64,000 nucleotides of DNA from an uncultured Treponema sp. (GTDB lineage Bacteria > Spirochaetota > Spirochaetia > Treponematales > Treponemataceae). Of this stretch, positions 1-64,000 are shown one piece after another. Position numbers and translations under genes: made by a program. A model generated the notes under the pieces. The model saw only the letters and a program-made list of their open reading frames with translations. It did no database searches and had not been told where the DNA came from. The stretch is taken from NCBI GenBank assembly GCA_949299755.1, contig CASGBA010000001.1, forward strand, positions 1 to 64,000, given 5' to 3'. Within the stretch, counting starts at the first letter, position 1. Every line of letters starts with the position of its first letter.

Positions 1-10
1 TGGATTGCGG

Positions 11-53
11 AAACGAAAAGAGCATATAGGTGCATGGGCGCCCCTATATGCTC
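11..53 (-). terminator. Intrinsic terminator of folD
   Basis: Read on the minus strand, an 11-bp perfect stem (20-30 pairs with 43-53, GAGCATATAGG with CCTATATGCTC) is followed by TTTTCGTTT. It lies 13 bases beyond the folD stop. The loop is GC-rich and may pair further. Confidence 0.75.
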
Positions 54-65
54 GGGTATCTGTGG

Positions 66-947
66 TTACAATGTGTAGATGGCGCGTTTGGCTGCAAGCA
101 GGGTGTTGCGCATGAGCGAGCAGATGGTCATGGGGCCTACGCCTCCCGGTACGGGGGTGATGTATGAGCACTTCGGTGCCACGTTGTCGAAGTCAACGTC
201 GCCTTTAAGCTTCCAGCCGCTCTTGGTGGCGGTGGATGGCACGCGCGTGGTGCCTACGTCGATAATCACCGCGCCAGGTTTCACCATGTCGGCGGTAATG
301 AAACCTGGCCGTCCCACGGCGGCTATAAGTATGTCAGCCCGGCGGGTTATGTCCGCCAGATTGCGGGTTCCGGTATGGCAAAGGGTGACGGTGGAATTGT
401 AATCCCGCCGGGAAAGCAGAATCGAAAGGGGTTTCCCCACAATATTGGAACGGCCCACAATAACCACATCGGCGCCGTCAGTGGGTATTTCCATTTCCCG
501 CAAAAGTTTTATAACCCCGTGGGGTGTGCAGGGAAGGAAAGAGCGGCTTCCTATCACCATATTCCCCAGATTCACCGGATGAAAACCGTCCACGTCTTTT
601 TCGGGTTTTATCGCCATTATAACTTTCCGGCTGTCGATGTGCCCGGGAAGAGGAAGCTGCACAAGGATTCCGTGGACGGAATCATCCTCATTCAATTCAG
701 CTATGAGGGCTAAAAGCTCTTCCTGCGAGACATCCGCAGGGAGCCTGACGGATCTGTCCGCCATTCCGGCTTCAGCCAGGGCCTTTTCTTTCCCCGTCAC
801 ATAGGAGATGCTGGCAGGATCATCCCCCACAAGAATAACCGAGAGACAGGCCTTCACACCCTTTTCTTTTTCAAGTTCCGCGACACCGGAAGCAACCCTT
901 TCCTTAACCCTGCGGGCAATTTCCGCCCCGTCTATAACGACAGCCAT
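66..947 (-). CDS. folD: FolD: methylenetetrahydrofolate dehydrogenase / cyclohydrolase
   Basis: Bifunctional cytosolic enzyme that oxidises 5,10-methylene-THF to methenyl-THF (NADP) and hydrolyses it to 10-formyl-THF. At 293 residues it has the usual family length. Visible marks are the YVTGKEKA segment with the catalytic lysine (about residue 53), VQLPLPGH, the nucleotide-binding VGRSNIVGKP and the PGGVGPMT signature near the C-terminus. The frame is open 18 codons further upstream, but the ATG at 947 is preceded by AGGAG (954-958) and gives the normal FolD N-terminus MAVVIDG, so that start is chosen. It is monocistronic, with its own terminator downstream. No clear promoter was seen upstream. 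Confidence 0.96.
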   Translation of the reverse strand: MAVVIDGAEIARRVKERVASGVAELEKEKGVKACLSVILVGDDPASISYVTGKEKALAEAGMADRSVRLPADVSQEELLALIAELNEDDSVHGILVQLPLPGHIDSRKVIMAIKPEKDVDGFHPVNLGNMVIGSRSFLPCTPHGVIKLLREMEIPTDGADVVIVGRSNIVGKPLSILLSRRDYNSTVTLCHTGTRNLADITRRADILIAAVGRPGFITADMVKPGAVIIDVGTTRVPSTATKSGWKLKGDVDFDNVAPKCSYITPVPGGVGPMTICSLMRNTLLAAKRAIYTL

Positions 948-1072
948 TTCCAACTCCTGTTTATCAGCCTTTATCAACCGGAAAATCCGTAACAAAATCA
1001 ATGCAGGAATGTTTTATCACGTTATATGATATATAGACAAGAGCGGAAAATTCAGGATAAACTGGACGAAAT

Positions 1073-1684
1073 ATGAAACGTTTTATTTTCATTCTTCTTT
1101 GCATGTGCATGACGATATATTTTCTTTCGGCCCAAGCTGATGAATATCCCACTGACGGAGAGGAGCAGGATTCAAGCTTTGATTTCACGGCAATCAGAAG
1201 GGGTTCACAGTACATAAAACTGGGGCTGGGGGTTGACATCCCCCTTTTAATGCAAACCCCGGGAGGAGTGGGACATCCTGACAAGATAAATGTGGGCGGT
1301 TCAGGCTGCATCGGCTATTATTATTACTTCAACCCCTATTTTTCCCTGGGAGGAGAACTTAATTTCCAGTTTAACACCACTTTGGCAGAAAACGTCCTGT
1401 TCAGGCTTCCAATCCTGCTCAGACCCTCGTATACATTCACAATAGGTAAAATCCATATCCCGATAGGACTGGGACTGGGGGGAACCTTTGAAAGCTATGA
1501 CAGTAAAACCTATTTCAATGTGACCGTCCAACCGGAAATCGGCGTTTACTATATTTTCAATCCTGAATGGTCATTCGGGGCCGCTGTTTCCTGGGATGTT
1601 GTGCCGCAGTGGTATAGTGACAGCGAATACAACAGGACAGGACATTTCCTGAATACATACATAGGAGTACGTTATCACTTCTAA
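1073..1684 (+). CDS. Small outer-membrane beta-barrel protein
   Basis: Predicted 203-residue exported protein. Residues 1-22 form a signal peptide (MKR, hydrophobic core, then a small-residue SAQA cleavage region). The remainder alternates polar and hydrophobic/aromatic residues in short strands rich in Gly, Tyr and Phe, and the chain ends in RYHF. A C-terminal phenylalanine is the usual beta-signal of outer-membrane barrels. Size and pattern fit an 8-stranded OmpW/OmpX-like barrel; the exact family is not recognised. The lipoprotein gene follows after 30 bases and is probably cotranscribed. The ribosome site is weak (GGAC). Confidence 0.7.
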   Translation: MKRFIFILLCMCMTIYFLSAQADEYPTDGEEQDSSFDFTAIRRGSQYIKLGLGVDIPLLMQTPGGVGHPDKINVGGSGCIGYYYYFNPYFSLGGELNFQFNTTLAENVLFRLPILLRPSYTFTIGKIHIPIGLGLGGTFESYDSKTYFNVTVQPEIGVYYIFNPEWSFGAAVSWDVVPQWYSDSEYNRTGHFLNTYIGVRYHF

Positions 1685-1714
1685 CTGCGGGAAAGGAAGC
1701 AATAAGGTAAAGCA

Positions 1715-2881
1715 ATGATAAGATACAACAATGAAGAAAAAAAAATGAACTCGCCGGCAAAATTGCTTTTATCATTTTTTGCGGTATTGATGCTGATATC
1801 CTCTCTTTCCTGCAGCAATGACCCCATTTTCGCGACGATAGAAAATGAAGTGCCGTTGAGGGATCCTTCATTCAGGGGATCTGTCGATTCCCTGGTTCAA
1901 TTTAACAATTACCTTTACGCCTGCAACGGAACATTGAAGAGGAAGGCAGGAAAGGCAAGGGCCGGCCAATGGTACAATGTTTCCCTGCCCTCCGGCGCTT
2001 ACCGTTGTTCCGCCCTGGCGGTTACCCCTTCCGGAAACATGATGTATGCGGTGTTCCAGAATTCAGAGTGGAAATTCCATTCCCTCCAAAAATTTGACGG
2101 AACAACCTGGACAAAGGTGAATTTGGGAGGGGGAATAACTTCGGTGGACACCATCGGAACATCGGAAAACGGCATTTACACAGTCACTCCCCATGGAAGC
2201 GGAGGGGACGGAAACCATGCGGACTATTATACAATATGCACGGTGAATGCCTCAGACAACTTTACAACGATAACCGGTACAGTCGGCACTCCGACGGCCT
2301 TGACGGGAAAGTACATCGTAACAAAAAGCGGTTCCGACGGGGACGGCCATGCGTATAATGTAACCGGCGGTACTGCCACTGACATTTCGGGTAAAATTGA
2401 CAGCGTGATGGGAGGCTGTTCCGTCCAAATAAACGGGCAGAGTCACCTCTATGTTTTAACCAGATACAGAATTTATCATTATGATGAATCCGGGTATATA
2501 AATCATCGGGATATAAGAACAAGCTACGATGGTTTTGGAAACCCGGCTTACTATTCCAACCCCAAATACCCCGACAAACCCCTTCTTCTTCTTCCCCTGG
2601 AGGAAGGATACAGGGAAGCTACCATAGACACATCTTCCGGTGATGTAACGGGAACATCATCTCCGGGAGATGAAATTTACTCTTCCACCGCTCCCGGTGA
2701 CAGGTCCCAATACGATATCACCTTGGATGACTATACGGTGACAGCCATATTCGCTGTGACAGATCCGGATTACCTGCCCGACGGGGATTCACACGCTGTT
2801 TATATGTCCATCGGCCATTATAAATATGACGGCTTGTGGAGTTATTACTCGGACACGGAGTCAGAGTGGAACCGCGAGTGA
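1715..2881 (+). CDS. Surface lipoprotein of unknown function
   Basis: Exported lipoprotein of about 380 residues. A hydrophobic segment ends in the lipobox SSLSC (Cys about residue 33 from this start; about 23 if the second ATG at 1745 is used). The mature part is rich in Tyr, Ser, Thr, Gly and Asp, with repeated short strands like a beta-propeller or beta-sandwich, and I see no catalytic motif. The start is uncertain: 1715 has an AAGG-like site, while 1745 gives a more normal signal peptide. The stop overlaps the GTG of rarA in a GTGA arrangement, suggesting translational coupling. Function unknown. Confidence 0.65.
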   Translation: MIRYNNEEKKMNSPAKLLLSFFAVLMLISSLSCSNDPIFATIENEVPLRDPSFRGSVDSLVQFNNYLYACNGTLKRKAGKARAGQWYNVSLPSGAYRCSALAVTPSGNMMYAVFQNSEWKFHSLQKFDGTTWTKVNLGGGITSVDTIGTSENGIYTVTPHGSGGDGNHADYYTICTVNASDNFTTITGTVGTPTALTGKYIVTKSGSDGDGHAYNVTGGTATDISGKIDSVMGGCSVQINGQSHLYVLTRYRIYHYDESGYINHRDIRTSYDGFGNPAYYSNPKYPDKPLLLLPLEEGYREATIDTSSGDVTGTSSPGDEIYSSTAPGDRSQYDITLDDYTVTAIFAVTDPDYLPDGDSHAVYMSIGHYKYDGLWSYYSDTESEWNRE

Positions 2882-5202
2882 ATTCCGGCGGGGAAGATTT
2901 ATTCGATTCTCAAAAAGACATTTCCCAGGAACCTTTGGCTGCCAGGATGCGGCCCAGAACCCTTGATGAATACATAGGGCAGGATCACATTGTGGGAAAA
3001 AACCGTCTCCTGCGCCGGGCAATCCAGGCGGACAGACTTTCCTCCGTTATTTTTTACGGGCCGCCGGGGACCGGAAAAACAACCCTGGCACGGGTAATCG
3101 CCAACCACACAAAAAGCAATTTTGTCACATTGAATGCGGTTCTTGCCGGCGTGAGCCAGATACGGAGCGCCATAGAAGCCGCCGCGGAGCAAAGGAAACT
3201 TTACAACAGGCGCACCATTTTGTTCGTGGACGAGGTTCACCGCTGGAATAAAAGCCAGCAGGATGCCCTTCTTCCCTGGGTGGAAAACGGGACAATAATC
3301 CTCATAGGGGCAACCACTGAAAACCCCTTCTTTGAGGTGAACCGGGCTCTGGTAAGCAGGAGCCGGGTTTTTCAGCTTAAATCCCTGACGGAACAGGATT
3401 TGAAAAAAACCGCCTTGGCCGCCCTCAAGGACAAAGAGAGGGGTTACGGGAAATGGAACGTTGAATTTGAAAAGGGCGCCTTGGAACACCTGATTGAAAC
3501 GGCGGCGGGAGACGCCAGAAGCCTCCTCAATGCGGTGGAGCTGGCGGTTGAAACCTCCGTGCCCTCCTGGCCGCCGGAAGAAGGCATTTCCATTTTCATC
3601 ACGGCGGAGGCCGCCGAGGAAAGCATTCAGAAAAAGGTTGTGCTGTATGACAGGGACGGGGATTACCATTACGATGTTATAAGCGCTTTTATAAAATCAC
3701 TCCGGGGAAGGGATCCGGATGCGGCCATGTACTGGCTTGCCAGAATGATTGCGGCCGGGGAATCCCCGGACTTTATTTTCCGGCGGATGCTTATTTCAGC
3801 CTGCGAGGACACCGGACTGGCAGACCCCCAGGCTGTTTCCATTGTGGAAAGTTGTGCGGCCGCCTTTGACCGGGTGGGAATGCCGGAAGGACAGTATCAT
3901 CTGGCCCACGCAGCCCTATATCTGGCAACCGCAGAAAAATCCAACAGCTCCCTCTGTTTTTTTGATGCCCTGGCCTCCGTTGAAAAGGAAAACACCGAAG
4001 TTCCGAACCATTTGAAAGACCCGAGCCGGGATGCGGAAGGCTTCGGCCACGGGACCGGTTATTTTTACCCCCACTCGTACAAAGACCACTGGATTGCCCA
4101 GCAATATCTTCCGGACGCACTGGCGGGAAAGGTTTTTTACACGCCGGGGAAACTGGGTTATGAAAAGGAAATCCGGGAAGATGTTTTGCGCCGCCGGGAA
4201 CTCCAGGTTGCGGCTATCCTCGGGGAAGCTGAAAATGAATTTTCCGACGGAAGCCCCTTTGCGGAGGCGGGGGCGGCGCCTAAACCCGGGCAAATAAAAG
4301 GTTTCAAAAAAGAAGAGAACCTGACTTTCTCCCCCGGCGGTAAACAGCGGGAGCAATGGCAGAAAAGGGTTGATTCCACAAAATCGGAAGCCCTTCTTGA
4401 AATCAGGAACCGGATTATAAAACGGGCAAAAATTTTACGGCACCACAGGATTTTAATATTCGGAGCCGATGACGGACTCCTGCTTTGGGAGGCTTCCAGA
4501 CAAGCTCCGGAGGGTTTCACTGCGGGTTTTTGTAAAACGGAAAAATCCAGGTTGGTACTGGAACAATATGCTTTATCCCTGGACGACATGGACAAACCGG
4601 TTCTGGAAATACTTCCAGCCGCAGACAGTCCGGACAGGGAACCGCCGCCGGAAAGCTGGTTTTCCAGTCTTTTTGACCGGGTTTTAGCCCGGAATCCGGC
4701 GGCGGATGAAACCGGCTTAACGGCATTTGCGTCCAAGGCGGCCGGCTTTTGTGTACCCGGGGGAAAGGTTGTGTTTTCCGCCCAAATCCCTTCCGAGGGG
4801 ATGAGGCTTTTCAAACTGATTAAAAGCCCCGGACTGCGGGAAAGGGTTTCAGCGGCAGAGGAGAAATTTTTTGCGGAAAACGGGAATCCGGTTTTCAAAT
4901 GGAACGGGGATTCCCTGAGAAAAAACCTGGAAAAACAGGTGGAAGCGGGGAAATTCAAGAACATCCTGGTGGAAACGGGGGTGATGTCAGAATACAAAAA
5001 ACTGGCACCGGATTCCCTGGAAAAATGGTTTAACCCGGATTATTCCCCTTACGGTAAAAAAATCCTGGAACTGCTGGGGGAGCAGGACTTTGCGAAGATG
5101 AAGGCGGAAATTTCAGGAGCCGCTGCCTCCCCCGTGCCCTGGAGTTACACTGTCCTTGTGGCGGTGATTGAAAACCAGGACAAAAATACGGACAGAAAAT
5201 AA
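2878..5202 (+). CDS. rarA: RarA/MgsA AAA+ ATPase fused to a methyltransferase-like domain
   Basis: Replication-associated recombination ATPase (RarA, also called MgsA or WRNIP1 family) acting at stalled forks. Residues about 20-430 hold the RarA core: [13 protein letters not shown], Walker [10 protein letters not shown] (about residue 60), Walker [11 protein letters not shown], sensor 1 GATTENP, and the C-terminal part with YPHSYKDHW. The usual RarA stops near 430-450 residues. This 774-residue protein continues for some 330 residues that resemble a Rossmann SAM-methyltransferase fold ([16 protein letters not shown] near residue 525, then FDRVLARNP). Similar RarA plus unknown-domain fusions are annotated in some bacteria (NCBI model PRK13341, as I recall). 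GTG at 2878 is chosen because it overlaps the previous stop and precedes the conserved N-terminus; GTG at 2866 is possible. Confidence 0.88.
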
Positions 5203-5207
5203 TCGGG

Positions 5208-5236
5208 TTGATTTAATATCTTTTTATCGATATAAT
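5208..5236 (+). promoter_or_regulatory. Promoter of adk
   Basis: TTGATT (5208-5213), 17-bp spacer, TATAAT (5231-5236). The predicted start near 5243 leaves a leader of about 45 bases ending in GGAG (5279-5282), six bases before the ATG. Confidence 0.75.
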
Positions 5237-5288
5237 TTATTCCAGACAGTTTTGTTTAATTGAATTTCAAATACAAGCGGAGTTTAAT

Positions 5289-5918
5289 ATGAAGCTGATT
5301 TTCTTAGGCCCCCCGGGAGCAGGGAAAGGAACCCTTGCGGCCCTTGTTTCTGAAGTTTACAGGATTCCCCATATCTCCACGGGGGAAATTTTCAGGGCTG
5401 CCATAAGGGAGAAAACACCCCTCGGCTTAAAAGTCCAATCTATTATTGATTCCGGACAGCTCGTCAGTGATGACATAACAATCGCGCTTGTAAAAGAAAG
5501 ACTCGAAAAGGACGATGCAAATGAAGGCTTTATTCTGGACGGCTTTCCCAGAACAATAGCTCAAGCGGAAGCCCTGGCGGAAATCATCAATATTGACAGC
5601 GCAGTTAATTTTGATATTGCCGATGATGAGGTTGTTTCGCGTCTTTCCGGCCGCAGGGTTTGCAAAGACTGCGGAAAAAATTACAATATCGCTTACATTA
5701 AACCAAAAAAAGAAGGTGTTTGCGATAAATGCGGCGGTGAACTTTTCACCAGGGAAGACGATAAAATCGACGCCATCACAAAAAGGCTTGAGGTTTACCG
5801 GGCTCAAACAGCGCCTTTGATCGAGTATTACAGAAACAAAGGACTTCTGAAGGACATTGACGCACGGCCTTCTTCCGATACAATTTTTGAAAATTTCAAG
5901 AATATTTTCCCCCTCTAA
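5289..5918 (+). CDS. adk: Adenylate kinase with zinc-binding lid
   Basis: Cytosolic enzyme interconverting ATP + AMP and 2 ADP. It shows the P-loop GPPGAGKGT (residues 7-15), the AMP-site segment IPHISTGEIFR, DGFPRT, and a long LID carrying four cysteines (CKDC ... CDKC, about residues 127-152), the structural zinc site found in many Gram-positive and spirochaete enzymes. The 209-residue length fits. The ATG is set by GGAG at 5279-5282. It has its own promoter and a strong terminator. Confidence 0.96.
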   Translation: MKLIFLGPPGAGKGTLAALVSEVYRIPHISTGEIFRAAIREKTPLGLKVQSIIDSGQLVSDDITIALVKERLEKDDANEGFILDGFPRTIAQAEALAEIINIDSAVNFDIADDEVVSRLSGRRVCKDCGKNYNIAYIKPKKEGVCDKCGGELFTREDDKIDAITKRLEVYRAQTAPLIEYYRNKGLLKDIDARPSSDTIFENFKNIFPL

Positions 5919-5942
5919 ATAAACAGGATAAACCATCCTGAG

Positions 5943-5977
5943 AAAAAACCTCCCAGGCAACTGCCGGGAGGTTTTTT
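5943..5977. terminator. Bidirectional terminator between adk and dus
   Basis: Stem CCTCCC (5949-5954) pairs with GGGAGG (5966-5971), with an inner GGCA/TGCC helix. It is flanked by A6 on the left and T6 on the right, so it can end both the plus-strand adk and the minus-strand dus transcripts. Confidence 0.88.
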
Positions 5978-5985
5978 CAATTCTT

Positions 5986-7011
5986 TTAACAAATCTTAAA
6001 CCTGTCTGAAGGATTTTCATCAAAATATCCTGAAAGTATTTCCATAATCCCGTCATAAGAGGAAGAATTCAAAATTTTCGTTTTTACATAATGGGCAAAA
6101 TAAAAATTATCGCAATAAAAAGAAAAAAACCTGTGGGCCCTGGTAATAAAGAATTCCGGCGGCTGGGTTTCCACCAGGCAGTCCAAAAAAAATCCGGCGG
6201 TTTCCAAAAGGTCTACCGCCTTTTTCTCCGGCAGGGAAGGAACGCCGGAAAATTCCCGTCCGGCATACTCCCTTATATCCCGGAAAATCCAGGGTTTCCG
6301 GACGGCAGCCCGGCCTATCATAATTCCGGCACAGGGGAACTTCCTGAAAACCGACACTGCATCCTCCACGGAAAAAATGTCGCCGTTACCGAAAACAGGC
6401 ACAGGGAGGGAAGAAGCCAGGGCTGCCACAAAATCCCAACGGGCCGGGCGGCTGTATTTTTCTTTTTTCAGCCTTGGATGGAGGGTGATGGAATCAACCC
6501 CTGAATCCACAAGCATGGAGCAGAATCCGGCAAGTTTTTCACAGGAGGCTTCTTCCCCGAGCCTGAGCTTGACGGAAAGCCTGGGGCGGCGGCCGTCTTT
6601 CGCAAAGGAATCCACCACCTTCCTGACAGCATGCACCATGCCGGAGGTTTCCCCGGCGGGCTTCAGCATCCAGGAAATGCCGGCTCCGGTGCGCACTATC
6701 GCCGGAGCTGAACACCCCATGTTCAAATCGACCCCGATTCCGCCCAAGGCCAGAACCTTTTCCGCCGCCCGGCACAGGGAATCCGGTTCTGATCCTGTAA
6801 GTTGCCATACGATTTTTTCCGGGCAAGGACCTGTGCGGATATAATATTCCTCAAATTTACCGCCGGCTAAAAGGGATGGGGCATGAATCATCTCCGTGTA
6901 ATATTCATTCGGATCACCGAAACGGTGTATCAAAAGGCGGAGGGCTTCATGGGAAAGGGTTGCCATGGGTGCAAGGGCTGTTTTTGGTTCCGGGACAGAC
7001 TTTTCAATCAT
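5986..7011 (-). CDS. dus: tRNA-dihydrouridine synthase
   Basis: FMN/NADPH enzyme that reduces uridines in the tRNA D-loop. The 341-residue TIM barrel shows the family signature: ALAPMATLSHEALR at the N-terminus, WQLTGSEPDSL, VDLNMGCSAPAI with the catalytic cysteine, LSVKLRLG, SITLHPRLKKEKYS (His of the FMN site), VFGNGDIFS and GIMIGRAAVRKPWIF. The residue after the catalytic Cys is Ser rather than the usual Pro. The N-terminus fits the family, and no Shine-Dalgarno site precedes it. It diverges from fprA, and both promoters can use the same palindromic TTGCAA. Confidence 0.93.
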   Translation of the reverse strand: MIEKSVPEPKTALAPMATLSHEALRLLIHRFGDPNEYYTEMIHAPSLLAGGKFEEYYIRTGPCPEKIVWQLTGSEPDSLCRAAEKVLALGGIGVDLNMGCSAPAIVRTGAGISWMLKPAGETSGMVHAVRKVVDSFAKDGRRPRLSVKLRLGEEASCEKLAGFCSMLVDSGVDSITLHPRLKKEKYSRPARWDFVAALASSLPVPVFGNGDIFSVEDAVSVFRKFPCAGIMIGRAAVRKPWIFRDIREYAGREFSGVPSLPEKKAVDLLETAGFFLDCLVETQPPEFFITRAHRFFSFYCDNFYFAHYVKTKILNSSSYDGIMEILSGYFDENPSDRFKIC

Positions 7012-7019
7012 CGCCGGAA

Positions 7020-7049
7020 AAGATAACTATTTTTAATGGAATCTTGCAA
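7020..7049 (-). promoter_or_regulatory. Possible promoter of dus sharing the fprA -35
   Basis: On the minus strand TTGCAA (7044-7049, self-complementary), 18-bp spacer, TATCTT (7020-7025), then only 8 bases to the dus ATG. The -10 is imperfect (4 of 6), so this is less sure than the fprA promoter on the other strand. Confidence 0.45.
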
Positions 7050-7072
7050 GAGGAAAAAAATAAATATATACT
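7044..7072 (+). promoter_or_regulatory. Leaderless-type promoter of fprA
   Basis: TTGCAA (7044-7049), 17-bp spacer, TATACT (7067-7072), then 7 bases to the ATG at 7080. The predicted transcription start coincides with the A of the start codon, and there is no Shine-Dalgarno site within range. Confidence 0.75.
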
Positions 7073-7079
7073 TCTATCC

Positions 7080-8294
7080 ATGAAAGCCAGTATTATAACG
7101 GATGGCGTGGCCGCAATACACGCTGACATAAAAACCACAGACCGTTTTGAGGGGATTTGGCCTATACCGGACGGAGTCAGCCTCAATTCTTATCTTGTAA
7201 AAGGGGAAAAAACAGCCCTCATTGATTTAGCCAAGGACTGGAACGGCTCGATAGAAAGTTTTGAAGAACAGCTTTCTTCAGCCGGAACTTCTTTTGAGAA
7301 AATTGACTATCTCATATTAAACCACCTTGAACCGGATCATACAGCCTTTATAATCGAAATGAGGAAGAGGAATCCTTCCGTACAGATTATTTCCACCGCC
7401 AAGGGAATCGCCCTTGTCAAAAACTTTTTCAAAATAACGGAAAACCTGAGAGAAGTTAAAACGGGGGACATCCTTGATTTGGGGGCAGGCAGGGTACTGG
7501 CCTTTGTGGAAGCTCCCAATGTCCACTGGCCGGAAACAATGGTCACCTACGACACAAAGGATAAAATACTTTTCTGCTGTGACGCCTTCGGTTCCTACGG
7601 TAGTTTGGGCGAAAAAGTTTTTGACGATGAATTCTCCGAAGAGGAACACAAATTTTTCGAAAATGAATCCCTGAGATATTACGCGAACATTGTGGCGAGT
7701 TTCAGTACCTTCGTCCTGAAGGCCATAGAGAAACTTTCAGCCTTTGAAATAAAAGTGATAGCCCCGAGCCACGGGATAATCTGGAGGAAGAATCCGGAGG
7801 CAATTGTCGAGAGATACACGAAGTACGCCGGTTACAACACAGGAGGAAACCTGGAAAAAGAAATATGCGTTATCTGGGGTTCCATGTACGGCTATACAAA
7901 GGCAGGGGTTGACGCGGTTCTGGAAGGAATCAGGGAAGAAGGGGTCAAGGCTGTCGTCCACCGTATACCCGACACAGACAGTTCCTATGTCCTTGCGGAC
8001 GCCTATAAGGCGGCCGGCCTGGTTCTTGCTATGCCCACTTATGAATATAAGATGTTCCCGCCCATGGCCCACGTGCTGGATCTTTTTGAGAGGAAACATT
8101 TTACGGGCAAGAAAACCCTTAGAATCGGCAGCTGGGGATGGGTTGGAGGAGCAAAAAAAGAATACGATGAGATGACGGCTCCTTTGAAATGGGAACAAAT
8201 GCCTTCTTACGAGTGGCAGGGAGTCCCGTCCCAGGAAGACTTGGCAGCCTTAAAGGAATGCGGGAAAGCCCTTGCCAAAAGTATAAAGGGTTAA
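7080..8294 (+). CDS. fprA: Flavo-diiron protein (A-type flavoprotein, O2/NO reductase)
   Basis: Cytosolic enzyme that reduces O2 to water, or NO to N2O, with electrons from rubredoxin or F420-like carriers, protecting anaerobes. Residues about 1-250 form a metallo-beta-lactamase domain with the diiron ligands HLEPDH (about residue 81), the His of NVHWPET, FCCDAFG and PSHGIIW. Residues 255-404 form a flavodoxin domain with the FMN loop GSMYGYTK and GSWGWVGG. The frame is open far upstream, but the family N-terminus and the promoter both place the start at ATG 7080 (404 residues). No partner rubredoxin gene is adjacent. Confidence 0.92.
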   Translation: MKASIITDGVAAIHADIKTTDRFEGIWPIPDGVSLNSYLVKGEKTALIDLAKDWNGSIESFEEQLSSAGTSFEKIDYLILNHLEPDHTAFIIEMRKRNPSVQIISTAKGIALVKNFFKITENLREVKTGDILDLGAGRVLAFVEAPNVHWPETMVTYDTKDKILFCCDAFGSYGSLGEKVFDDEFSEEEHKFFENESLRYYANIVASFSTFVLKAIEKLSAFEIKVIAPSHGIIWRKNPEAIVERYTKYAGYNTGGNLEKEICVIWGSMYGYTKAGVDAVLEGIREEGVKAVVHRIPDTDSSYVLADAYKAAGLVLAMPTYEYKMFPPMAHVLDLFERKHFTGKKTLRIGSWGWVGGAKKEYDEMTAPLKWEQMPSYEWQGVPSQEDLAALKECGKALAKSIKG

Positions 8295-8334
8295 AAGCGG
8301 ACGGATATTTCCGGTACGGCGGTTTTGCGCAGGT

Positions 8335-9132
8335 TTACCTGCGTCCCACAAGAACCATTGTGCGGGCTTTTTCATTGTAGGGTGAAAAGTCAAAATCGCC
8401 GTAAATTTCAACCGAAGACAATCCTGCCGCAAGCATAAGCCTTTTTAACTCCACCGCGGAATACAGGCGCTGCTCGTAGGTATGATCGATACGCCTTCCG
8501 TCTTTGTCTATCAGAATCCACCTGGACCGGAGGGCCTCCCACGCACCCACAACGGAAAATTCAGTGAGGACGGTGAAGCCTCCCCTCTCAAACCATTCCC
8601 CTTCCGTAAAATCCCTGACACTTATTTCCCGGCCGGTCATTTCCAGGATAAACCAGCCGCCTTCCCTGAGAGACGCGGCTATGTTGCGGAGAATCTGCAT
8701 ATCCTCCTCTATGGTGTCACAATAGCCGAAACTTGTGTAAAGGCTCACAGCGGCGTCAAAGCGGCCGGGGCGTACAAAGGTTCTCAAATCGTCCTGTACG
8801 AATTCAATGTCAACACCCTCGTCCCGGGCGGTGTCTCCGGCCGCGATTAAAAACGAGCGGACTAAATCCACGCCGGTAACCTTCGCCCCGCGGAGGGCAA
8901 GTTCCACGGAAACCCTGCCGGGACCGCAGCCTGCATCAAGAATGGCGGGAGCGCCGGAAGACGCCGCCGAAGCCTCCGATGAAGGGGCCCCCATAATGCG
9001 TAAAACAGCCTCGGCCACGGAGGGAGCCTCGGCCCAACGCTGGGCGTCAAACAAAACCGGAGCATATTGAACCCAGAAAGATTCGTTTTCAAACCATGAT
9101 TTTTTATGACCCGAATTATGTTTCATATCCAT
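8335..9132 (-). CDS. Class I SAM-dependent methyltransferase
   Basis: Predicted cytosolic methyltransferase of unknown substrate, 265 residues. Motif I is ILDAGCGPGRVSVELA, followed by the acidic end of beta-2 (VTGVDLV), the motif II region VQDDLRTF and a FDAAVSLYTSFGY motif as in Methyltransf_25/UbiE-like enzymes. The ATG at 9132 is preceded by GAGGTGG (9137-9143). It is convergent with fprA; only 40 bases separate them and no terminator is evident. TATAAT at 9164-9169 (minus strand) could be its -10, with a poor -35. Confidence 0.85.
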   Translation of the reverse strand: MDMKHNSGHKKSWFENESFWVQYAPVLFDAQRWAEAPSVAEAVLRIMGAPSSEASAASSGAPAILDAGCGPGRVSVELALRGAKVTGVDLVRSFLIAAGDTARDEGVDIEFVQDDLRTFVRPGRFDAAVSLYTSFGYCDTIEEDMQILRNIAASLREGGWFILEMTGREISVRDFTEGEWFERGGFTVLTEFSVVGAWEALRSRWILIDKDGRRIDHTYEQRLYSAVELKRLMLAAGLSSVEIYGDFDFSPYNEKARTMVLVGRR

Positions 9133-9206
9133 TCTTCCACCTCGTATTTACGATATACCAATTATTATATCAGTCATATAAATAAAACTCCATGCAAATT
9201 CAATGC

Positions 9207-9235
9207 TTGAGGGAGTAGAAGTTTTATGTTATAAT
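9207..9235 (+). promoter_or_regulatory. Leaderless-type promoter of the Na/phosphate transporter
   Basis: TTGAGG (9207-9212), 17-bp spacer, TATAAT (9230-9235), then 6 bases to the GTG at 9242. This promoter lies inside the frame that would start at ATG 9203, which argues that the real start is the GTG. Confidence 0.65.
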
Positions 9236-9241
9236 CATATT

Positions 9242-10900
9242 GTGGACATAATCATTTTTATTTTTCAGCTTATAGGCAGCCTCGGGTTTCTTCTTTTCGG
9301 TATGAAACTTTTAAGTGACGGAATCCAAAAGAGCGCGGGGGAAAGTCTTCACCGCATTCTGGGATTAATGACCGGGAACCGGATCCTCTCGGTTCTTACA
9401 GGTCTGTTCATAACCATGATTATCCAGTCCTCCAGCGCCACCACAGTGATGGTCGTATCCTTTGTGAACGCAGGGCTTTTGACTTTAAAACAGTCCGTGG
9501 GCGTAATTTTCGGGGCCAATATAGGAACAACAATCACGGCGTGGATTGTTTCTTTTTTCGGATTCCAGTTTGATATAGCAGCTTTCGCCGTACCCGTTTT
9601 CGGAATAGGGTATGTTCTTAATTCATTCAAGCGTTTGGGAAGACAATCCCTCGGAGAAGCCCTGATGGGGTTCGGACTTCTTTTCCTCGGTCTGGACATG
9701 CTTTCCTCGATTATGCCGGAAGTCTCAGCGGAAAACATGAGGTTCCTGGAAGCCTTTACAGAGCACGGTGCACTCAGCATCGCCCTGGGAATACTGGCGG
9801 GGCTGATATTGACGATTATAATTCATTCTTCCAGCGCGGCGACCGCGATTATCCTTACGATGTCCTACAACAAGCTTCTTCCCTGGGAATTCGCCGCCGC
9901 CATGGTATTGGGAAGCAATATCGGAACAACCATCGACTCGGTTATAGCTTCCATCGGTACAAAAGTGAACGCACGCAGGGCGGCATTCGTCCATGTGATG
10001 TTCAATGTGGCAGGAACTGTCCTCGCCGTTATTTTTTTCCGGCCCCTGCTTTCCCTTGTTGACTTCATGGTGCCGGGGGATGTGTATTCCGCGATAACAG
10101 CGCACATAGCCATGCTGCATACGGTATTCAATGTTCTGAATACCCTGATTTTCCTTCCGTTTGTGGATCAAATCGCGGCCATTTCGGAAAAACTCGTCAA
10201 ACCGGGTGAGAACGAAACTCCGGATATATACAGACTGGATGTGCAGCCTGCAAGGCTGAAAGAAAACGCGACGGCGGCATTGGTCCGGGCGGAAAAAGAA
10301 ATCGCCGACATGGTTTCCATAGCCGCGAGTATGTTCAACAGGATACGTTCAACCCTGTCCGGTGATGACAGGTCTTCAATCACAAAGGAAATGGTTCCGT
10401 TGGCAAATGAAGAGGCTTATGCGGATCAGATGCAGGAAGAGCTTTCCAAATACCTTGTGCATTGCATGAATCTTCCTATAACGGAAAACCAGCGCAGTAA
10501 TATTTCCCAGATGCTTCATATTGTGGATGAAATTGAAAGCATGACTGATGACTGCTACAGTGTCGCCCTTCTTCTGGAAAGAAGTTTCCAAAAGAAAATG
10601 TCTTTTTCAAAACAGGATATTGAACGGCTGGATTCTTTCGTTGAACTTGTAAATAAATTCGTTGAATTCATACGTGAAAATGTGAACAAACATTTGGATA
10701 TGGAAAAACTGGAAGAAGCCCGCATCCTTGAAAACCAAATAGACCTTTTCAGGAAAAACCTGAAACGTACCGCAAGGAAACGGCTTGAAAAGGGCGCTGA
10801 TGTAAAGACAGAGCTTTTGTATATAGATTTGGTACGCAATCTGGAAAAAATCGGGGACAGGGCTTTCGGTATTTCCGAAGCGCTTCACCAGACAATTTAG
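9242..10900 (+). CDS. Na/Pi cotransporter family protein with PhoU-like tail
   Basis: Inner-membrane protein of the NptA/PNaS family importing phosphate with sodium. Two QSSSATT / HSSSAAT-type inverted repeats, each followed by a GANIGTT or GSNIGTT motif, mark the two halves of the transporter (about residues 55-105 and 195-240). Roughly nine membrane segments fill residues 1-310. Residues about 335-552 are a soluble helical PhoU-like domain. The GTG start gives the N-terminus VDIIIFIFQLIGSLG, which matches the family. An in-frame ATG at 9203 would add 13 polar residues and contain the promoter. Length from GTG is 552 residues. Confidence 0.87.
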   Translation: MDIIIFIFQLIGSLGFLLFGMKLLSDGIQKSAGESLHRILGLMTGNRILSVLTGLFITMIIQSSSATTVMVVSFVNAGLLTLKQSVGVIFGANIGTTITAWIVSFFGFQFDIAAFAVPVFGIGYVLNSFKRLGRQSLGEALMGFGLLFLGLDMLSSIMPEVSAENMRFLEAFTEHGALSIALGILAGLILTIIIHSSSAATAIILTMSYNKLLPWEFAAAMVLGSNIGTTIDSVIASIGTKVNARRAAFVHVMFNVAGTVLAVIFFRPLLSLVDFMVPGDVYSAITAHIAMLHTVFNVLNTLIFLPFVDQIAAISEKLVKPGENETPDIYRLDVQPARLKENATAALVRAEKEIADMVSIAASMFNRIRSTLSGDDRSSITKEMVPLANEEAYADQMQEELSKYLVHCMNLPITENQRSNISQMLHIVDEIESMTDDCYSVALLLERSFQKKMSFSKQDIERLDSFVELVNKFVEFIRENVNKHLDMEKLEEARILENQIDLFRKNLKRTARKRLEKGADVKTELLYIDLVRNLEKIGDRAFGISEALHQTI

Positions 10901-10926
10901 GGAACCGGAGCCATTGCCCGGTTAAA

Positions 10927-11238
10927 CTAATAGCCTGTAACAGAAAAATCCCTGAAACCCTGCACAACCGCAGGTTTTACCTCGACCGACTCAATACGGG
11001 CCATAGGCGGCCCCTCTTTTACTTCAGAAATAAAAAGAGAAAGAATATTCTCCGGCCCTTCAGCGAGAATTTCCACGGAGCCGTCCGGCCGGTTTCCTAC
11101 CCGGCCGAAAACACCATATCCCCTGGCAAGGGACATTGTCCACCACCTGAAGCCAACCCCTTGAACCCTACCCCGCACTATTATGCGCAGGGCGGATTTT
11201 CCAGGAGATCCGGAACTTTCATCATCAAGCCAGGGCAT
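10927..11238 (-). CDS. acyP: Acylphosphatase
   Basis: Small enzyme hydrolysing carboxyl-phosphate bonds such as acetyl-phosphate. The signature is RVQGVGFRWWT with the catalytic Arg, and the second motif GNRPDGSVEILAEG carries the catalytic Asn. The N-terminal 17 residues extend beyond the usual ~90. The ATG directly follows the ilvE stop (TAAATG), so the two are cotranscribed and translationally coupled. A role beside acetate kinase in acetyl-phosphate turnover is only inference. Confidence 0.92.
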   Translation of the reverse strand: MPWLDDESSGSPGKSALRIIVRGRVQGVGFRWWTMSLARGYGVFGRVGNRPDGSVEILAEGPENILSLFISEVKEGPPMARIESVEVKPAVVQGFRDFSVTGY

Positions 11239-12327
11239 TTAAATGACTTTTTTATTCCAATCCCTGGTAAAGGGTATGGAGCCGTACTGACCGCCTTTCA
11301 ACAGTTTCTGGATTTCCACCCCTACTTTTCCGGGAACCCGGTTATTGAACACACGTTCAACACCTTCATGGGTGACACTTTCGATGGGGGTTATCCCCGC
11401 TGCCGTTCCCGTAACAAAACATTCCACGGCCTTTGACATAACCTCATCGATGGAAATCTTACGCTCTTCAACCTTATATCCGCAGTCCCGGGCTAAATCT
11501 ATTACACTGGAACGGGTAATTCCCGGCAGGATTGTGTCTCCCAATTCGGGGGTCACAAGGGTACCGTCATCAAGGACAAAGAAAATATTGCAGGAAGAAC
11601 CTTCCTGGACATACTTGTGGTCTTCTGAATCAAGGTAAACAACTTCCATATAACCGGCTTCTTCCGCTTCTTTTTTCGCCAAAGCTGAAATCACATAATT
11701 GGAAGCGCATTTTATGCATCCGGTTCCGTAAGGTGTGGCCCTGATACGTTTTGTTGTAACCGCTTTTGTATTTCCGCCTTTGAAGTAAGAAGAAACGGAA
11801 GTGGCGCAAATGACAACCAAAGGCGCGACGGAAATACCCACTCCCACAGCCCCCTCGGAATTCATGAAAGGACGGATGTAAACAGAAGAGGCTGATGCGT
11901 AGTTATCCTTTTCCCATTCCGGGTTATAAGGAGGAACATATCCAAGTTCCGCATTCCGGCGGACAAATTCCACAGAAGCCCGGACAAACATTTCTTCCGG
12001 GAAAGGAGGGCATTTCAAACCGCGCATGGAGTCCGCAAAACGTTTGGCGTTCCTGTCTGGCCGGAAAATGCTTACACCACCGTCTTTAGTCGAAAAGGCT
12101 TTCATTCCCTCGAAACAACCGAACCCATATTGGCTGGTATAGCTTACTGAAGGAAGCCCCAAATCATTCCGTTTCCTGTAAATTTCAGACCTTTCTTCTT
12201 CTGTTTTTTTCATAAGCTCTGAATACGGAAGCTTGTCGTTTTCAATCCATCTTTCTTCCCAGGTTTTTGTTTTTGGATTGTATTGGGCAGTATATACAAC
12301 CGGATACATATCAAGATTAAAAGCCAT
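11239..12327 (-). CDS. ilvE: Branched-chain amino acid aminotransferase
   Basis: PLP enzyme (fold type IV) transferring amino groups between glutamate and leucine, isoleucine or valine. The 362-residue length is typical of the longer eukaryote-like IlvE subgroup. Visible are the YGFGCFEGMKAF entry motif, YIRPFMN, the GTGCIKCASNY segment with the PLP lysine, YLDSEDHKYVQEGSSCNIFFV and PGITRSSVIDLARD. AAGGAG (12334-12339) sets the start at 12327. Transcription comes from a well-formed promoter upstream and continues into the acylphosphatase. Confidence 0.94.
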   Translation of the reverse strand: MAFNLDMYPVVYTAQYNPKTKTWEERWIENDKLPYSELMKKTEEERSEIYRKRNDLGLPSVSYTSQYGFGCFEGMKAFSTKDGGVSIFRPDRNAKRFADSMRGLKCPPFPEEMFVRASVEFVRRNAELGYVPPYNPEWEKDNYASASSVYIRPFMNSEGAVGVGISVAPLVVICATSVSSYFKGGNTKAVTTKRIRATPYGTGCIKCASNYVISALAKKEAEEAGYMEVVYLDSEDHKYVQEGSSCNIFFVLDDGTLVTPELGDTILPGITRSSVIDLARDCGYKVEERKISIDEVMSKAVECFVTGTAAGITPIESVTHEGVERVFNNRVPGKVGVEIQKLLKGGQYGSIPFTRDWNKKVI

Positions 12328-12359
12328 ACGTATCTCCTTAATATAATTTAACTTTGTCC

Positions 12360-12388
12360 ATAGTAATCACAATTGAAATCTTTGTAAA
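12360..12388 (-). promoter_or_regulatory. Promoter of ilvE-acyP
   Basis: On the minus strand TTTACA (12383-12388), 17-bp spacer, TACTAT (12360-12365). The leader is about 25 bases and carries AAGGAG. Confidence 0.7.
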
Positions 12389-12420
12389 GTTACTTGCAAA
12401 ACCATAAAGAAAGTCCCATC

Positions 12421-12449
12421 TTGCCCAGAACGGTTGCAGTGTATATACT
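12421..12449 (+). promoter_or_regulatory. Leaderless-type promoter of ychF
   Basis: TTGCCC (12421-12426), 17-bp spacer, TATACT (12444-12449), then 7 bases to ATG 12457. There is no Shine-Dalgarno sequence between the -10 and the start codon. Confidence 0.75.
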
Positions 12450-12456
12450 GTTTCCC

Positions 12457-13566
12457 ATGTCAATAAACTGCGGTATTGTAGGTCTCCCCAATGTGGGAAA
12501 ATCAACTATCTTTTCGGCTCTGACGGCGGCACCGGCAGAAGCGGCGAATTATCCCTTTTGCACCATCAACCCGAATGTGGGCATTGTGGATTTACCTGAT
12601 TCAAGGCTCGATTATCTTTCTGAAAAATTTTCCCCGAAACGGAGGATTCCCGCTTCAGTTGAATTTGTGGATATAGCAGGTCTTGTTAAGGGTGCCTCAA
12701 AGGGAGAAGGGCTCGGAAACCAATTTCTGGCGAATATCAGGGAAGTCGGTGTAATAGCCCATGTTGTCCGCTGCTTCGACAACCCGGACATTATCCATGT
12801 GAATAACAAGGTGGATCCGGCGGATGATATTGAAACCATAAACATGGAGCTGGCCTTTGCCGATCTCGATACGGTCAACAAACGGATTGAGAAGGCTGAA
12901 CGGGCCGGGCGGGTCATGGGAAAGGACGAACAGAAAAAAGCGGCTGTGGTTCTTTCCGCCCTTGCAAAAATAAAACCCCTTCTGGAAAACGGCAAACCGG
13001 CGCACATTGCGGAACTTACCGATGCGGAAAAGGAAGCCGTTTACGACTGCCACCTGATCACAATGAAGCCCCAGCTTTATGTATGCAATGTGGATGAAAA
13101 CGGCGCAAAAAACGGAAACACTTATTCTGACATAGTGAAAAAAATAGCGGAGGAAGAAAAATCCAATGCGGTTATTATCTGCGGAAAGTTTGAGGCGGAT
13201 CTTGCCGAAATGGATAATCCGGCGGAGCGGGCGGATTTCCTGAAAGAGCTGGGGCTTGAAGAAAGCGGGCTTGCGGTTCTTGCCCGGGCCGCTTACAAAC
13301 TTATGGGCTTACGGACATTTTTCACCGCCGGGGAAGATGAATGCAGGGCATGGACAATCCATGCGGGGGACACCGCCCCGAAGGCAGCCGGCGTGATTCA
13401 TACCGATTTTGAAAAAGGCTTCATAAAGGCTGAAGTCTATTCCTTTGAAGACTTTAAAACCTGCGGTTCGGAGGCTGCCATAAAGGCCGCCGGAAAATAC
13501 CGCATCGAAGGGAAGGAATATATAGTCCAGGACGGGGATATCATGTTCTTCAAATTTAACGTTTAA
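12457..13566 (+). CDS. ychF: YchF/OLA1 family redox-responsive ATPase
   Basis: Obg-family P-loop protein that binds ATP and associates with ribosomes. The 369 residues fit the family (about 363). It shows GLPNVGKST (residues 8-16), the G2 region YPFCTINPNVG, FVDIAGLVKGASKGEGLGNQFL (Walker B/G3), and a C-terminal TGS domain with FFTAGEDECRAWTI, GVIHTDFEKGFIKAE and VQDGDIMFFKFNV. An upstream in-frame start at 12394 was rejected because it overlaps the promoter and is absent from the family. Confidence 0.95.
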   Translation: MSINCGIVGLPNVGKSTIFSALTAAPAEAANYPFCTINPNVGIVDLPDSRLDYLSEKFSPKRRIPASVEFVDIAGLVKGASKGEGLGNQFLANIREVGVIAHVVRCFDNPDIIHVNNKVDPADDIETINMELAFADLDTVNKRIEKAERAGRVMGKDEQKKAAVVLSALAKIKPLLENGKPAHIAELTDAEKEAVYDCHLITMKPQLYVCNVDENGAKNGNTYSDIVKKIAEEEKSNAVIICGKFEADLAEMDNPAERADFLKELGLEESGLAVLARAAYKLMGLRTFFTAGEDECRAWTIHAGDTAPKAAGVIHTDFEKGFIKAEVYSFEDFKTCGSEAAIKAAGKYRIEGKEYIVQDGDIMFFKFNV

Positions 13567-13630
13567 TTCAAGGTAACGGGCAGCAACGGCAGAATATTCC
13601 TTCATTTTATTTTTTAAGGAGAATTTCAAA

Positions 13631-14458
13631 ATGAAAAAAAACGTCCCTGTATTTTTTATTCTGTATACAATCCTTTCCTCCCTTGTCTTTTTATCATGCG
13701 GCAAAAAAGAGGAAGCCCCGGTTTATCCTGTTCCGGAGGGAATGGAATTGGTCTGGTCTGATGAATTTGACTATGACGGAGCCCCGGATCCAGAAAAATG
13801 GAATTATTCCTTGGGGGACAACGGATGGGGGAACGCCGAGTTGCAGGACTATACGGATTCCGCCAAAAACGCCCATGTGAAAAAAGGAGTCCTTACCATA
13901 ACCGCTTTGAATGAAAACGGCGGATGGACAAGCGCAAGGCTCAAAACCCAATACAAAAACGCCTGGAAATACGGCTTTTTTGAAATAAGGGCAAAGCTTC
14001 CCCACGGAAGGGGCACATGGCCCGCCATCTGGATGCTTCCCGTCAGGGATACTTACGGCGGATGGCCCCGCTCCGGGGAAATCGACATCATGGAACACGT
14101 GGGTTTTGATGAAAACGTGATTCATACTTCAATCCATACAAGAGACTTTAACCACAAAAACGGCAACCAAAAGACAAATTCGATTAAAATCCCCGGAGCG
14201 GTCAAAGACTTCCATACATATGCGCTGGAATGGACAGAAGAAAGCATTCGCTGGTACATTGACGGTGAAGTATGCTATTCTTACGATAACCCGGGTACAG
14301 GTATAGGAGGATGGCCCTTTGACATCCCGTACTACATTATCCTTAATCTGGCAATCGGCGGAACCTGGGGAGGTATGGAAGGCATAAGCAGCGGCATGAA
14401 AAAAGCCGTGATGGAAGTCGACTATGTCCGTGTATACCAAAACACAGAAAACAAATAA
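13631..14458 (+). CDS. GH16 beta-glucanase / laminarinase lipoprotein
   Basis: Secreted lipid-anchored glycoside hydrolase family 16 enzyme, probably cleaving beta-1,3 or beta-1,3-1,4 glucans. A signal peptide ends in lipobox VFLSC (Cys about 25). The catalytic signature GEIDIMEH (E-x-D-x-x-E, about residues 149-156) is intact, with the substrate-cleft tryptophans of WPAIWMLP and the C-terminal VDYVRVYQN. The 275-residue length is that of a single catalytic domain with no carbohydrate-binding module. The start is set by AAGGAG nine bases upstream. An EEP-family lipoprotein follows. Confidence 0.93.
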   Translation: MKKNVPVFFILYTILSSLVFLSCGKKEEAPVYPVPEGMELVWSDEFDYDGAPDPEKWNYSLGDNGWGNAELQDYTDSAKNAHVKKGVLTITALNENGGWTSARLKTQYKNAWKYGFFEIRAKLPHGRGTWPAIWMLPVRDTYGGWPRSGEIDIMEHVGFDENVIHTSIHTRDFNHKNGNQKTNSIKIPGAVKDFHTYALEWTEESIRWYIDGEVCYSYDNPGTGIGGWPFDIPYYIILNLAIGGTWGGMEGISSGMKKAVMEVDYVRVYQNTENK

Positions 14459-14492
14459 CCCTTTGAAATTTTAAGCCGGTATTTCATTTTTC

Positions 14493-14528
14493 CCGGATAT
14501 TAAACACAGGAATGTATTTAATATCCGG
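14493..14528. repeat. 12-bp perfect inverted repeat in front of the EEP gene
   Basis: CCGGATATTAAA (14493-14504) and TTTAATATCCGG (14517-14528) with a 12-base loop. The right arm runs into the GGAGG ribosome site (14527-14531) of the following gene, so an RNA hairpin would hide its first two bases. It could also be a protein-binding operator. Confidence 0.7.
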
Positions 14529-14535
14529 AGGTGAA

Positions 14536-15627
14536 ATGAATCACTGTCATCTGAAAAACAAAAGCGCCGTCAAAAGACTTCATTCCCTGTTACTTGCCGT
14601 TTTCATTACAGCCTGTTTCCTTTCCTGCTCATGCAGAGGGGAAAAAGTGGACGGAAAAAATGAAATACTGCTGGTGACTTACAACACCCAGACCTTTTTT
14701 GATTCGACAAACGCAGGAACGGAATTCAAGGAGTTCCGTAACTCAGAATGGACGGATGAAATGTACCGGAACCGTCTGAAACGGCTGGCAGGAATCCTGG
14801 CATCCGCAAGCGGCTCCGGTGGGAATCGGATCCCGGAAAAACCGCCGTTTCCGGGATTCATTTCCTTTCAGGAAACATTTTTTTCAGGAAAGACGGACAA
14901 AAAAAATTTCCCGGAAATAATTGTGTTGCAGGAAATAGAAAACGTGGAAGTCCTCAAGGATTTGTGCGCCTTTTTCCCTGTCCAGGATATCTACAGCCAC
15001 ATTGTCTTTATTCCCGCCGGAAACGGAAGCGCTTTTTCCACGGCGGTTTTGTCCGTCTATCCGGCGGAAAGAGTAACCGCCCATGATTTTTCAAATCTGG
15101 ACAGGCTTAAAGACAAACCGTCCCTAAGACCACTCACTGAAATCATTTTTAACACCGGAAGAGGAAAGCTGGCTCTATATGCCGTACATTGGAAATCGAA
15201 GAGCGGTGCAAAATTACAGGCGGGAAACCAGGAAACCAGGAACGAACAAGAGAAGGTACTTTACAACAGAATCAGGCAATTAAAAAAAGAGAAGCCGGAA
15301 ATTCCATTCATTGTATGCGGGGATTTCAACCAACAACCCGAAGAATTCCGGCTCATGGATGAATATGATTCCGCATGGGATTATCTTCCTGAACAAGCAG
15401 GAACATATTTTTTCCGCGGAAAATGGGAAAAAATCGACAACATTTTTGTTTCAGATCATTTCATAAAAGGATTGTCCGGCGGAAAAAATTATTTTTTCAT
15501 CGTAAACAATCCCTGTTTGCTGAAAAGGGATGGCAGTCCTTACGGATTCAAGCTTTACACCGGGAAGGGATATTCCGATCACCTGCCGCTGGCTTTCAGG
15601 TTTGTCTTGCCAGATACCGGCGGATAA
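14536..15627 (+). CDS. Endonuclease/exonuclease/phosphatase-family lipoprotein
   Basis: Secreted lipoprotein (lipobox CFLSC near residue 31) of the EEP fold, 363 residues. The metal and catalytic motifs are present: VTYNTQTFF (N), EIIVLQEIEN (E), LYAVHWKSK (H), FIVCGDFNQQP (D and N) and the final GYSDHLPLAF (SDH). Possible substrates are extracellular DNA or phospho-diesters; the sequence does not decide. ATG 14536 follows GGAGG (14527-14531). The frame extends to an ATG at 14512, but that lies in the loop of the inverted repeat. Confidence 0.85.
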   Translation: MNHCHLKNKSAVKRLHSLLLAVFITACFLSCSCRGEKVDGKNEILLVTYNTQTFFDSTNAGTEFKEFRNSEWTDEMYRNRLKRLAGILASASGSGGNRIPEKPPFPGFISFQETFFSGKTDKKNFPEIIVLQEIENVEVLKDLCAFFPVQDIYSHIVFIPAGNGSAFSTAVLSVYPAERVTAHDFSNLDRLKDKPSLRPLTEIIFNTGRGKLALYAVHWKSKSGAKLQAGNQETRNEQEKVLYNRIRQLKKEKPEIPFIVCGDFNQQPEEFRLMDEYDSAWDYLPEQAGTYFFRGKWEKIDNIFVSDHFIKGLSGGKNYFFIVNNPCLLKRDGSPYGFKLYTGKGYSDHLPLAFRFVLPDTGG

Positions 15628-15640
15628 AACATAGGCAAGA

Positions 15641-16456
15641 CTATACGTAACATCCGATGGACGCCAGGAGCCTTGCACCGTTTCCGAACAGCACTGCTTC
15701 CAGTTTATCCGCAGGTAAATTCAAACCGAGGATACGCTTTAATTCACCTTCATGATCCCACATGGGGAAATCCGAACCGAAAAGAAATCGGTCGTAACCG
15801 TGTTTTTCCATTATACGCAGGGCATCCTGTACAGGAAGCTTCCAAAGGGTGCTTGAAGTGTCAAACCACACATCCCGGCCGACTAAATACTCGTATGCTT
15901 CATCCCACTGGGTGTATCCACCGAAATGGGCGGCGATTACTATTAAACCGGGATGTTTGTCCAGTACATTGGCAATCCGCCGTGGACCGGAATAATCATA
16001 CCTGATATCACCGGCATGAAACAATACAGGCATTTTGTAGTGGGCTAAAATTTCGTAAGCCAAATCCATTTTGGGGTCATCGGCTTTGAATGCCTGGAAG
16101 TCAGGGTGAAGTTTTATCCCTTTCAGTCCTGCGTCTTTGATTCTTACGATTTCAGTTTCAGTTTTATCAAAATCCTGGTGAAGTGTTCCAAAACCAACAA
16201 AACGTTTTTCCGCGGAAATTTCAGAAATTATAAAATTGTTTATGGCTTCCACCTGTGAAGGCTTTGTTGCTGTTGAATGGACAATATATTTTACAACGCC
16301 TATTTTATTTCCGTTATCCACAAGACCGCCGGCAGTTCCCTGACCTTCCATATTGATATTATAAAACTTACCTATCGAATGGACAGCCTTATCCGCTATT
16401 TTCTGGGGGTAAATGTGAGCATGAAAATCAATTATTTTTCCGGGAATATTTTCCAT
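15641..16456 (-). CDS. Amidohydrolase-family metal enzyme (amidohydrolase 2)
   Basis: Predicted TIM-barrel hydrolase or decarboxylase of unknown substrate, 271 residues. IIDFHAHIYP carries the first HxH metal site. LKGIKLHPDFQAF, MPVLFHAGD, VIAAHFGG and LFGSDFPMWDH supply later metal and catalytic positions in the order typical of Amidohydro_2. ATG 16456 is chosen from the promoter geometry; a TTG at 16471 is in frame. There is no Shine-Dalgarno site. It ends convergent with the EEP gene, 13 bases away. Confidence 0.87.
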   Translation of the reverse strand: MENIPGKIIDFHAHIYPQKIADKAVHSIGKFYNINMEGQGTAGGLVDNGNKIGVVKYIVHSTATKPSQVEAINNFIISEISAEKRFVGFGTLHQDFDKTETEIVRIKDAGLKGIKLHPDFQAFKADDPKMDLAYEILAHYKMPVLFHAGDIRYDYSGPRRIANVLDKHPGLIVIAAHFGGYTQWDEAYEYLVGRDVWFDTSSTLWKLPVQDALRIMEKHGYDRFLFGSDFPMWDHEGELKRILGLNLPADKLEAVLFGNGARLLASIGCYV

Positions 16457-16462
16457 GATTTG

Positions 16463-16491
16463 ATAATGCAACTTCAGTAAAAAAATTTCAA
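16463..16491 (-). promoter_or_regulatory. Leaderless-type promoter of the amidohydrolase
   Basis: On the minus strand TTGAAA (16486-16491), 17-bp spacer, CATTAT (16463-16468), then 6 bases to ATG 16456. Confidence 0.6.
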
Positions 16492-16512
16492 GATTGCCTG
16501 GAACCTATCATC

Positions 16513-16541
16513 TTTTCAACAAGCTGATATTCGGTTATACT
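16513..16541 (+). promoter_or_regulatory. Promoter of oadB
   Basis: TTTTCA (16513-16518), 17-bp spacer, TATACT (16536-16541). The leader is about 30 bases and carries AAGGAG (16563-16568) eight bases before the ATG. Confidence 0.65.
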
Positions 16542-16576
16542 TATAACATTCTTTACAACGACAAGGAGTTTTCAAA

Positions 16577-17713
16577 ATGGAATTTCTTTGGGAAGGCTTA
16601 CTGGCTGTTACATGGAAGCAGTCTGTAATGTTTCTGATAGGAGGAATTTTAATATTCCTCGCAATCAAAAAAAATTATGAGCCGGCATTGCTCCTTCCTA
16701 TGGGGTTCGGCGCAATTCTCGTCAATATGCCTCACAGCAGTGTAATAAACCATGTTGTTGCTGGAGCCGGAGAAGTCACGGGAATTATTGAATGGCTTTT
16801 CAATGTGGGCATTGACGCGTCGGAAGCTTTACCTATTCTTCTTTTCATCGGTATAGGTGCGATGATTGATTTCGGACCGCTCCTTGCAAAACCAACCCTT
16901 TTCCTTTTCGGAGCCGCCGCCCATCTGGGTATCTTTGTAACCCTGTGCATTGCGATACTTTTTGGATTTAATTTAACCGATGCAGCGGCAATTGGTATAA
17001 TAGGAGCCGCGGACGGCCCCACGGTGATTCTATTTTCACAGATTTTGAACACAAAATACCTGGGGGCAATAACTGTCGCCGCCTATTCCTATATGTCTCT
17101 TGTCCCGATAGTGCAACCGGCGGCCATTAAACTTGTAACCACAAAAAAAGAACGTTCCATAAGAATGGAATATAAACCGGGAGAGGTTTCCACTACAGCG
17201 CGGATTCTTTTCCCCATTATTATTGCGATAATCACCGGGTTCACCGCCCCTGAAGCCGCCGCCCTTGTGGGTTTTTTAATGTTCGGAAACCTCATCAGGG
17301 AATGCGGTGTACTTCAAAGCCTTTCAGAAGCGGCCCAAACCACCCTTTCGAATCTGATAACCCTTTTGCTGGGAATCACTATTTCGTTCACAATGCAAGC
17401 GGAAGCTTTTGTAAAAACTGAAACCCTCCTGATTATGCTTTTGGGGCTTTGCGCCTTTGTGATTGATACAATAGGAGGCGTTCTTTTCGCGAAATTCATC
17501 AATTTGTTCCTGAAAAAGAAAATCAACCCGATGATAGGCGGCGCCGGAATTTCCGCCTTCCCCATGTCATCCAGGGTTGTGCAAAAAATGGCCTTAAAAG
17601 AAGATCCCCAGAACTTCCTGTTGATGCAGGCAGCAGGGGCGAACGTATCAGGACAAGTGGCATCCGTCGTGGCCGGCGGGGTTTTAATACAGCTTTTGGC
17701 GCCTTATATTTAA
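16577..17713 (+). CDS. oadB: Beta subunit of a sodium-translocating decarboxylase
   Basis: Inner-membrane subunit of the oxaloacetate / methylmalonyl-CoA / glutaconyl-CoA decarboxylase sodium pump, which exports Na+ as a carboxybiotin is decarboxylated. The 378-residue protein has about nine to eleven membrane segments and the diagnostic IGIGAMIDFGPLLAKP and GIIGAADGPTVILFSQ motifs holding the Na+-binding aspartates. The C-terminal GANVSGQVASVVAGG is also conserved. A tiny gamma-like gene follows. No alpha (carboxyltransferase) or biotin-carrier gene is in the window, so the substrate cannot be assigned. Confidence 0.92.
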   Translation: MEFLWEGLLAVTWKQSVMFLIGGILIFLAIKKNYEPALLLPMGFGAILVNMPHSSVINHVVAGAGEVTGIIEWLFNVGIDASEALPILLFIGIGAMIDFGPLLAKPTLFLFGAAAHLGIFVTLCIAILFGFNLTDAAAIGIIGAADGPTVILFSQILNTKYLGAITVAAYSYMSLVPIVQPAAIKLVTTKKERSIRMEYKPGEVSTTARILFPIIIAIITGFTAPEAAALVGFLMFGNLIRECGVLQSLSEAAQTTLSNLITLLLGITISFTMQAEAFVKTETLLIMLLGLCAFVIDTIGGVLFAKFINLFLKKKINPMIGGAGISAFPMSSRVVQKMALKEDPQNFLLMQAAGANVSGQVASVVAGGVLIQLLAPYI

Positions 17714-17761
17714 GGGGCGTTCTGGATTCAAGTCCATACAAAGTGAAGGAGGTGACAGTTT

Positions 17762-17902
17762 ATGTCCGATATAATGATAGGCGTCAATATTCTTTGGAAA
17801 GGTATGTTAAGTATGTTCGTAACCATGGTCCTGATAATGGTCGTGACGATTATACTAACAAAAGTAACGGCAAAAAAGGGAAACAACGACACCAGGGAAT
17901 GA
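17762..17902 (+). CDS. Very small OadG-like gamma subunit of the decarboxylase pump
   Basis: A 46-residue protein starting at ATG 17762 behind a strong AGGAGG. It has one long hydrophobic helix (about residues 6-33: VNILWKGMLSMFVTMVLIMV onward) followed by a short polar tail TAKKGNNDTRE. Position directly after oadB and a single N-terminal membrane span match the gamma subunit (OadG), which anchors the complex. Typical OadG proteins are about 80-100 residues with a longer tail that binds zinc, so this is a minimal form. The identification rests on context and topology. Confidence 0.65.
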   Translation: MSDIMIGVNILWKGMLSMFVTMVLIMVVTIILTKVTAKKGNNDTRE

Positions 17903-17910
17903 AAGGGAAC

Positions 17911-17954
17911 GGGGATGCCGGTTCAAAAACAGAACCGCAACCCCGGCGGATTTT
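17911..17954 (+). terminator. Probable terminator of oadB-oadG
   Basis: CGGTTC (17919-17924) pairs with GAACCG (17932-17937), with outer GGGG/CCCC and a small internal bulge. It is followed by GGCGGATTTTAAC. The U-tract is short. Confidence 0.5.
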
Positions 17955-17999
17955 AACATAAAATACAGATAAACCGGGTGAAACAATAAAAGGTGAATA

Positions 18000-18073
18000 T
18001 GGGCCCACCAGGACTTGAACCTGGGACCGACGGATTATGAGTCCGCAGCTCTAACCAACTGAGCTATAGGCCC
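18000..18073 (-). tRNA. tRNA with CAU anticodon (Met elongator or Ile2)
   Basis: A 74-nt cloverleaf on the minus strand: 7-bp acceptor stem, D-arm GCTC/GAGC, anticodon arm with loop CTCATAA (anticodon CAT at 18037-18039), T-arm CCAGG-TTCAAGT-CCTGG and discriminator A. CCA is not encoded. The CAU anticodon reads AUG, or AUA if the C is modified to lysidine by TilS. The long TGGTTA D-loop fits an elongator Met, but identity is not settled by eye. It is not an initiator, because its acceptor 1-72 pair is G-C. Confidence 0.93.
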
Positions 18074-18082
18074 GATGGAATT

Positions 18083-18111
18083 ACTATACAAAAAAACCCC
18101 TGCATGGTCAA
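18083..18111 (-). promoter_or_regulatory. Promoter of the tRNA
   Basis: On the minus strand TTGACC (18106-18111), 17-bp spacer, TATAGT (18083-18088), then 9 bases to the first tRNA nucleotide. The expected 5' leader is only about two or three bases. Confidence 0.75.
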
Positions 18112-18138
18112 GCGCATATGAAAAACGAAGAACAAAAC

Positions 18139-18167
18139 TTGCAAGCCCGGCAGAAAGGATGTACAAT
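18139..18167 (+). promoter_or_regulatory. Promoter of ackA
   Basis: TTGCAA (18139-18144), 17-bp spacer, TACAAT (18162-18167). The leader is about 20 bases and carries AGGAG (18182-18186), six bases before ATG 18193. Confidence 0.72.
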
Positions 18168-18192
18168 TATTCAAACTAAACAGGAGATTGAA

Positions 18193-19530
18193 ATGGTTAT
18201 TCTTACCCTTAACTGCGGAAGTTCTTCCGCGAAATATCAGGTTTTCGACTGGGATAATAAGGATGTTCTGGCATCCGGGGTTGTCGAACGGGTTACCCAG
18301 GAAGGCGGGAATATTTCCCACAAAGCGAAAGGGAAACCGGAATACAAAAAGAATCATGAATGTCCAAGCCATACAGTAGCAGTTCAGCTGATCATTGAAA
18401 CATTGACGGATCCTGAAGTAGGGGTAATCACAGATATGTCAATGATAGGCGCTGTTGGACACCGGGTTCTCCACGGCGGAAACAAATTTACAAAATCCGT
18501 CATTGTCACTCCGGAAGTGCTGGACACCTTCCGGGAAGTTCAGGATCTGGGTCCCCTTCACAATCCTGCAAACATTATGGGAATAGAAGCCGCACAAAAA
18601 GTTCTTCCGAATGTCCCTCATTGTGCGGTTATGGACACAGCCTGGCACCAGACCATGCCGGATTCAAGCTTTATGTATGCTGTTCCATATGAATGGTATG
18701 AAAAATACAGCGCAAGACGCTATGGATTCCATGGAACCAGCTTCCTGTATACGGCCAAACGTGCTTCCGTCCTTTTACACAAAAAACCGGAAGACACTAA
18801 TATTATCATTGCCCATATAGGTAACGGAGCCTCCATGTGCTGTGTTAAAAACGGAAAATGTTTTGACACATCCATGGGAATAACCCCCTTGGAAGGACTT
18901 GTCATGGGAACCCGTTCCGGCGACGCTGATCCAGCCCTTGCCTTCTACATAATGAGGAAGACAGGGATGAGTGCCCAGGAAATCGACACCGCCTTGAACA
19001 AAAAATCAGGACTTTTGGGATTAACTGGGAAATATGCGGACAGAAGGGATGTTGTTTCCGCAAAAGATTCCGGGGACAAAAAGGCAGACCTGGCTTTCCG
19101 GGTGGAAACCTACAGATTAAGGAAATACATAGGTTCCTATATCGCCGCCCTGGGTCAAGTTCCCGATGCCCTTGTATTTACCGCCGGTGTGGGTGAATTC
19201 TCATGGCAAATACGTGCGGAAGTTGCTTCCGGTCTTGAGCATCTGGGCATAAAAATGGACATGGAGAAAAACAAGCTGGCATGCACCAGAAACGCTGAAA
19301 CCTGCATCAGCAGGGATGACTCACCGGTGAAAATCCTGGTAATACCGACGGATGAAGAGCTTGTCATGACAGAGGATGCATACGCCCTCATGAAAGGCAC
19401 CTATGACGTGCATACAAATTTCACCTACAGCTTCCAGTCCCCCGATTACGTCAACAAGGCCAGGGCGGAAGGGTTAAAGCATGATTTGGAGAAAAACCCT
19501 GCACTGGCTTCCATTATCGCCAAACCCTGA
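18193..19530 (+). CDS. ackA: Acetate kinase
   Basis: Cytosolic ASKHA kinase making ATP from acetyl-phosphate and ADP, the last step of acetate fermentation. At 445 residues it shows [11 protein letters not shown] at the N-terminus, [19 protein letters not shown] (substrate Arg/His), [12 protein letters not shown] (phosphate loop), [13 protein letters not shown]-like [10 protein letters not shown] and [15 protein letters not shown] longer frame from 18118 was rejected: it overlaps the promoter, while AGGAG fixes ATG 18193. The phosphotransacetylase gene is not in this window. Confidence 0.96.
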
Positions 19531-19555
19531 AACTTCTGCCGGCATCCATAACCAT

Positions 19556-19586
19556 AAAAAAGACCGCCCCCGGGCGGTCTTTTTTT
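19556..19586. terminator. Bidirectional terminator between ackA and the DJ-1 gene
   Basis: Stem GACCGCC (19562-19568) with GGCGGTC (19573-19579), bounded by A6 on the left and T7 on the right. It serves the convergent ackA and DJ-1 genes. Confidence 0.92.
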
Positions 19587-19603
19587 CAGCTTGATTTTTC
19601 CCC

Positions 19604-20158
19604 TTATCCTGCGACAACAGTCAGGGTTCCGGCGGCAAGATCCTTGGCCGCTTTGGATCCACATAAAGCTTCCACAAGTGCAAGGGCGAATTCCAAAGAA
19701 ACCCCCGGCCCCCGGGCTGTTATTAAATTACCGTCCACAACAACCCTGCCAGGACTGAGTTTATCTCCAGCGGATTCGCATCCGGGATAACAGGTCCATT
19801 TCTTTCCCGCGGTTATCCCCCATTTTGAAAGAACGTGAGCAGGAGACGCACATATGGCGGAAACAAGTTTTCCGCTGTCCATCTGGCGGCGTATAAAGTC
19901 CTCAAGTTTTTTTGAAGAATGGAATTCCGAAGCGCCCTTCAATCCTCCGGGCAGGGCAACCAAATCCGGCAATTCTCCGCCTTCAACATCGGAAAGTTCC
20001 TTGTCGCAGATAAGGCGCACACCATGGGAAAGTTCCACATTTTTTGACTTCAAACCTATAAGTTGGACCGACACACCGGCACGGCGTAAAAAATCAACAG
20101 GAGCGAGAGTTTCAACTTCTTCCGACCCGTCAGCTGCAAAGACATAGGCTGTTTTCAT
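19604..20158 (-). CDS. DJ-1/ThiJ/PfpI family protein (YajL-like)
   Basis: A 184-residue class I glutamine-amidotransferase-like fold. The nucleophile elbow SAICASPAHVL (Cys about 106) and the acidic partner in ADGSEEVE (Glu about 14-15) are those of the DJ-1/YajL branch. Members are linked to protein deglycation or redox stress; the exact activity is debated. GGGGG sits seven bases before the ATG. It is divergent from the PHP gene; a TATAAT flanked by AAGCT/AGCTT lies between the two (20188-20204). Confidence 0.88.
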   Translation of the reverse strand: MKTAYVFAADGSEEVETLAPVDFLRRAGVSVQLIGLKSKNVELSHGVRLICDKELSDVEGGELPDLVALPGGLKGASEFHSSKKLEDFIRRQMDSGKLVSAICASPAHVLSKWGITAGKKWTCYPGCESAGDKLSPGRVVVDGNLITARGPGVSLEFALALVEALCGSKAAKDLAAGTLTVVAG

Positions 20159-20241
20159 TTTTCCCCCTGAACATAAATAAATTTAAGCTGTATAATAGCT
20201 TACTTTAGAGTATACCATATTTTTTTGATTAGAGGAAAAAA

Positions 20242-21093
20242 ATGATTCTGTGCAACCTTCATACGCACACTGTTTTTTGCGATGGAAAAAACACCCCGGA
20301 AGAAATGGCGGAAGCCGCAAACCGGAAGGGCTTTAAGCTTTTAGGATTCTCTTCCCACACAGCTTATCCCTTCGCTTCAAACTGGCACATCAATACCGGA
20401 AAGATTGGGGATTATAAAAATGAAATAAATGCCTTGAAACTAAAATACAAAGGGATCATGGATATTTTTTACGGCTTCGAGGCGGATTATATAGAAGGAT
20501 TGGTGTACCCTGACCGGCGAATTTTAGCCCCCTTTTCCCCCGATTTTATTATAGGTTCCGTTCATTATGTGCCTTCCAGAAAAAAAGGACCAGCCCCCTT
20601 GATGACAGTGGATGATACCGGGGAAGAGGTTGCCCGATGGCTCCGCGAATGTTTTGACAACAATGAAAAACAGGCTGTCAAGGCTTATTTTACGGCGGTG
20701 AAAAAAATGGTCCGGGACTGCAAATTTGATATTGTGGCACATGCGGATCTGATAAAAAAGAGAAACAAGGTTCTGTCTTTTTTTGATGAAAATGCGGATT
20801 GGTATAAAAAAGAAATAAAAAAAGCCGCAGAGATTATTGCCCTTTCAGGAAAAATTGTGGAGATAAATACAGGGGGAATAGCCAGGGGGGCAACCGAAGA
20901 TGTGTACCCGTCAGCTGAAATGTTATATCATTTGAGGAAAAATGAAGCAAAAATAACAATAAGCTCCGATGCCCACAGCGTAGAAACCTTGGACACTGCC
21001 TTTGACACAGCAAAAAGGACAGCCCTGGACGCCGGGTTTAAGTCAATTTTATATCCCGTTTCCGGAGGATGGAAAGAAAGCCCTCTGATTTAA
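20242..21093 (+). CDS. PHP-domain histidinol-phosphatase-like enzyme
   Basis: A 283-residue PHP phosphoesterase of the HisK/HisJ type, which dephosphorylates L-histidinol phosphate in family members. Metal-binding motifs occur in order: NLHTHTVFCDG (HxH), FSSHTAYP, GFEADYI (E), IGSVHYV, DIVAHADL and SSDAHSVE. Whether histidine synthesis is the true role cannot be seen because no other his gene is near. Ribosome site GAGG at 20232-20235, six bases upstream. No terminator follows before the convergent dksA-like gene. Confidence 0.85.
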   Translation: MILCNLHTHTVFCDGKNTPEEMAEAANRKGFKLLGFSSHTAYPFASNWHINTGKIGDYKNEINALKLKYKGIMDIFYGFEADYIEGLVYPDRRILAPFSPDFIIGSVHYVPSRKKGPAPLMTVDDTGEEVARWLRECFDNNEKQAVKAYFTAVKKMVRDCKFDIVAHADLIKKRNKVLSFFDENADWYKKEIKKAAEIIALSGKIVEINTGGIARGATEDVYPSAEMLYHLRKNEAKITISSDAHSVETLDTAFDTAKRTALDAGFKSILYPVSGGWKESPLI

Positions 21094-21136
21094 CAGTCAA
21101 TAACCGGAACAGGGATATTTTCCAATGATCCTGGAA

Positions 21137-21493
21137 TCAGCGGTTCCGCCTTTCATCATCGGTTTGACATTCAATACACATAAGGGCATAGGGAATGGCT
21201 TGCAGCCTCTCCTGGGGTATCACCTTTCCACATTTTATGCAAATGCCGTATTTCCCCATTTCAATCCGGCCTAAAGCGGAATCAATCAGCTTCATCCGTT
21301 TCAAATCCTTGGTTCCCATTGATTCCAGCATTTTTCTATCCATATCATCAGAGGCTATGTCAACAGAATCCTTTGGATCAACACCCTCCACAATGGCCTT
21401 AAAATCTTCATTATTTTCCATTAAGGAATCTATAATCTCTTTTTTCATATTGATTAAAGATTCTTTCATTTTATCTACAAATTCTTTTTCCAT
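21137..21493 (-). CDS. DksA/TraR-type zinc-finger transcription factor
   Basis: A 118-residue protein with a helical N-terminal coiled-coil hairpin and a C-terminal four-cysteine zinc finger (CIKCGK ... CIECQ, about residues 87-110). DksA-like proteins insert into the RNA polymerase secondary channel and tune stable-RNA promoters with ppGpp. The coiled-coil tip carries acidic residues (DSVDIASDDMD), as in true DksA. Its neighbours infA and a dnaJ-like gene resemble the T. pallidum arrangement as I recall it. The leader of about 38 bases contains GAGAGG. Confidence 0.88.
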   Translation of the reverse strand: MEKEFVDKMKESLINMKKEIIDSLMENNEDFKAIVEGVDPKDSVDIASDDMDRKMLESMGTKDLKRMKLIDSALGRIEMGKYGICIKCGKVIPQERLQAIPYALMCIECQTDDERRNR

Positions 21494-21511
21494 AGGGCAA
21501 CCTCTCTCCAG

Positions 21512-21540
21512 TTGACAAAGATACTGAATGTTCCTAAAAT
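21512..21540 (+). promoter_or_regulatory. Promoter of infA
   Basis: TTGACA (21512-21517), 17-bp spacer, TAAAAT (21535-21540). It overlaps the dksA promoter: the two -10 boxes share bases 21539-21540, and this -35 lies in the dksA leader. The infA leader (about 58 bases) contains a T-rich run at 21568-21587. Confidence 0.75.
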
Positions 21541-21567
21541 TATACGCATATAGCGTCCAAAAAGCAA
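21539..21567 (-). promoter_or_regulatory. Promoter of the dksA-like gene
   Basis: On the minus strand TTGCTT (21562-21567), 17-bp spacer, TATAAT (21539-21544). It faces the infA promoter with overlapping -10 boxes. Confidence 0.75.
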
Positions 21568-21604
21568 TTTTTTTTTCTTTTTTTTTTAAATTTTCGGAGG
21601 AATT

Positions 21605-21823
21605 GTGGCAAAAGAGGAAGCGATAGAGGTTGCCGGCATAGTCAAGGAGTCTCTGCCGAACACAATGTTCAAGGTTGAATTAAAAAACGGGCATATAATC
21701 CTTGCCCATCTTTCAGGGAAAATGAGAAAACACTACATCCGCATAGTTCCCGGAGACAGCGTGAAAGTCGCCCTTTCACCCTATGATTTGAACCGCGGCC
21801 GAATCATTTACAGGGACAAATAA
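21605..21823 (+). CDS. infA: Translation initiation factor IF-1
   Basis: A 72-residue OB-fold protein that occupies the ribosomal A site during initiation. The sequence follows the family closely: [20 protein letters not shown], then [25 protein letters not shown] and [19 protein letters not shown]. The start is a GTG preceded by GGAGG (21596-21600). It has its own promoter rather than lying in a ribosomal-protein operon. Confidence 0.97.
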
Positions 21824-21873
21824 CAATGAAATAAACGGTGTGGGTATGCATTGCACCGCAGGCCGGAATCCCG

Positions 21874-22470
21874 TCACGAATCATCCTTTTTTTTACGAAG
21901 CGACCACAATATTCTTATAGCCATAAGAGAATTTGAAATGCTGCTTCCCAATAATGTGAGGCAAATAATCAAGCCGAAGATCCCGAAAAACACCGCATAT
22001 CGTAAAAGGAAAAGTCCCAGCAAAAGTCCCAGCAAATTCTTTAAAAGCATCTGCAGTCCGTCTTTCATGCTGTATTTTTTTTCAGCCCTTTCTTCCCGGC
22101 GGTTTTCGGAACCTGTCTTATAATAACCAAACCCAAAGGGACCGAACCAAGACCAGAAAGTACCGTCATAGGATCCATCATCCCCTGCGGCCTGACGGCC
22201 CCCGTAAGACCAGGGATCATAGGCGTAGCCACCGTAATTATTACCGGAAGAAGCCTCAAAAGTTTCTCCCCGGTCATAGGCGGCCCGTTTTTGGGGATCG
22301 CTCAAAATGGAATAAGCTTCCCCCACCTTCTTGAAATTCTCCTCCGCTTCCCTATTCCCCTGATTTCTGTCAGGATGATACTGGAATGCTTTTTTCCTGT
22401 AGGCTTTCTTTATTTCTTCATCGTCCGCATTACGTGGCACTCCAAGAATCTCATAATAATCTGGGGTCAT
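21874..22470 (-). CDS. J-domain protein with C-terminal membrane segment
   Basis: A 198-residue DnaJ-like co-chaperone. Residues 4-68 form the J domain ([20 protein letters not shown], with the HPD motif in YHPDRNQG). A Gly/Tyr/Trp-rich linker follows. Residues about 140-185 hold two hydrophobic helices and the tail is basic (LRKKKDDS), so it probably recruits DnaK to the inner membrane. It lacks the cysteine-rich and CTD domains of housekeeping DnaJ. It is the last gene of the moxR-bat-smr unit, 12 bases after smr. Confidence 0.85.
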
Positions 22471-22482
22471 AAAAATCCTTTG

Positions 22483-22998
22483 TCAGCCTTTTTTCAAAAT
22501 AACCCACAGGGCACCGCTTCCCCCTTCCTCATTGGAAGCCACCCCCGATTCTCCGGCATAGGGATTACGTTCAATATAAGACCTGACCATTGAAAGTAAC
22601 ACAGGTTGTCCTTCCGAGTGAAGCCCCTTTCCATGCACAATCAGTATTTTCCTGAGTCCCTGAAGCCTGCATTCCCTGAAAAAAGCATCCAGGGAAGCTT
22701 CCGCATCATCCCTGGTAAGGCCGTGCAAATCTATTACAGCTTCCGGTTTCATTTTGCGCAGACGGCGCCTTTCTTCGGCTTGATTCCGGAGAATATCCGC
22801 CCTGCTCCAGGAAGATGGTTCAGAGTCCTTATCCTCCACACCATAGCGGTTTAACCATATATCCATAGGATTTGCCCGTTTGCCCTGGCCGCTTGCCTTT
22901 ACGGAAGAATCCGGTGTTTCCCGGGCTACGGAATTATTTTCCGGAGATGTTTTTTTGTCCATTTTTTCCCACCGGTCAAGTATATCAGCGAAATTCAT
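22483..22998 (-). CDS. Smr-domain protein
   Basis: A 171-residue protein whose C-terminal half is an Smr domain: VIDLHGLTRDDAEASLDAF (DLHG), IVHGKGLHSEG (HGKG) and ALWVILKKG. Stand-alone Smr proteins are nucleases acting on RNA, for example on mRNA of collided ribosomes (SmrB), or on DNA. The N-terminal half is charged and likely disordered. The start codon overlaps the end of batD by 14 bases. Confidence 0.87.
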   Translation of the reverse strand: MNFADILDRWEKMDKKTSPENNSVARETPDSSVKASGQGKRANPMDIWLNRYGVEDKDSEPSSWSRADILRNQAEERRRLRKMKPEAVIDLHGLTRDDAEASLDAFFRECRLQGLRKILIVHGKGLHSEGQPVLLSMVRSYIERNPYAGESGVASNEEGGSGALWVILKKG

Positions 22999-24580
22999 TC
23001 AAGTCTCCGGAAGTATAAACAACTGTGGAGTCAAAAGGATACCAGCCGGATTCGCCGGAATTTGTTTCAACATAATACCAGCCGCCGGCTTTTTCGAGGA
23101 TTTTCAAAGGGGTCCCGGGAGGAACAGAAGTAACCGGGGTGGACTTTGTTTCAGGAATAAGGAAAAGAACCCCTCCTGTGGATGCGGATTCTGTCACACC
23201 TCCGGAAATTTTCATATATCCGGAAAAAATCAAGCCGAAGGATGCAAGTATAACTCCTGCAAAAAAAAGGGGGCGTACAGCCTTATTCCCGCAGGATTTG
23301 ACGCGCAAAAAGAACGCTCCGGCTAAAAACAAAAGCCCGGCAGGTAAAAGAAACAATGGAAGGAAAAGAACAACCCGGACAATCTTTCCGGAAGAGTTTC
23401 CTTTCACAGAAAGAATATTGTCAACAGCCCGCCGCATTTCAGTGATCTTCGGACTGAAAAAACTTGTGTTCTCCGCAGTTCTCAAAAGAACAGCGGCAGA
23501 AGCATACGAGCCTTCCATCCACAATTCCCTGCATTTGGCCGCCACATTCAACTCAAAAATCCGGGCAGAACCTGTTTCAAGGCTAAAAGCGGAGGGCATA
23601 TCAATTTTAACGGCGGTGGGCTGGAATTCCTCGGTATTTCCGCCCCTGTCTTTTGAAGGAATGGATTTGTTTTCAGCAAGGTTTGACGGATCAGAAAAAA
23701 CCTCCACATATCCCGGAGCCGGAGAAAGGGAAACATCAGCAGAGGTTTCAGAAGTAAAGGAAAAAACAGCCTGTGGCAAACTCTGGATCCCGGAGAACAG
23801 GGGTGTCCAGTAAAAGGCTCCGGCACAGGAAACTCCAGGAGGAAAAGCTTTTTCCTTGAAACCTTCGGAATCCAGGATTTCTCCGGCGGATTCAAGGATG
23901 GCGTTTTCCGGAACGGAACAGGAAACACGGCCTTTTAACTCGGAGGGGACAGCAAGCACAATCACAACCCTGGTACCGGCAGGTACACCGGAAAAATTAT
24001 CCGCAGTGACAAAGGAGCTGTTTTCTTCCAAAAGCCATAAAATATTTGTTCCTGTATAAAAGGATCCCCCGTTTAAAAGAGAAGAGACGGAATTCCGCAC
24101 GTAAATTGTGACAGGATCAAAAACAACCCTTTCACCTGCGGCGGAAAAAATAAAAGGGCCTGAGATGAAATTTCCCGGTTCAGACGCCGTGATGTCGAGC
24201 GTAATCACAGTCGCAGGCACAGTTTTGGGCGGGGAAACTCCCGGTGGAGAAAGAAAGGACAGGGTTTTCCTGTAAGCGTCTACTTTAAAAGATCCGGGTA
24301 TAATTCCATTAAATATTTCTTCCCGGGAAATTTCGCCGGCTCGGGAAATATTTTCAAGCCCCCCTTGAATTTCATCGGGATTTAATCCGTAAAAAATAAA
24401 AGCCAGAGTAAAAGGTTCCCCTTCAAAAAATTCAGTTGAAGAAAGCCTCAATTCCACATCCGCGGGGAATACCCCCATCGGGTATCTGACATAAAAAACA
24501 AAGATCAATGCGGCCCAAAAGGCAAATTTCAATAATCCGGCACGGAATTCAGGGTTCCGTTTTCCCCCGATTTTTTCCAT
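22985..24580 (-). CDS. batD: BatD-like membrane protein with C-terminal SH3 domain
   Basis: A 531-residue protein with an N-terminal membrane segment (about residues 18-38), a long periplasmic beta-rich region of BatD type (VELRLSSTEFFEGEPFTLAF onward), two membrane helices near residues 400-450, and a bacterial SH3 fold at the C-terminus (PVTSVPPGTPLKILEKAGGW, then YYVETNSGESGWYP). In other bacteria the SH3 unit sits on a separate BatE, so this looks like a BatD plus BatE-SH3 fusion. GGGAGG precedes the ATG. It overlaps batC by 52 bases. The Bat system is linked to aerotolerance and envelope stress; its biochemistry is unknown. Confidence 0.75.
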   Translation of the reverse strand: MEKIGGKRNPEFRAGLLKFAFWAALIFVFYVRYPMGVFPADVELRLSSTEFFEGEPFTLAFIFYGLNPDEIQGGLENISRAGEISREEIFNGIIPGSFKVDAYRKTLSFLSPPGVSPPKTVPATVITLDITASEPGNFISGPFIFSAAGERVVFDPVTIYVRNSVSSLLNGGSFYTGTNILWLLEENSSFVTADNFSGVPAGTRVVIVLAVPSELKGRVSCSVPENAILESAGEILDSEGFKEKAFPPGVSCAGAFYWTPLFSGIQSLPQAVFSFTSETSADVSLSPAPGYVEVFSDPSNLAENKSIPSKDRGGNTEEFQPTAVKIDMPSAFSLETGSARIFELNVAAKCRELWMEGSYASAAVLLRTAENTSFFSPKITEMRRAVDNILSVKGNSSGKIVRVVLFLPLFLLPAGLLFLAGAFFLRVKSCGNKAVRPLFFAGVILASFGLIFSGYMKISGGVTESASTGGVLFLIPETKSTPVTSVPPGTPLKILEKAGGWYYVETNSGESGWYPFDSTVVYTSGDLNEFR

Positions 24581-25128
24581 CGTGCTTCCTCCCTTTTCCG
24601 GATAAAAGAAAAAACCGCATTACCTGCGCCACCATTGGAACTTTCCGCTGACACATTTTTCTTTCCGGAAGTCGCTTCCTGAGTCCTGTCTCTATCCTTT
24701 GCCAAGGCAAGCTCTAAGTTTATTTTAGCATCAGTGCGGGAGGGCTCTATTTCGAGGGAATTCCTGAAACAAGAAGCCGCCTCCCGGTAGTTTTCCTTCC
24801 GATATTCGCATATACCCTTTTGATACCAGGCGGCTGAACGCAATTTGTCATCCTGAATATCCAAAAGCCCTGAAAGTCTGTCTTCAGCCGCAGCCAATTC
24901 ATTTTGGGCGGAATAAGAGAGGGCAAGCCCGTACAAAGCGTATTCCGACACAGAGATATCGGAAGAATCAGTTGAATTTAAAAATGAAGCGGTTGAATCA
25001 CGCCATTTATGATTGTGCCATGAAACAACTCCGGAGAGAACTTCCATGCGTCCGGAAATACCCTCATTGCACGAAATCAAAAGAAACAAGCTTGCGGCAA
25101 AAATACAACAAATCAGGAAGCGGCGCAT
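24529..25128 (-). CDS. batC: BatC-like TPR lipoprotein
   Basis: A 199-residue lipoprotein. The signal peptide ends in lipobox FLLISC (Cys about 20). Residues about 60-150 contain two to three tetratricopeptide repeats (AWYQKGICEYRKENYREAAS, then CFRNSLEIEPSRTDA). The ATG overlaps the batB stop by one base (TGATG). Its 3' end overlaps the batD start by 52 bases. TPR proteins in Bat clusters probably scaffold the BatA/BatB complex. Confidence 0.78.
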   Translation of the reverse strand: MRRFLICCIFAASLFLLISCNEGISGRMEVLSGVVSWHNHKWRDSTASFLNSTDSSDISVSEYALYGLALSYSAQNELAAAEDRLSGLLDIQDDKLRSAAWYQKGICEYRKENYREAASCFRNSLEIEPSRTDAKINLELALAKDRDRTQEATSGKKNVSAESSNGGAGNAVFSFIRKREEARWKKSGENGTLNSVPDY

Positions 25129-26102
25129 CAGCTTTTCCTCCAATAAACGCCGGCGGAAATTCCTCCAATAAAACAAAATAAGGCCAAGGCAAAAAATTCC
25201 GGTCGCCGGCTGACAGGTTTGGAACCCGACACTAAAATTGTTCCGGAATCATCCGGACTTACAACAGAAATGATTTGTGTGGCGACGGCGGCATCCGTAA
25301 TACGGAAATATGAGGACTTTCCGCCGGCGGAAACAACAGCAGATTGAAGCAAGTTTTCATTCAATGCAGTCAGTTTCATTTCTGTTTTTTCACCATTGGC
25401 ATAAATATTTATTTCCTTTCCTTCTTCTGTTCCTGTGCCGACAACAATCAGCGCAATATTTTTTTCACGTAATCTAAAAGCGGCTTTAGTTAAATCTCCT
25501 GCGGTTTCGTCTCCATCAGAAAAAAGAATAACAAAGGAGGCGTTATCCCTGTCTTTTGAAAAAGAAGAAAAAGCGGTTGAAAGACCATCGGCTAAACCGG
25601 AACCGGGGGAAGTAACAAGCCCGGGCGACAGGCTTGAAATTAATGAATACAAGGAAGTGTAATCCGTTGTAAGGGGGACGGAAAGAACCGCAGATCCTTT
25701 CACCAAAACAGCGCCGCAAGGAATTCCACCCAAACCGTCAAGAATATTTTTCGCACAAAAGGATGCCGCTGTCAGTCTGGAAGGCAGGATGTCCGATACA
25801 AGCATACTCCTTGAAACATCAAAGACAAATATAATTTCACTTCCACTTTTACGGATTAAGCCGATTTTGTTTCCCGAAAGAGGTCCGGCGGTCCCTATGA
25901 CGGCAAAACACCAAGCCATAAGAAAAAAGACAGCGGTTATATTTTTTTTCAACAGAAACAAATTCCTCTCTTTTCCGTTACGGCAAAAATGGACAACAGT
26001 ACCTATAAAATATTTCCTCAAATTTATTTTAAAGACAATAAATGCAAAGACAGAAAATAAAATCAAAAACAATATATATGGATGCTCAAATCTCAAATAC
26101 AT
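25128..26102 (-). CDS. batB: BatB: von Willebrand A-domain membrane protein
   Basis: A 324-residue protein with membrane helices near residues 10-25 and 55-75, a VWA domain (about residues 87-280) with an intact MIDAS DVSRSM, and a final membrane helix before RRPEF...YWRKS. The ATG at 26102 lies inside the end of batA (10-base overlap) behind GGGAGG; the frame is open further upstream but that part belongs to batA. Paired with BatA and BatC in the aerotolerance operon. Confidence 0.86.
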   Translation of the reverse strand: MYLRFEHPYILFLILFSVFAFIVFKINLRKYFIGTVVHFCRNGKERNLFLLKKNITAVFFLMAWCFAVIGTAGPLSGNKIGLIRKSGSEIIFVFDVSRSMLVSDILPSRLTAASFCAKNILDGLGGIPCGAVLVKGSAVLSVPLTTDYTSLYSLISSLSPGLVTSPGSGLADGLSTAFSSFSKDRDNASFVILFSDGDETAGDLTKAAFRLREKNIALIVVGTGTEEGKEINIYANGEKTEMKLTALNENLLQSAVVSAGGKSSYFRITDAAVATQIISVVSPDDSGTILVSGSKPVSRRPEFFALALFCFIGGISAGVYWRKS

Positions 26103-27100
26103 ATACCGCCTCCCAGAAAACATAGCCGTAAAATCCAGGCAACGGCGGCGGCAATAAGAGAAACCAATGCACATTGATAATCCAAAAGGAAGGGAACATT
26201 TTTTGTCCAACCTACAGCCACAGCAGGCACGGAGGCTTCCAAAGTTAAAAACAGTGTATTAAGACTGTCAGTGTTTTCAGCCCGTACATAGATACCACCT
26301 GCCGCCGAAGCAATTTTCAACAAGGAACCTTCATCAAATTCTGAATTGAATTTGCCGGAATACCGTATACCCTTATGGGGATCTTCATAAGAGATATCGG
26401 AAACCCCCCGCCGGCCAAGCCCCGCTATAATCAGGGAAATATTTGATGTGGGGAAAAAAGAGGCGGCGGTGACAGGATTTATTTCTCCGGAATTGTTTTC
26501 GCCATCAGTTAACAGGACCACATGGGCTGAGGAAGCTTGTATTCCGTCAAGATGAGATACAGCCACAGCGAGTCCCATACCGATGGCGGTTCCATCTCCC
26601 AACTCACCGATTTTCAAAGCACCGAGTCTTGACAAAAAAGTATCCCTGTCTGTTGTGGGCGGAACAAGCATGGCAGCATCGGAAGCCAAGGCAACCAAAC
26701 CGAATGAACCTCCGGGACGCTTTTCCACAAAGGTGCGGATTCCTTCCCTGGCAGAATCAAAACGGGTTTCCCCATTCATATCCGGTGCGGACATCGAGGG
26801 ACTTACATCGATTACAAAGACAACGGGACTTGAAGTTCCGCTATAGTAGTTTTCCTTTTTCAAAATTGAAAATCCCGCGGCAGACAATATAGCGGAAAAA
26901 AAAGATATAACAATCAGACAGACACAAATGAAGGAAACAGTTTTTATAAAAGGGGTTTTCCAGTAAAAAGATGAGCCTTCCCAGTCCCCGAGTGTCAGGG
27001 AAAGATAAAATTTTCTTATAAAACCGGATTTCCGCAAAAAAACATACAGTGGAATAAAAATAAAAAAGAGTAAAAAAACAGGACGTTCAAACCAAATCAT
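26093..27100 (-). CDS. batA: BatA: von Willebrand A-domain membrane protein
   Basis: A 335-residue protein: two N-terminal membrane helices (about 8-24 and 55-80), then a VWA domain with MIDAS DVSPSMSAPD (DxSxS), LTDGENNSG and a C-terminal membrane helix. The arrangement is the classical BatA. GGGAGGG precedes ATG 27100, which follows the previous stop by one base. Together with BatB it is thought to form a metal-dependent periplasmic or cytoplasmic adhesion module. Confidence 0.86.
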   Translation of the reverse strand: MIWFERPVFLLFFIFIPLYVFLRKSGFIRKFYLSLTLGDWEGSSFYWKTPFIKTVSFICVCLIVISFFSAILSAAGFSILKKENYYSGTSSPVVFVIDVSPSMSAPDMNGETRFDSAREGIRTFVEKRPGGSFGLVALASDAAMLVPPTTDRDTFLSRLGALKIGELGDGTAIGMGLAVAVSHLDGIQASSAHVVLLTDGENNSGEINPVTAASFFPTSNISLIIAGLGRRGVSDISYEDPHKGIRYSGKFNSEFDEGSLLKIASAAGGIYVRAENTDSLNTLFLTLEASVPAVAVGWTKNVPFLLDYQCALVSLIAAAVAWILRLCFLGGGICI

Positions 27101-27101
27101 T

Positions 27102-28112
27102 TTACCCTCCCCGTCTTTCCGGAATATTTTCAAATTTGTTTTCCAGTTGTCCGTAAAACACCGGCGAAGAAACAAACATTGGAATGAACCGCTCAAGCAA
27201 TGTCAAATGCTCCTGTCGCTTATCCTCTTCAGCGAAACCGGCACTAAACCGTATTTTTTCTATTTCATACAAGGCGGTTTTTAAACCGGAAAGTACAGTT
27301 TCATAAGAAGGCATCTTTTCCCCTTCTGTATTTACATTCTGCAAAATACCTATGGTAGCTGAAAAATCACGGGCATCGGAAGCAAGGTATTTTTCGTTTC
27401 CTGTAACTTCATAAAAAAACAACCGGAGGATCAGGGAAAATTGTTCATACCAGACATACGGCTCCGTGGAATTGATTTCCTTTTTCAATTTTTTTGAACG
27501 CTTTGAAAAAAGCTTTCCGGCTTTCGCTAGAGACAAAGCCGCTTTTTTTTCGGCTGATGTAAAAAAGATTTTCCTGATTAAAAATATAAAAACAGCGGAA
27601 AAAACAACCAGTAAAAATATTAAAGCATAAAGAATATAAAATGTTCCAGGAACAAGCATGGGAGGGCGGTCTTCCGAGATGGAAGTGATTCCGTATTTTC
27701 CGGACAAAGAAGAAACATTTATGGAAACGGAAGAGGATTTCAAGTCCTTATCCTTTTCGATAAAAAAACGCGGAAGGAATATTTCCCCTGTTTCCCAAGG
27801 GATAAAAGTAATTCGGCATGAATACACGCCCCCCGCCGGAACAATGCATATATTCTTCACAGTTACAGAAGATGACGGTTCAAAAATATTAGCGGAAGGA
27901 ATTGTAACTGGAGAGTCTGAAAAAAAACCTTCCGGAATATTTTTCTCAACATATGAATAAACGGCGGTATCCCCCACGAACACCTCTTTCGGCACCAGGG
28001 AACCCTCAACCTCCCTTGCTTCACAGATGAAAGTAACAAAAACGGAAAAAAGAAAAGCAAAGACCGGAATAAAAAACTTTTTACGGATAACAACAGAACT
28101 TCCTGAACACAT
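27102..28112 (-). CDS. Membrane protein of the Bat operon (DUF4381-like position)
   Basis: A 336-residue protein. Residues about 10-30 form a signal or anchor helix, residues 30-150 a periplasmic beta-rich domain (EVEGSLVPKEVFVGDTAVYS), and a strong membrane helix near 160-180 precedes a basic cytosolic helical domain. Position between DUF58 and batA matches the DUF4381 protein of other Bat operons; no signature residue confirms it. The ATG follows the DUF58 stop by one base and has no clear Shine-Dalgarno site, which suggests coupled translation. Confidence 0.65.
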   Translation of the reverse strand: MCSGSSVVIRKKFFIPVFAFLFSVFVTFICEAREVEGSLVPKEVFVGDTAVYSYVEKNIPEGFFSDSPVTIPSANIFEPSSSVTVKNICIVPAGGVYSCRITFIPWETGEIFLPRFFIEKDKDLKSSSVSINVSSLSGKYGITSISEDRPPMLVPGTFYILYALIFLLVVFSAVFIFLIRKIFFTSAEKKAALSLAKAGKLFSKRSKKLKKEINSTEPYVWYEQFSLILRLFFYEVTGNEKYLASDARDFSATIGILQNVNTEGEKMPSYETVLSGLKTALYEIEKIRFSAGFAEEDKRQEHLTLLERFIPMFVSSPVFYGQLENKFENIPERRGG

Positions 28113-28113
28113 A

Positions 28114-29034
28114 TCAGCCCCCGGAAGAAACAGAAGCGGAAAAATGCGGGGAAACGATTTTATTTTTCGCTGCAAAAAAAGCGGCCAGAGCCGCGGCTGC
28201 GTCTAAATTGACAGGAAGCTCAAAAGGAAGAGCCCCGCACTTGGCACAAAGGGAATTCCAATACGCAGTGTTTTCTGAAGAATCCTTTTCCCAGGCTGTT
28301 TTAAAAGAATAGCTTTCAGGTCTGCACAATATTTCTTCCCGGGTTTCAGGATCTGAAAAACGGATTAAACCATGGCCGGGAATTTCTCCTGTTGCGGAAT
28401 CTGTGATTTTGACAGCGATGACTTTATGGTAAAAAGCAAGCCGTTCCAAAGCTTTTTTAAATCCAGAAACCCTGAAATCCGAAAGGATTATCACAAGGGA
28501 CGGGGAAAAAAGAACAGGCATGCAACCGGAAATAGTCTCCGTCAAAGCGGAACCGGGAACATCCGTGCGGAATCCTTCAAAAACAGTAAAAAGGGAAATA
28601 ACATTTTCCAGTCCCTCCGCAGGTTTTATAAAGGGACCGATTTTTCCGTCAAAGACCACTCCGCCCACAGGACAAGGAAGCTGTTCAGCCGCAAATGATA
28701 TCAAGGCAGCGGCTTCAACCGCATGGTCAAGCTTGCTTTTTTCCCCAGTACCTGTATTCATGGAACGGGAAGCGTCCAGAATTATAAAAACGGACAAATC
28801 CCTTTCTTCCGAAAAAGTCTTCACAAAGGTTTTTCCGGTTCTGGCACTCACATTCCAATCTATGGCGCGCACATCATCACCGTATTGATATTCCCGCACA
28901 GAATCAAATTCGATGCCCCTGCCCCGGAAAAAGGAACGGAAAGCTCCTGTTTTCATTTCCCTGGCAATCGGAAATGATGCAAGTCTGAGCATCCTGGCTT
29001 TCCCGGCGGTTTTACCCAAATCCATTTTCATCAA
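28114..29034 (-). CDS. DUF58 protein of the MoxR-Bat operon
   Basis: A 306-residue VWA-like protein. The DUF58 hallmark EYQYGDDVRAIDWNVSART lies at about residues 48-66, followed by a degenerate VWA domain with LDASRSM. It is the partner normally encoded directly after MoxR in this operon, and it probably receives the action of the MoxR ATPase. The start may be 29034 or the next ATG at 29025. Confidence 0.86.
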   Translation of the reverse strand: MMKMDLGKTAGKARMLRLASFPIAREMKTGAFRSFFRGRGIEFDSVREYQYGDDVRAIDWNVSARTGKTFVKTFSEERDLSVFIILDASRSMNTGTGEKSKLDHAVEAAALISFAAEQLPCPVGGVVFDGKIGPFIKPAEGLENVISLFTVFEGFRTDVPGSALTETISGCMPVLFSPSLVIILSDFRVSGFKKALERLAFYHKVIAVKITDSATGEIPGHGLIRFSDPETREEILCRPESYSFKTAWEKDSSENTAYWNSLCAKCGALPFELPVNLDAAAALAAFFAAKNKIVSPHFSASVSSGG

Positions 29035-29055
29035 CCCGTATCAAAACCCTGAAGG

Positions 29056-30123
29056 TTACGGCACTGAAACCGCATTCAAAATCATGGAAATAACATCATC
29101 AGCGGAAACACCGGAAGCGCCAGCTTCATACGAAAGGGAAATCCTGTGACGAAGAACGTCATAAGCTGCATCCTTCACATTTTCCGGGGACACCCAGTTT
29201 TCACCGGAAAACATCGCTTTTATTTTTGCATACGAATACATTGATATACCCGCACGGGGGGACGCACCTAAATAAATATAATGAAGATAATCACCGCGGC
29301 TGCCCTTCGTATTCACATAACCGGAAGAATTCTGCAATTTTGTTTTGGGAGAAGAAGGTCTGGTGGCTGACACAATGGAAACAATATAACGCACGATGGA
29401 TTCATCGCAGTGAATTCCGGCGGCAGTATTATGAAGGAAAACCAAATCATCAGCGGAAAAAACAGGAGCCTTTTTCCCGTCTTTATCCGCAGAAAGAACA
29501 GCATTGGAATTAAAGCCGGAAGAAATAATACGGGTCTCTTCATCCACCGATGGATAATCAACCATTATTTTAATGAAGAATCTATCCAGCTCGGCTTCCG
29601 GCAACCTGTAAGTCCCCTCATGTTCCACTGGGTTCTGGGTCGCAAGAACAGTAAAGGGAGCCGGTAAAATCAAACTGTCCTCTCCTATAGTTACCTGGTG
29701 TTCAGCCATGGCTTCAAGAAGCGCCGACTGAACCTTAGCCGGGGCACGGTTTATTTCGTCCGCAAGAACAATATTTGTAAAAACAGGCCCTTTCCTGACT
29801 GAAAAATCACCTGTCTGGCGGTTATAAATTAAAGTTCCTATTAAATCAGAAGGCAAAAGATCAGGGGTAAATTGAATACGCTTAAAATCCAAAGAAAAAA
29901 GGGAGGCAAAGGTTCTAACCGCAAGGGTTTTGGCGACACCGGGAACCCCTTCCAGCAGGGCATGTCCTCCGGCTACAGCGGAGGCAAGAATTCCGTCAAC
30001 CAAGTCTTTTTGTCCTACGATTTTCCCGGACATTTCGGTACGGTATTTTTCTATAATTGAAAAAGCTTTTTTTACATCGGCATCGGACGCCAAACAAACC
30101 TGTCCCTGATTATTTTCCAGCAT
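29056..30123 (-). CDS. moxR: MoxR-family AAA+ ATPase
   Basis: A 355-residue AAA+ chaperone-like ATPase. Walker A GVPGVAKTL (about residue 59-67), Walker B IVLADEINRAPA, sensor 1 ATQNPVEHEGTYRLPEAELDRF and the arginine-rich C-terminal lid (LGASPRAG, VLRHRI) are all present. MoxR proteins assist VWA-domain partners, here DUF58, BatA and BatB. GGGAGG sits four bases before the ATG. First gene of a long operon reading leftwards to the J-domain gene. Confidence 0.94.
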   Translation of the reverse strand: MLENNQGQVCLASDADVKKAFSIIEKYRTEMSGKIVGQKDLVDGILASAVAGGHALLEGVPGVAKTLAVRTFASLFSLDFKRIQFTPDLLPSDLIGTLIYNRQTGDFSVRKGPVFTNIVLADEINRAPAKVQSALLEAMAEHQVTIGEDSLILPAPFTVLATQNPVEHEGTYRLPEAELDRFFIKIMVDYPSVDEETRIISSGFNSNAVLSADKDGKKAPVFSADDLVFLHNTAAGIHCDESIVRYIVSIVSATRPSSPKTKLQNSSGYVNTKGSRGDYLHYIYLGASPRAGISMYSYAKIKAMFSGENWVSPENVKDAAYDVLRHRISLSYEAGASGVSADDVISMILNAVSVP

Positions 30124-30160
30124 ACAACCTCCCGGTCCGGAACTTTACAAATCTCCCTGT

Positions 30161-30189
30161 ATTTTACGAATCTTTCGGTACATTGACAA
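30161..30189 (-). promoter_or_regulatory. Promoter of the moxR-bat operon
   Basis: On the minus strand TTGTCA (30184-30189), 17-bp spacer, TAAAAT (30161-30166). The leader is about 30 bases with GGGAGG. Its -35 overlaps the -35 of the divergent aminotransferase by five of six bases. Confidence 0.75.
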
Positions 30190-30212
30190 CAGGTATGGAT
30201 TTTGTATATGAT
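30183..30212 (+). promoter_or_regulatory. Leaderless-type promoter of the aminotransferase
   Basis: TTGACA (30183-30188), 18-bp spacer, TATGAT (30207-30212), then 7 bases to ATG 30220. Confidence 0.72.
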
Positions 30213-30219
30213 TTACGGC

Positions 30220-31530
30220 ATGGACACCAATCAGAATATCCACAATCTTGCGGAAGAATTGAACAAAACATTGGATGGCTGCATAGCTGGAAGATTTCTT
30301 TCAGATTTAGGGAAACGCATTTATTTTCCCAAAGGCATTATTACCCAAAGCGCAGAAGCTAAAAAACTTGGAAAAAATGCGAATGCGACTATAGGGACCG
30401 CCGTAAATAACGGAGAACCTATGATGCTTTCAAGTATAAAAAAATATATGCCGGGGCTCACACCGGCTGAATCAGTAAGCTATGCGCCCACAGAAGGCAA
30501 TCCGGCACTGAGGGAAATGTGGAAAAAATTCATTCTGGAAAAAAATCCGTCCCTGACAGGGAAAAACTTTTCGCTTCCGGTTCTTGTGCCGGGGCTTACA
30601 GCGGGAATTTCCTTTCTTTCCGATTTATTCCTCGATACAACATCCCCTTTGCTCACAGCGGATCCCTATTGGGAAAATTATTCACTTATTGTCGAAGCGA
30701 GGCGTAATTCCAGGATACATACATTTGTAATGTTTGAAGACGGAAAATTCAGTATAAAAAATTTCAAGAAGGCTGTGGAGGAAGAAGCAAAAACCGGAAA
30801 AATCCGGCTTCTTCTTAATTTTCCCCAGAATCCGTCCGGGTATACCCCCTATAAGGAAGAAGCGGACAGCATATGTGCTGTGCTTACTGAAGCGGCGGAA
30901 AACGCGGATATTATGGTCTGGTGTGACGACGCTTATTTCGGCTTAAATTATGAACAGGGAATCAATAGTGAATCCCTGTTCGCCAAACTGGCCGCGGCCC
31001 ATGAAAGGATTCTGGCCGTAAAGATAGACGGCCCCACAAAGGAAGATTACGCCTGGGGACTGAGGACAGGCTTTGTCACCTTCGTCTCAAAGGGTATGTC
31101 AGCCCCCCATTATGATGCCATAATAAAAAAAATGATGGGGTTGATACGTTCTTCCGTTTCCTGTGCCGCCACAGAATCCCAGTCCATAATCCTTAAAGCC
31201 TTTGACGACCCCTCAACAGAAAAAGAAAAAGAAGCATTCAAGGAAATTCTCCGGGAACGGTACCGGTTGGCGAAAAAAAGCGTTGAAGCCCACAGTGGAA
31301 GCCGGGTTATCAAAGCCCTGCCTTTTAACTCGGGATACTTCATGTGCCTGCGTTGCATTGGGGTGGATTCAGAAACCCTCAGACAGGAGCTTTTGAATAA
31401 GCATGGTATAGGTACAGTGGCTATTGACGAGCATCATCTGCGGATAGCCTTTTCCTCGGTGGATTCCGGGAAAATTGAATACCTTTACGACACTATATAT
31501 AAAACGGCGGAAGAGCTGGCAGAAAAATAA
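30220..31530 (+). CDS. Class I/II PLP aminotransferase
   Basis: A 436-residue fold-type I aminotransferase of unknown amino-acid specificity. Visible motifs: SYAPTEGNPALREMW (entry), LTADPYWENYS, the NFPQNPSGYTP loop, VWCDDAYFGLNYE with the PLP-binding Asp and Tyr, the lysine in KIDGPTKEDYAWGLRTGF, and HHLRIAF with the carboxylate Arg. In-frame TTG and ATG codons upstream (30202, 30208) lie inside the promoter, so ATG 30220 is chosen. Confidence 0.87.
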   Translation: MDTNQNIHNLAEELNKTLDGCIAGRFLSDLGKRIYFPKGIITQSAEAKKLGKNANATIGTAVNNGEPMMLSSIKKYMPGLTPAESVSYAPTEGNPALREMWKKFILEKNPSLTGKNFSLPVLVPGLTAGISFLSDLFLDTTSPLLTADPYWENYSLIVEARRNSRIHTFVMFEDGKFSIKNFKKAVEEEAKTGKIRLLLNFPQNPSGYTPYKEEADSICAVLTEAAENADIMVWCDDAYFGLNYEQGINSESLFAKLAAAHERILAVKIDGPTKEDYAWGLRTGFVTFVSKGMSAPHYDAIIKKMMGLIRSSVSCAATESQSIILKAFDDPSTEKEKEAFKEILRERYRLAKKSVEAHSGSRVIKALPFNSGYFMCLRCIGVDSETLRQELLNKHGIGTVAIDEHHLRIAFSSVDSGKIEYLYDTIYKTAEELAEK

Positions 31531-31537
31531 AATCCGC

Positions 31538-32026
31538 TCATTCTTTTTGTAAAAGCTTGGAAGTCTCCGTGTTCTCAGCTATTTTTGAAAACAGGGGCTT
31601 CCCGCCGGCGTTTTTACTCTTATCAAAAGCCTCAACCGCCTCAAAAAGTTCAATGGTATACTGGCTCAATAAATCAATATTGGATTTGAAGTTACTGAAA
31701 GCCATATCCCTGTAAATTTTCTGGGAATCGTTTGCGTTTTTTAATCCGGAATTTGAAATGGTATTTATATTCGGAAGGATGGAAAGCCTTACATCCTTTA
31801 TAAAATGAGCCATTGCATTTATCTGAAGATAAAGCTCATCCAGGGGTATCCCGTGTTCTGACAATTCGGATGGATTGTCGGTTAAGTCGGAAATTCTCCG
31901 GCTGATGGAACTATCGGAAAAAACCGGAGCCAATATGGGGCGTATAAACCTGGTGGCAACGTTTTGGGTAAAATGTTCTGCCAAGCGTACAATCATTTCA
32001 ATAATTACAGGTTCCCGTACAAGCAT
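31538..32026 (-). CDS. Unknown helical protein
   Basis: Not recognised. A 162-residue, mostly helical, acidic protein with no signal peptide or membrane helix. Heptad-like stretches occur around ELYLQINAMAHFIKDVRLS and NIDLLSQYTIELFEAVEAF. It is convergent with the aminotransferase (7 bases apart) and divergent from the solute-binding lipoprotein. It has a very well formed promoter ending six bases before its ATG, so it is surely a gene. Confidence 0.7.
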   Translation of the reverse strand: MLVREPVIIEMIVRLAEHFTQNVATRFIRPILAPVFSDSSISRRISDLTDNPSELSEHGIPLDELYLQINAMAHFIKDVRLSILPNINTISNSGLKNANDSQKIYRDMAFSNFKSNIDLLSQYTIELFEAVEAFDKSKNAGGKPLFSKIAENTETSKLLQKE

Positions 32027-32032
32027 ACTTTT

Positions 32033-32061
32033 ATTATATCTTTACATTCCGGGATTGACAA
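32033..32061 (-). promoter_or_regulatory. Leaderless-type promoter of the unknown helical protein
   Basis: On the minus strand TTGTCA (32056-32061), 17-bp spacer, perfect TATAAT (32033-32038), then 6 bases to ATG 32026. The -35 overlaps that of the divergent lipoprotein gene. Confidence 0.8.
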
Positions 32062-32083
32062 CCACATGATTCATTCATAACAT
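32055..32083 (+). promoter_or_regulatory. Leaderless-type promoter of the solute-binding lipoprotein
   Basis: Perfect TTGACA (32055-32060), 17-bp spacer, TAACAT (32078-32083), then 8 bases to ATG 32092. It overlaps the divergent -35 by five bases. Confidence 0.68.
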
Positions 32084-32091
32084 TATTTTTC

Positions 32092-33366
32092 ATGAACAGA
32101 AAAACACATCCATTGATTAACATGAAAAACGTTTCCTTAATCCTTTTTTTTATCACGCTAATTCCGGTAATTCTTTCATGCAGGATGGGGAAAAATCCGG
32201 TGGCAATAATATGGACAAACCAGAGTGAATTCGCTGCCTATGCGGAAGTTTTCAATACGGAACAGGATGAATTTAAAATAGCGGTGGAATACAGGGAAAA
32301 TCCGGCTGAAGAACTGCTTTCTTCCGAAAATTTGCCTGACATAGTTGTCGGCCCATGGATAAAAGGGGAAAAAACCCGGTCAAAACTGGTGCCGCTTACC
32401 TACCTCTTCAACGAAAGAAAACTCGACGGCAACGTTTTTTACAGACCTCTTTTGGATTTAGGTAATATCAGGGGGGAACAGTTTTCTCTGCCTGTCAGTT
32501 TCAACATACCTGCCCTGATTTTTTCCAGGGAACACAGTTTGATGATGCCCAATTCCTTTACCATTAACTTCGCCGACATACAGAATTTATCCAAAGAATT
32601 CAACATATATGATATCGGGGCTTACACACGTATGGCCTTTTCACCCCACTGGGAACCGGAATTCCTTTATCTTACAGCCCAGCTTATGAATGTGGATTTC
32701 CAGGAATCAACGAATCTATTTTCCTGGAATGAAAAAAATCTGAGGGATACCCTGATATTCCTCAGTGACTGGGAAACATCCGTAAACACCTCGGTTTTAA
32801 TTGCCGAAGATTTCAAATTCAAGTATTTATATGACCCGCCGGAACGCCTTGTAAGCGGTGGAAGAAACCTTTTTTACCATATTTATACAAACAACCTTTT
32901 TCCAGGGGCCCAGGATAAACTCCAGCAAATTGATTTCCGCTGGCCGTCCCATAACGGATTAATTCCTTTGAAGGACGAAATAATTTACCTGGGTATATGC
33001 AGAAAATCCAAGCACAAAGACGCAGCCAATGCCTTTGTCACCTGGTTTTTCAAGGAAGAAACCCAAATGAAACTCCTTCAATACAGCGAATCCGTGGGCA
33101 TAACAGAAAATTCCTTTGGAATATCCGATGGCTTTTCAGCTATAAAATCCGTAAACGAAAAAGTGTTTCCCCTCTACTACCCTGAGCTTCTTGGAAGGAC
33201 TCCCGGTGAAAACCAGCTTAAAACGCCGCACATTCTTCCAAATAACTGGGAGGAAATAAAAGAGGAAATAGTCATCCCCTTTTTAGCGGAAAGTACCTCC
33301 GGTAAACCGCGTGAAGAGGTTTCAAACCTGCCGTCAAGAATTGAAACCTGGCTGAGAAACCGCTGA
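32092..33366 (+). CDS. Extracellular solute-binding lipoprotein (ABC family 1-like)
   Basis: A 424-residue lipoprotein with lipobox IPVILSC (Cys about 30). The mature part has the features of a type 1 periplasmic binding protein for sugars or similar: VAIIWTNQSEFAAYAEVFN at the N-terminus, ENLPDIVVGPW, SLPVSFNIPALIFS and a C-terminal KDAANAFVTWFFKEETQ segment. No permease or ATPase gene is adjacent, so it is an orphan component. The first ATG is kept because the promoter ends eight bases before it. Confidence 0.8.
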   Translation: MNRKTHPLINMKNVSLILFFITLIPVILSCRMGKNPVAIIWTNQSEFAAYAEVFNTEQDEFKIAVEYRENPAEELLSSENLPDIVVGPWIKGEKTRSKLVPLTYLFNERKLDGNVFYRPLLDLGNIRGEQFSLPVSFNIPALIFSREHSLMMPNSFTINFADIQNLSKEFNIYDIGAYTRMAFSPHWEPEFLYLTAQLMNVDFQESTNLFSWNEKNLRDTLIFLSDWETSVNTSVLIAEDFKFKYLYDPPERLVSGGRNLFYHIYTNNLFPGAQDKLQQIDFRWPSHNGLIPLKDEIIYLGICRKSKHKDAANAFVTWFFKEETQMKLLQYSESVGITENSFGISDGFSAIKSVNEKVFPLYYPELLGRTPGENQLKTPHILPNNWEEIKEEIVIPFLAESTSGKPREEVSNLPSRIETWLRNR

Positions 33367-33439
33367 TAAAACGGAAACATCATAAAAAATGTAATTTTCC
33401 CTCTATTTTCTTCCGATAATTTAAGCGGAGGATGAGGAA

Positions 33440-33844
33440 ATGTTTTCTAATTTAGGGGCACTTAGAAACACATCTTATAACATACTTTCCTCGGTTTCAT
33501 CGGGAGGCAGGGCCTATGTACCGGTGAATCCCAATCAATATGTTTATTCCCAATTCAAATATGTGGCGGGAGTGCCTGCGGAAGACGGAAGCAGGGGAGT
33601 CCCCTTAACAAAACTAAAAATACTCAACACCATAATCGATCAGCTTGTGACCATGCGGAACAACAAGGCGGATTCCCAAATTAAAGGGCGGAATTTTCTG
33701 CCGGAAGGTTTAGATGAAACCCAAATTGACGCGCTCATTGAAAAATATCAGGGCGAAGTGCGTTCCACAATATCCAGCTTCCAGGGTATCCCTTATAAGC
33801 CGGCGATGCCGGAAGCCGGAGCGGTTTTAAGCATGACAGCCTGA
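33440..33844 (+). CDS. Unknown small cytosolic protein
   Basis: Not recognised. 134 residues, no signal peptide and no membrane helix. The middle (LTKLKILNTIIDQLVTMRNN) and the stretch DETQIDALIEKYQGEV are helical, with a Gly/Pro/Tyr-rich N-terminus (VPVNPNQYVYSQFKYVAG). The start is well defined by GGAGG and GAGGA before ATG 33440. Codon use is like the neighbours, so it is a real gene of unknown role. Confidence 0.7.
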   Translation: MFSNLGALRNTSYNILSSVSSGGRAYVPVNPNQYVYSQFKYVAGVPAEDGSRGVPLTKLKILNTIIDQLVTMRNNKADSQIKGRNFLPEGLDETQIDALIEKYQGEVRSTISSFQGIPYKPAMPEAGAVLSMTA

Positions 33845-33863
33845 AAACCTGCCCCGGGAAACC

Positions 33864-33889
33864 GGAAACCAGATATTTCCATCTTTTTT
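33864..33889 (+). terminator. Weak terminator after the small unknown gene
   Basis: GGAAA (33864-33868) pairs with TTTCC (33876-33880), followed by ATC and six T. The short stem makes this uncertain. Confidence 0.35.
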
Positions 33890-36033
33890 CATCCCTTTGC
33901 CGGACCAGAACTATTTTCAGAACTTTCCCGGGAACCGGTTGTTTTTGAAGGCAGCGGCTTGTCATCTTCGGCGATATTCCTGATAACAGCCAAAAGATCC
34001 TCAGGTGACTTCGCGCAAACCATTTTTTCTATGGAATCCGGATCCCTTAAAATGTAGCTCATGGCGGAAAGAAGCAGGATATGGGGGGAAGAAGCTTTTT
34101 TCGGGGAAACAATCATGGCAAAAAACCTGCTGGGCTGTCCGTCAATTGAACCGAAATTAATACCCTCCGGTTTTAAACCTATGGCAATACAGGTTCCCAC
34201 AACACCGTCTGATTTGGCATGGGGAAGAGCTATCCCATGCTGCATTCCGGTGCTCATACTATTTTCCCTGAACATAATATCAGACAAAACAAGCTGCCAG
34301 TCCCTTACACGGCCAGAATTGGCAAGGAGCATCACTAAATCCTGGAGGATTTCTTCCTTTGTGTTTCCCTTCAAATCCGTGGAAAGGACCTGTGGAGAAA
34401 GAAGTGCCAGCACATCCTTATAAGAACGGCTTTTCTCCACCGGTTCCATAATAGAAAACTTAAGGGGATCGCATTGCTCCCGAAGACACCCCACTGAATC
34501 GCTCAAACGGACAACAACCTCGTAAACAGAGTTTTTCACAAAAGCGGCATCTTCCGCGGCGGTTTCTATTTTTACCAGGGATTCTGTCTCTGTTATGGAC
34601 AGGGAAATATCCCCTTTTCTGGCCTGAGAAAGACCTTCATCTATATTCATCATTTGGACATAAAAACCCTCGCCACGCAAATCCTTCAAAAGCATATCCA
34701 CAACAAGGTCCGCTATCTCGTCGGAACCGAAATCCCATTCAAACGAAACGTTTCCTGAATCCTTTGTTTCTTTTTTGATTCCCCGCCCCGGAATGGACAG
34801 AGCCACCCCCAGAAGGGGCGGAGCGATAACAGTGGTTATCAATGTCATTAAAATCGCAACACCGAACATCTGTTTATCAAGAATCCCGGCTGTCAAACCT
34901 ATACCGGCAATAATAAGGGCGACTTCCCCACGCGGAACCATTCCGCACCCGATACGGAGAGCGCCCTTCGCATTGAATCCCAGAAGTATAGAGGGTAACC
35001 CACAACCCAGAATTTTCGCGACAATGGCGATAAATGTATAAATCAAACCGAAAACCAGAACTTCCTTTGAAGCTAAAACCCCCACATTAACCTGCATACC
35101 CATAACGGCAAAGAACATGGGAACAAAGAAGCCATAAAGCCCCCGGATGCGCTCCTGGATAACTGCCGCAATATCCGTACTGGAAAGGGACAAACCGGTT
35201 ATATAAGCGCCGATAATCATTGCAAGGCCCTGTTTTTGGAAAAAACCGCCCAGCAAAAGAGCAAGTCCAAGGGCACAGACGGAAAAATCATAGGAATGTT
35301 TGAATAATTTCAAAAATGAAGCTATTTTTTTTGAAAAAATCAACCCGAAAGCGGTAAAAGCCAGCCATATTCCAAAGGCTTTTGCGGCAATAACAGCAAT
35401 AGCGGCCCCGTCCACTGAACCTCCGCTGGAATTAAGGACAGTCACAATACCCATAACCACCGCCAACAGGATTATGCCGAGAACATCATCAAAAACAGCG
35501 GAAGCCAGGATTGTGACTCCTTCCGGGGAATCCATCTTTCGTTTATCGGAAAGAATGCGGGCGGTAATACCTACAGAGGTGGCGGTGGACATAATTCCTA
35601 AAAACAAACAGCGGGTATCCATAAAGTCCGTATTGAAAAGCCACATGGCCGTAAGATCCCCCAACACAAAGGAAAAAGCGACGCCCCCAACTCCCATTAT
35701 GCCTCCAGCCACCGAATAACGCAGGAAAAGCTTTAAATCCGTTTCCAAGCCGGAAGCAAAAAGCAAAATAATGGAAGCGACCATTGAAAAACTATAAAGC
35801 TCGGGAGTTACTGCCAGCGACTCGGAATTTATTGGGAAAAGTCCGGCAGGGAAACCAGGCAGAGGAAGGGAACCCAGGGCGTATGGACCTATGATTATTC
35901 CGGAAATTAATTCCCCTAAAACAGAGGAAACGCCGATTTTTTTTGCAATATTTCCTCCCAACCTGGCCACAAAAAGGATGATACCTATTTGCAGAACAAG
36001 GTTGGTGACCAAACCTGTTATATCTGATTCCAT
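33889..36033 (-). CDS. CPA2 cation:proton antiporter fused to a PTS EIIA-like domain
   Basis: A 714-residue inner-membrane protein. Residues about 1-400 hold twelve to thirteen membrane helices of the Kef/NapA type, with SVLGELISGIIIGP, the SAVFDDVLGIILLA ion-binding Asp pair, and GMVPRGEVALIIAG. A regulatory segment follows, and residues about 545-690 form a PTS EIIA type-2 (fructose/mannitol-like) domain with the phospho-histidine in GIALPHAKSDG. The fusion suggests sodium/proton exchange controlled by PTS phosphorylation or used as a sensor. ATG 36033 follows GGAGG. Confidence 0.87.
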   Translation of the reverse strand: MESDITGLVTNLVLQIGIILFVARLGGNIAKKIGVSSVLGELISGIIIGPYALGSLPLPGFPAGLFPINSESLAVTPELYSFSMVASIILLFASGLETDLKLFLRYSVAGGIMGVGGVAFSFVLGDLTAMWLFNTDFMDTRCLFLGIMSTATSVGITARILSDKRKMDSPEGVTILASAVFDDVLGIILLAVVMGIVTVLNSSGGSVDGAAIAVIAAKAFGIWLAFTAFGLIFSKKIASFLKLFKHSYDFSVCALGLALLLGGFFQKQGLAMIIGAYITGLSLSSTDIAAVIQERIRGLYGFFVPMFFAVMGMQVNVGVLASKEVLVFGLIYTFIAIVAKILGCGLPSILLGFNAKGALRIGCGMVPRGEVALIIAGIGLTAGILDKQMFGVAILMTLITTVIAPPLLGVALSIPGRGIKKETKDSGNVSFEWDFGSDEIADLVVDMLLKDLRGEGFYVQMMNIDEGLSQARKGDISLSITETESLVKIETAAEDAAFVKNSVYEVVVRLSDSVGCLREQCDPLKFSIMEPVEKSRSYKDVLALLSPQVLSTDLKGNTKEEILQDLVMLLANSGRVRDWQLVLSDIMFRENSMSTGMQHGIALPHAKSDGVVGTCIAIGLKPEGINFGSIDGQPSRFFAMIVSPKKASSPHILLLSAMSYILRDPDSIEKMVCAKSPEDLLAVIRNIAEDDKPLPSKTTGSRESSENSSGPAKG

Positions 36034-36060
36034 AATTATAAGCCTCCAAAAGCACCGGGA

Positions 36061-36089
36061 ATTATATGCTTTTTCCAAAGCCTATGCAA
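36061..36089 (-). promoter_or_regulatory. Promoter of the antiporter-EIIA gene
   Basis: On the minus strand TTGCAT (36084-36089), 17-bp spacer, TATAAT (36061-36066). The leader is about 20 bases with GGAGG. Confidence 0.75.
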
Positions 36090-36143
36090 CAACGGGGCAG
36101 GCGTTTATTTTATCTCCCTCCATTATCTATTCTATATTAAAGC

Positions 36144-36172
36144 TTGTATTAAATTTGAAAAAAAGATATATT
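36144..36172 (+). promoter_or_regulatory. Promoter of PEPCK
   Basis: TTGTAT (36144-36149), 17-bp spacer, TATATT (36167-36172). The leader is about 48 bases and ends in GGAGG (36217-36221). Confidence 0.6.
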
Positions 36173-36227
36173 TATTTCACGGCTTTATTATAAAGTTGGA
36201 ACTGTCAAAATTTTACGGAGGAAAAAC

Positions 36228-38054
36228 ATGACAATAAATGACATCAAACACCCCAAAATTAAAGCTTGGGTAGAAGAAGTTGAAAAAATGTGCCAGCCGA
36301 AAGAAGTTTACGTATGCGATGGTTCAAAAGCTGAATACGACAGATTGATGAAAAAATGCGTGGACGCAGGTCTTGCCATTCCCCTGAAGAAAAAACCGAA
36401 CAGCTTCCTGTTCAGATCCCTTCCGTCCGATGTAGCCCGCGTGGAAGACAGAACTTATATTGCAAGTAAAACAGAAGAAGGAGCTGGGCCCACAAACCAC
36501 TGGATTGACCCTGTCCAGCTCAAAACCACAATGAAGGGACTTTACACAGGTTGTATGAAAGGGCGCACAATGTACGTTATTCCTTTCAGCATGGGACCTG
36601 TGGGTTCTAAAATCGCAAAAAACGGTATTGAAATCACAGATTCAGAATATGTTGTCTGCAATATGGACATTATGACCCGTGTGGGAACAAAGGTTCTCGA
36701 TGTTCTCGGCACAGACGGTGAATTCGTCCCCTGTCTCCACTCTGTGGGCAAGCCCCTGGCTGACGGCGAAAGCGACAACGGCGTATGGCCTTGCGCGGAC
36801 ATGGAGCACAAATATATATCCCATTTCCCGGAAGAAAGGCTCATCTGGTCTTTCGGTTCCGGTTACGGCGGAAACGCCCTTCTCGGCAAGAAATGCTTTG
36901 CCCTCCGCATCGCTTCTGTTCTTGCCCGGGATGAAGGATGGCTGGCGGAACACATGCTTATCCTGAAGCTCACAAACCCTGAAGGAAAAGTGAAATATGT
37001 TACAGGTGCCTTCCCCTCCGCCTGCGGAAAGACAAACCTGGCCATGCTTATCCCCACAATCCCCGGTTGGAAGGTTGAAACCATCGGTGATGACATTGCC
37101 TGGATGAAATTCGGCGATGACGGACGGCTCTATGCCATCAACCCGGAAGCAGGATTCTTCGGTGTGGCACCCGGAACCTCCGAGCAGTCAAACAAAAACG
37201 CCCTTGAAGCGGCTTCAAAGAATACAATCTTCACAAACTGCGCCCTCACAGAGGACGGGGACATTTGGTGGGAACAGATCGGTTATCCCGCGAAAGGAAA
37301 ACTCGTTGACTGGAAAGGACAGACCCGTGACGCCCTGCCAAAAGACAAATCCCCCAAAGGCGAGGAATTCGCCCATCCGAACGCCCGCTTTACAGCCCCG
37401 GCCAACCAGTGCCCCTGTATCGCCAGTGAATGGGAAGATCCCAAAGGCGTTCCGATTTCCGCGTTCCTGTTCGGCGGCCGCCGTCCGTCCACAATTCCTC
37501 TGGTACACCAGAGCCGCGACTGGAACCACGGTGTATTCCTCGGTTCAATCGTCGGTTCGGAAGTAACAGCGGCTGTCATTTCCGACCAGGTGGGACAGGT
37601 TCGCCGCGACCCCTTCGCAATGCTCCCCTTCTGCGGATACAACATGGGCGATTACTTCCAGCACTGGATTAACATCGGAAAGAAGTCAACCGCAGACAAG
37701 CTTCCGAAAATCTTCTATGTCAACTGGTTCCGCAAAGACGCAGACGGCAACTTCATGTGGCCCGGTTACGGTGACAACAGCCGTGTTCTGGCATGGATTT
37801 TCGACCGCTGCGACAATAAAGACAACTACATTGACACCGCCATCGGATTCATGCCGAAAGAAGGCGCAATCAATACAAACGGTCTCGATGTAACGGCTGA
37901 AACCATGAAGTCCATCACTTCCGTGGATAAAGAAGGCTGGCTCAAGGAAATCAAGGATATCCGCGAGAAACACTATCCGAAATTCGGTTCACATCTGCCT
38001 AAAGAGTTAACTGAACAGTTGGATATTCTCGAAAAGAACCTGAATGCGATGTAA
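36228..38054 (+). CDS. pckG: Phosphoenolpyruvate carboxykinase (GTP)
   Basis: A 608-residue GTP-type enzyme converting oxaloacetate + GTP to PEP + CO2, or the reverse in fermenting cells that fix CO2 toward succinate. The kinase-1a loop [13 protein letters not shown], the metal site [19 protein letters not shown], the mobile-lid region and the family-specific [12 protein letters not shown] and [10 protein letters not shown] are present. The length and R-loop sequence separate it from the ATP type (about 530 residues). GGAGG fixes the start. The codon choice is strongly biased and regular, as in a highly expressed gene. A terminator follows. Confidence 0.97.
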
Positions 38055-38077
38055 TCCGCAGTAACGGTTACTGCCGG

Positions 38078-38107
38078 AAAGCTGCCCTTTACAGGGCAGC
38101 TTTTTTT
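38078..38107 (+). terminator. Terminator of PEPCK
   Basis: GCTGCCC (38081-38087) pairs with GGGCAGC (38094-38100), flanked by AA and a run of seven T. Confidence 0.92.
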
Positions 38108-38162
38108 ATCCGGGAAAAGAAATCAAAAACACCACAGAAAACATCACCCAAGGGAAACCACC

Positions 38163-39566
38163 GTGAAAGAAGAAAAAAAGAAAAACTACGAAATTGACAT
38201 GACATCAGGCCCCCTTTTGAAAAAAATGCTCATATTCGCGATTCCCCTTATGGGGTCAAGTATCCTCCAGCTTCTATTCAACGCCGCGGATATAGTTGTG
38301 GTCGGGCGTTTTGCAGGGGACAATTCCCTGGCGGCGGTGGGTTCCACAAGCGCCCTGATAAACCTCCTGGTCAACCTTTTTGTCGGTTTATCCGTGGGTG
38401 CAAATGTAATAACGGCGAAATGTTTCGGAGCGAAAAGGAATACAGACATAAGTGCGTCAGTCCATACATCAATAACCCTGGGAATTTACAGCGGACTTTT
38501 CCTCACGGTGGCCGGAGTTTTAGGTGCCAAAACAATCCTTTTCTGGATGAAGACACCGGAAGAGGTAATCGGGTTGGCATCCATTTACCTGAGGATTTAT
38601 TTTCTTGGAATAACGGCAACAATGGTGTACAACTTCGGCAGCGCTGTTCTAAGGGCTGTGGGGGACACAAAAAGACCCTTGTATTACCTGTTCTTATCCG
38701 GAATCATCAATGTCATATTGAATTTGTTCTTTGTAATCGTATTGAAAATGGATGTGGCGGGAGTTGCCCTTGCCACAATTATTTCCCAGTGTATCGCAGC
38801 CCTCTGCGTAATACGCTGCCTTGCAAACGAAAAAGAACCCATGAGGCTTGATTTGCGTAAGCTGGAAATAAATCCGAGCCATTTCGGGCATATCCTTAAA
38901 ATCGGGTTGCCGGCCGGATTCCAAGGAATTCTTTTTTCATTCTCAAACGTAATAATCCAATCCTCCGTGAATTCTTTCGGGGCTGTGATTGTCGCCGGGA
39001 ATTCAGCCGGAATGAACATCGAAGGCTTTGTATATGTGGCGATGAATGCCTTTTACCAGACAGCCATTTCCTTTTGCAGCCAGAATTACGGCTCAGGTAA
39101 CTTGAAACGCATAAGGAAAATAACGGTTACCGCCCAAGCCTGCGTTATCGCTGTGGGCCTAGGATTAAGCAACCTGGTTCTCCTATTCAGCAGACAGCTC
39201 CTGTCTTTTTACACTTCCAGCCAGGCTGTAATCAATGCTGGAATCACCCGCCTGTCCTATGTGGTACGATGGTACGCTCTCTGCGGCATGATGGAAGTAA
39301 TGGTCGGAGCCCTGCGTGGAATAGGATATTCAATCCTTCCAATGATTGTTTCTTTGATAGGTGCCTGCGGGTTGAGGTTACTGTGGGTGGTAACTGTATT
39401 TCAAATCCCCCGATTCAATAAAATCGAAACCATATATTTATCTTATCCATTGTCCTGGGCAATTACATTCTGCGCCCATGTTATATGCTTTATCATAGTT
39501 GAAAAATCAGTCAGAAAAAAATTCGCCATGAAAAATGAGCAGAATTTACTGACTGAAAAGCGGTAA
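38163..39566 (+). CDS. MATE-family efflux transporter
   Basis: A 467-residue inner-membrane exporter of drugs or metabolites using a Na+ or H+ gradient. It has twelve membrane helices in two bundles. MTSGPLLKKMLIFAIPLMGS at the N-terminus, the helix-1/2 segment NAADIVVVGRFAGDNSLAAVG and the internal repeat region GLPAGFQGILFSFSNVIIQS are typical of MatE. The start is a GTG with AAGGGA upstream. It is convergent with era and no terminator is visible in the 38-base gap. Confidence 0.92.
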   Translation: MKEEKKKNYEIDMTSGPLLKKMLIFAIPLMGSSILQLLFNAADIVVVGRFAGDNSLAAVGSTSALINLLVNLFVGLSVGANVITAKCFGAKRNTDISASVHTSITLGIYSGLFLTVAGVLGAKTILFWMKTPEEVIGLASIYLRIYFLGITATMVYNFGSAVLRAVGDTKRPLYYLFLSGIINVILNLFFVIVLKMDVAGVALATIISQCIAALCVIRCLANEKEPMRLDLRKLEINPSHFGHILKIGLPAGFQGILFSFSNVIIQSSVNSFGAVIVAGNSAGMNIEGFVYVAMNAFYQTAISFCSQNYGSGNLKRIRKITVTAQACVIAVGLGLSNLVLLFSRQLLSFYTSSQAVINAGITRLSYVVRWYALCGMMEVMVGALRGIGYSILPMIVSLIGACGLRLLWVVTVFQIPRFNKIETIYLSYPLSWAITFCAHVICFIIVEKSVRKKFAMKNEQNLLTEKR

Positions 39567-39604
39567 GGTCAGGTTGCGGGCAAGTTAATTGCGGATTATG
39601 AGTG

Positions 39605-40501
39605 TTAATTGAATTTTTTAATCAGGAAATCTTTTTGCCGCCAGTTTTTATTAACCTTCACCTGAAGATCCAGGATTATATAGTAAGGAAAAATTTTCTT
39701 AAAATCCGCCATACTTTCTTCTTTGATTTTCCTTATCATGGAAGCGTCCCGGCCTATTAAAACCGCCTTCTGGGATTCCCGCTCAGTGACAAGGAAGGCT
39801 CTGACAAAAAGCTCTTTCCCGTTTCTTCTCATTTCCATGTCCGAAATTTCCACATAAACGGAATGGGGTATTTCATCCCTGGTATTAAGCATAACCTTTT
39901 CCCGGATTATCTCTGAAATACGGAAATCAACTTCCTGGTCCGTATAAAAGTCCGCGGGATAAAGTGGCGGCCCTTCAGGTGCCATTGATACCAACGCCTC
40001 CAAAAGAGCCTGGATGTTTTCACCGGTTTTTGCAGACACCTCGAATATACGGTAGGCGGGTACATCAGGCAGAACCTTGGAAACATAAAGCTTGATCATT
40101 CCAGGGGAAGATTTTTGCAGGTCGGTTTTATTTACCGCCACAATCACACGGGAAGAGAATCCCTTCACAATTTCAATAACCGCCTCTTCTTCCTGACCAG
40201 GTTCCCTGGTGGAATCCATAACATAGAGAATGCAGTCCGATTCAAGAAGGCAATCCCGGGAAATAGACTGGAATTTAAGATTCAATTTCTTTTCCGAATT
40301 ATGATAGCCAGGTGTATCTATAAAAATGAGCTGATTCCCTGCATAATTGGCAATTCCACGGATTGAATTTCTGGTTGTTTGGGGAGCCGGGGAAACAATC
40401 GAAACCTTCGCCCCGCATATTTTGTTAATCAGGGTGGATTTCCCGGCGGACGGACGGCCTATAACCGCCACAGTACCGCATTTTACGCTATCAGCCGGCA
40501 T
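39605..40501 (-). CDS. era: GTPase Era
   Basis: A 298-residue GTPase binding 16S rRNA 3' end during 30S maturation. G1 IGRPSAGKSTL (about residue 14-21), G3 IDTPGYHN, G4 VNKTD and the C-terminal KH domain with RMKRNGKELF-like MRRNGKELFVRAFLV and VLIGRDASMIRKIKEES are all present. The ATG lies inside the 3' end of rnfB (11-base overlap), so it is the last gene of the rnf transcript. Confidence 0.95.
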   Translation of the reverse strand: MPADSVKCGTVAVIGRPSAGKSTLINKICGAKVSIVSPAPQTTRNSIRGIANYAGNQLIFIDTPGYHNSEKKLNLKFQSISRDCLLESDCILYVMDSTREPGQEEEAVIEIVKGFSSRVIVAVNKTDLQKSSPGMIKLYVSKVLPDVPAYRIFEVSAKTGENIQALLEALVSMAPEGPPLYPADFYTDQEVDFRISEIIREKVMLNTRDEIPHSVYVEISDMEMRRNGKELFVRAFLVTERESQKAVLIGRDASMIRKIKEESMADFKKIFPYYIILDLQVKVNKNWRQKDFLIKKFN

Positions 40502-41330
40502 TAACTTCCGCCGGATTGGATTTCTTCATAATATCTTCCAGAAGTGAAAGGGCACCGGTAGGACATCCCTTTACACATTCCCCGCAGGAATCACAAAGAG
40601 AGTAATCCACCACAGGAAGCCCGCTGTCCATGGAAATGGCATGAACCGGGCACTGGCGGCTGCATTTTCCGCATTTTATACATGCAGCCTTGCAATCTTT
40701 AAGAAGCCTGGGTTTATTCTGGTTGTGGCAGGAACAAAGAAGCACAGACCCTTTTGCAGAGGTTGAAAAAAGGGAAAGTATTTTTTGGGGACACACAGAA
40801 ACACATACACCGCAACCGGTACATTTTTCAAAATCGATTTCGGGCAGTCCGTCAACAGAAAGTTTCACCGCACCGAAAGGACAGGCTGCCACGCAGTCTC
40901 CAAAACCTATACAACCGTAATCACAAAGCTTTGTCCCGTTAACAGAAAGTTTTGCACCGCGACAGGTTTTGACGCCAATATAAACCGCCTTGTCCATGGT
41001 TTTTTCCCGGGAGCCACGGCAAAGTAAAAGCGAAACTTTCCGTTCAGCGGAGGCAGTCACCCCCATTATTTTTCCGATAGCTTCCGCAACCCCGGGACCA
41101 CCGGCTGTACAGGCTGTCACCGGCGCATCACCGGCGGCAATGGCGGCGGCAAGGCCGTCACATCCGGGGAACCCGCATCCGCCACAATTGGCGCCTGGAA
41201 GGGCTGCCCTTATATCCGACACTGTCTGGTCAACTTCAACATGAAAAACCTTCTTAAAAACACCGAGCAAAAGCCCCAGAAAAAAGGCGAGAACAATGGA
41301 AACAACCAGAGTGGAAATAATAATATGCAT
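40491..41330 (-). CDS. rnfB: Rnf complex subunit B (ferredoxin-type)
   Basis: A 279-residue iron-sulfur subunit thought to take electrons from reduced ferredoxin. An N-terminal membrane helix is followed by ALPGANCGGCGFPGCDGLA, a 4Fe-4S site. Further CxxCxxCxxxCP clusters appear at CIGFGDCVAACPFGA, CTGCGVCVSVCPQ, CIKCGKCSRQCPVHA and CDSCGECVKGCPTGA. GGGGG precedes the ATG. Rnf couples ferredoxin oxidation to NAD reduction and Na+ or H+ export. Confidence 0.96.
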   Translation of the reverse strand: MHIIISTLVVSIVLAFFLGLLLGVFKKVFHVEVDQTVSDIRAALPGANCGGCGFPGCDGLAAAIAAGDAPVTACTAGGPGVAEAIGKIMGVTASAERKVSLLLCRGSREKTMDKAVYIGVKTCRGAKLSVNGTKLCDYGCIGFGDCVAACPFGAVKLSVDGLPEIDFEKCTGCGVCVSVCPQKILSLFSTSAKGSVLLCSCHNQNKPRLLKDCKAACIKCGKCSRQCPVHAISMDSGLPVVDYSLCDSCGECVKGCPTGALSLLEDIMKKSNPAEVNAG

Positions 41331-41338
41331 TTTTCCCC

Positions 41339-41917
41339 CTATTTAATAAGCCCGGCAAATCCGCCGAAAGACATTGACAAAAGAGCAGCCGCAATAAACA
41401 GAATCGGCGTACCTTTGAGGAATTTCGGAACAGGGGCAACGGCTATCCTTTCCCTTATTCCCGCTAACAGCAGCAGGGCTACAAGGAATCCGGATGCAGT
41501 TCCCACCGCATAAACAAGGGACTCCACAAAAGTGTACCCTTTGGTAATCACATCAAACGTAACAGCCAGAATGGCGCAATTCGTGGTGATTAAAGCAAGG
41601 TAAACGCCCATAGCGCCGTAAAGGGCAGGGGCGGATTTTTTCAAATAAAATTCCACCAACTGGACTAAACTGGCTATAACCAAAATAAAAGTCAGAATCT
41701 GGAGAAATTCAAGATGAAGGGGTATCAGGACAAAAACATACAGGGGATATGTGACAGCAGTAGCCAGAACCGTCACAAACAAAACAGCTATACCCATTCC
41801 CGTTGATTTTTTCACATCGGTGGACATTCCTATAAAGGGGCAAAGAGCTAAAAAACGCATGAGAACAGCGTTTTCAATGAGCATTGCAGAAAGAAAAATT
41901 TTAAGCAGATCGTTCAT
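41339..41917 (-). CDS. rnfA: Rnf complex subunit A
   Basis: A 192-residue integral membrane subunit with six helices, homologous to NqrE. Signature regions are NAVLMRFLALCPFIGMS near the N-terminus, LITTNCAILAV and a C-terminal GLI. Together with RnfE it forms the inverted pair that holds the membrane-embedded cluster, with conserved cysteines in LCPF and NCAI. It overlaps rnfE by four bases. Confidence 0.95.
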   Translation of the reverse strand: MNDLLKIFLSAMLIENAVLMRFLALCPFIGMSTDVKKSTGMGIAVLFVTVLATAVTYPLYVFVLIPLHLEFLQILTFILVIASLVQLVEFYLKKSAPALYGAMGVYLALITTNCAILAVTFDVITKGYTFVESLVYAVGTASGFLVALLLLAGIRERIAVAPVPKFLKGTPILFIAAALLSMSFGGFAGLIK

Positions 41918-42573
41918 TCAGCCCCCTCCTCTTTTTCCGTTGCCGGTACAGAAGTATTTTCTATCGCCGGCTTTTTTTTCTTTTCCCCTAACTTCTTTAT
42001 TGTGAAGTTCAAGGCAATAAAAAGTCCGAACACAAAAAAGCCGCCTGGAGACTGGGCAAAAAAACCTATGCTTAAATCCTCTGGCAAAATTCTGAATCCA
42101 AGAAGGGAACCGGCACCCAGAAGTTCCCGTACAGCGGAAATACCTGTAAGAACCCAGGTATAACCCAGCCCCATTCCAAGGGCATCAAAAACAGCTTCAT
42201 CCACAGACCGTTTTGAGGCAAATGCTTCCACCCGCCCCATGATAATACAGTTTACCACAATCAGAGGAATAAAAACCCCCATGGATTTAGACAAGGCGGG
42301 TGTATAAGCCTTCATACACAAATCAGCTATGGTGGTAAAAGACGCAATAACAATAATGAAAACCGGTATGCGTATTGAATCAGGAATAAGTTTTCTGAAC
42401 AAACTGATGATAACCTCACTCATAAGCAAAACAAAAGTCATTGCAATACCCATGCCTATTCCATTGGCAACACTTGTTGTCACCGCCAGAGAAGAACAAA
42501 GCCCTATCATCAATACGAGAAGGGGATTTTCCTTGACGAGACCGTTTTTAAATAATGCGCCGTAATTTTTCAT
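41914..42573 (-). CDS. rnfE: Rnf complex subunit E
   Basis: A 219-residue membrane subunit homologous to NqrD. It shows NPLLVLMIGLCSSLAVT (conserved Cys), PLIVVNCIIMGRVEAFAS with the second cysteine, and six predicted helices. The tail is charged (KKKKPAIENTSVPATEKEEG), which is longer than usual. It overlaps rnfG and rnfA by four bases each. Confidence 0.95.
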   Translation of the reverse strand: MKNYGALFKNGLVKENPLLVLMIGLCSSLAVTTSVANGIGMGIAMTFVLLMSEVIISLFRKLIPDSIRIPVFIIVIASFTTIADLCMKAYTPALSKSMGVFIPLIVVNCIIMGRVEAFASKRSVDEAVFDALGMGLGYTWVLTGISAVRELLGAGSLLGFRILPEDLSIGFFAQSPGGFFVFGLFIALNFTIKKLGEKKKKPAIENTSVPATEKEEGAE

Positions 42574-43130
42574 AATGCGCCTCCGTCAAAATAAGAAGCG
42601 GCGGCCTTTGCTGAAGTACGTAGAATATCCGCAGCTCCCCGGGAACTTATTGTGGCCCCGCTTATGGCCTGGATATCCTTTCCAACTTCGAAATTATCAG
42701 AAAGGCTTTTTCCTGCGAATTGATCCGAAAAGGGACTTTCACCTATTTTCGTACCCAATCCGGCTGTATCGGTGGTGGAAGAAACCTTGAACCGGATCAT
42801 CTTCCCGTCAGGCGAAAAGGCTGAAAGCAGGGTGGACGTTTTGTAAGTGGCTCCGGTGGCTTGTATAAGAAGCCCCAGGAACCGGCCATCCCTGTCCGCC
42901 CTGAAAACCCGGTCGAAAACGATTTTACTGTTGGAGGAAGAAACCCGGTCAGATACATCGGTAAAAGAATCAGCTTCCGGGAAAAACTCGGCGAAAGCCG
43001 CAAAGACTTCTTTTTCAGCGGCCTGGGCGATAGCGGGTGCCGTGACATTGTAAACAAAGGCCAGTCCTATACAAGCGGCGCAGGCGTAGGCACTTAAAAC
43101 GAGCGCAAGTTTAAAAGCATTACCCATCAC
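42570..43130 (-). CDS. rnfG: Rnf complex subunit G (covalent FMN)
   Basis: A 186-residue subunit with one N-terminal membrane helix and a periplasmic FMN-binding domain. The flavinylation motif is ISGATISSRGA (Thr about residue 158), where ApbE attaches FMN. TAGLGTKIGESPF is also conserved. No apbE gene is in the window. ATGA overlaps join it to rnfD and rnfE. Confidence 0.94.
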   Translation of the reverse strand: MMGNAFKLALVLSAYACAACIGLAFVYNVTAPAIAQAAEKEVFAAFAEFFPEADSFTDVSDRVSSSNSKIVFDRVFRADRDGRFLGLLIQATGATYKTSTLLSAFSPDGKMIRFKVSSTTDTAGLGTKIGESPFSDQFAGKSLSDNFEVGKDIQAISGATISSRGAADILRTSAKAAASYFDGGAL

Positions 43131-44164
43131 TTCCCTCCCCTGTCGGTTTCCTTGTTTTTAACAGGAGGAACCCAGCCGTATTTTTTCACGATAATTTTAT
43201 TGAGGAAGGGAACAACAGCATTCATAATAAGAATACTGAACATTACTCCTTCCGGATACCCGCCGAAAACCCTTATCAGCGAGGCGATTATACCGCATCC
43301 CGCCCCAAAAACAATCCGGCCGCCCGGGGTTTGGGGGGTTGTGGCGTAGTCTGTAACCATAAATACTGACCCAAACAAAAGACCGCCGGAAAGCAAGGTT
43401 AAAACAGGATCCACACCGGCTATCCAGGTTACTGCCACAGCCGCCACCAGCATAGACAAAGGAGCGCGCCAGTCTATCACCTTAAAAGCAATAAGAACAA
43501 TTCCCATTATAATTATTACAGGAATGGCGGATTCACCGATACACCCTGCCCTCTTCCCGATGAAATACGTAAAATATAAATCCGAGACGGAATTGAAACC
43601 GTTTTTTGCCGCTATTTCCGCGGTGGAAAGAATCCCGGATTCCCCGGCAGGTTTCAAAAACGACAGCATGGTAGCCTGGGAAACAGCGTCAACGGCTCCA
43701 TCCCGGGCAGAGGAAAACGGGGCTGTCCAGGTTGTCATGGCAGAAGAAAAACTGACAAGCAGAAAAGCCCTTCCGGAAAGAGCCGGATTGAACACATTGG
43801 CTCCCAATCCTCCGAAAAACTCTTTTGCCACAACCACGGCAAAAAAAGCGCCCAAAGCGGTCATCCAAACAGGAATTGAGGGAGGCAGTGTCATTGCCAA
43901 AAGAAGTCCGGTAATCACCGCAGAAAAATCCCCTGCGCGAACCTTCTGTCCGGTTAACAGACGGAACAGGGATTCAAAACAAACACAGGAAACCACGGAA
44001 ACAAAAATAGTTACCAGAGCCTGAAAACCGAAAAGGAAAATCCCATAGGCGGCAACCGGCAGCAGGGAAAAAACAACAGAAAGCATTATTTTCTGTGTGG
44101 TTCTGGCCGCCGAATAATGGGGCCCCGGCGAAATATATATTTCGTTTCTGTCTGACTCAGCCAT
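43127..44164 (-). CDS. rnfD: Rnf complex subunit D (covalent FMN, membrane)
   Basis: A 345-residue membrane subunit homologous to NqrB. It has the N-terminal SPGPHYSAARTTQKIM, the segment GLGANVFNPALSGRAFLL, the likely flavinylation site DAVSQATML (S-x-A-T form) and about ten helices. AGGAG precedes ATG 44164. A 58-base gap separates it from rnfC. Confidence 0.94.
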   Translation of the reverse strand: MAESDRNEIYISPGPHYSAARTTQKIMLSVVFSLLPVAAYGIFLFGFQALVTIFVSVVSCVCFESLFRLLTGQKVRAGDFSAVITGLLLAMTLPPSIPVWMTALGAFFAVVVAKEFFGGLGANVFNPALSGRAFLLVSFSSAMTTWTAPFSSARDGAVDAVSQATMLSFLKPAGESGILSTAEIAAKNGFNSVSDLYFTYFIGKRAGCIGESAIPVIIIMGIVLIAFKVIDWRAPLSMLVAAVAVTWIAGVDPVLTLLSGGLLFGSVFMVTDYATTPQTPGGRIVFGAGCGIIASLIRVFGGYPEGVMFSILIMNAVVPFLNKIIVKKYGWVPPVKNKETDRGGK

Positions 44165-44222
44165 TAAATACTCCTGTTCCCTTCCATAAAAGAATAAAAA
44201 ATCATATACATAAACTACAAAA

Positions 44223-45632
44223 CTATCCCTTCGCTTCCACCGCTGTTTCCTTAGACCCAGAAAGAGAGCGGCGTTGCTCCTTCTCTTTCTGACGCATCAT
44301 TTCCTCCCGGACAAGTTGTTTGCCGATTCGGAAACGCTGGACGAGCTTGACAGAAGCGGGGCAAACATAGGCGCAGGTCCCACATTCAACACAATCCATC
44401 AGACCGTAACGTTTTGCGGCCTCCAGATTATCAGCTTTAAGAGCACGGACAATTAAAACCGGATTCAACCGACAGGCACACACGGACATACAAAGGGCGC
44501 AACCTATACAAGGACCTTCTTCCGTTAAAGAAGTTTCCCCCGGTGTAAGGAAAAGGACTCCGGAAGTGTTTTTCATCACAGGGAAAGAAGCGCTTTTCAT
44601 GGACACACCCATCATGGGGCCGCCGGCAATGATTTTCGCCACACCTGGCTTTAAGTCCGTATATTCCGGAATCAAATCCCCTACCAAAGTTCCGATAGGA
44701 ACACATACATTTTTCGGTGAAAGACAGGCTCCGCCGGAAATAGTCAGGGAACGCTCAACAACAGGTTTCCCTTCCCGGAAAGCTTCCGAAATTGATTTCA
44801 GGGTTCCCACATTCAATACAACACATCCCGCTGAAGCGGGAATTCCGCCGGAAGGGACTTCCCTCCCTGTGACAGCGGAAATCAGCATTTTTTCCCCTCC
44901 CTGGGGATACTTAGTTTTACACAAAACCACGGAAATCGGATAAGCGCCCGGTCCAACAGGATTGGAACGCTGTACAGAAACAGCCTTTTCCAGATAAGGC
45001 AATACAAAACGCTTATTATCCTCCACCGCAATACAGCCTGATGAAGCCCCGGTTATATGCATGACAATGGAAAGACCATCTGTAATTTTAGAGGCATTTT
45101 CCACCATCGCCCGGGCATCCACAGTAAGGTAAGGTTCGCATTCAGCACCGTTTCCAATAACCGTATCTATTTTCATGCCCTTTGGCGGATTAAGTTTAAC
45201 ATGGGCAGGAAAAGCAGCGCCTCCCATACCCACTATACCCGCATCCCGTATTCTGCCCAAAGCTTCTTCTTTTGTACAGGTAAAGGGATCCAAAGGAGGC
45301 AAATAGGAAGTTTCGGAATTATCCTCCGAAGCTTCTATGACAATGCACGGTGCCTCTGTGTTACCTGTAACCAATCTGTTTTCTATCTTTTTTACTATAC
45401 CGGAGACAGAGGCGTGGACAGGAACAGACATGGGAGCCTGGGAATCAGCAATAAGCTGTCCTTTAACCACGGCATCTCCGGGTTTAACAACAGGGGAATT
45501 GGGGGCACCGCCCTGGGTAACAGGAATACTGACTGTTTTTGTGGACGGGAAAGCTTGAATGACAGCCAGCGTTTCAGTGGCTTCTTTCCTTTCAGGAGGA
45601 TGGATACCGCCTTTGAATGTCTTTAGTTTCAT
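44223..45632 (-). CDS. rnfC: Rnf complex subunit C (NADH-binding)
   Basis: A 469-residue peripheral subunit that exchanges electrons with NAD. It starts with the biotin-like fold seen in RnfC/NqrF partners (FKGGIHPPERKE; PVHASVSGIV). It carries the flavin/NADH segment GMGGAAFPAHVKLN and GNGAECEPYLTVD, and two 4Fe-4S clusters, CIGCALCMSVCACRLNP and CVECGTCAYVCPA. The C-terminal tail is basic and charged. First gene of rnfCDGEAB-era, with a promoter ending nine bases before the ATG. Confidence 0.96.
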   Translation of the reverse strand: MKLKTFKGGIHPPERKEATETLAVIQAFPSTKTVSIPVTQGGAPNSPVVKPGDAVVKGQLIADSQAPMSVPVHASVSGIVKKIENRLVTGNTEAPCIVIEASEDNSETSYLPPLDPFTCTKEEALGRIRDAGIVGMGGAAFPAHVKLNPPKGMKIDTVIGNGAECEPYLTVDARAMVENASKITDGLSIVMHITGASSGCIAVEDNKRFVLPYLEKAVSVQRSNPVGPGAYPISVVLCKTKYPQGGEKMLISAVTGREVPSGGIPASAGCVVLNVGTLKSISEAFREGKPVVERSLTISGGACLSPKNVCVPIGTLVGDLIPEYTDLKPGVAKIIAGGPMMGVSMKSASFPVMKNTSGVLFLTPGETSLTEEGPCIGCALCMSVCACRLNPVLIVRALKADNLEAAKRYGLMDCVECGTCAYVCPASVKLVQRFRIGKQLVREEMMRQKEKEQRRSLSGSKETAVEAKG

Positions 45633-45641
45633 ATTATTCTG

Positions 45642-45670
45642 ATACTAAGTGAAGGGATTGCACAAGTCAA
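45642..45670 (-). promoter_or_regulatory. Near-leaderless promoter of the rnf operon
   Basis: On the minus strand TTGACT (45665-45670), 17-bp spacer, TAGTAT (45642-45647), then 9 bases (CAGAATAAT) to ATG 45632. No Shine-Dalgarno site fits. Confidence 0.7.
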
Positions 45671-45762
45671 GGGATTTTTTTAACTTAAAGGGTGAAAATG
45701 TGCAATATAAGTTATTTTTTACACATAATGTATCATTTGGAACACCACACGGAGGTTCAAAA

Positions 45763-46830
45763 GTGAAGATGAAATCTTTTTTCCTGGCATTGGTTTTATT
45801 GCAACTTTTAATATTTGTTCCATCTGTATTCGGATATAACCCGCCATTGGGCAATGAATCCGTGCTTTCCTTTGTTTCTCCGCTTACACTCGGGGGGACA
45901 GCCAATCCTGCAGGGGGACCTTCCGGCTCCGCCCTTCCCGGAGAGCTAACCGTAAACCCGGCCTTGTCGGGAGGGGAACAGAGGGTTATCCTGGATGTTT
46001 CCTATGCGGGACTATACGGTGCGGAAGAGGATAATGGATACGGAAATATCATAAATCTGGGAACGGTGATTCCCACCTCTTTCGCTGTTTTCGGAGGAAG
46101 CCTTAATTTCATCCAGTCACCCTTTGATTCTTACCTGCCCCTGGGCACTTCCCTTTCGGTGAATTTTTCCGTATCAAAGGACTTAACGGAACGTTTTTAT
46201 GCCGGGATAGGAATTTCAGGTACCTTTGGTTCCGGTGACACCGGCATAGCCGCCAATATCGGAGTCCTTTACAACTTTGGGGATGTTCTTTTCGCCAAAG
46301 ATTTGCGCGTCGGGGTTGCCGTAACAGGATTGGGCACGGAATTCAAGCCAAAGGATGCAACCGGCATACGGACTCCGGAAAAAGATATAACGGGTTATCC
46401 TACGGCTTTCACCCTAAGGAACGGTTTTTCATTCCTGTTCCTCAGAACCAACAACGTAAACGCAGGTCTTTCCGCCGGAATTTCCCTGCCCAGGTTCCAC
46501 AACGCAGTTTTTGACTTCGGGGCTGAAATCGAAATAAACAAAATATTTTTCGCAAAAACCGGATGGACCTTGAATTTACTGGAGCTTGAAAAAGAACACG
46601 CAAGTCTACTTCCCACGGTGGCTTTGGGTGTCAGACTAAAAATCGGAAGTGGAGCCGCAGCCAAGCTTACGGACAGAAAGGACTGGATGCAGAGTGAACT
46701 TACCCCTTCAGTGGCTTACAAACAATTTGACGGGGGAATCCACGCTGTTTCCGCGGGAGCCACTTTGAAACTGGGACAAAAGGACGAAAAAGGACCTGAA
46801 ATCAAAATAGAGTTTCCGGAAGAAGATTAA
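45763..46830 (+). CDS. Outer-membrane beta-barrel protein (FadL/PorV-like)
   Basis: A 355-residue exported protein: signal peptide residues 1-25 (MKSFFLALVLLQLLIFVPSV, then FG), followed by a Gly/aromatic-rich chain with alternating strands and regularly spaced turns, consistent with a 12-14-strand barrel. GGANPAGG-like and NPALSGG segments near the N-terminus resemble the PorV/FadL hatch region. Exact family is uncertain. GTG 45763 is chosen from GGAGG at 45751-45755 (seven-base spacing); ATG 45769 is possible. Followed after 41 bases by the large OmpA-repeat gene, with which it probably forms an envelope unit. Confidence 0.75.
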   Translation: MKMKSFFLALVLLQLLIFVPSVFGYNPPLGNESVLSFVSPLTLGGTANPAGGPSGSALPGELTVNPALSGGEQRVILDVSYAGLYGAEEDNGYGNIINLGTVIPTSFAVFGGSLNFIQSPFDSYLPLGTSLSVNFSVSKDLTERFYAGIGISGTFGSGDTGIAANIGVLYNFGDVLFAKDLRVGVAVTGLGTEFKPKDATGIRTPEKDITGYPTAFTLRNGFSFLFLRTNNVNAGLSAGISLPRFHNAVFDFGAEIEINKIFFAKTGWTLNLLELEKEHASLLPTVALGVRLKIGSGAAAKLTDRKDWMQSELTPSVAYKQFDGGIHAVSAGATLKLGQKDEKGPEIKIEFPEED

Positions 46831-46871
46831 CCGGAGAGATTAACCGGATCCATACTTTTAAGGAGAAAAAC

Positions 46872-49800
46872 ATGCCTTCAAAGCTTATACGCACCGTTTT
46901 TTTATTATTTCCGGCTTTTATCCTGACAGCCGCGGTTTACGCCCAAAACAGCCGGGGAATATACATATCGCCAAACAATGACGGGGTAAAGGATGCACTG
47001 GAATTTTCCCTGGAAATCAAAGATGAAAGATACGTGCAAGCCTGGACTTTCATTGTGGAAAATGAAAAGGGTGAAATTGTCCGCACCATTTCAAACAAGG
47101 AATCCCGGCCGGAAATGGAAACCTCCTCAGGCATAAAGGGTGTTATGTCCAGCATATGGAAGATGATAACCAGAGTGAAACGCGGTGTGGATGTCCCGGA
47201 AAAAATCCGCTGGGACGGTTTAATGGATAACGGAGCCACAGCCCCGGACGGAAAATATTTCTTCTACGTGACGGCGGAAGATGACAACAAAAACACCCAA
47301 ACCACAGGGAAAATGTCTTTCTATATAGACAATACTCCGCCTGAAATTTCTGCTCTTCCGCCGGAAGAAAAAGACGGCATGATATTCAGTCCGGACGGAG
47401 ATAACAGGAAGGATACATTCATAATAACCCAAACAGGCTCAAAAGAAGACTTATGGGAAATCAGCATAACAAATACCGCGGGTCTTGTTGTGCGCAGTGA
47501 AAAAATAAACTCATCGGAACCAGGAAATTTTGTTTGGGACGGAAAAGATAACGCCGGGAAAATTGTGAATGACGGTGTATATTCATATAAAATAAGTTCC
47601 ACAGACCGGGCAGGAAACAAAAATTCCGCTGAAATAAACAACATTATCGTGAACACATTGAGACCTGCTGTCAGAATCAGCATAGATACCCAAGCCTTTT
47701 CCCCTAACGGGGACGGGATAAAAGACACCCTTACCTTAACCCCGTCAATACCAGTAACCGAGGGGCTGCAATATTGGGATGTTTCAATAGTTAACAGCGC
47801 CGGCGAAAAAGTGCGCACCTACCGGACAACTTACGGAGAAGAAGGACTCACCGGTCCAGTGGAAAAAATTGCCTTTGAGGGCAAATCGGAAAACGGAAGG
47901 ACCCTTCCGGAAGGAAAATACCAGGCCTTTATGACAGCCGGTTACAGAAACGGACATGAAGCGGAAGCCCGGTCCCCTGTATTCACTTTGGATGTAACAG
48001 CTCCGAAAGCTTCGGTGAGTGCTTCAACAGCCATATTCTCACCGGTAGGCGACGGAGAACTGGACACAGTGACATTCACCCAGAAAGCGACAGAAGAAGT
48101 TTCCTGGACAGCGGAAATATTCCCGGCGAAGGATGGAAGCGGAGCACCGGGAACGGAACCGGTCCGCACAATCCACTTCGGGCCGAAACCGCCGGAAGCC
48201 TATGTGTGGGACGGACGGACGGACAACGGGCGGATTGCCCCCGACGGACGGTACATATATACGCTTTCCACAACGGATATGGCGGGAAATAAAGGTTCCT
48301 CCAATCCGGCGGAAGTAAATTTGAATACGGAAAAAGCTGATGTGATACTGCAAAGCAATTACACCGCCTTTTCTCCCAACGGGGACGGAACCAGGGACGA
48401 GATAACCTTTACCCCGGTTTTGAAGGCTGAAACGCCCGTTGAAACCTACAGGCTGGAAATCAAAAACTCCGCCGGTGTGACAGTTAAAACCATGAGTGGC
48501 GGCAGCTCTGTCCCCGCCTCATTCAAATGGGACGGTAAACAGGACGGCGAAGAAAAAAATCTTTGCCCGGACGGTTTGTACAAGGCTGTATTTTACGTGA
48601 CTTTGATAAACAAGAGAACCTCAAGCTCGGCTTCACCGGATTTCACGATAGACACAGTATACCCTGAAACATCCGTTTCCAGTCCTTGGTTGTTGTTCTC
48701 TCCCAACGAGCAGAGCTCCAGGAAAACAATTCCTTTGACACAGATTTCTTCCGGAGAAAACCAGTGGACAGGAAAAATCACTGACGCTTCAAACAATGTG
48801 GTCAGGAACCTGGTGTGGCGCGGAAAAACCGAGGATTTCGAATGGGATGCCTGTGACGATTTCGGTAACCGTGTTAAAGACGGCGTTTATTCATACACGG
48901 TTTCTTCAACGGATGAAGCTGGGAACAAGACCGAAAAGACAATCAAGGGCATAACGGTGGACAGCCGCATCCCGAAAGCATACATAACCGCCGCCCTCCC
49001 CGCCTTCTCACCGAACGGGGACACGGTGATGGATGTGCAAACCTTTGCCATCGAAACAAACATAACCGACAATATCTCAGCCTGGGAAATAAATATTGTC
49101 CCGGAGGACAGCGAGTCGGAGGATATAGTAAAACACTGGTCATCGGCGGGAAACAATGAACTCCCTTCAAAACTGGAATGGGACGGAAAAGACGACTCAG
49201 GGAATGTGGTGCAGGGAAAACACAGGGCCGTTATGTCGCTGGTTTACGAAAAAGGTGAAAGCACCGCGGCTATAACCCCCCCGTTCCTTATCAACACAAC
49301 ACCGCCGGAGCTGGAGGTTGATCTCGCGCCCAGGTTTTTCAGTCCGGATAACGACGGCATTGACGATGATTTGTTTATAAATTTGTCCGCAAAATCCCTG
49401 TCACCCTTCGAGGAATGGTCTTTTGAAATAAAAGAGCCGGAAGGAACCTCAGGGAAAACATTCTGGAAAGCCGGAGGCAACGGAACAATCACTGAGCAGA
49501 TAATCTGGGACGGAAGGTCTTCCACCGGCGAATTGGTGCAGGCAGCCACCGACTATCCCTACACCTTTACGGTCAGGGACAATGTGGGCATGACATCCGT
49601 TGTACGTGGATACATTCCGGTGGATGTGCTTGTTATCCGTGACGGGAACAACCTGAAAATGGCGGTGCCGTCCATAATTTTTGCAAAGAATGTGGCAACC
49701 TTTGACGGACTCGATGAAAACGTTATTGAAAAGAATAACCAGATTCTAAGCCGGGTGGCGGAAATACTGAATAAATTCAAAACCTACAATGTTGTAATCG

Positions 49801-50027
49801 AAGGCCACGCAAACAATGTGACCGGAACCGAAAGGGAAGACAGGGAAGAACTTATACCTCTTTCCCAGGCCCGGGCCGACGCAATCAAGGTGATTCTTTC
49901 GGAAAACGGTGTGAATAAAGCAAGGCTTTCAACCTCCGGAATGGGAGGAACAAAGCCGGTAGTTTCCCGGGAAGACAGGGACAACTGGTGGAAAAACAGG
50001 CGGGTTGAATTTGTCCTTATAAAATAA
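46872..50027 (+). CDS. Large surface protein: eight FlgD-Ig-like repeats and OmpA domain
   Basis: A 1051-residue exported protein with signal peptide (cleavage about residue 25, VYAQ). Eight repeats of about 105-120 residues start with an F-S-P-N-G-D-G-x-x-D motif, seen at YISPNNDGVKD, FSPDGDNRKD, FSPNGDGIKD, FSPVGDGELD, FSPNGDGTRD, FSPNEQSSRK, FSPNGDTVMD and FSPDNDGIDD. Most contain a W-D-G-x-x-x-x-G turn and a final Y-S-Y-x-x-S-S-T-D-x-A-G-N-K strand (FlgD-Ig-like). The sixth has lost the acidic loop. The C-terminal 110 residues are an OmpA peptidoglycan-binding domain (VIEGHANN, LSQARADAI, NRRVEFVLIK). It likely links the outer membrane or a surface filament to the wall. Confidence 0.88.
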   Translation: MPSKLIRTVFLLFPAFILTAAVYAQNSRGIYISPNNDGVKDALEFSLEIKDERYVQAWTFIVENEKGEIVRTISNKESRPEMETSSGIKGVMSSIWKMITRVKRGVDVPEKIRWDGLMDNGATAPDGKYFFYVTAEDDNKNTQTTGKMSFYIDNTPPEISALPPEEKDGMIFSPDGDNRKDTFIITQTGSKEDLWEISITNTAGLVVRSEKINSSEPGNFVWDGKDNAGKIVNDGVYSYKISSTDRAGNKNSAEINNIIVNTLRPAVRISIDTQAFSPNGDGIKDTLTLTPSIPVTEGLQYWDVSIVNSAGEKVRTYRTTYGEEGLTGPVEKIAFEGKSENGRTLPEGKYQAFMTAGYRNGHEAEARSPVFTLDVTAPKASVSASTAIFSPVGDGELDTVTFTQKATEEVSWTAEIFPAKDGSGAPGTEPVRTIHFGPKPPEAYVWDGRTDNGRIAPDGRYIYTLSTTDMAGNKGSSNPAEVNLNTEKADVILQSNYTAFSPNGDGTRDEITFTPVLKAETPVETYRLEIKNSAGVTVKTMSGGSSVPASFKWDGKQDGEEKNLCPDGLYKAVFYVTLINKRTSSSASPDFTIDTVYPETSVSSPWLLFSPNEQSSRKTIPLTQISSGENQWTGKITDASNNVVRNLVWRGKTEDFEWDACDDFGNRVKDGVYSYTVSSTDEAGNKTEKTIKGITVDSRIPKAYITAALPAFSPNGDTVMDVQTFAIETNITDNISAWEINIVPEDSESEDIVKHWSSAGNNELPSKLEWDGKDDSGNVVQGKHRAVMSLVYEKGESTAAITPPFLINTTPPELEVDLAPRFFSPDNDGIDDDLFINLSAKSLSPFEEWSFEIKEPEGTSGKTFWKAGGNGTITEQIIWDGRSSTGELVQAATDYPYTFTVRDNVGMTSVVRGYIPVDVLVIRDGNNLKMAVPSIIFAKNVATFDGLDENVIEKNNQILSRVAEILNKFKTYNVVIEGHANNVTGTEREDREELIPLSQARADAIKVILSENGVNKARLSTSGMGGTKPVVSREDRDNWWKNRRVEFVLIK

Positions 50028-50053
50028 CCACCCGGGGAACCGGCGGAAAACCT

Positions 50054-50083
50054 CATCCGCGGCACCTCCAGGAGCCGCGGATG
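50054..50083 (+). terminator. Hairpin after the OmpA-repeat gene
   Basis: Ten-bp perfect stem CATCCGCGGC (50054-50063) with GCCGCGGATG (50074-50083). The U-tract is only TTGT, so termination may be weak. The right arm abuts the -35 of yeiH. Confidence 0.5.
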
Positions 50084-50112
50084 TTGTAACTTGGTAACGT
50101 TTATATTATACT
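50084..50112 (+). promoter_or_regulatory. Leaderless-type promoter of yeiH
   Basis: TTGTAA (50084-50089), 17-bp spacer, TATACT (50107-50112), then 6 bases to ATG 50119. Confidence 0.75.
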
Positions 50113-50118
50113 CTGGCC

Positions 50119-51183
50119 ATGAAAACTTCATGCAGCCTTTCCAGTGTAATATCAGACACCATCCCCGGATTATTCCTTTGCCTTGCTGTAGCCGTTCCAT
50201 CTTATTTTCTCGGGAACCTATTTCCGATAGCGGGCGGTCCGGTTTTTGCAATCCTCATAGGCATGGTTATCACCATTTTTATAAAAAAGAAGGATGTCTT
50301 AAAAACCGGGTTCACCTTTTGTTCAAAAAAAATACTCCAATATGCGGTTATTCTTTTGGGCTTCGGAATGAATATCGGGACTATTCTGGAGAAAGGGGCA
50401 GAATCCCTTCCTGTGATTTTATCCACAATAACAGCGGCCCTTGTTTCAGCTTTTATTGTGGCGAAACTTATGAGAATCCCGCAGAAAATTTCAATCCTTA
50501 TTGGAGTGGGTTCTTCCATATGCGGAGGATCGGCTATTGCCGCCGCAGCTCCTGTTATAGGGGCCGATGATGATGAAATCGCCAGATCAATTTCAGTCAT
50601 ATTTTTATTCAATGTAATTGCGGCGTTGATTTTCCCTTCTTTGGGAGCCGCACTGGGACTTACAAATGAAGGTTTCGCCCTTTTCGCCGGAACCGCTGTA
50701 AACGACACATCCTCTGTCACTGCGGCGGCTTCAGCCTGGGATGGAATCCACGGCAGCGACACCCTGAGCGGAGCCACGGTAGTAAAATTAACCAGAACAC
50801 TGGCGATAATCCCCATCACCCTTGTGCTTGCTGTGTGGCGTATGCACAGCGAAACAAAAAAAACGGAAAAAGTTGAGGGGCAAACGGAAAGCGAAAGTAC
50901 CGGCGGAAAATTCAGCATGGCTAAAATTTTCCCTTGGTTCATCCTATGGTTTGTGGCGGCGTCCATCATTACAACAGTTTTTAACCTTCAAAGTGAGATA
51001 ACTTCGCCGCTAAAGTGGCTGAGCAAGTTTTTCATAATTACAGCCATGTCCGCCATCGGTCTTAACACAAACATTGTTGAATTGGTAAAAAAAGGCGGTA
51101 AACCCATACTGCTGGGCTTTATTTGCTGGCTCTGTGTTTCCGGAGTCAGCCTTTTAATTCAAAATATTTTGAAACTTTGGTGA
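50119..51183 (+). CDS. yeiH: YeiH/UPF0324 family membrane protein
   Basis: A 354-residue inner-membrane protein with ten to eleven helices of the PSE (putative sulfate exporter) family. Conserved marks are LGFGMNIGTIL, the GVGSSICGGSAIAA loop, AGTAVNDTSSVTAAA, and the C-terminal AIGLNTNIVELVKKGGKP. In several bacteria members are under control of sulfur or oxidative-stress regulators; the transported substrate is unproven. The S1-domain gene follows after 15 bases. Confidence 0.9.
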   Translation: MKTSCSLSSVISDTIPGLFLCLAVAVPSYFLGNLFPIAGGPVFAILIGMVITIFIKKKDVLKTGFTFCSKKILQYAVILLGFGMNIGTILEKGAESLPVILSTITAALVSAFIVAKLMRIPQKISILIGVGSSICGGSAIAAAAPVIGADDDEIARSISVIFLFNVIAALIFPSLGAALGLTNEGFALFAGTAVNDTSSVTAAASAWDGIHGSDTLSGATVVKLTRTLAIIPITLVLAVWRMHSETKKTEKVEGQTESESTGGKFSMAKIFPWFILWFVAASIITTVFNLQSEITSPLKWLSKFFIITAMSAIGLNTNIVELVKKGGKPILLGFICWLCVSGVSLLIQNILKLW

Positions 51184-51198
51184 AAGGGGAACATTGGC

Positions 51199-52389
51199 AT
51201 GGAAAACAGCGGTAAAACACAAAACGATTTTTTTGACGCACAACCGGGGGAAAAGCCTTCCGTTGATATACGAAGGCTGGCCAAGGGGGATAAAATAGAT
51301 ACCACGGTGGCAGGAATTTCCGGCGGAATAATTTTTCTTGATTTAAATGCTAAAACAGAAGGAGTGCTTGACGCATCTGAATTCACAGATGAGAACGGAT
51401 TAATAAAGATCCAGGAAGGGGACACTGTTTCAGTTTATTTCATGGGAGAAAGCCCAGACGGTCCGAAATTCACTTCCAAATTCAACACGGAAAATTCCGG
51501 AGTTGAAGTCCTGGAGCAGGCTTATAAAAACGCAATTCCGGTGGAAGGAACCGTGGAAAAAGAAATAAAAGGCGGTTTTGAAATCAAACTGGGGAAAAAC
51601 CGGGCTTTTTGTCCCTGGTCACAAATGGGAGGCAGAAAAGACTCAAAAGAAATGGAATCTGTCCCTGCCGGAAAAAAGATGACGTTTTTAATACAGGAAT
51701 TCAAGGATAACGGTCGTAACATAGTTGTTTCCAACCGCGCTTTTCTGGAGCAGGAAAACAAAAAAATCATAAAAGAAATACAAAAGGCTGTGAAACCAGG
51801 TTCTGAAGTGGAAGGAACCGTTGTTTCCATTCATCCTTTCGGAGCCTTTGTGGATATAGGCGGGATACAGGCTCTTATCCCTGTGTCCGAAATATGCCGC
51901 CGAAAAATTTCCGGTATTGAGGAAATGCGGGAAATACTGCCGGAAGGAACAAACGTCAGGGCTATGGTTATCAGAACCGACTGGGAACGGGAAAAAGTTT
52001 CCCTCAGTCTTAAAGCCCTGGAAAGGGATCCCTGGCAAGGCGTGGCGGGAAGATATTCTCCGGGAGACAAAATTTCCGGACCGGTTTCAAAAACGGCGGA
52101 CTTCGGTGTGTTTGTCACACTGGAAGAAGGGGTTGAAGGACTTGTCCACATAACAGAGCTTGAAAAAGCGGGGCTTGTACCGGACAGTAAAACCAATATC
52201 AGGAAGGTATTCAGAACCGGGGAAAAATTCAACGCTGAAATCCTGTCCGTGGACGAAAAAGGCAGAAGAATTTCCCTTACGCCGGCGGAGAGTAAAGAGC
52301 AGACAGAAGCGACCCAAAAGTATTTTGACAGTTCCCACGGAGAAGAAACTTACAATCCATTTGCGGAATTATTGAAGAAGAAAAAGTAG
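51199..52389 (+). CDS. S1-domain RNA-binding protein (RpsA-like)
   Basis: A 396-residue protein with four S1-type OB folds: about residues 15-95 (DIRRLAKGDKIDTTVAGIS), 105-180 (VEGTVEKEIKGGFEIKLGKN), 195-280 (GSEVEGTVVSIHPFGAFVDI, then GGIQALIPVSEI) and 283-365 (GDKISGPVSKTADFGVFVTL). It is shorter than six-domain S1 and may be a spirochaete S1 homologue or an RNA-binding regulator. It lies between yeiH and hemerythrin, and AAAGGGG precedes its ATG. Confidence 0.85.
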   Translation: MENSGKTQNDFFDAQPGEKPSVDIRRLAKGDKIDTTVAGISGGIIFLDLNAKTEGVLDASEFTDENGLIKIQEGDTVSVYFMGESPDGPKFTSKFNTENSGVEVLEQAYKNAIPVEGTVEKEIKGGFEIKLGKNRAFCPWSQMGGRKDSKEMESVPAGKKMTFLIQEFKDNGRNIVVSNRAFLEQENKKIIKEIQKAVKPGSEVEGTVVSIHPFGAFVDIGGIQALIPVSEICRRKISGIEEMREILPEGTNVRAMVIRTDWEREKVSLSLKALERDPWQGVAGRYSPGDKISGPVSKTADFGVFVTLEEGVEGLVHITELEKAGLVPDSKTNIRKVFRTGEKFNAEILSVDEKGRRISLTPAESKEQTEATQKYFDSSHGEETYNPFAELLKKKK

Positions 52390-52412
52390 GATATCACACC
52401 AGGAGGAAAGCA

Positions 52413-52826
52413 GTGAAAAAAATCGAATGGAATGACGATTATCTGATTCAAATCCCGGAGATAGACATCCAGCATAAAAAGCTGCTGGCGGTTTCGAAGG
52501 AATTTTATGATATTCTGACCGGAACCCAGGAAAACTATAAAACAAATATGTCCAAAATTCTTGTCAGTCTGACAGATTATACAAAATATCATTTTTCGAA
52601 CGAAGAGGATTTCCTGAAAAAATACAACTATCCGGGAATATCAGCGCACAAAGCGGCCCATGATAATTTCATAATGGAATTGAATGCCCAGGTGCGGAGG
52701 CTTTCAAACAGTTCTATTGAAGAAGGAAAAAGATTTTATGAATATATTGTTTCCTGGATTTTAACCCACATAGCTAAAGCAGATAAAATATGGGCTAATT
52801 TCATCCGTCCGAAACTGGAAAAATAA
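52413..52826 (+). CDS. Bacteriohemerythrin
   Basis: A 137-residue four-helix O2-binding diiron protein. Ligands are visible as IDIQHKKLL, YHFSNEEDFL, SAHKAAHDNF and LTHIAKAD, matching the H-H-x3-E-H-x4-H-H-x4-D hemerythrin set. Single-domain hemerythrins store or scavenge O2 in anaerobes and microaerophiles. The start is GTG behind AGGAGG. It ends at a terminator that also contains the PerR promoter. Confidence 0.93.
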   Translation: MKKIEWNDDYLIQIPEIDIQHKKLLAVSKEFYDILTGTQENYKTNMSKILVSLTDYTKYHFSNEEDFLKKYNYPGISAHKAAHDNFIMELNAQVRRLSNSSIEEGKRFYEYIVSWILTHIAKADKIWANFIRPKLEK

Positions 52827-52849
52827 TTCAGCGTAAAAACAGCTTTTAC

Positions 52850-52887
52850 AAAAAAACTCCTTCAACTATTGACAGGAGTTTTTTTTT
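52850..52887 (+). terminator. Terminator of the hemerythrin gene
   Basis: A7 ACTCCT-type left arm (52850-52861) pairs with AGGAGT and T run (52874-52887), loop of 12 bases. The loop contains the -35 hexamer of the next promoter. Confidence 0.85.
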
Positions 52888-52897
52888 GGATTATTTT
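52869..52897 (+). promoter_or_regulatory. Leaderless-type promoter of the PerR gene, nested in the terminator
   Basis: Perfect TTGACA (52869-52874), 17-bp spacer, TATTTT (52892-52897), then 7 bases to ATG 52905. The -35 is in the terminator loop and the spacer is its U-tract. Confidence 0.7.
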
Positions 52898-52904
52898 ATC
52901 AGTA

Positions 52905-53375
52905 ATGATTCTTAATAAGCAGGAACAAACAAAATCACGCCTCACTAAACAGAGGGCGGCAATGTTGGCCCTTCTCCGGTCCACAAAAGAACACCCTTCC
53001 GCCGTCTGGTTGTATGACAAAATGAAGGAGACCTTTCCCTCCATCAGCCTGGGAACAGTGTACAGGAATCTGACGGTATTGGCCCGGCAGGGTGAAATAA
53101 GTATCCTGCACAGCGGAAACGGATTTGACCGTTTTGACGGCGATACATCAAACCATAGCCACATTACCTGTACCATTTGCGGAAATGTAAAGGATGTATC
53201 CATCCCCTTTCCGGAGGAAGACACGTCAGAAAAATCCGCTGAAAAGGAAAGTGGATACAGGATACTTTCCCACAGGTTGAATTTTTACGGAATATGCCCC
53301 GAATGCCTGCGGAACCAGGAAACCGCGGCAGAAAAGGGAGCACATAGGGAGCCAAAAGAACCGGAAAATCCGTGA
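52905..53375 (+). CDS. perR: Fur-family regulator, PerR-like
   Basis: A 156-residue metal-dependent repressor. Residues 1-80 form the winged helix (LTKQRAAMLALL, HPSAVWLYDKM, ISLGTVYRNLTVLARQGEI), followed by the metal-site NHSHITCTICGNV and the structural zinc pair in CPECL. The first CxxC (CTIC) and second CxxC (CPEC) form the Zn site; HSH is in the regulatory site. Position beside rubrerythrin and hemerythrin supports peroxide sensing, but Fur or Zur is not excluded. The frame reaches to a TTG at 52869 that is the -35 itself, so ATG 52905 is chosen. The C-terminal 20 residues are charged and extend past the family. Confidence 0.85.
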   Translation: MILNKQEQTKSRLTKQRAAMLALLRSTKEHPSAVWLYDKMKETFPSISLGTVYRNLTVLARQGEISILHSGNGFDRFDGDTSNHSHITCTICGNVKDVSIPFPEEDTSEKSAEKESGYRILSHRLNFYGICPECLRNQETAAEKGAHREPKEPENP

Positions 53376-53388
53376 TTCCGGCGCCCGG

Positions 53389-53405
53389 CGTATGCGGAGC
53401 ATACG
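53389..53405. promoter_or_regulatory. Palindrome between perR and rubrerythrin
   Basis: CGTATGC-GGA-GCATACG is a perfect 7-bp inverted repeat 14 bases after the perR stop. It may be an operator for rubrerythrin or a weak terminator. It does not match the canonical PerR box TTATAAT-N-ATTATAA. Confidence 0.45.
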
Positions 53406-53432
53406 TATTTCATTCAAAACAAGGAGTATACT

Positions 53433-54008
53433 ATGAAATCATTGAAAGGAACCCAGACAGAAAAAAACATTATGGCTGCGTTCATTGGTGAATCCCAGGC
53501 ACGCAACAAATACACATTCTGGGCAAGCAAGGCTAAAGAGGAAGGTTACGTGCAAATCCAGCTGGCTTTTCTTGAAACAGCAGATCAGGAAAAAGAACAC
53601 GCAAAGAGACTTTTCAAATTCCTTGAAGGCGGAGAAGTTTCCCAGGAAATCAGTGCCGGTGCCGGAATCATCGGCGACACAAAGGAAAATCTCCGTCAGG
53701 CTGCCGCAGGGGAAAACCATGAATGGGAACATATGTATCCCGATTTCGCAAAAGTAGCCCGGGAAGAAGGATTTGACGCCATAGCCACCGTCATGGAAAA
53801 CATCGCCATCGCTGAAAAACAGCACGCAAAACGCTATGAAGCTTTCCTCCGCCACCTTGAAAACGGTGACATGTGGGTTCAGGATACGCCCACCACATGG
53901 AGATGTTTGAATTGCGGTTTCATCTATGTGGGCAAAGAAGCGCCAACGTCCTGCCCGGCTTGCGCCCATCCCCAGGCTTATTTTGAACGCCTGGCTGAAA
54001 ACTGGTAA
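53433..54008 (+). CDS. rbr: Rubrerythrin
   Basis: A 191-residue peroxide-reducing diiron protein. Residues 1-145 form the four-helix bundle with the iron ligands in AAFIGESQARNKY, ETADQEKEHAKR, NHEWEHMYPDF and NIAIAEKQHAKRY. Residues 155-191 are a rubredoxin-like FeS4 centre (CLNCGFIYVG ... CPACAHP). The start follows AAGGAG (53421-53426). A strong terminator follows. No promoter is obvious, so it may be cotranscribed with perR. Confidence 0.96.
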   Translation: MKSLKGTQTEKNIMAAFIGESQARNKYTFWASKAKEEGYVQIQLAFLETADQEKEHAKRLFKFLEGGEVSQEISAGAGIIGDTKENLRQAAAGENHEWEHMYPDFAKVAREEGFDAIATVMENIAIAEKQHAKRYEAFLRHLENGDMWVQDTPTTWRCLNCGFIYVGKEAPTSCPACAHPQAYFERLAENW

Positions 54009-54028
54009 AAACACCTGTAAGGCAACGG

Positions 54029-54068
54029 AAAGCTGTTCCAGGGGATGAACTCCGGAACAGCTTTTTTT
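54029..54068 (+). terminator. Terminator of rubrerythrin
   Basis: AGCTGTTCC (54031-54039) pairs with GGAACAGCT (54054-54062), followed by a run of seven T. Confidence 0.9.
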
Positions 54069-54138
54069 ATTTAAAAGTTTTCCAGCCGGACACTTTTTTA
54101 TAGCACCTTTTGGAAATAAAGGTTATACTTCATACATT

Positions 54139-55443
54139 ATGATATTCAATCCTGAGCAAGAATGCATGAATGAAGAAATGCGGGAAGCAATCCAGCTTGC
54201 CCGCCTTAGAAATTTGGTGGAACGGGTTTATGCCGCCGTTCCTTTTTACAAAAAAAGATTTGATGAAAAAGGAGTATCTGTCTCGGACATAACATCCCTC
54301 AAAGACATTGAAAAACTTCCTTTTACCACAAAGGACGATTTAAGGGACACTTACCCTTACGGTCTCCTGGCTGTTCCCCATGAAGAAATAAAGGAAATAC
54401 ATATGTCCAGCGGAACGACAGGAATTCCCGTTGTGGACGCTTACACCCAGAAAGATCTGGATGACTGGGCAGAGGGGATGGCGAGAACCCTGAATGCCGC
54501 CGGAGCAGACAGAAATGCGGTTGTGCAAAACGCATACGGATACGGGCTTTTTACCGGCGGTGCCGGGGTTCATTTCGGTGCCGGTAAAATCGGAGCAACA
54601 ATCATCCCCATATCCTCCGGTAACACCCAAAAACAGCTTATGCTCATGAGGGATTTCAAAACCACTCTTTTTACTTGCACGCCATCCTATGCCATGTATA
54701 TGGCGGAACAAGCCAATGAAATGGGGATAGATCCAAAATCCCTGGGGGTCTCTGCAGGATGCTTCGGTGCGGAACCCTGGTCCGAGAATATGCGCCGGGA
54801 AATAGAAAAAAGCTGGGGCATAAAAGCTTACGACATATACGGATTGACTGAAATAACAGGACCTGGCGTCGCCTTTGAATGTGAATACCAGAACGGGATG
54901 CACGTGAATGAAGATATGTGGTATCCGGAAATAATAAATCCCGAAACCCTTAAACCGGTTCCTGACGGGGAAAAAGGGGAACTCGTGATAACAACGATAA
55001 CAAAAGAAGGTACTCCCCTAATAAGATACAGGACAAGGGACATCACCTATATTTTCAAGGAAAAATGCAAATGCGGCAGAACGACCCGCAGAATACACAG
55101 GCTATTCGGCAGAACCGATGACCTTTTGATTATCCGCGGTGTCAACGTATTCCCCTCTCAAATCGAAAACGCCCTTATCGGAATACAGGGGGTTGAACCC
55201 AATTACCTCATCATTGTTGACAGAAATGCGGAAACCCATTTGGACGAAGCAGAATTGCAGGTTGAAGTCAGCGAAAACACTTTCTCCGATGAAACAAAAA
55301 ATCTGGAAACCCTGCGTAACGTCATTAGCGCCACACTGAAAAGCAAGCTGGGAATCACCATGAAGATAAAGCTGGTGGAACCGAAAACCATAGAACGCTC
55401 CACCGGGAAAGCCAAACGGGTTATTGACAACCGGAAAATATAA
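54139..55443 (+). CDS. Phenylacetate-CoA ligase family protein (PaaK-like)
   Basis: A 434-residue adenylate-forming enzyme activating an aryl or related acid to its CoA thioester. The AMP/ATP loop is [11 protein letters not shown] (about residues 90-100), followed by [15 protein letters not shown], the lid hinge RTRDITYI and the C-terminal [12 protein letters not shown]. Such ligases with an ACT-domain partner occur next to indolepyruvate oxidoreductase (iorAB) genes in anaerobes, turning amino-acid-derived acids into CoA esters for ATP; here no ior gene is in view. TATACT lies nine bases before the ATG, with a poor -35. Confidence 0.9.
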
Positions 55444-55458
55444 CAAAAGGGGGAATAT

Positions 55459-55875
55459 ATGAAAATCCAGCAGATATCGATTTTTCTTGAAAACGCGGCC
55501 GGAAGGATGGCGGAAGTAACACGGGTATTAAAAGACGGAGGAATAAACCTGCGGGCAATAATGATTGCGGATACAGCTGACTTCGGAATACTCAGGATAA
55601 TAACCGACAATCCCGAAAAGACTATGCAAATTCTACACGATGCGAACTTCACGATTAAAACCACTGCGGTTTTGGCGGTAACTGTCCGGGACAAGGTTGG
55701 AAGTCTCGCGGATGTTTTAACCCTTTTTGAAAAAAACGGCATCAACATTGAATATCTTTATGCTGCCCTCAATATAAAAGGGGAAACAGCTGTTATAATA
55801 TTCAAAGTGGAAGATGTTGAAAAAGGTTTGAAGGTTGTGGAGGAAAACAACCTCAGCTCAGAGCCGGGATTCTAA
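55459..55875 (+). CDS. Tandem ACT-domain protein
   Basis: A 138-residue protein made of two ACT domains: residues 3-65 (QISIFLENAAGRMAEVTRVL, INLRAIMIADTADFGILRI) and 70-135 (VLAVTVRDKVGSLADVLTLF, GINIEYLYAALNI). ACT pairs bind amino acids as effectors. Its place 15 bases after the ligase suggests amino-acid control of that enzyme. GGGGG precedes the ATG. A bidirectional terminator follows. Confidence 0.9.
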   Translation: MKIQQISIFLENAAGRMAEVTRVLKDGGINLRAIMIADTADFGILRIITDNPEKTMQILHDANFTIKTTAVLAVTVRDKVGSLADVLTLFEKNGINIEYLYAALNIKGETAVIIFKVEDVEKGLKVVEENNLSSEPGF

Positions 55876-55891
55876 ATTAACCTATGACAAG

Positions 55892-55925
55892 AAAAAAGGG
55901 GAACCAGTTTCAGGTTCCCCTTTTT
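55892..55925. terminator. Bidirectional terminator after the ACT gene
   Basis: GGGGAACC (55898-55905) pairs with GGTTCCCC (55913-55920), flanked by A6 and T5. It can end the plus-strand ligase-ACT and the minus-strand membrane protein transcripts. Confidence 0.92.
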
Positions 55926-56710
55926 CAATTTTTCCAGGGCATGAAAAAACTCTTTAAGCTGCGGTGCCCAACGTTTTCTGATTCATCAGCAAGTATTTCC
56001 CGCCATGGTATTTTAACCCGGACAGGATTACCGCCTGATTCCTTTTCCTTTTCTTCAAGCCAGTCATATTTGAACATACGGAGCCTCAGGGCTCCCTGAT
56101 GCGCAATTAAAATGGAACTCCATCCTGGAACAATGAATCCAAGAAAAAAGGAAACAGCGGTAAGAAACAGGGAATAAAAAAAGAGAAAAACTGAAAAACC
56201 AGGATTATCAAAAAAAAGAATGAAGGATTTTTTTACGCAGGTTTTAAAATCCTTGTTAAGCCTGTAATAAACCGGCAGGAACCACTGGAAAGACACAAAA
56301 ACCACAAAGCCGCTCCAAAAAAGGATCCCGCCCAAAACATATCCGTAAAGGGTTTTAAAACTGAAATAAAAGGGAATGGAAATAAATAAAACCAATCCGA
56401 TTACCACAATCAAAAAGGAAAATAAAAGCCCTGTTTTCCACGATTCCCGTAAGGCTTCAATAAAATCCCGGAAACCTACACTTCTATAGTCGGCGACCTG
56501 ACCGAAAACGCAGGACATAGCGGTCAAAATTATGCCGTCCAAAATCAAAAAAAACACAATAACACATATTTTCAGTATAGTATCAGGAACAAATGAAGAA
56601 AGGAACATTCCCAATACTCCCAAAATTGTGACCGTGAAATTAAATACCAGGGAAAAAATCAAGTTATCCCAGGTTTCATAAAAAGCTTTCCTGAAAAATA
56701 ATCCTATCAT
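55925..56710 (-). CDS. Multi-helix membrane protein of unknown function
   Basis: A 261-residue inner-membrane protein with five to six hydrophobic helices, hydrophobic stretches at about residues 17-40, 45-65, 93-118, 125-145 and 170-200. The C-terminal 50 residues are polar and charged (WLEEKEKESGG). It resembles small DUF624/YesL-like membrane proteins in topology but no signature was recognised. It overlaps the lysS stop by four bases (ATGA), so it is cotranscribed with lysS. Confidence 0.7.
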   Translation of the reverse strand: MIGLFFRKAFYETWDNLIFSLVFNFTVTILGVLGMFLSSFVPDTILKICVIVFFLILDGIILTAMSCVFGQVADYRSVGFRDFIEALRESWKTGLLFSFLIVVIGLVLFISIPFYFSFKTLYGYVLGGILFWSGFVVFVSFQWFLPVYYRLNKDFKTCVKKSFILFFDNPGFSVFLFFYSLFLTAVSFFLGFIVPGWSSILIAHQGALRLRMFKYDWLEEKEKESGGNPVRVKIPWREILADESENVGHRSLKSFFMPWKN

Positions 56711-58344
56711 GGCTTTACGGTATAATATGAGAAAATTTCCTCCAACCTGGTTTTACCTATGGTTTTGAAGAAATTTGCCAGCCTCGGTCCCTGATCTTTC
56801 CCAATTAAAACCCTGTAAACCACGACAAAAAGATCTTTGGGAGTCACACCACATATTTCCGCCGCGGAATAAATCAAGGTGGATAATTCCTTTTCATCCA
56901 CAGTGTCAACCTGTGGAACAACGGTTTCAAGAAGGCAGGATACAATCCTGGAATCCGAATCGGAAAGGCTCAGTTCATCCATGGAAGCGGTTTGCGCAGG
57001 TTTGCGCAAAGAAAACCGGAATTCCTCCGGAGCGCATTCGGAAATCCAGTACCAGGCGCATTCAGCCCTTGTCCGCAACCTTTCACGCTGGGAATCCTGC
57101 AACCCGGGAAGGGAGGCCATAACGCCGTCAATGTCCCCACCGTTTATCTGAAGGAGGTTACACAAATGCCGGAAAGGAATTTGGTAAGAAGGAACAGAAG
57201 GTAAATTCCCGGAATCAATCTGGGAAAGCTCCCAGATGCGGCGTTCCTTTTCGTACACGGATTCATTTTTCGCCTTTTCCAGGCCGAAGGCTATCCGCTC
57301 GGTTTTATCATAATCCTCATAAATTTTAATCACATCAAGATCAAAACTGATTACAAATTCAGTGTTCGGTCTTGTCCCCGCAAAAAGGTATCTGACCACT
57401 TCCGGCTGGTAAACCCGGAGCACGTCATTTAAATCAATAACCTTTCCTTTGGAAGACGACATCTTTCCCGGAGTTCCCTTAATGCCGATAAAATCATACC
57501 TGAAGGAAACGGGAGCCTGCCAATTGTATATTTCCTTGGCCACCAGTTTCGCGGTATCAAAGGATCCGCCCTGGGAATGGTGGTCTTTTCCGGCAGGCTC
57601 GAAAACAACCTGCTCCCTGCCCCAGCGCATGGGCCAATCCACACGCCAGCCCAGCTTGATTCCTTTTAAAGTCCGGATATCTGCAGACTCTTTATGACCG
57701 CAGGAACAGGAGTAAGAAACAGTCCATTCCCCATCCCAGGATTCTATTTCGGTTGTATCTTTGTTACAAACAGGACAGAAAATTGACACAGGCCAATATT
57801 CCTCTCCCGCGGGAATTTTATGCTGTTCATCCCGGAAATAATTCAGGCATTCCTTTATCTTTTCCCGGTTATCCAAGGCTGTTTTTATTCCTTCAGCATA
57901 CATCCCGCTGCGGTACCGTTCCGCCTGGTATAAAAACTCGGGATGAATGCCGACAACGGGAAGCACGCTTTCCACATCCACCTCATGATGGCGTGCATAA
58001 CTGGAATCCCGCCCGGTTGTGTCAGGAACCATTGTTATCGGAAACCGGAGGTATTTCTCCAGTGTATCCGGATCAGGCATGTTTGCAGGAACTTTCCGGA
58101 AAACATCATAATCATCCCAAGAATAAATAAAACGCACATTCACGCCCCGTTGACGGAGCGCCCTGACCACTAAATCAACGGAAATTATTTCCCTGAAATT
58201 CCCTATATGTACGGTACCTGAGGGGGTTATCCCGGAAGCACAGGTAAAAACCTCACGCCTGCCACCGTCTTCAAGGGTTCCCCTCTCCCGTATAATCCTT
58301 TCAGCGGTTTGATCCGCCCAATGTGATAAATTCTGCTCGCTCAT
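56707..58344 (-). CDS. lysS: Lysyl-tRNA synthetase, class I
   Basis: A 545-residue class I LysRS, the archaeal-type enzyme used by spirochaetes and a few other bacteria in place of class II LysS. HIGH appears as SGTVHIGNFREI (about residues 43-54) and KMSKS as GKMSSSKGKVI (about residues 290-300). The zinc-binding four-cysteine element FCPVCNKDTT ... SCSCGHKE lies near 185-220. The C-terminal anticodon region carries ISECAPEEFRF. ATG 58344 is set by the promoter geometry; an ORF to 58380 overlaps the promoter. Confidence 0.95.
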   Translation of the reverse strand: MSEQNLSHWADQTAERIIRERGTLEDGGRREVFTCASGITPSGTVHIGNFREIISVDLVVRALRQRGVNVRFIYSWDDYDVFRKVPANMPDPDTLEKYLRFPITMVPDTTGRDSSYARHHEVDVESVLPVVGIHPEFLYQAERYRSGMYAEGIKTALDNREKIKECLNYFRDEQHKIPAGEEYWPVSIFCPVCNKDTTEIESWDGEWTVSYSCSCGHKESADIRTLKGIKLGWRVDWPMRWGREQVVFEPAGKDHHSQGGSFDTAKLVAKEIYNWQAPVSFRYDFIGIKGTPGKMSSSKGKVIDLNDVLRVYQPEVVRYLFAGTRPNTEFVISFDLDVIKIYEDYDKTERIAFGLEKAKNESVYEKERRIWELSQIDSGNLPSVPSYQIPFRHLCNLLQINGGDIDGVMASLPGLQDSQRERLRTRAECAWYWISECAPEEFRFSLRKPAQTASMDELSLSDSDSRIVSCLLETVVPQVDTVDEKELSTLIYSAAEICGVTPKDLFVVVYRVLIGKDQGPRLANFFKTIGKTRLEEIFSYYTVKP

Positions 58345-58353
58345 ACTCCGGTA

Positions 58354-58382
58354 AGTATAGCTGATTAAAGCAATTAACACAA
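58354..58382 (-). promoter_or_regulatory. Near-leaderless promoter of lysS
   Basis: On the minus strand TTGTGT (58377-58382), 17-bp spacer, TATACT (58354-58359), then 9 bases to ATG 58344. A GGAG is present but lies two bases before the ATG, partly at the expected transcript start, so it is not a normal ribosome site. Confidence 0.7.
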
Positions 58383-58393
58383 CACGGGCACTA

Positions 58394-58422
58394 TTGCTTT
58401 AACATCCGATACAGTATATGTT
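58394..58422 (+). promoter_or_regulatory. Leaderless-type promoter of the COG2509 gene
   Basis: TTGCTT (58394-58399), 17-bp spacer, TATGTT (58417-58422), then 6 bases to ATG 58429. Confidence 0.68.
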
Positions 58423-58428
58423 TTTCCA

Positions 58429-60012
58429 ATGATCACACGCATCACCCTAACCGTGAAACCGGGCACTGAAACAAACAAAAACTTTCTAACCCATGCGGCC
58501 GCCATGGAATTGAATATAAAGGTTACAGAAATAAATGCGGTGCGTATTCTGAAAAAATCCGTGGATGCCAGACGGAAAAACGTGAAAATCGCATTGAAGT
58601 GCGAAGTGTTTACAGGGATATCCATTCCTGATGAAACAGGGGCAGGTTTTAAGTTATCAGGATGGAAAGAAGCTGATCCTGCCAAACGGGTTGTGATAGT
58701 GGGTTCCGGTCCCGCAGGGCTTTTTGCGGCTCTTCGACTACTTGAAAGCGGAATTACCCCTATTGTTGTGGAACGGGGCGCCGATGCGGACAGCCGAAAA
58801 GAGGATATAGGTGAAATTGCAGGAACCCAGCATATAAATCCTGATTCGAATTATTGTTTCGGCGAGGGAGGTGCCGGAACTTTCTCCGACGGGAAACTTT
58901 ACACCCGTTCAGACAAAAGGGGAAACATAGCCAAAACGGTGGAAATTTTTTGCTACCACGGCGGAAGCTCCGACCTCAGAACTGATTCCCATCCACACAT
59001 AGGTACTGACAAACTACCTTCGATAATAAAGGCTATCCGGGAAACCATAATATCAAAGGGCGGTCAAATTAAATTCCTTACCAAATGCACTTCCCTTCTG
59101 GCAGACAAAAACGGGATATGCGGAATCAGGACACAAACAGGAGAAGAAATCCAAGCGGCGGCGGTTATCCTCGCCTGCGGACATTCAGCGTCGGACACAT
59201 ACAAACTTTTGAGAGAAGCGGCAACAAAAACAGGACGAAAGCCAGAGGAACTGATGTCCCCAAAAACCTTCGCCATGGGGGTACGTATTGAGCATCCGCG
59301 GGATTTGATTGATTCAATCCAGTACCACTGTAATAAACTGCAATTACCCGCGGCGGAATACAGGTTGTCGGCCCAGTGCGGAGGAAGGGGAGTTTATACC
59401 TTCTGTATGTGCCCCGGAGGAATTGTTGTTCCCGCTTCTTCCTGCGATGAGGAAATAGTAGTGAACGGCATGTCACCTTCAGGCCGGAACACAAAATGGT
59501 CAAATTCCGCAATTGTGGTGGAAATAAGGCCGGAGGACATAGGAGCGGGAACGGATCCTGAAAAGGCATTGGCTTTCCAACAAATGCTGGGCTTTGAAAC
59601 AAAAAAACACGGATCAGGGCAACAGGCTCCGGCCCAGAGGCTGACGGACTTTCTGACAGAAAAACTTTCCCCGTCGCTTCCTGAGTCGTCATACACTCCT
59701 GGACTGGTATCATCAATTCTCGGAACATGGATGCCGGGACACATTACATCAAGGTTAAAAGAAGGCTTTGAAATTTTCGGAAAAAAAATGAATGGCTTTA
59801 TTACTTCCGAAGCCCTGTTAATCGCAAGTGAAACAAGAACATCCTCTCCAATAAGGATATTGCGGGATTCTGAAACCCTTGAATCCCCGGCACTGCCTAA
59901 TCTTTATCCTGCCGGGGAAGGTGCAGGTTACTCAGGGGGAATTGTTTCCTCCGCCATGGACGGAGAGAAATGCGCCGCAAAAATTGCCGGAAAATTCTTC
60001 ACCCTTGAGTAA
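58429..60012 (+). CDS. FAD-dependent dehydrogenase of the COG2509 family
   Basis: A 527-residue flavoprotein of unknown substrate. Residues 1-85 form a small N-terminal domain, then the dinucleotide fold RVVIVGSGPAGLFAALRLLE (about residue 85), VVERGADADSRKEDIG, CFGEGGAGTFSDGKLYTR and AAVILACGHSASD. Near the C-terminus LYPAGEGAGYSGGIVSSAMDG is the conserved FAD-binding end. The family is widespread in anaerobes without assigned function. It is divergent from lysS, whose -35 is 11 bases away. Confidence 0.88.
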   Translation: MITRITLTVKPGTETNKNFLTHAAAMELNIKVTEINAVRILKKSVDARRKNVKIALKCEVFTGISIPDETGAGFKLSGWKEADPAKRVVIVGSGPAGLFAALRLLESGITPIVVERGADADSRKEDIGEIAGTQHINPDSNYCFGEGGAGTFSDGKLYTRSDKRGNIAKTVEIFCYHGGSSDLRTDSHPHIGTDKLPSIIKAIRETIISKGGQIKFLTKCTSLLADKNGICGIRTQTGEEIQAAAVILACGHSASDTYKLLREAATKTGRKPEELMSPKTFAMGVRIEHPRDLIDSIQYHCNKLQLPAAEYRLSAQCGGRGVYTFCMCPGGIVVPASSCDEEIVVNGMSPSGRNTKWSNSAIVVEIRPEDIGAGTDPEKALAFQQMLGFETKKHGSGQQAPAQRLTDFLTEKLSPSLPESSYTPGLVSSILGTWMPGHITSRLKEGFEIFGKKMNGFITSEALLIASETRTSSPIRILRDSETLESPALPNLYPAGEGAGYSGGIVSSAMDGEKCAAKIAGKFFTLE

Positions 60013-60056
60013 AGAGACACTTTGGTATAGTGTTATAATATAATCTTGGAGGAAAT

Positions 60057-60662
60057 ATGCATATTGTATGTCTTGATCTTGAAGGTGTTCTTGTCCCGGA
60101 AATTTGGATAGCCTTTGCGGAAGCGGTTGGTATCCCCGATCTGAAAAAAACCACAAGGGATGAACCTGATTATGACAAACTGATGCAGTATAGGCTGGAT
60201 ATCCTTGCAAGGAACAAACTGAAGCTTAACGACATCCAGAAAGTAATCGCTTCATTGAATCCGCTGGAAGGTGCCGCAGAATTTATGACTGCCCTCAGGG
60301 AAAAGACGCAGGTTGTGATTTTATCTGACACATTCAGCCAGTTTGCAAAACCTCTTATGGCAAAACTGAATTGGCCTACCCTTTTTTGCAACGATTTGGT
60401 TATTGGAAGCAGTGGAAGTGTGGAAGGATACAAACTAAGACAAAAAGACGGAAAGAAGAAAGCGGTACAGGCTTTCCACAGCATCAACATGAAGGTTATG
60501 GCTTCCGGAGATTCCTACAACGATTTAAGTATGATACTTGAAGCTGACACAGGAGCACTTTTCCGGGCACCGGAAAGCATCGCCACCCAACACCCGGAAG
60601 TTCCTCTTTTCAATACTTATAGTGAGCTTTTAACTGCGGTGGATAAATTTCTGGAAGAATAA
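60057..60662 (+). CDS. thrH: ThrH: phosphoserine phosphatase / homoserine phosphotransferase
   Basis: A 201-residue HAD-superfamily protein. Motif I is CLDLEGVLVPEIW (catalytic Asp pair), motif II ILSDTFSQF, motif III lysine in LRQKDGKKKA and motif IV MASGDSYNDLSML-type ASGDSYNDLSM. In Pseudomonas ThrH dephosphorylates phosphoserine and can move the phosphate to homoserine. GGAGG sits before ATG 60057 and TATAAT at 60034-60039 may be its -10. A poor -35 leaves the promoter uncertain. Confidence 0.9.
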   Translation: MHIVCLDLEGVLVPEIWIAFAEAVGIPDLKKTTRDEPDYDKLMQYRLDILARNKLKLNDIQKVIASLNPLEGAAEFMTALREKTQVVILSDTFSQFAKPLMAKLNWPTLFCNDLVIGSSGSVEGYKLRQKDGKKKAVQAFHSINMKVMASGDSYNDLSMILEADTGALFRAPESIATQHPEVPLFNTYSELLTAVDKFLEE

Positions 60663-60686
60663 ACTCACTCTCCTGCGGACAGTATC

Positions 60687-61103
60687 TTAATGGTTGCCAC
60701 AACCGGAAGAACCACAGGAACCGGATTTTCCGCCGCCATGATGATGGGAGCACTGGTGGCCTTCACCATGATGGTGGGAACAGTTCCCGGCGGGAGAATC
60801 TTTTAAATCACCGTTGGCAAAAAACATGAGGGCAGCATCCGCTGAACCACTTTGACCGGCAATAACAGTGATACCACCCGAAGACAATGCGTCCCGGGCC
60901 CCCTGCCCTATTCCCCCGCAAACAACCGCATCTACACCCCTAGCTTTCAAGAAATCAAACAAAGCGGCATGACCGCTTTCTCCGGTTGACTCCACACTGG
61001 AGGAAAGAACTTTTTTATCCTTTATTTCGCCAAATAAAAAAGCCGGTGTTTTTCCAAAATGCTGGAAAATTTCCCCGTTATCATATGTAACCGCTACTTT
61101 CAT
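60687..61103 (-). CDS. NifX/NifB-type dinitrogenase iron-molybdenum cofactor biosynthesis protein
   Basis: A 138-residue protein of the NifB/NifX C-terminal family that carries Fe-Mo or related metal clusters. MKVAVTYDNGEIFQHFGKTP is the family start, with GVDAVVCGGIGQGARDAL as the second conserved block. The C-terminus is a metal-binding tail rich in His, Cys and Gly (CSHHHGEGHQCSHHHGGG and SCGSSGCGNH). It follows mrp by 20 bases with AAGGAG. In non-diazotrophs such proteins accompany Mrp-type Fe-S carriers and DUF134; no nif genes are in view. Confidence 0.9.
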   Translation of the reverse strand: MKVAVTYDNGEIFQHFGKTPAFLFGEIKDKKVLSSSVESTGESGHAALFDFLKARGVDAVVCGGIGQGARDALSSGGITVIAGQSGSADAALMFFANGDLKDSPAGNCSHHHGEGHQCSHHHGGGKSGSCGSSGCGNH

Positions 61104-61123
61104 TTTTTCTCCTTAAAACAAAA

Positions 61124-61951
61124 TCAGGATTCCGTTATTTTCTTCACGGCATTATCAAGAAAACCTGGATCCGCATTCTCTATTTTTCCGGAATCACACA
61201 ATCCGGCGAAAGAAGAATTCATAGGAATACGGGCAAGCACTTCCAAGCCATGTTTTGCGGCAATTTTATCAGAATTGCCGGTTCCGAAAATTTCAATTTT
61301 CTTTCCACAGTCAGGGCATTCAATATAACTCATATTTTCTACTATACCGTATACGGGTATATTCATCATGGCGGCCATATTAATTGCTTTTTCAACAACC
61401 ATTGACACCAAATCCTGCGGAGAAGTGACGATTATAATCCCGTCAACGGGAAGTGACTGAAACACAGTGAGGGGCACGTCACCCGTTCCCGGAGGCATAT
61501 CTACAACCATCACTCCCACATTGTCCCAGAACACATCAGTCCAAAACTGTTTAACCGTGCCGGCAATTATCGGTCCGCGCCACACCACAGGCGAAGTCTC
61601 ATCTTCCAGAAGAAGATTCAGGGACATAACATCTATACCTGTTTTTGTACGCACAGGTTTAAGCATCCCGTTTTCTTCAATCACAGGGGTATTCAAGCCG
61701 AACATTTTAGGAACTGAAGGTCCTGTAACATCCGCATCCAACATTGCCGTTTTTATCCCGCTACGATTCAAAGAAACGGCGAGAAGTCCGCTGACAAGGG
61801 ATTTTCCAACTCCGCCCTTGCCGCTAACAACCGCCACGACCTTTTTTACTGAACTGGCAGGATTCAAGGCCTTTTTTTCAATTTTAGGGGAAGACCGGGA
61901 AGAACACTCCTCTCCACACGCCGAACAATTATGACTGCAATTTTCGCTCAT
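61124..61951 (-). CDS. mrp: Mrp/NBP35-family Fe-S carrier ATPase
   Basis: A 275-residue P-loop protein for Fe-S cluster transfer. The N-terminus carries a cysteine cluster (SENCSHNCSACGEEC). The deviant Walker A is SGKGGVGKSLVS (about residues 43-54), followed by MLDADVTGPSVPK, WRGPIIAGTVKQF, VVDMPPGTGDVPL, and the carboxy-terminal CPDCGKKIEIFG CxxC that binds the shared cluster. ATG 61951 follows GGAGG. Cotranscribed with the DUF134 gene and the NifX-like gene. Confidence 0.95.
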   Translation of the reverse strand: MSENCSHNCSACGEECSSRSSPKIEKKALNPASSVKKVVAVVSGKGGVGKSLVSGLLAVSLNRSGIKTAMLDADVTGPSVPKMFGLNTPVIEENGMLKPVRTKTGIDVMSLNLLLEDETSPVVWRGPIIAGTVKQFWTDVFWDNVGVMVVDMPPGTGDVPLTVFQSLPVDGIIIVTSPQDLVSMVVEKAINMAAMMNIPVYGIVENMSYIECPDCGKKIEIFGTGNSDKIAAKHGLEVLARIPMNSSFAGLCDSGKIENADPGFLDNAVKKITES

Positions 61952-61970
61952 ACAGACCTCCTGAAAACAT

Positions 61971-62357
61971 CTATTTTTTTGTTTCATCGGATTCATTTTC
62001 CGCCGGAACAGGAAAATCCCTTCCGAATTTCCGGCAGTATTTTTTGCATCCCAAACGTTTGCCTTTCAATACCCGGTACGATCCACCTTCTATTTTAATC
62101 TCAGCACCGTTAACAAGCGCCGAAGCAATATTTGAGCGGGCGGAATACAATATCCTCTGGAAAGTGCCTCTGGAAACCCCCATTCTGGAAGAAGCCTCGC
62201 ATTGACTCAAATGCTCCAAATCGCAAAGCCGGACGGCCTCCAATTCTTCAACCGGAATAATGATTGAAGATGAACCTGATTCCGGCTCATTTTTTGGAAG
62301 AAAATTCCGGCAAAGAGGTTCAGAAAAAACGAATCGGCATTTCCGTGAAGGCGGCAT
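61971..62357 (-). CDS. DUF134/UPF0251 DNA-binding protein
   Basis: A 128-residue protein with a helix-turn-helix-like segment: EELEAVRLCDLEHLSQCEAS, then SRMGVSRGTFQRIL, the DUF134 core. Cysteines lie at about residues 8, 16, 45 and 53, and in the tail (CKKYC). DUF134 proteins sit beside NifX-like and Mrp genes in many anaerobes and are believed to be their regulators. A 14-bp palindrome lies in its own promoter, so self-control is likely. The ATG is preceded by the -10 at six bases. Confidence 0.9.
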   Translation of the reverse strand: MPPSRKCRFVFSEPLCRNFLPKNEPESGSSSIIIPVEELEAVRLCDLEHLSQCEASSRMGVSRGTFQRILYSARSNIASALVNGAEIKIEGGSYRVLKGKRLGCKKYCRKFGRDFPVPAENESDETKK

Positions 62358-62363
62358 ATCTCA

Positions 62364-62392
62364 AATATATGTGCATATGCACACAAAGTCAA
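62364..62392 (-). promoter_or_regulatory. Leaderless-type promoter of the DUF134-mrp operon
   Basis: On the minus strand TTGACT (62387-62392), 17-bp spacer, TATATT (62364-62369), then 6 bases to ATG 62357. Confidence 0.75.
62370..62383. promoter_or_regulatory. Palindromic operator inside the DUF134 promoter spacer
   Basis: TGTGCATATGCACA is a perfect 14-bp palindrome lying between the -35 and -10 of the DUF134 operon. A protein bound there would block RNA polymerase. The DUF134 protein itself is the obvious candidate. Confidence 0.6.
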
Positions 62393-62410
62393 CATAACGG
62401 CCTTAAAATA

Positions 62411-62439
62411 TTGACAACAACCCAAAAAAATGGGACTCT
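62411..62439 (+). promoter_or_regulatory. Possible promoter of the PilZ gene
   Basis: Perfect TTGACA (62411-62416), 17-bp spacer, then GACTCT (2 of 6) at 62434-62439 and 8 bases to ATG 62448. Geometry fits the leaderless pattern, but the -10 is poor and may need an activator. Confidence 0.35.
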
Positions 62440-62447
62440 TTATGGTC

Positions 62448-62804
62448 ATGGACAAAAAAAATATTGAAAAGAGAAGCTGCCCAAGATTCAATGTTTTCTT
62501 AAAAGCAGTGGCGGAGGAAATTTCCCAGTTTTCCGGCAGCCTGGAGGATATAAGCGCCAACGGATGTAAAGTCCGGTTCCCTAAAACAGATGCCTTCGAC
62601 ATGGATGTGGAGTATTCCATGACAGTCTATCCGCAGCCGAATTCTGGATTCAGTGATTTCAATTTAATTGTAAAACCCTGCTGGGTTGGACACACAAAAG
62701 ATGAAACCCTGATAGGTTTTTCAGTTTTATATTCACCGGGATACAAACAATTCTCTAAATATGTAAATTCCTTCGTGGCAAAACATTATACGGCCGAAGA
62801 ATAA
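62448..62804 (+). CDS. PilZ-domain c-di-GMP-binding protein
   Basis: A 118-residue single-domain protein. The R-x-x-x-R motif appears as RSCPR (about residues 8-12) and the D-x-S-x-x-G motif as DISANG (about residues 33-38), the two c-di-GMP contacts. The C-terminal helix has NSFVAKHY. It is likely an effector of c-di-GMP signalling controlling motility or envelope. Starts at 62430 or 62442 are also open. Confidence 0.88.
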   Translation: MDKKNIEKRSCPRFNVFLKAVAEEISQFSGSLEDISANGCKVRFPKTDAFDMDVEYSMTVYPQPNSGFSDFNLIVKPCWVGHTKDETLIGFSVLYSPGYKQFSKYVNSFVAKHYTAEE

Positions 62805-62811
62805 CAACCCT

Positions 62812-62839
62812 TTTTCAAAATTATTTTTTTGTGTATACT
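62812..62839 (+). promoter_or_regulatory. Leaderless-type promoter of the hydrolase gene
   Basis: TTTTCA (62812-62817), 16-bp spacer, TATACT (62834-62839), then 7 bases to ATG 62847. Confidence 0.55.
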
Positions 62840-62846
62840 TTTTTAA

Positions 62847-63764
62847 ATGGAGAAAGAATTAACGTCAATTCAAAAAACGGCAAAAGCTTTCAGGAAGGCT
62901 GTTTATAATCAAAAACTCCCGATGTGCACCATAAGAAAAAACTTCGATATGCTTTTAGGGAATCCTATTCTGCCAAACAATATAGACCGCGAAGAGATTT
63001 CTGTAAACGGAATCCAAGCAGATATTTTAATCCCGGAAATAGCCGTTGAAAATTTTACGATTTTATACGCCCATGGAGGCGGTTTTATCACAGGTTCCAG
63101 ATATGCCTATAGGAATTTCTGTTCTTCCCTTGCCCATGAAACAGCATGCAGGCTGGTTCTTCCTGAATATCAATTGGCGCCTGAACACCCTTATCCGGCA
63201 GCACTGGAAGATTTGTACGCAGTGTATTCTTACCTTGTAAAAAAAAGAGTCAAACCGGAATCCATTATTTTTGCAGGAGACGGAGCCGGAGGGAACCTGG
63301 TTCTTTCCCTTATACATTTTTTAAAATCAAAAAACATGAAGCCCCCGGTGGCGGTAATTTTGTTTTCGCCCTGGGTTGACATCTCGAATACAAACCGCAA
63401 AAAAAACAAAAAATCAGCTGATCCTGTTTTCACAAATGAAATTCTTACAGGCCAGGCATTGCAATACACGTTTGAATCCAACTTTACAAATCCCTATGTA
63501 TCCCCTGTACTGGGTGATTTATCCGGATTTCCGCCGATGTACATTCAATGCGGTTCATGCGATCTCCTGCTGGAAGACACCAGGAAACTCGTGGAGAAAG
63601 CGGGTGAATACGGTGTTGCGGTAACAACTGACATCAGACCGGATATGTGGCATCTTTTTCAGGCTTTTGATTCCGTAACACCTGAAGCCAGGATAGCTGT
63701 AAAGGATACAGGAGAATGGATCCGGGAACTGCAAAAAAGGGCTTTACGAAATGGAGAATACTGA
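62847..63764 (+). CDS. HSL-family alpha/beta hydrolase lacking the serine nucleophile
   Basis: A 305-residue member of the hormone-sensitive lipase-like (alpha/beta hydrolase 3) family. AHGGGFITGS (oxyanion hole, about residues 75-84) and ALEDLYAVY are conserved. The nucleophile motif should be GDSAGGN, but here it is GDGAGGN: codon 146 (63282-63284) is GGA, glycine. The charge-relay CDLLLEDTRKL (Asp) and MWHLFQ (His) are intact. The protein may be non-catalytic or use another mechanism; a sequencing error would need more than one base change. It overlaps the next gene by 14 bases. Confidence 0.87.
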   Translation: MEKELTSIQKTAKAFRKAVYNQKLPMCTIRKNFDMLLGNPILPNNIDREEISVNGIQADILIPEIAVENFTILYAHGGGFITGSRYAYRNFCSSLAHETACRLVLPEYQLAPEHPYPAALEDLYAVYSYLVKKRVKPESIIFAGDGAGGNLVLSLIHFLKSKNMKPPVAVILFSPWVDISNTNRKKNKKSADPVFTNEILTGQALQYTFESNFTNPYVSPVLGDLSGFPPMYIQCGSCDLLLEDTRKLVEKAGEYGVAVTTDIRPDMWHLFQAFDSVTPEARIAVKDTGEWIRELQKRALRNGEY

Positions 63765-64000
63765 AAAGGTTAAATCCCGAAAACCATGTACGGAACCGGA
63801 ACTGGTCAGTCCGGCGGGGAATCTGGAAAAACTGGCTTATGCATGGGAATATGGAGCGGATGCCGCTTATATCGGTATAGGAAATTTTTCACTCAGGACA
63901 CGTGCCGATAACTTTGAAGGCAACGACTATCAAAATATAAAAGAACTCAAAGAAAAATACAATTCGGAAGGGAAATCTAAAAAACTTTTCTGTGCATTGA
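63751..64000 (+). CDS. Peptidase U32 family protein (partial, 5' end)
   Basis: The reading frame starts at ATG 63751 inside the hydrolase gene and runs off the window end (83 codons). The N-terminus PELVSPAGNLEKLAYAWEYG, then ADAAYIGIGNFSLRTRADNF, is the opening of a U32 peptidase / RlhA or UbiU/V-type TIM barrel. Members modify 23S rRNA (hydroxylation) or degrade collagen-like peptides. Only the first quarter or less is present. Confidence 0.82.
   Translation, partial: MENTEKVKSRKPCTEPELVSPAGNLEKLAYAWEYGADAAYIGIGNFSLRTRADNFEGNDYQNIKELKEKYNSEGKSKKLFCAL

What the first reader, a model, noticed from the sequence alone, without database searches (positions are those of the whole stretch)
52850..52905. 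PerR promoter built inside the terminator of the hemerythrin gene
Seen: the intrinsic terminator (52850-52887) has a 12-base loop that ends with TTGAC, and the perfect TTGACA -35 (52869-52874) lies in the loop plus one stem base. The T-run of the terminator is the 17-bp spacer, and TATTTT plus 7 bases lead to ATG 52905. So one 56-bp piece ends one gene and starts a leaderless next one. Inference: readthrough from yeiH-S1-hemerythrin and fresh initiation at perR compete, and polymerase bound at the promoter would block readthrough.
Basis: partly seen in the sequence, partly recalled or inferred. Interest (0 to 1): 0.62.

Follow-up and report, generated by a model that had tools for sequence, protein, structure and literature searches.

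The report
Self-regulated perR promoter fused to terminator
In this uncultured spirochaete, the stop signal for one gene group overlaps the start signal of a neighbouring oxidative-stress regulator gene, whose first codon lies in the middle of what looks like the regulator's own DNA-binding site; it is a neat, compact example of switch types that are already known.

Summary
The layout is real. A 12-bp hairpin with a T9 tract (52850-52887) follows the hemerythrin gene, and a perfect TTGACA (52869-52874) lies inside it. A 17-bp spacer, TATTTT (52892-52897) and 7 bases lead to the perR ATG (52905), with no Shine-Dalgarno. One correction: the "12-base loop" mostly pairs, leaving a 3-base loop and a bulged C.

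The promoter is probably genuine. TTGACA-16/17-TATNNT or a close variant lies before perR in over a dozen related spirochaetes. In the window the palindrome is at 52896-52918, matches a pattern built from relatives with one mismatch (0 in 100 shuffles), and has the ATG at its centre. Three other genomes share this ATG-in-operator form. I read it as a PerR-type operator giving autorepression of perR and rubrerythrin. Leaderless starts look common in this genome.

The terminator overlap was seen only in this genome. Its nearest relative (G001) has neither terminator nor palindrome, and G002 lacks perR. Overlaps are not enriched genome-wide. Functional coupling (readthrough competition, polymerase block) remains untested. 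Salmonella tufB-secE is a published precedent for terminator-promoter overlap.

The parts
50119..51183 (+). yeiH-like transporter gene, probable first gene of the upstream operon
   Evidence: PF03601 5e-77; TIGR00698 YeiH family below cutoff
51199..52389 (+). S1-domain protein gene (ribosomal protein S1-like)
   Evidence: PF00575, 3 stretches
52413..52826 (+). bacteriohemerythrin gene, GTG start; last gene before the hairpin
   Evidence: TIGR02481 and NF033749 above cutoff
52850..52887 (+). intrinsic-terminator-like hairpin: 12-bp stem 52850-52861/52874-52885, bulged C52873, inner 4 bp, 3-nt loop 52866-52868; T9 tract 52879-52887; folds equally well on the minus strand
   Evidence: fold -13.7 kcal/mol, z -5.4 on plus, -13.9 on minus; single copy in the genome
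52869..52874 (+). -35 element TTGACA of the perR promoter, inside the hairpin
   Evidence: conserved before perR in relatives
52892..52897 (+). -10 element TATTTT (spacer 17 bp, 52875-52891)
   Evidence: relatives have TATAGT, TATCAT, TATGAT, TATTCT and similar in the same place
52896..52918 (+). palindromic putative PerR operator TTATCAGTAATGATTCTTAATAA, 8 of 11 arm positions symmetric, overlapping the -10 end, the predicted start of transcription and the ATG
   Evidence: matches relatives' pattern with 1 mismatch, expected 0 by chance; best such site in the genome
52905..53375 (+). perR-like Fur-family regulator gene (156 aa), predicted leaderless start
   Evidence: PF01475 1e-25; best solved match B. 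subtilis PerR 2fe3, 4e-24, with its metal-ligand positions conserved
53433..54008 (+). rubrerythrin gene, probably cotranscribed with perR
   Evidence: PF02915 3e-28; perR-rubrerythrin order kept in nine or more relatives

Best explanation
The 52850-52918 segment is a compact junction between two transcription units. (1) The hairpin plus T9 tract ends most transcripts of yeiH-S1-hemerythrin (inferred). (2) TTGACA/TATTTT is a sigma-70-type promoter that starts a leaderless perR-rubrerythrin mRNA at or within one or two bases of ATG 52905 (promoter supported by conservation, exact 5' end inferred). (3) The metal-bound PerR-like protein binds the palindrome 52896-52918 and blocks its own promoter; oxidation releases it and induces perR and rubrerythrin (inferred from the operator's conservation and the PerR ligand residues). 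Because the -35 lies inside the hairpin, terminating and initiating polymerases must use the same DNA in turn; that exclusion follows from geometry, but it has not been shown to be regulatory. The overlap probably arose in this lineage on top of an older autoregulated promoter (inferred).
For: Hairpin z -5.4 followed by nine T. TTGACA/T-16/17-TATNNT or close variants at a nearly constant distance from a palindrome before perR in genomes of several genera. Palindrome found in the window with a pattern taken from relatives, 0 expected, and unique at that quality in the genome. Same ATG-in-palindrome arrangement with M-I-x-[ND]-K start in G034, G107 and the spirochaete MAG L111. PerR metal ligands H37, D85, H91, H93, D104 and four Zn cysteines of B. 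subtilis PerR all matched in the alignment (residue roles from general knowledge). perR-rubrerythrin order conserved. -10 elements ending 6 or 7 bases before an ATG far above background, 25 against about 3.4 expected; none of the 27 starts at 5-8 bases has a Shine-Dalgarno. Leaderless mRNAs are known to be common in a spirochaete, Leptospira interrogans (PMC5243855).
Against: No transcript data. The -10 (TATTTT) is only 4/6. The stem has three G-C pairs in its outer 12 bp and depends on its A/U tracts, so termination may be partial. The window palindrome is imperfect (8/11). G001, the nearest relative, keeps hemerythrin-perR-rubrerythrin without this promoter or palindrome, so this control is not indispensable. 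PerR scores below the NCBIfam PerR equivalog cutoffs.
Confidence: 0.72

Rival explanations
1. One reading: the overlap is itself a regulatory device. Readthrough from hemerythrin and initiation at perR compete, and polymerase (or PerR) bound at the promoter blocks readthrough.
For: A promoter footprint would cover the whole hairpin and T tract; the operator begins 9 bases after the T tract. Salmonella tufB-secE terminator-promoter overlap affects expression and fitness (PMC7055797).
Against: The overlap is seen in this genome only, and overlaps genome-wide are no more common than uniform placement predicts.
Confidence: 0.25
2. The overlap is a neutral by-product of short gaps between genes: two independent signals share bases, with no coupling.
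For: Overlap frequency not above chance; not conserved; gap is only 78 bases.
Against: There are 23 free bases between the hemerythrin stop and the hairpin, so the overlap was not strictly forced. The 5' arm mirrors the -35 and spacer closely, a long perfect stem.
Confidence: 0.5
3. Recycling: polymerase released at the T tract stays on the DNA about 18 bases from the perR start and re-initiates there, so hemerythrin transcription feeds perR.
For: Post-termination diffusion and re-initiation at nearby promoters shown in vitro for bacterial polymerase (PMC6978380; PMC11347151).
Against: Not yet demonstrated in vivo according to PMC11347151; no data for spirochaetes; no conservation of the arrangement.
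Confidence: 0.12
4. The hairpin is not an effective terminator, and hemerythrin-perR-rubrerythrin is mainly one operon, as G001's layout suggests, with the perR promoter secondary.
For: G001 has hemerythrin and perR with a short gap and no hairpin or palindrome. Core stem is only -6.5 kcal/mol.
Against: Nine consecutive T after a perfect stem, z -5.4; promoter conserved in more distant relatives.
Confidence: 0.15

Closest known systems
Inter-operon terminator-promoter overlap (tufB-secE and neighbouring operons, Salmonella; Brandis and Hughes)
   Same: A terminator of one operon overlaps the promoter of the next, co-directional one
   Different: There it joins housekeeping operons of an anciently conserved cluster and affects fitness (PMC7055797); here it is in one genome, the -35 is in the hairpin, and the downstream mRNA is predicted leaderless. 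The primary paper (PMC6735719) was not held, so geometry could not be compared
PerR autoregulation (Bacillus subtilis type, PerR box TTATAATnATTATAA; recalled from general knowledge)
   Same: Fur-family protein with PerR ligand residues; palindrome with AATnATT core over its own promoter; peroxide-defence gene next to it
   Different: Extended 23-bp palindrome centred on the start codon of a leaderless mRNA; binding not tested
Leaderless mRNAs of spirochaetes (Leptospira interrogans, PMC5243855)
   Same: Start of transcription at or next to the start codon, common genome-wide
   Different: Here inferred from sequence only; a different branch of spirochaetes

Membership tests
Intrinsic terminator | Stable hairpin directly followed by a T tract | tested here: met
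   -13.7 kcal/mol, z -5.4; T9
Intrinsic terminator | RNA 3' end in the T tract | not testable with these tools
   needs 3'-end mapping
Sigma-70-type promoter | -35 and -10 hexamers at 16-18 bp | tested here: met
   6/6 and 4/6, 17 bp, conserved in relatives
Leaderless gene | mRNA 5' end at the start codon, no Shine-Dalgarno | tested here: inconclusive
   -10 ends 7 bases before ATG and no Shine-Dalgarno in range; 5' end not mapped
PerR (peroxide regulator) | Fur-family protein with regulatory-metal residues H37, D85, H91, H93, D104 and structural CxxC pairs | tested here: met
   all matched to 2fe3 in the alignment; Pfam FUR 1e-25
PerR (peroxide regulator) | Passes a curated PerR equivalog model | tested here: not met
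   best NF052545 118.7 bits, cutoff 180; so the name stays PerR-like
PerR (peroxide regulator) | Peroxide-dependent binding to its operator | not testable with these tools
   only the site's conservation was tested
Inter-operon terminator-promoter overlap | Terminator of one operon shares bases with the promoter of the next | tested here: met
   TTGACA 52869-52874 lies within hairpin 52850-52885
Inter-operon terminator-promoter overlap | Overlap contributes to expression | not testable with these tools
   needs reporter constructs

The most novel reading that the evidence does not exclude
One 69-bp module integrates three controls: PerR on 52896-52918 represses initiation and, meeting the leading edge of polymerase at the T tract, also strengthens termination of the hemerythrin operon; on oxidation it opens both routes at once, and polymerase that terminates there is recycled into the leaderless perR-rubrerythrin promoter.
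Probability: 0.12. Interest if true: 0.65.

Novelty: new variant of a known kind. Interest (0 to 1): 0.4.

Why it matters
It shows how tightly regulatory signals can be stacked: terminator, -35, -10, operator and start codon within 69 bases. A leaderless start codon in the middle of the regulator's own operator ties coding sequence to DNA-binding specificity, since the operator's right half encodes the first residues after the start methionine. It also gives a natural template on which to test whether terminating polymerase feeds an overlapping promoter.

Tried and rejected
Start at TTG 52869 (the ORF caller's first start): rejected, since it would make the -35 coding and add a hydrophobic N-terminus not seen in relatives. 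Hairpin as a repeated or mobile element: rejected, single copy. Other PerR operators in the genome: none convincing; two 3-mismatch sites on contig C4 lie in what looks like a CRISPR array, and the C16 site lies before a second Fur-family gene. First genome-contig scan with PerR gave no relatives. Several loci were first read on the wrong strand and were redone. An automated palindrome picker chose spurious palindromes in the G000 row and some others (G094, G007, G026); those rows were read by eye. Brandis 2019 primary paper not held. Searches for papers on PerR boxes over leaderless start codons found nothing close.

Full report
What is in the sequence. The hemerythrin gene ends at 52826. A hairpin follows at 52850-52885 with a T9 tract to 52887. 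It folds at -13.7 kcal/mol, z = -5.4, and as well on the minus strand. The -10 TATTTT is at 52892-52897, 17 bp on, and ATG follows 7 bases later at 52905. The nearest Shine-Dalgarno-like GGAG (52875-52878) ends 26 bases before the ATG, too far to serve it.

What the genes are. The upstream genes are a YeiH-like transporter, an S1-domain protein and a bacteriohemerythrin; downstream are a Fur-family regulator and a rubrerythrin. The regulator's best solved relative is B. subtilis PerR (2fe3, 4e-24), and its metal-ligand residues are all matched in that alignment. It falls below NCBIfam's PerR cutoffs, so I call it PerR-like. The genome is a spirochaete judging by its rubrerythrin relatives.

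Conservation of the promoter and a missed operator. Homologues were taken from related genomes and their upstream regions compared. In G034, G107, G004, G105, G094, G073, G091, G070, G063, G149, G191, G180 and G152, TTGACA is followed 16-17 bp later by a -10-like hexamer; in G033 it is TTGACT. Most have an odd palindrome with an AATnATT-like core shortly after the -10, for example G004 TTATCAGGAATCATTCCTGATAA, 11 of 11 symmetric. In the window the site is TTATCAGTAATGATTCTTAATAA, 52896-52918. A pattern written from relatives finds it with one mismatch and nothing else in the window, expected 0.00; genome-wide it is the best site. The perR ATG is exactly at its centre. G034, G107 and the MAG locus L111 share that arrangement, with proteins starting MIPNK, MIINK and MILDK against MILNK here. 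Other genomes start further on, several behind a Shine-Dalgarno. In the automated table the palindrome chosen for G000 and for some other rows is a spurious one; these were read by eye.

Leaderless starts. In 464 kb of this genome, promoter-like sites cluster with the -10 ending 6, 7 or 9 bases before an ATG (15, 10 and 10 hits against 1.7 per position). Internal ATGs show no such peak, and none of the 27 starts at 5-8 bases has a Shine-Dalgarno. G002 shows the same tendency in a smaller sample. Leaderless mRNAs are common in Leptospira interrogans (PMC5243855). So a leaderless perR is ordinary for this organism.

Is the overlap special? G000 and G001 PerR are sisters on the tree (98/93), yet G001 has hemerythrin and perR nearly abutting with no hairpin, promoter or palindrome, and G002 has hemerythrin then rubrerythrin with no perR. 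In more distant relatives the promoter stands without an overlapping terminator of this kind. In 464 kb, 1 overlap at 10/12 or better was found where uniform placement would give about 2, and 3 at 9/12 or better where it would give about 14 (my arithmetic; the terminator set is loose). The overlap thus has neither conservation nor excess behind it. Terminator-promoter overlap between operons is published for tufB-secE in Salmonella, where interrupting it reduces fitness (PMC7055797).

Most likely working. Shown: the layout, the conserved promoter and palindrome, the enrichment of leaderless-type starts. Inferred: termination in the T tract, transcription from about 52904, autorepression by PerR, release by peroxide, cotranscription with rubrerythrin. 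By geometry, polymerase terminating at about 52886 would cover part of the promoter and its front would reach the operator, so exclusion is expected; whether it is used for control is open.

Verdict. The better-supported control element is the operator over the start codon.

Noticed in passing
window 50084-50119: yeiH, the first gene of the upstream operon, also looks leaderless: TTGTAA-17-TATACT ends 6 bases before ATG 50119, with a G+C-rich hairpin (about 50058-50081) just upstream.
   Followed up: partly
464 kb of the window's genome (window, L071-L090): -10 elements ending 6, 7 or 9 bases before an ATG are strongly enriched, without Shine-Dalgarno: leaderless mRNAs look common, also in G002.
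   Followed up: partly
L002, about 1640-1690 (G000 contig C16, near 12747-12769): A second Fur-family gene (37% identical to this PerR) has a long near-perfect inverted repeat around TATAAT just upstream, TTATGTCCTTATTAGGATATAATACTAATAAGGACATAA.
   Followed up: no
L191 from about 820 (G000 contig C4, near 12990): A direct-repeat array that looks like CRISPR, repeat GTTGCAGGTTGACCAGAAAAATTAATCAGTTATAAT; each repeat holds TTGACC-16-TATAAT, a promoter-like sequence.
   Followed up: no
L061 (G002): Same-genus G002 keeps S1-hemerythrin-rubrerythrin but has no perR between them.
   Followed up: partly
L112 upstream of 3001: Rubrerythrin in MAG ADurb.Bin215 has no perR beside it, but an AT-rich partly symmetric stretch TAATGATTACAATTATTCCTAAT lies just before its Shine-Dalgarno, a possible PerR-type site.
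   Followed up: no
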